Positions 1 to 11,317 of a stretch of DNA of 11,317 bases are shown here, piece after piece. The position numbers were made by a program, and so were the translations under genes. The stretch comes from a bacterium. GTDB taxonomy: Bacteria > NPL-UPA2 > JAGMAN01. Every line of letters starts with the position of its first letter. Position 1 is the first letter of the stretch. The DNA lies in assembly GCA_023130215.1 (NCBI GenBank), contig JAGMAN010000080.1:1-11317 (forward strand). The letters are read 5' to 3'. The notes beneath the pieces are model-generated. The model saw only the letters and a list, made by a program, of their open reading frames with translations. It made no database searches and was not told where the DNA came from.

Positions 1-908
1 CTAAGGAGCTTTGCTCGGCGCACTCCATCATCCTCCGTGTTAGCTACCGTATTCAAGAGGTTGTCAGAATCGTTGGAATGAACTATTGATATGCGGTTAA
101 GAGCGTTGGCAATCTCTGCTCCTGAGAGCACAGCCGATATGGTATAAGGCGCTCGGTCTAAGGTAATATCGGGCGTTGTTTTCCCATCAGCCTGAACATC
201 GTCCGTAGGAAAGATTTGACTAACCGTGGCATCGCCAGGAGAAAGGGCGATTCTATCCACGTAGATGCTACTATTGTTACCGCTATTATTTGTGAGGGCC
301 ATCTGTATACTCTCCACTCCCTTTGCCGCCCACCCATTCAAAGGGTCATCAACAGGCCCTGGATTGAAATCGCCGATGGCTTCATCAGGATTTGCGCTAG
401 GCGTGAAATCATTGGCGGTTGTACCGCTAGGTAATGTCACATATTGGTACCTCCACCCCGTCCAGTCAAGACTAATTGGTGTAGTCAGATCCCAAGTTTG
501 GTCGACTCCTGGCCCTCCACCGTTTAAGCCATCATCATCCTCTTCAGTGATTATTATATCCAGCGTATCAGTGCCACTGCTATCATTACTATAAATCCAC
601 ATACCCATATAAAGGGGAGCGATGACATAACATCCTGACCAGTCGGAACCATCCTCATCGCTACAAGTGTAGCTAACGGTGCCAGCATCTATTTCAACGG
701 CGTTCCCGGTGCCTTCCGCTGTTTCATTCTGGACAGTGTTAGCTCCTGCCCCCCAGCTCCAGCTACCTTCTATGTCTGTGGTATCAAGATTATCCCCATC
801 ATCATACACACAATAAGTAGTAGCCCAAAGCTTTAGAGACAATCCGCACATTAAGAAAAAGCTTATTAAGGCCAACATCAGGAAGATCTTCTGAGACATT
901 TTGTTCAT
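1..908 (-). CDS. Secreted beta-sandwich (carbohydrate-binding-like) protein, partial
   Basis: An open frame of 302 codons runs without a stop from an ATG at 908 to the left edge, so the C-terminus is missing. Residues 1-29 look like a Sec signal peptide: N-terminal lysines, a hydrophobic core from about I8 to L25, and a likely cut after L27-W28-A29. Mature residues 36-222 are rich in Trp, Asp, Asn, Ser and Thr, with no catalytic motif I recognise. The pattern WTGWRYQYVTLPSG (149-162), then VESIQMALTN and SSIYVDRIAL (214-223), resembles the closing strands of jelly-roll carbohydrate-binding or galactose-binding-like domains. A second beta-rich region, possibly Ig-like, begins near residue 228. 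The start at 908 has AAGGAGG eight nt upstream; an ATG at 914 is only two nt from it and less likely. It is last after gspK (85-nt gap), so it could be secreted cargo or a surface protein. The domain call is inference from pattern. Confidence 0.8.
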   Translation of the reverse strand, partial: MNKMSQKIFLMLALISFFLMCGLSLKLWATTYCVYDDGDNLDTTDIEGSWSWGAGANTVQNETAEGTGNAVEIDAGTVSYTCSDEDGSDWSGCYVIAPLYMGMWIYSNDSSGTDTLDIIITEEDDDGLNGGGPGVDQTWDLTTPISLDWTGWRYQYVTLPSGTTANDFTPSANPDEAIGDFNPGPVDDPLNGWAAKGVESIQMALTNNSGNNSSIYVDRIALSPGDATVSQIFPTDDVQADGKTTPDITLDRAPYTISAVLSGAEIANALNRISIVHSNDSDNLLNTVANTEDDGVRRAKLL

Positions 909-916
909 GCTCATCG

Positions 917-923
917 CCTCCTT
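917..923 (-). promoter_or_regulatory. Ribosome binding site of the secreted-protein gene
   Basis: The minus strand reads AAGGAGG here. The ATG at 908 is 8 nt downstream, the ATG at 914 only 2 nt. Spacing therefore favours 908 as the start of the downstream gene. Confidence 0.7.
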
Positions 924-993
924 CCATCTATTCTACCTTTCCCTCTCCACAATCCTGACAAGTTTGCTTTCGGCAAATAATTCGTCTATGACG

Positions 994-2334
994 CTATTCA
1001 ATCGGCCCCACGATCCGCTCTATCTTACAGGAAGCGGCTACATTGCCGGCTGGATCTAATGCCGTCCCCTCTGAAATTATCTGGAAATATGTTGACCTGA
1101 AGCAGAACGGTGTTGTCCAGCACTCGGGGTTCCCATCTCCATCGTAGTCCGCTACACTGGAAGGGTCAGCATTATCTTTAATGTTATCTCTTGCAGCATC
1201 TGAACTTATAGCCGCGCCCTGATGGTAGCCGTTGGACCTAAGATAATCTATAAGGGCATTGAATTCTCCCCGGGCTCCACCAGCAAAGAGATATGTATCT
1301 TCAGCATCATCTGAACCATCATCGTCACCATCATTATCAAGCCCATCCGAACTAAACCCAGTTACAGTGGGGTCAATCCCGTCGCCACGATTGCTGTCAA
1401 TACCATCAAAGGGATTGGGGTTTCCACCCCCAATGTTGCTTCCGTCATCATAATCTTTCCCAGTTCTGTACTCTATGATGGCTTTAACTACTTTGTCCCG
1501 GGTGGCCTCTCCAACATCAGGAATACCAACACTAGCAGTACTTATCACCGCTCTCAATACTCTCTCATTGGCGGTATTGACATTGACCGGAGATACGTCG
1601 ATTCCTCCACCGGCCGGATCAGTAATAGTAGGAGAACTGACGGTGATAAGATCCTCAATTCCTCCATCCAGGACTCCATCAGCATCGTCATCGACTCCAT
1701 CATTCTCATTACTATCCAATAGATGGTTGTCATTCTCATCGTCTCCATAGAAAATCCCCAGGCCGATGTTGTCAGCAGTGATCACCTGAGCGATGGTTAG
1801 ATAGGGTCTGCCGCCAATGATGTCATTGGCTTTGCTATCACCTATTCCTGGCAAGCCTTCCAGAAGGTCGTTTTGTGCCGTATTAATGTTAATCTTACTT
1901 TCCTCATCAATTATCCCCCTAATTATATGTCCGTTAACATCGCCGTCAGATTGCACATCTAAAAGTGTATTATTCTCATCCCCCGTGCCGGCAATTGTCC
2001 GGGTATACCTGACATCAAATTCGCCACCTTCTATTGTCCCGCTATATCCAACTGCCCAGCCCTGAGCCAAGGTAGAGTAGTTCGCCCAGAGATAATTGGA
2101 GTTATTCGCATAAATTTTCAAGGCAGCTACTGCCCTGGCAACTCCTGCCTTAGCTAAATACTTTGCCTTCATGCCATACATATAATTGGCGGCACATTTC
2201 TCTTCTAACCTCATATTGAAGGCGAAGGAGAGCCCAATAGCCAAGAGCACTGCCACCGCCATTACCGCGGCAATTAAGGCTACTCCCCTGTCATCCCTTG
2301 GTTGAGTTTTAGTCCAGCTAACCTTCACTCTCAT
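994..2334 (-). CDS. gspK: Type II secretion minor pseudopilin GspK, with Asp-rich insertions
   Basis: A 446-residue GspK-type protein, expected to cap the pseudopilus tip with GspI and GspJ. The prepilin site is DRG17|VALIA, followed by a hydrophobic helix to about F39. The residue at mature position 5 is Ala, not Glu, which is the hallmark of GspK. Two family signatures are visible: DEESKININTA (143-153) leading into a helix-hairpin-helix-like LPGIGDSKAND (161-171), and VNVNTANERVL (250-260). GspK is usually 300-340 residues. The excess lies in Asp/Asn/Gly-rich stretches at 198-229, 309-347 and 396-403, which resemble calcium-binding repeats. It overlaps gspJ by 4 nt (ATGA), so the two are probably translationally coupled. 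GAGGAG is only 2 nt before the ATG but 8 nt before an in-frame GTG at codon 3 (2328), so the true start may be that GTG. Assignment is strong; the calcium role is inferred. Confidence 0.92.
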   Translation of the reverse strand: MRVKVSWTKTQPRDDRGVALIAAVMAVAVLLAIGLSFAFNMRLEEKCAANYMYGMKAKYLAKAGVARAVAALKIYANNSNYLWANYSTLAQGWAVGYSGTIEGGEFDVRYTRTIAGTGDENNTLLDVQSDGDVNGHIIRGIIDEESKININTAQNDLLEGLPGIGDSKANDIIGGRPYLTIAQVITADNIGLGIFYGDDENDNHLLDSNENDGVDDDADGVLDGGIEDLITVSSPTITDPAGGGIDVSPVNVNTANERVLRAVISTASVGIPDVGEATRDKVVKAIIEYRTGKDYDDGSNIGGGNPNPFDGIDSNRGDGIDPTVTGFSSDGLDNDGDDDGSDDAEDTYLFAGGARGEFNALIDYLRSNGYHQGAAISSDAARDNIKDNADPSSVADYDGDGNPECWTTPFCFRSTYFQIISEGTALDPAGNVAASCKIERIVGPIE

Positions 2335-3128
2335 CGCTCCTCAGCTGCCGGCATATAAACGGTTGTTGATAAGGTTAGGGGGTCTTCCCGAGCCTGGTCA
2401 TCCCGAACCTGGATCGTTATTTTAACTGCATGTGGCAGCTCATCCTCGCTTGGGTTCGGATCTCCAGTTCCGCCAACCGGTCGGTAGTAGGTGGTGTGAA
2501 TATCTGTATTAGAATCCCAAAGGCGATCATCCGCTAAGCTTTCCGAATTTGTAAAGATGAATCCACCACTGGCATCATTGTAGTATCCATACTCAAAGTT
2601 CAGACTGATGACATTCGATACCAGAGTAGCCGCTCCCGTCTTTTCCTCTATAGTACTATCTGGAATGTCATCCAGCCGCCTCATAAGGTTAGACGAGGAA
2701 GGAGAGATGCTTTCATTTAAATAGTACCCTATCTCGCATAAATCATATTGACCTGTACCAGCGGGATGATTAACAGCGGCAACAAAATAAAGTTCGTCAT
2801 CCTGTCGGTCAGTGCCATTGTCATTCCAAGTTGCCTGCTTGCCCCTAAAGATTATATTTGAACCAAGCATAGCACATTGAATTTCGCGTGAAATCATATC
2901 TAAGGCAGCTCGAGCATTGAGGTAGCGTTCCATGCGCGCCGTCCCTTTCGTCCAAGAAGTTGTTCCGCCTTTGAAGGAAGTGTAGATAGCGGCCACGGCT
3001 ATAACTAATATGGTCACGGCTACAAGGATCTCTGTTAGGGTAAATCCTTTTTTAATAACGTGCGACGGAGCATGGATTCTAGTCAATGAATCTCTCTTTT
3101 CTCGCTCCCCTTCCATAACAGCATCCAC
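2331..3128 (-). CDS. gspJ: Type II secretion minor pseudopilin GspJ
   Basis: A GspJ-like prepilin of up to 265 residues. The cleavage site is KKG28|FTLTE with Glu at mature position 5, followed by a hydrophobic segment to about A47. The region after it (ERYLNARAALDMISREIQCA) matches the GspJ pattern of a leader helix ending in D-x-x-x-R-E. The rest is a beta-rich globular domain with Asp/Asn/Ser-rich loops. GspJ is usually near 200 residues, so these loops are somewhat enlarged. Two starts are possible: GTG at 3128, which overlaps the GAGGGGG motif, and ATG at 3116, which lies 11 nt from it and is more plausible by spacing; the longer form is listed. The positively charged pre-cleavage leader is long either way. 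It sits between gspI and gspK in the canonical H-I-J-K order and overlaps gspK by 4 nt. Confidence 0.88.
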   Translation of the reverse strand: MDAVMEGEREKRDSLTRIHAPSHVIKKGFTLTEILVAVTILVIAVAAIYTSFKGGTTSWTKGTARMERYLNARAALDMISREIQCAMLGSNIIFRGKQATWNDNGTDRQDDELYFVAAVNHPAGTGQYDLCEIGYYLNESISPSSSNLMRRLDDIPDSTIEEKTGAATLVSNVISLNFEYGYYNDASGGFIFTNSESLADDRLWDSNTDIHTTYYRPVGGTGDPNPSEDELPHAVKITIQVRDDQAREDPLTLSTTVYMPAAEER

Positions 3129-3154
3129 CCCCTCAGTAGCCGTTAATTCTCTCT

Positions 3155-3583
3155 TTAGCTATAGTCAGCTAAGTAGGTGAAGAAATTCTCCGAGCGGGTT
3201 TGTCCCCGGTCCTGCCAGTATATTATGACATTTACGCCCTTCAGATTCAGGTCCGGCGTAAAAGTAGTATCTGTCACTTCGGCATTCCAGCTGAAGTCGG
3301 GCTGATCTGGAAAGGGCTGAGCAGGTGCATTAGCCTCGGTTTCCCCTGAAACATCCCAATTATACCAGCCATCGGTACTGTAAAGGGAATACCCAGCCCT
3401 CTTTATGCTTTCTAGCCGCTGTTGGCCTAAGATGGCCGCAGTCGTAAAATCACCGGCTCGCTTGCTTGCCCTCAAGCCGGTCGGGAAGAGAGCTAAGACT
3501 CCTACCAGTCCAATGACGAGAATAGCCAGGGCAATGACTATTTCGAGTAAGGTGAACCCCTTACTACGGATTAATTTCCTCAT
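3155..3583 (-). CDS. gspI: Type II secretion minor pseudopilin GspI (PilV-like)
   Basis: A short prepilin of 142 residues. Its leader is MRKLIRSKG|FTLLE, with Glu at mature position 5 and a long hydrophobic helix (IVIALAILVIGLVGVLALFP). Length and position between gspH and gspJ fit GspI; the helix and following segment also resemble the type IV pilus modification protein PilV, so the I/PilV choice rests mostly on context. ATG at 3583 is chosen over an upstream in-frame TTG at 3586 because GGGAGAG lies 9 nt before it. The 5' end overlaps gspH by 20 nt in another frame, suggesting translational coupling. GspI normally nucleates the tip complex with GspJ and GspK at the inner membrane. Confidence 0.87.
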   Translation of the reverse strand: MRKLIRSKGFTLLEIVIALAILVIGLVGVLALFPTGLRASKRAGDFTTAAILGQQRLESIKRAGYSLYSTDGWYNWDVSGETEANAPAQPFPDQPDFSWNAEVTDTTFTPDLNLKGVNVIIYWQDRGQTRSENFFTYLADYS

Positions 3584-4082
3584 CAACGATTACTCTCCCA
3601 GTAGTATTACTGACTCCAATTCGCTTGTAATTATCGTTTTTATCTGCTACCCAAACTGAGCCACTGGTCCCGCTAAGGCCACCAGTTGCCTTGAAATCTG
3701 CTTGATTATTCACAAATGTGATATAATCATCCTCATTATAGATTGCCCCTGGCCTCCTGATGTCAATAGTATCTGGCAGGGTGTACGTTTCACCTACAAC
3801 GTTTCCACTCCACTCAATCCAGAATTGTCTGTTAGCAATGTCGAAGTCAACACTATAGATATCTCTCTTAGTAATTGCCATGGTTCGGGCTAATCTCAGG
3901 GCTGAGGCAATCTCCCTTGCGCCACCTTTGAGGCGGGCGCCTTTGATGTAGCCGGAGATGGCGGGGACGGACATTCCTGTAAGCATGGCCATAATGGCCA
4001 AGACGACGAGGAGTTCAAGGAGAGTGAAGCCAAAAAAGTTGAGAGTTGGACATTGAGAGTTGAGAGTTCTACGACGCAGCAT
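3564..4082 (-). CDS. gspH: Type II secretion minor pseudopilin GspH (FimT-like)
   Basis: A 172-residue prepilin. The cleavage site is FFG18|FTLLE, followed by a hydrophobic helix (LLVVLAIMAMLTGMSVPA). After it comes the GspH/FimT signature: a basic amphipathic stretch, then EIASALRLARTMAITKRDIYSVDFD, the usual lead into the beta-domain. ATG at 4082 has GAGG eight nt upstream; a GTG at 4091 overlaps that SD and is less likely. The short leader upstream of the cleavage site is encoded by a 7-bp-period repeat (see 4039-4068). It follows gspG after 57 nt and overlaps gspI. GspH is thought to join the tip complex to the GspG shaft. Confidence 0.87.
   Translation of the reverse strand: MLRRRTLNSQCPTLNFFGFTLLELLVVLAIMAMLTGMSVPAISGYIKGARLKGGAREIASALRLARTMAITKRDIYSVDFDIANRQFWIEWSGNVVGETYTLPDTIDIRRPGAIYNEDDYITFVNNQADFKATGGLSGTSGSVWVADKNDNYKRIGVSNTTGRVIVDEEINP
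4039..4068. repeat. Heptamer iteration in the gspH leader codons
   Basis: The plus strand reads TTGAGAG, TTGGACA, TTGAGAG, TTGAGAG, TT: four units of 7 bp, three identical. On the coding strand this is AACTCTC, AACTCTC, AATGTCC, AACTCTC, AA. It encodes most of the part of the GspH leader removed by prepilin peptidase (TLNSQCPTLN), so the repeat falls in residues absent from the mature protein. Confidence 0.75.
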
Positions 4083-4139
4083 TTTGGTCACCTCAAAGCT
4101 GAACCTGCCGGCTAATGTTTTATCTGCCGTAAGCTATGG

Positions 4140-4856
4140 CTACCAGTTGTTGACGTCGTCCATGCTCTTGTCACAGTCGGCGCTCGTTGCATCATCGCTG
4201 TTGCCATCCATATCATCGCTCCAAGCTGAACTATCAGTTGAATCAGAGGTTTCACTGTTATTAGGGCCCTCAGTCATCCCATCAGGTCCAAAGGAGTAGA
4301 TGTCAACTCCCAATGTGTTGTGGCGAGGGTAAGTTGTGGTAGTGCTCCCATCCAAGTCAACGATAACAACATATGGATTGCCCCAAGGATCCTTGATGTA
4401 ATTTCCACTACCCGTCCATTCAATGTCATCTTTTTTCACATCCAGATAAGGGCCGTTCCATCGATTATTATCCACGTGAGCAGTCAGGAGATCCCAATTT
4501 TGATTATCCCCATTTCTGCCAGTAAGAAGTTCCAGTATCTTCCACTGCACCTCCTCGTAGGCGCCACCCCCTCCGTCATAGTCAGGATACGTGCCAAAAT
4601 CGGTCTGGTACATGCTGAGGGCGATTTCGAGCTGGGAAATCATAGCTTTGGCTTTGGCTTCCATGGCTTTCATTCTTGCCTTACGGAGGGCGGGCATGAG
4701 CAGGCCGGCCAGGATGGCGATGATGGCGATGACGGTGAGGAGCTCCACCATGGTAAAGCCACGGCTGTGTTGTGTTTCTGGTATGCTGGGAGAGAGATGA
4801 AAGAAATGTTTAACCTGTAACCAGCAACCTGCAATTTTAGACCTTAACTTTCGCAT
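4140..4856 (-). CDS. gspG: Type II secretion major pseudopilin GspG
   Basis: A 238-residue major pseudopilin, the building block of the T2SS pseudopilus. A long leader ends at SRG33|FTMVE (Glu at mature position 5), followed by the hydrophobic helix VIAIIAILAGLLMPAL. Family hallmarks follow: LEIALSMYQTDFGTYPD (76-92), WNGPYLD (133-139), IKDPWGNPY (154-162) and DIYSFGPDG (185-193), ending in DDVNNW. In known GspG structures an Asp of the GPDG-like loop and Asp residues of the terminal DI-x-x-W segment bind calcium; the equivalents here would be D192 and D233/D234. Between them lies an acidic Ser/Asp-rich stretch of about 40 residues where roughly ten are usual. The ATG has AAGGAGG 6 nt upstream. 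It is first gene of the cassette, behind a sigma-54-type promoter. Confidence 0.94.
   Translation of the reverse strand: MRKLRSKIAGCWLQVKHFFHLSPSIPETQHSRGFTMVELLTVIAIIAILAGLLMPALRKARMKAMEAKAKAMISQLEIALSMYQTDFGTYPDYDGGGGAYEEVQWKILELLTGRNGDNQNWDLLTAHVDNNRWNGPYLDVKKDDIEWTGSGNYIKDPWGNPYVVIVDLDGSTTTTYPRHNTLGVDIYSFGPDGMTEGPNNSETSDSTDSSAWSDDMDGNSDDATSADCDKSMDDVNNW
4812..4834. repeat. Heptamer iteration in the gspG leader codons
   Basis: The plus strand reads AACCTGT, AACCAGC, AACCTGC, AA: three 7-bp units plus two bases. It lies in the codons for the cleaved GspG leader (around GCWLQVK). Period and unit form are like the repeat in the gspH leader, but in the opposite orientation. Confidence 0.65.
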
Positions 4857-4862
4857 TTTTGT

Positions 4863-4869
4863 CCTCCTT
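4863..4869 (-). promoter_or_regulatory. Ribosome binding site of gspG
   Basis: The minus strand reads AAGGAGG, 6 nt before the gspG ATG at 4856. It lies within the 19-nt leader predicted from the sigma-54 promoter, so such a short transcript would still hold a full SD. Confidence 0.85.
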
Positions 4870-4886
4870 CCGTTTATTTATAATAC

Positions 4887-4901
4887 GCAATTTTCGTGCC
4901 A
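4887..4901 (-). promoter_or_regulatory. Sigma-54 (RpoN) promoter for the pseudopilin operon
   Basis: The minus strand reads TGGCACGAAAATTGC, matching the sigma-54 consensus TGGCACG-N4-TTGC at every fixed base, with correct GG-to-GC spacing for -24/-12 elements. Counting 12 nt from the GC gives a start at about 4875 (an A), 19 nt before the gspG ATG and just upstream of its SD. No good sigma-70 pair is visible: a TATTAT lies just downstream, but nothing like TTGACA sits 17 nt before it. Sigma-54 promoters need an AAA+ activator, so regulated expression follows from family knowledge. It has not been tested. Confidence 0.8.
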
Positions 4902-4967
4902 GGTTTCTCTTTTCTGGTCATTGCCGGCTTTTTTACCGTCGGTGGCGTGGAATTCCCCTCACCCTAA

Positions 4968-4996
4968 ATCCTCCCGCCTGGGCTGGGGGGCAGGAT
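4968..4996. repeat. GC-rich imperfect inverted repeat
   Basis: ATCCT at 4968-4972 pairs with AGGAT at 4992-4996, and the CC pairs inside (4974-4975, 4977-4978) pair with the G run at 4986-4990, giving 9 bp with two mismatches around a short loop. No T-run follows on either strand, so it is not a typical terminator. It lies about 94-122 nt upstream of the predicted gspG transcription start. Confidence 0.4.
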
Positions 4997-5002
4997 GAGT
5001 GG

Positions 5003-5051
5003 CGCTTGTTAGTGTGTTGTATAGGGGACACCCCTAAAAAATCAACAAGCG
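5003..5051. repeat. 49-bp nested inverted repeat with TAGGGG-ACA-CCCCTA core
   Basis: The outer arms CGCTTGTT (5003-5010) and AACAAGCG (5044-5051) are perfect 8-bp complements. Inside them TAGGGG and CCCCTA (5022-5027, 5031-5036) form a perfect 6-bp stem around ACA. It lies 128-176 nt upstream of the predicted sigma-54 start, the usual distance for enhancer-binding activator sites. It could equally be a REP-like element or an RNA hairpin. Confidence 0.6.
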
Positions 5052-5081
5052 TAAGTGGCGAAAACAGAAGAGCTTATGTTG
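5036..5081 (-). terminator. Possible weak intrinsic terminator after the ribosomal operon
   Basis: On the minus strand CAACATAAGC (5081-5072) can pair with GCTTGTTG (5050-5043) as 8 bp with a 2-nt bulge and a 21-nt loop. It is followed by A and then six Ts (5041-5036). The stem is only half GC and the loop is long, so termination would be weak. Its 3' arm is also an arm of the nested inverted repeat at 5003-5051, so the two folds exclude each other. Confidence 0.3.
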
Positions 5082-5093
5082 TATTCCCCAAAT

Positions 5094-5148
5094 AAGCATC
5101 ATCTGTTATGTATTGGTAACACATTAATAGTGAGGGTCTCTGATGCTT
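5094..5148 (-). other. Hairpin directly after the rplE stop codon
   Basis: AAGCATCA (5148-5141 on the minus strand), starting at the base after the rplE stop, is perfectly complementary to TGATGCTT (5101-5094), with a 39-nt loop. The loop holds a smaller TGTTA/TAACA pair (5104-5108, 5117-5121). No T-run follows, so it may be an mRNA 3'-end or stability structure rather than a terminator. No gene is seen in 4857-5148, and I find no remnant of rpsN there. Confidence 0.4.
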
Positions 5149-5688
5149 CTATTCCTGGAAGGGCATTCCTGAGAGTTTGAGAAGTTCTCTTGCCTCTTCA
5201 TTGCTCTTAGCGGTAGTTATCAGAGTGATGTCCATTCCATGCACCATGGGTATTTTCTCATAGCTGATCTCGGGAAAGATTGTCTGCTCTTTGATTCCCA
5301 ATGTGAAGTTCCCTTTGCCATCAAATGAGTTTGGGGAGATGCCCCTGAAATCTCTAACCCGGGGAAGGGCTACATTTACCAATCTATCAAAGAACTCGAA
5401 CATCCTGTTTCCTCTCAGGGTAACCTTGCAGCCGATGGTCATTCCTGCCCTTATCTTGAAGCCCGCAATTGATTTCCTTGCCTTAGTGGCAATCGGCTTT
5501 TGACCGGTAATGGCGGCCAGTTCTCCTACGACCGCTTCTAAAAACTTGGGGTCAGCTACTGCCTCACCCAGGCCAACATTGATGACAATCTTCTCCAACC
5601 GGGGCACTTCAAGGTTATTTTTATATTTGAATCTTTCCTTCAACCGGGGGAGAATCTCTTTCTGGTATTTATCTTTTAGTCTGGCCAT
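5149..5688 (-). CDS. rplE: 50S ribosomal protein L5 (uL5)
   Basis: A complete 179-residue L5, of normal bacterial length. L5 binds 5S rRNA in the central protuberance and contacts P-site tRNA. Diagnostic segments are [15 protein letters not shown] near the N-terminus, [27 protein letters not shown] in the middle, and [16 protein letters not shown] towards the C-terminus. The ATG shares one base with the rplX stop (TAATG), so translation is probably coupled. This is the last ribosomal gene here: in most bacteria rpsN and rpsH come next, but here the operon ends. Confidence 0.98.
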
Positions 5689-6002
5689 TACTTCCCAATG
5701 AGCTCTCCGCAGCGGCGGCAGAGCCTTGACTTGGTCCCATCCTCTAATTTCCGATGCCCTACACGGGTAGCTTTGTTACAACGGGGGCAATAGACCATCA
5801 CATTGGATATATGAATTGATGCTTCCTTCTTGAGGATACCTCCTTGCTGTTCAGGCGGCTGGGCCTTGGTATGGCGCTTAACGAAATTTATACCCTCAAC
5901 AATTACCCTTTCCTTCTTGGGGAATACCCTCAGCACCTTTCCTGTCTTCCCCTTATCTCTTCCAGTCACAGCCTGCACCATATCACCTTTTCTAACATTC
6001 AT
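5688..6002 (-). CDS. rplX: 50S ribosomal protein L24 (uL24) with C-terminal zinc ribbon
   Basis: A 104-residue L24, one of the two proteins that start 50S assembly, located near the exit tunnel. An N-terminal KOW domain ([20 protein letters not shown], 5-24) precedes [12 protein letters not shown] and the [18 protein letters not shown] motif. The C-terminus has C72-P-R-C75 and C95-R-R-C98, a four-cysteine zinc ribbon found in many bacterial L24 proteins and lost in others. It overlaps both rplN and rplE by one base (TAATG). Confidence 0.98.
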
Positions 6003-6370
6003 TAAACTACCTCTGGAGCTAAGCTGATTATCTTGGCGAAGTTGCGCTCCCTTAACTCCCCGGCCACTGGTCCAAATATCCTTGTCCCTACCGGGTTACC
6101 CTGAAGGTCAATAATCACTGCGGCATTCCGGTCAAATTTTACATACGAGCCATCGGAGCGGCGGACTTCTTTCTTCGCCCTGACGATAACCGCTCTGACC
6201 ACATCCCCTTTCTTGACTTGCCCTCCCGGCACAGCTTCCTTAACCGAAGCAATGATGATATCCCCTAAGGAGCCACTGCGCCGCCTGCTTCCTCCCACGA
6301 TTTTAATACAGGCTATCCGTTTAGCTCCTGAGTTATCAGCAATGCCGAGAATTGTCCTCATCTGAACCAT
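6002..6370 (-). CDS. rplN: 50S ribosomal protein L14 (uL14)
   Basis: A complete 122-residue L14, a subunit-interface protein and the docking site of silencing factor RsfS. Recognisable motifs are [18 protein letters not shown] (11-28), [28 protein letters not shown] and the C-terminal [13 protein letters not shown]...[10 protein letters not shown]. In this last motif the family normally has Arg where G104 stands (GPVARELR), a visible departure. The ATG directly follows the rpsQ stop (TAAATG). Confidence 0.98.
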
Positions 6371-6628
6371 TTACTTCACTTTCTCCACAACCTCCACCAG
6401 ACGCCATCTCTTCTCCTTGCTTAAGGGCCTGGTCTCCATTATCTTCACTTTATCTCCCACTCCGGCAAGGCCTTTCTCATCATGCACCTTGAATTTAGTG
6501 GTTCTTCTAATCACTCGCTTATACATGGGATGCCTGACCAATCTCTGCACTGCCACCACTATGGTCTTATCCATCTTATCGCTGATTACTTTTCCCAATC
6601 GCACTTTCCTATGTCCTCGCTTGTTCAT
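6371..6628 (-). CDS. rpsQ: 30S ribosomal protein S17 (uS17)
   Basis: An 85-residue S17, a primary 16S rRNA 5'-domain binder with an OB fold. The core [27 protein letters not shown] and the ending [25 protein letters not shown] are typical, and the length is normal. The start overlaps the rpmC stop by 4 nt (ATGA). Confidence 0.97.
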
Positions 6629-6819
6629 TTTCCCTTCCTCTTCTCATTTATAATAGTCTTTATTCTGGCAATTATTTTTCTAACTTCCCTGAACCTGCCT
6701 GGATTTTCCAGCTTTCCAGTCACCTGTTGTAGCCTCAGATTGAAAAGCTCTTCCCTGAAACCAGCTTCCTTCTGAGCTAATTCTTCCAAAGTCAACTGGT
6801 GCAATTCAGTGGCTTTCAT
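6625..6819 (-). CDS. rpmC: 50S ribosomal protein L29 (uL29)
   Basis: A 64-residue L29, a small helical-hairpin protein near the tunnel exit beside L23. It has the usual two-helix pattern: [17 protein letters not shown], then [32 protein letters not shown]. Its ATG overlaps the rplP stop by 4 nt and its stop overlaps rpsQ by 4 nt. Confidence 0.97.
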
Positions 6820-7223
6820 CTGGCAATAAATTTTGTTCTCAATGGCAATTTATGAGCGGCCAGGCGTATCGCCTCCCGGGCGGATTCTTCAGGAATGCCT
6901 TCCACCTCAAATAGGATGCGACCTGGCTTCACCACAGCCACCCAATATTCAGGAGAGCCTTTCCCCTTGCCCATCCTGGTTTCAGCCGGTTTAGCTGTCA
7001 CCGGCTTATCCGGGAACAGTCTTATCCAGACCTTCCCCCCCCGCTTAAGATGCCTGGTAAGGGCCACCCGGGCGGCCTCTATCTGGCGGTCAGTAAGCCA
7101 GCAAGGCTCTAAAGCCTTAAGTCCATATTCACCGAAGCCGAGGGTTGAGGCCCGGGAGGACTTTCCTTTCATTCGTCCTCTTTGAGCCTTGCGAAACTTC
7201 ATCCTTTTTGGCATGAGCGGCAT
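6816..7223 (-). CDS. rplP: 50S ribosomal protein L16 (uL16)
   Basis: A 135-residue L16, which helps shape the A-site and central protuberance and is added late in 50S assembly. Motifs are [17 protein letters not shown] at the start, the central [26 protein letters not shown], and [16 protein letters not shown]. The frame stays open upstream to 7283, but ATG 7223 is preferred because it gives the family N-terminus and has GGAGGAG seven nt upstream. The first 95 nt lie inside the 3' end of rpsC in another frame. The stop overlaps rpmC by 4 nt. Confidence 0.97.
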
Positions 7224-7866
7224 TTTTCTTCTCCTCCGAATGAGACAGAATTTCTCCCTTGAAAATCCAGACTTTAACTCCAATCATTCCGTAGGTGGTC
7301 TTGGCCCCCCGGGTTCCATAATCTATATCACCTCGTAAGGTGTGCAAGGGAACTCTCCCCTCTCTATACCACTCCGAGCGAGACATCTCTCCGCCACCCA
7401 GGCGTCCACTGCAGGCTATCTTTATTCCCTTAGCCCCTAAGTTCATAGCCAAAGATACTGACCTCTTCATAGCTCTTCGGAAAGACACTCTCTTCTCTAA
7501 CTGCTGAGCAACCCCCTCAGCTACTAACTGAGCATCCAGGCCCGGGTTCTTCACCTCCTGGATATCAATGAGGACTTCTCTTCCGGTCATCTCCTCTAAC
7601 TCTTCTTTGAGGCGATCCACCTCCGCTCCTCTGCGTCCAATTATAATTCCGGGGCGGGCGCTGTGAAGAGTTATCCTCATCCTGTCCGAAGCTCTTTCAA
7701 TCTCAATCCTGGACACGCCAGCATAAAGCAGCTTATCCTTAATGTACTTGCGAACTTTTATGTCCTCATGAAGAAGATTTCCATAGCCTTTCTTGGCAAA
7801 CCAGCGTGAATCCCAGTCACGGATAAACCCTAACCTGAATCCAATCGGATGAACTTTCTGACCCAT
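7129..7866 (-). CDS. rpsC: 30S ribosomal protein S3 (uS3) with run-on C-terminus
   Basis: A 245-residue S3, which lines the mRNA entry channel and helps unwind mRNA. It opens with [20 protein letters not shown]; the KH domain has the GRRG loop at 77-80; the C-terminal domain includes [32 protein letters not shown] and ends at the family's last conserved block, [11 protein letters not shown] (198-207). Some 38 further residues follow, basic and unlike any S3 tail I recognise. The last 31 codons are read from within rplP in another frame. Many S3 proteins have only a short basic tail (210-233 residues in total), so this looks like a stop codon lost and replaced by a later one. It begins 2 nt after rplV. 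Confidence 0.97.
7231..7237 (-). promoter_or_regulatory. Ribosome binding site of rplP, inside rpsC
   Basis: The minus strand reads GGAGGAG, 7 nt before the rplP ATG at 7223. The same bases lie in the S3 tail codons encoding Ser-Glu-Glu. The site fixes the rplP start and shows that rpsC translation runs through it. Confidence 0.8.
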
Positions 7867-7868
7867 AA

Positions 7869-8213
7869 TTATTTAGGTTCCTCCTCTTTGAGCACTACCG
7901 TGATATGGCTTGACCTTTTAAGAATGCTGGTAGCTCTGCCCATGGCCCGGGGCATAAATCTCTTTAGAGGCGGGCCAGCATCAACATAAGCTTCCGCTAC
8001 ATAGAGCCGGTCTACATTTACCTTGGAATCCCGTCCGGCGTTAGCTAAGGCTGATTGGACTACCTTTTCCACCGGCAGCCTGCCTGCCTTTGTGGTAAAC
8101 TTAAGGATGGCCAATGCCTCATTCACTCTCTCTCCTCTAATGAGGTCAATGACCTGACGCACCTTCCGCGCCGACATAGGAACATATCTTGCAACTGCTC
8201 TTGCCTCCGTCAT
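7869..8213 (-). CDS. rplV: 50S ribosomal protein L22 (uL22)
   Basis: A 114-residue L22 whose extended beta-hairpin reaches the exit-tunnel wall, where macrolide-resistance changes are known in other bacteria. Typical motifs are [32 protein letters not shown] and the hairpin [20 protein letters not shown] (75-94), then [11 protein letters not shown] see no deletion in the hairpin. The start overlaps the rpsS stop by 4 nt. Confidence 0.98.
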
Positions 8214-8494
8214 GTTTTGGTTGCTGACCTCTCTGTATGAGACCCATGGGCCCTGAAGGTTCTGGTGGGAGAAAACTCTCCCAGCTTATGCCCCACCATA
8301 TCCTCGGTAATATAGGTGGGAATAAATTGTTTTCCATTGTGAACAGCTATGGTGTAGCCAATAAATTCAGGGACAATGGTGGAACTTCTGGCCCAGGTTC
8401 TAATTACTTTCTTCTGGTTGGATTGAACCATCTTCTGGATCTTCTTTGACAACTTGGCATCTATATAAGGTCCTTTCTTGACTGACCTGCTCAT
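8210..8494 (-). CDS. rpsS: 30S ribosomal protein S19 (uS19)
   Basis: A 94-residue S19, located in the 30S head and forming a complex with S13. It begins [11 protein letters not shown] and contains the conserved [23 protein letters not shown] and [17 protein letters not shown]. Its length is normal. The ATG shares one base with the rplB stop (TAATG). Confidence 0.98.
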
Positions 8495-9309
8495 TATTTT
8501 CTCCTCTTCACGATATAGCGGTCCCGGCCCTTTCTTTTTCTCGTCTTATATCCCTTGGTCGGCTGACCCCAGGGACTAACCGGGTGCCTTCCTCCCGAGC
8601 TCTTTCCTTCTCCCCCTCCCAGTGGGTGATCAACTGGATTCATAGCCACCCCCCGCACCCGGGGACGCCGTCCCAACCAGCGGGAACGGCCTGCCTTACC
8701 GCTTTGAATACTTCTATGCTCTATGTTGCCTACCTGACCAATGGTAGCTTGACAATTCAGCGGGATTAGCCTGACCTCGTTAGAGGGCAGTTTAACTGAG
8801 GCGTAATTTCCCTCCTTGGTGAGAACCTGGGCCGCGCCACCGGCGGTGCGCACTAATTGCCCTCCCTTGCCAGGTTTAAGTTCAAGGTTATGAACAAGAG
8901 TCCCTTCCATGATAGACTTTAAGGGAAGTGCGTTTCCTATCTTGGCCTCAGCCTCTGGTCCGGACAGTATCCTATCCCCCACCTTTAATCCTGAGGGCGA
9001 AACGATATATTTCTTCTCACCGTCATCATAATGAAGAAGAGCAATTCTGCTGGAGCGATTTGGATCATACTCAATAGAGGCTACCCTGGCCGGGACACCG
9101 AGCTTATCCCGCTTAAAATCAATGACTCTATAATGACGCTTGTGTCCACCTCCCCTGTGCCTGATAGCAATTCTGCCCCCGGAGTTCCTCCCCCCACTCT
9201 TCCTCAAAGGTTTAAGTAAGGATTTCTGAGGACGAGTTGTAGTAATCCCATCAAAGTCAGAACCAACCCTGAATCTTCTGGCTGACGTTGTTGGCTTATA
9301 TTCCTTCAT
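8494..9309 (-). CDS. rplB: 50S ribosomal protein L2 (uL2)
   Basis: A 271-residue L2, needed for subunit joining and peptidyl-transferase activity. Conserved blocks are [18 protein letters not shown] (44-61), the middle [20 protein letters not shown], and [20 protein letters not shown] (223-242). H228 corresponds to the His known as residue 229 in E. coli L2. The C-terminus ends in a basic run as expected. The gene starts 2 nt after rplW. Confidence 0.99.
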
Positions 9310-9311
9310 TA

Positions 9312-9587
9312 TTATACCAGCCCTATTTTATCCCCTTCCCTCAGGGTAACAATAGCTTTCTTCCAATCCGGTGTCTTTCCTTCTCTATGACGAACTCGCT
9401 TTTTCTTTCCATGCATCTTGACGGTGTTTACCTTTACCGCTTTCACCTTAAATATCTCTTCCACTGCTTTCTTTATCTGAATCTTATTTGCTCTTCTATC
9501 TACGGCAAAGCAGTATTTATTCTCTTTCTGAAGGTCTGTGCCTTTCTCGGTAATTACCGGACTCTTTATAACTACCCGCGGGTCCAT
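9312..9587 (-). CDS. rplW: 50S ribosomal protein L23 (uL23)
   Basis: A 91-residue L23, which sits at the tunnel exit and docks trigger factor and SRP. It has the typical [41 protein letters not shown], then [14 protein letters not shown], with normal length. The start lies inside rplD (16-nt overlap in another frame), so the two are likely translationally coupled. Confidence 0.97.
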
Positions 9588-10210
9588 TTTAACAGTCTCT
9601 CTTCCAGTTGAGAAAGAGCCTCCACGGTTATGAGGAGCTTATCATGGCTGAGCACATCATAAGTATTTAAGGTGACAGGGGAACTCAAACTACATCCGGG
9701 GATATTTCTAAAAGATTTTTTTATCTTTTCATCAGCCCCGTTGAGAATTAGCAAAGTCTTATCTTGTGACCTTAAACTGCGAAGCACATTCACCATATCT
9801 TTTGTCTTCACCCTCTCCATTTTAAGCTCATTTAGAATAACAAGCGAACCTTCCTCCATTTTTGAGCTGAGGGCTGAGCACAAGGCTAATCTTTTTGCCT
9901 TTTTGGGAATCGAGTAGGAATAATCCCTGGGTTTTGGTCCGAAGGCTGTCCCACCTCTTCGCCACAGGGGAGAGGTGTTAGAACCAGCCCGGGCTCGTCC
10001 TGTTCCCTTCTGCTTCCAGGGTTTCGCTCCACCACCGCTCACTTCAGAACGAGTCTTGGTCTTAACTGTTCCTCTGCGGAGATTAGCTAAATACATAAGG
10101 ACTGCCTCGTGAAGAAGGGTTTCTCTAATCGGTGCCTTAAAGATTTCATCACGAAGTTGTGCCTTCCCTGCTGTCTCTCCCCTAATATTATAGATGTCCA
10201 TCTCCACCAT
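9572..10210 (-). CDS. rplD: 50S ribosomal protein L4 (uL4)
   Basis: A 212-residue L4, whose extended loop lines the exit tunnel and which in E. coli represses the S10 operon. The loop is clear: [25 protein letters not shown] (53-77) followed by [17 protein letters not shown]. The C-terminal half ([21 protein letters not shown] and beyond) is the usual Rossmann-like globular part. Start at 10210 is one nt after rplC; codon 4 is another in-frame ATG. The leader that L4 would regulate lies outside the window. Confidence 0.98.
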
Positions 10211-10211
10211 T

Positions 10212-10835
10212 TTACTTTTTAATTGCCTTTCTTATTAGCAAGTATCCCCCATTGGCTCCCGGCACTGCTCCTTTCACTGTTAACAGATTCCCGGCCAGGT
10301 CAACTCTGACCACTTTTAGATTCTGGCAGGTTACCTGTCTCCCTCCCATCCTGCCTGGCATCTTCTTCCCTTTGAATAGGCGAGGGGAACTCATGCCGAT
10401 GGCCCCTACACGACGGTGCGACTTGTGAGCTCCATGGCTGGCTGGGCCACCAGAGAATCCCCACCTTTTCATAACTCCCGAAAATCCTCTTCCCTTGGAT
10501 ATTCCTTTAACGTCCACCCAATCACCCGCCTTGAATATATCCACCTTTATTTCATCTCCTGCCTGATAATCATCTAAGTTATCTACCTTGATTTCCCTGA
10601 TAACTCTTTTTGGCTTCACCCCCGCCTTAAGAAAATGCCCTTTAAGGGGCTTATTGATACGACTTTCTTTTTTACTCTCAAAACCGAGCTGGAGAGCCTC
10701 ATAGCCATCCCCTGCCCTTGTCTTCTTCTGAACGATGGAACATGGCCCGGTCTCAAGGATGGTGGCAGGGATAACCTCTCCACTTTCTTCAAAGACCTGC
10801 GTCATACCAATTTTTTTACCAATCAATCCCATCAT
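10212..10835 (-). CDS. rplC: 50S ribosomal protein L3 (uL3)
   Basis: A 207-residue L3, an assembly initiator whose loop reaches the peptidyl-transferase centre. The N-terminus is [26 protein letters not shown]; the loop holds [37 protein letters not shown] (111-147) and [12 protein letters not shown]. At the site where E. coli L3 has the Gln methylated by PrmB, this protein reads AIGMSS, so that modification is not expected. Two ATGs are adjacent (10835 and 10832); the first overlaps the rpsJ stop as ATGA. Confidence 0.98.
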
Positions 10836-11317
10836 AGCTTTATTTCCACATCCACTCCGGCCGGCAAATCCAGCTTCATCAAAGCATCCACCGTCTTAGA
10901 GGTTGGTTGAGTTATATCTAACAGCCTCTTATGAGTCCTGATTTCAAACTGCTCCCGGGACTTTTTGTCCACATGAGGCGACCGAAGCACCGTCCATTGT
11001 TCCCTCTCCGTAGGAAGGGGTATTGGCCCGCAGATCTTGGCTCCCGTCCTCATAGCCGTATCCACGATCTCCTGGGCGGACCTGTCCAGTATCCGATGGT
11101 CATAAGCTCGCAATCTGATCCTTATCTTCTGTCCTGGCCCGGCAGTTACCTTCAGCCCTTTTGCCTTCTTCTTAGCCTCACCTTTCTTTCTATGCTTTTC
11201 CTTCGGCCTCTTCTGTCTCCCCTCCTTCTTCTCTACCTTTACCTCTTTGGCCACAGTTTCCTTCCTGCGCTTCTTCCTCTCTTTCTCTGCTATCTTTTTG
11301 GCCACAGCTACCTTCTT
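10832..11317 (-). CDS. rpsJ: 30S ribosomal protein S10 (uS10/NusE) with lysine-rich N-terminal extension; start uncertain
   Basis: S10 is part of the 30S head and, as NusE, of transcription antitermination complexes. The conserved core begins at [21 protein letters not shown] and continues through [26 protein letters not shown] and [20 protein letters not shown], complete to the stop. The usual protein is about 102 residues. Here about 57 residues rich in Lys, Arg and Glu precede the core, counted from a GTG at 11305. There is no ATG or GTG start just before the core, so the extension is probably translated. AAGAAGG lies 5 nt before that GTG and could be an SD. The frame is nevertheless open to the window edge, so the true start may lie outside. 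The product is certain; the 5' end is not. Confidence 0.93.

Follow-up and report, generated by a model that had tools for sequence, protein, structure and literature searches.

A predicted sigma-54 promoter and candidate enhancer upstream of a pseudopilin cassette in an uncultured bacterium

The pseudopilin cassette and its upstream region

The window analysed here, a stretch of 11,317 nucleotides, carries on its minus strand five genes for proteins resembling the pseudopilins GspG, GspH, GspI, GspJ and GspK, downstream of rplE (Table 1). The original prediction described these genes as a type II pseudopilin operon, and their order and matches to Gsp families are consistent with that description. 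However, all NCBIfam Gsp models score below their curated cut-offs, with some Pfam domain models above theirs, and the only detectable secretin in the genome is PilQ-like (TIGR02515, 286.7 bits; cut-off 284.4) and lies within a type IV pilus cluster. A GspD secretin was not found in this assembly (about 90% complete), in which the GspD model scored below its cut-off. The gspH and gspG leaders are unusually long, and a short repeat (CAACTCTCAA-like and similar) is seemingly inserted in their leader-peptide regions (window positions 4021-4091 and 4741-4856). The spc ribosomal operon ends with rplE (5149-5688), after which the cassette begins; this junction is absent in G002, a genome of the same genus, and may represent a rearrangement or an assembly join.

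Table 1. Features of the window discussed in the text (G002, same genus; G008, another family of the same phylum; C16, a contig with a related promoter)
Feature	Position	Strand	Evidence or remarks
GspK-like pseudopilin	994..2334	minus	T2SSK, HHH_3
GspJ-like pseudopilin	2331..3128	minus	N_methyl; T2SSJ below cut-off; G008 32% identity
GspI/PilV-like pseudopilin	3155..3586	minus	N_methyl; G002 54%, G008 42% identity
GspH-like pseudopilin	3564..4091	minus	GspH, N_methyl; best matches G002 and G008 gspH
GspG-like pseudopilin, first gene of the cassette	4140..4856	minus	T2SSG 37.9 bits, N_methyl 28.6 bits; TIGR01710 57.7 bits, below cut-off
Predicted transcription start (about 4875) and 19-nt leader	4857..4875	minus	sequence geometry; start inferred
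Sigma-54 -24/-12 promoter TGGCACG-AAAA-TTGC	4887..4901	minus	exact match; enrichment over controls; conserved in G002 and the syntenic G008 cassette
Conserved 26-bp element GCCACCGACGGTAAAAAAGCCGGCAA	4921..4946	minus	between dyad and -24
Candidate enhancer (activator-binding dyad) TAAG-N17-CTTA	5052..5076	minus	perfect 8/8; half-sites invariant in window, C16 and G002
rplE (L5), upstream neighbour, possible read-through source	5149..5688	minus	NF000585 288 bits

The proposed promoter, with its exact -24/-12 spacing, was confirmed as an exact match, TGGCACGAAAATTGC, at 4901-4887, 31 nt before the ATG (4856) of the gspG-like gene. We took GG and GC dinucleotides at -24/-12 together with a near-consensus TGGCAC-N5-TTGC to define a sigma-54 promoter; in the window site both dinucleotides are present at the canonical spacing. 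The short leader was likewise said to just contain the gspG Shine-Dalgarno sequence, and indeed GGAGG can be read directly from the sequence at 4867-4863. A sigma-70-like promoter was looked for in the interval from rplE to gspG and not found. The possibility that the upstream region encodes a structured RNA or riboswitch was rejected, as it gave no meaningful Rfam match. The conserved upstream region (about 4921-5120) falls outside the interval 4857-4901 covered by the original prediction.

Sigma-54 sites, RpoN and activators

The assembly comprises 1,012,618 bases in 136 contigs. A scan for TGGCACG-N4-TTGC returned four exact copies including that in the window, where 0.18-0.36 would be expected (both strands; base composition or first-order Markov), and the reversed pattern gave none. 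This excess bears out the view that the site is not a chance match. Eight genomes of the same phylum contained 27 exact sites and no match to the reversed control, and 28 of the 31 exact sites in the combined set (own genome plus these eight) lay outside long ORFs. When one mismatch was allowed in TGGCAC-N5-TTGC, 41 sites were obtained, 7 exact and 34 inexact, against 16 for the reversed control. The one-mismatch sites are therefore close to noise (34 versus 16) and only the exact form is informative; as extra members of a regulon they were rejected, being mostly within genes and without dyads (see below).

Several other sites were found. That on C16 has the same geometry as the window site and precedes a pseudopilin operon, while on C120 TGGCACAAAACTTGC is flanked by an activator gene and a pilin gene. 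Further sites precede lpxD (C113; TIGR01853, 369 bits), lie upstream of PilZ-domain genes (C73) or lie downstream of an activator gene (C43). Altogether, three of the six plausible promoters in the own genome serve pilin-type operons.

The genome also contains rpoN (C23; TIGR02395, 376.9 bits; cut-off 277.35). The AID, core-binding and DNA-binding domains were all found in its product; the RpoN box is not visible because the reading frame is cut by the contig end ahead of it. Four sigma-54 activators (on C54, C43, C24 and C120) have full AAA+ and Fis-type HTH domains, the latter in all four, with receiver domains in three; GAFTGA is present. The C24 activator gene immediately follows a pilC-like gene, within a cluster of pilB/pilT/pilC-like genes that also includes a histidine kinase gene, and the C120 activator gene stands in front of a pilin operon that is followed by pilM and the only secretin found. 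We regard the PilR-type C24 pair and the C54 pair as the best candidates for the activator of the window promoter. Elsewhere, locus L006 (G000:C83, 434-1612) encodes a protein in which an RpoN DNA-binding domain (PF04552, 50.9 bits) is fused with a GIY-YIG nuclease domain (27.3 bits), each above its Pfam cut-off; this fusion is possibly a nuclease directed to -24 sites.

Relatives preserve the -24/-12 bases, both before gspG in G002 and before the syntenic cassette in G008. The G002 orthologue of gspG (66-72% identity) has TGGCACGGAAATTGC upstream, and the upstream regions of G002, the window and C16 align over about 230 bp with invariant blocks. The three regions are homologous, by descent or copying, and so do not count as independent copies. 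Across them, the -24/-12 bases and the dyad half-sites are preserved, as is most of the 26-bp element, while the dyad interior and the spacer vary. In G002 two small genes, resembling a nucleotidyltransferase/HEPN pair by sequence, lie between gspG and gspH (L068 1360-2200). The G008 cassette retains the G-H-I-J-K order (identities 36%, 34%, 42%, 32% and a partial 44%) and lies behind pilC, a C24-clade (PilR-type) activator gene (support 100/100) and a gene resembling that of an FHA-domain protein; its site, TGGCACAGAACTTGC, is 92 nt before the first cassette gene. No -24/-12 site was detected within 260 bp of about 17 other pseudopilin genes at the loci examined, with the exception of G001 C113, which itself lies behind an activator gene. 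A gspG-like gene in G006 was set aside, as it lies outside any G-K cassette and has no site.

A candidate enhancer dyad

Most of the sigma-54 sites in the phylum have a dyad, TAAS-N17-STTA, upstream. In the set of 31 sites, picked by the exact promoter alone and regardless of the dyad, 12 had a perfect dyad within 100 bp, other spacings (10-25) giving 0-1 each. At a match of at least 7/8 the count rose to 22 of 31, versus at most 10 for other spacings. A 38-site set, which is biased because part of its sites were chosen by the dyad, contained 19 perfect dyads versus 0.28 in dinucleotide shuffles. Dyad distances in this set cluster at -43/-46, -52/-55 and -62/-65, with a best phasing of 10.5 bp among the periods tried. 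The dyad consensus is TAASYNNTTG-N5-CAANNRSTTA, and a composite dyad-plus-site pattern gave about 65 matches versus 4 for the reversed control in 290 genomes, some of them outside the phylum.

The copy in the window, TAAGCTCTTCTGTTTTCGCCACTTA, has perfect outer half-sites and poor inner TTG/CAA positions. It stands at -175 from the T of the -24 box, farther than the usual -43 to -66; the G008 dyad is imperfect. On sequence grounds we consider the window dyad a candidate enhancer, one that is absent from the original prediction and possibly new, an exact match not having been found in the literature, which is weak evidence of novelty. The 26-bp element (GCCACCGACGGTA-AAAAGCC-GCAA) was found only in the window, C16 and G002 pseudopilin promoters of the genus and had no Rfam match; as a phylum-wide site it was rejected, since matches outside the genus were at chance level only.

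The single activator detected in G006 belongs to the C54 clade, and its gene is found just upstream of an lpxD promoter that carries a perfect dyad. This arrangement suggests that a C54-clade activator can use the dyad. Dyads adjoin several unrelated activator clades, however, and therefore do not single out the activator of the window promoter. An exact sigma-54 site with a dyad is found at lpxD in G000, G002, G008 and G006 (among L003, L073, L071 and L081), and a near-exact site in G003; lpxD adjoins an activator gene in G003, G006 and G008. G003, which belongs to the same order, has 17 exact sites, many of them before genes for exported proteins (L072, L083, L084, L090, L091, L094 and L095).

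We envisage a small regulon in the phylum, in which pilin and pseudopilin operons, lpxD, PilZ genes and response regulators would share this promoter. A bolder proposal, which we advance tentatively and at less than even confidence, is that a widely shared enhancer grammar (a pair of TAAS half-sites spaced by 21 bp, equal to two helical turns, within a 25-bp dyad of the above consensus) would link several non-orthologous Fis-type activators to one envelope regulon (pilins, pseudopilins, lipid A synthesis through lpxD, PilZ) across the candidate phylum, the gspG cassette having a distant copy together with the 26-bp element.

Control of the cassette and relation to known systems

Given the sequence elements with their enrichment and conservation, and a genome that encodes RpoN and activators, we judge it highly probable that a working sigma-54 promoter drives the gspG-H-I-J-K-like cassette, which would belong to the small regulon, respond to an activator at the dyad and serve a pilus machine. 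RpoN-containing RNA polymerase would form a closed complex at 4901-4887. A phosphorylated Fis-type activator of the NtrC family, probably bound at the TAAG-N17-CTTA dyad (5076-5052), would reach the promoter by DNA looping and open the closed complex through ATP hydrolysis. Such surface machinery would probably remain off unless a dedicated ATP-driven activator is present.

Two other accounts of the site have to be weighed against a working promoter. Since no intrinsic terminator was found on the minus strand in the 292-bp gap between rplE and gspG, and the two genes run in the same direction, read-through could also transcribe the cassette. That no sigma-70 promoter was found in this gap likewise fits the idea that the cassette is mainly read through from the S10/spc ribosomal operon ending at rplE, with a minor part for the sigma-54 site. 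However, G002 keeps the promoter module with a remnant pseudopilin gene, not rplE, upstream, and in G008 it is an activator cluster that lies upstream of the site. Conservation of the site thus cannot depend on rplE, and we consider predominant read-through unlikely. The homology over about 230 bp could also mean that the site is a dead remnant, carried along by copying of a C16-type pseudopilin region, or the sequence could have arisen by chance. We give this very little credence: the -24/-12 bases, both half-sites of the dyad and the greater part of the 26-bp element were retained while the dyad interior and spacer diverged, an exact -24/-12 site is also present in G008, where the upstream context is different, and the exact site is enriched genome-wide.

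A separate issue is the machine that a promoter of this kind would serve. The original proposal, a genuine type II secretion system controlled by RpoN, draws on the G-H-I-J-K order and the Gsp-family matches, and gspD or the gspC/L/M genes may lie in the part that the incomplete assembly lacks. Against this, the one secretin is PilQ-like and in a pilM-type cluster, the motor cluster on C24 combines pilB/pilT/pilC-like genes with an activator pair, and the G008 cassette itself sits in a motor cluster of the C24 type. We therefore regard a true type II system as doubtful, if less so than read-through. Because the only secretin found is PilQ-like and the G008 cassette is in a motor cluster, the cassette products are most likely minor pseudopilins of the type IV pilus machine and not of a separate type II secretion system. 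A cassette often labelled type II secretion is then probably controlled together with type IV pili, by the same logic.

RpoN control of type IV pilin genes, which the original prediction invoked, is established: in Geobacter, PilR and RpoN control pilA, and pilR adjoins pilA (PMC2725144). As in the PilS/PilR-RpoN-pilA systems of Pseudomonas, Myxococcus and Geobacter, a sigma-54 promoter here precedes pilin-type genes and the C24 activator pair adjoins pilC; the C120 activator gene, directly upstream of its site and pilin gene, resembles the pilR-pilA arrangement of Geobacter. In contrast to those systems, a G-H-I-J-K cassette is also included here, in a small uncultured phylum, and the activators and enhancer are candidates. 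A known kind of pilus control would thereby extend to a little-known uncultured bacterium. The same prediction held that RpoN control of a gspG-K cassette would be unusual. It is less so, for in Plesiomonas shigelloides RpoN raises the expression of T2SS-2, a gspG-containing cluster, as seen by RNA-seq and qRT-PCR (PMC9743648). That cluster is complete, whereas the cassette here consists of pseudopilin genes only and has a clear promoter, and gspD was not found.

The wider pattern also has precedents. In the PEP-CTERM regulon of PrsK/PrsR, many surface-protein genes share a sigma-54 site and an upstream motif (Haft 2006, PMC1569441), a combination also seen here, where several G003 sites precede exported-protein genes. 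However, PrsR motif 1 is 17 nt long and ends in TTTACA (PMC1569441), whereas the dyad here is TAAS-N17-STTA. The PrsR/PEP-CTERM system was rejected on this difference and because the best activator of the own genome scores 422.9 bits against a TIGR02915 cut-off of 502.6. Sigma-54 as a controller of the bacterial exterior is a published generalisation (Francke 2011, PMC3162934), with which the pilins, lpxD and PilZ genes of the proposed regulon agree; the text of that paper does not use the terms pseudopilin, pilin or type II secretion. A single sigma-54 site spotted by eye appears to belong to a genuine regulon of an uncultured phylum, and the candidate enhancer may provide a means to list the regulon of an unculturable group. 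Since PilR/RpoN control of pilins, RpoN-dependent type II secretion and sigma-54 control of the surface have all been published, what is new here is the group and, possibly, the enhancer.
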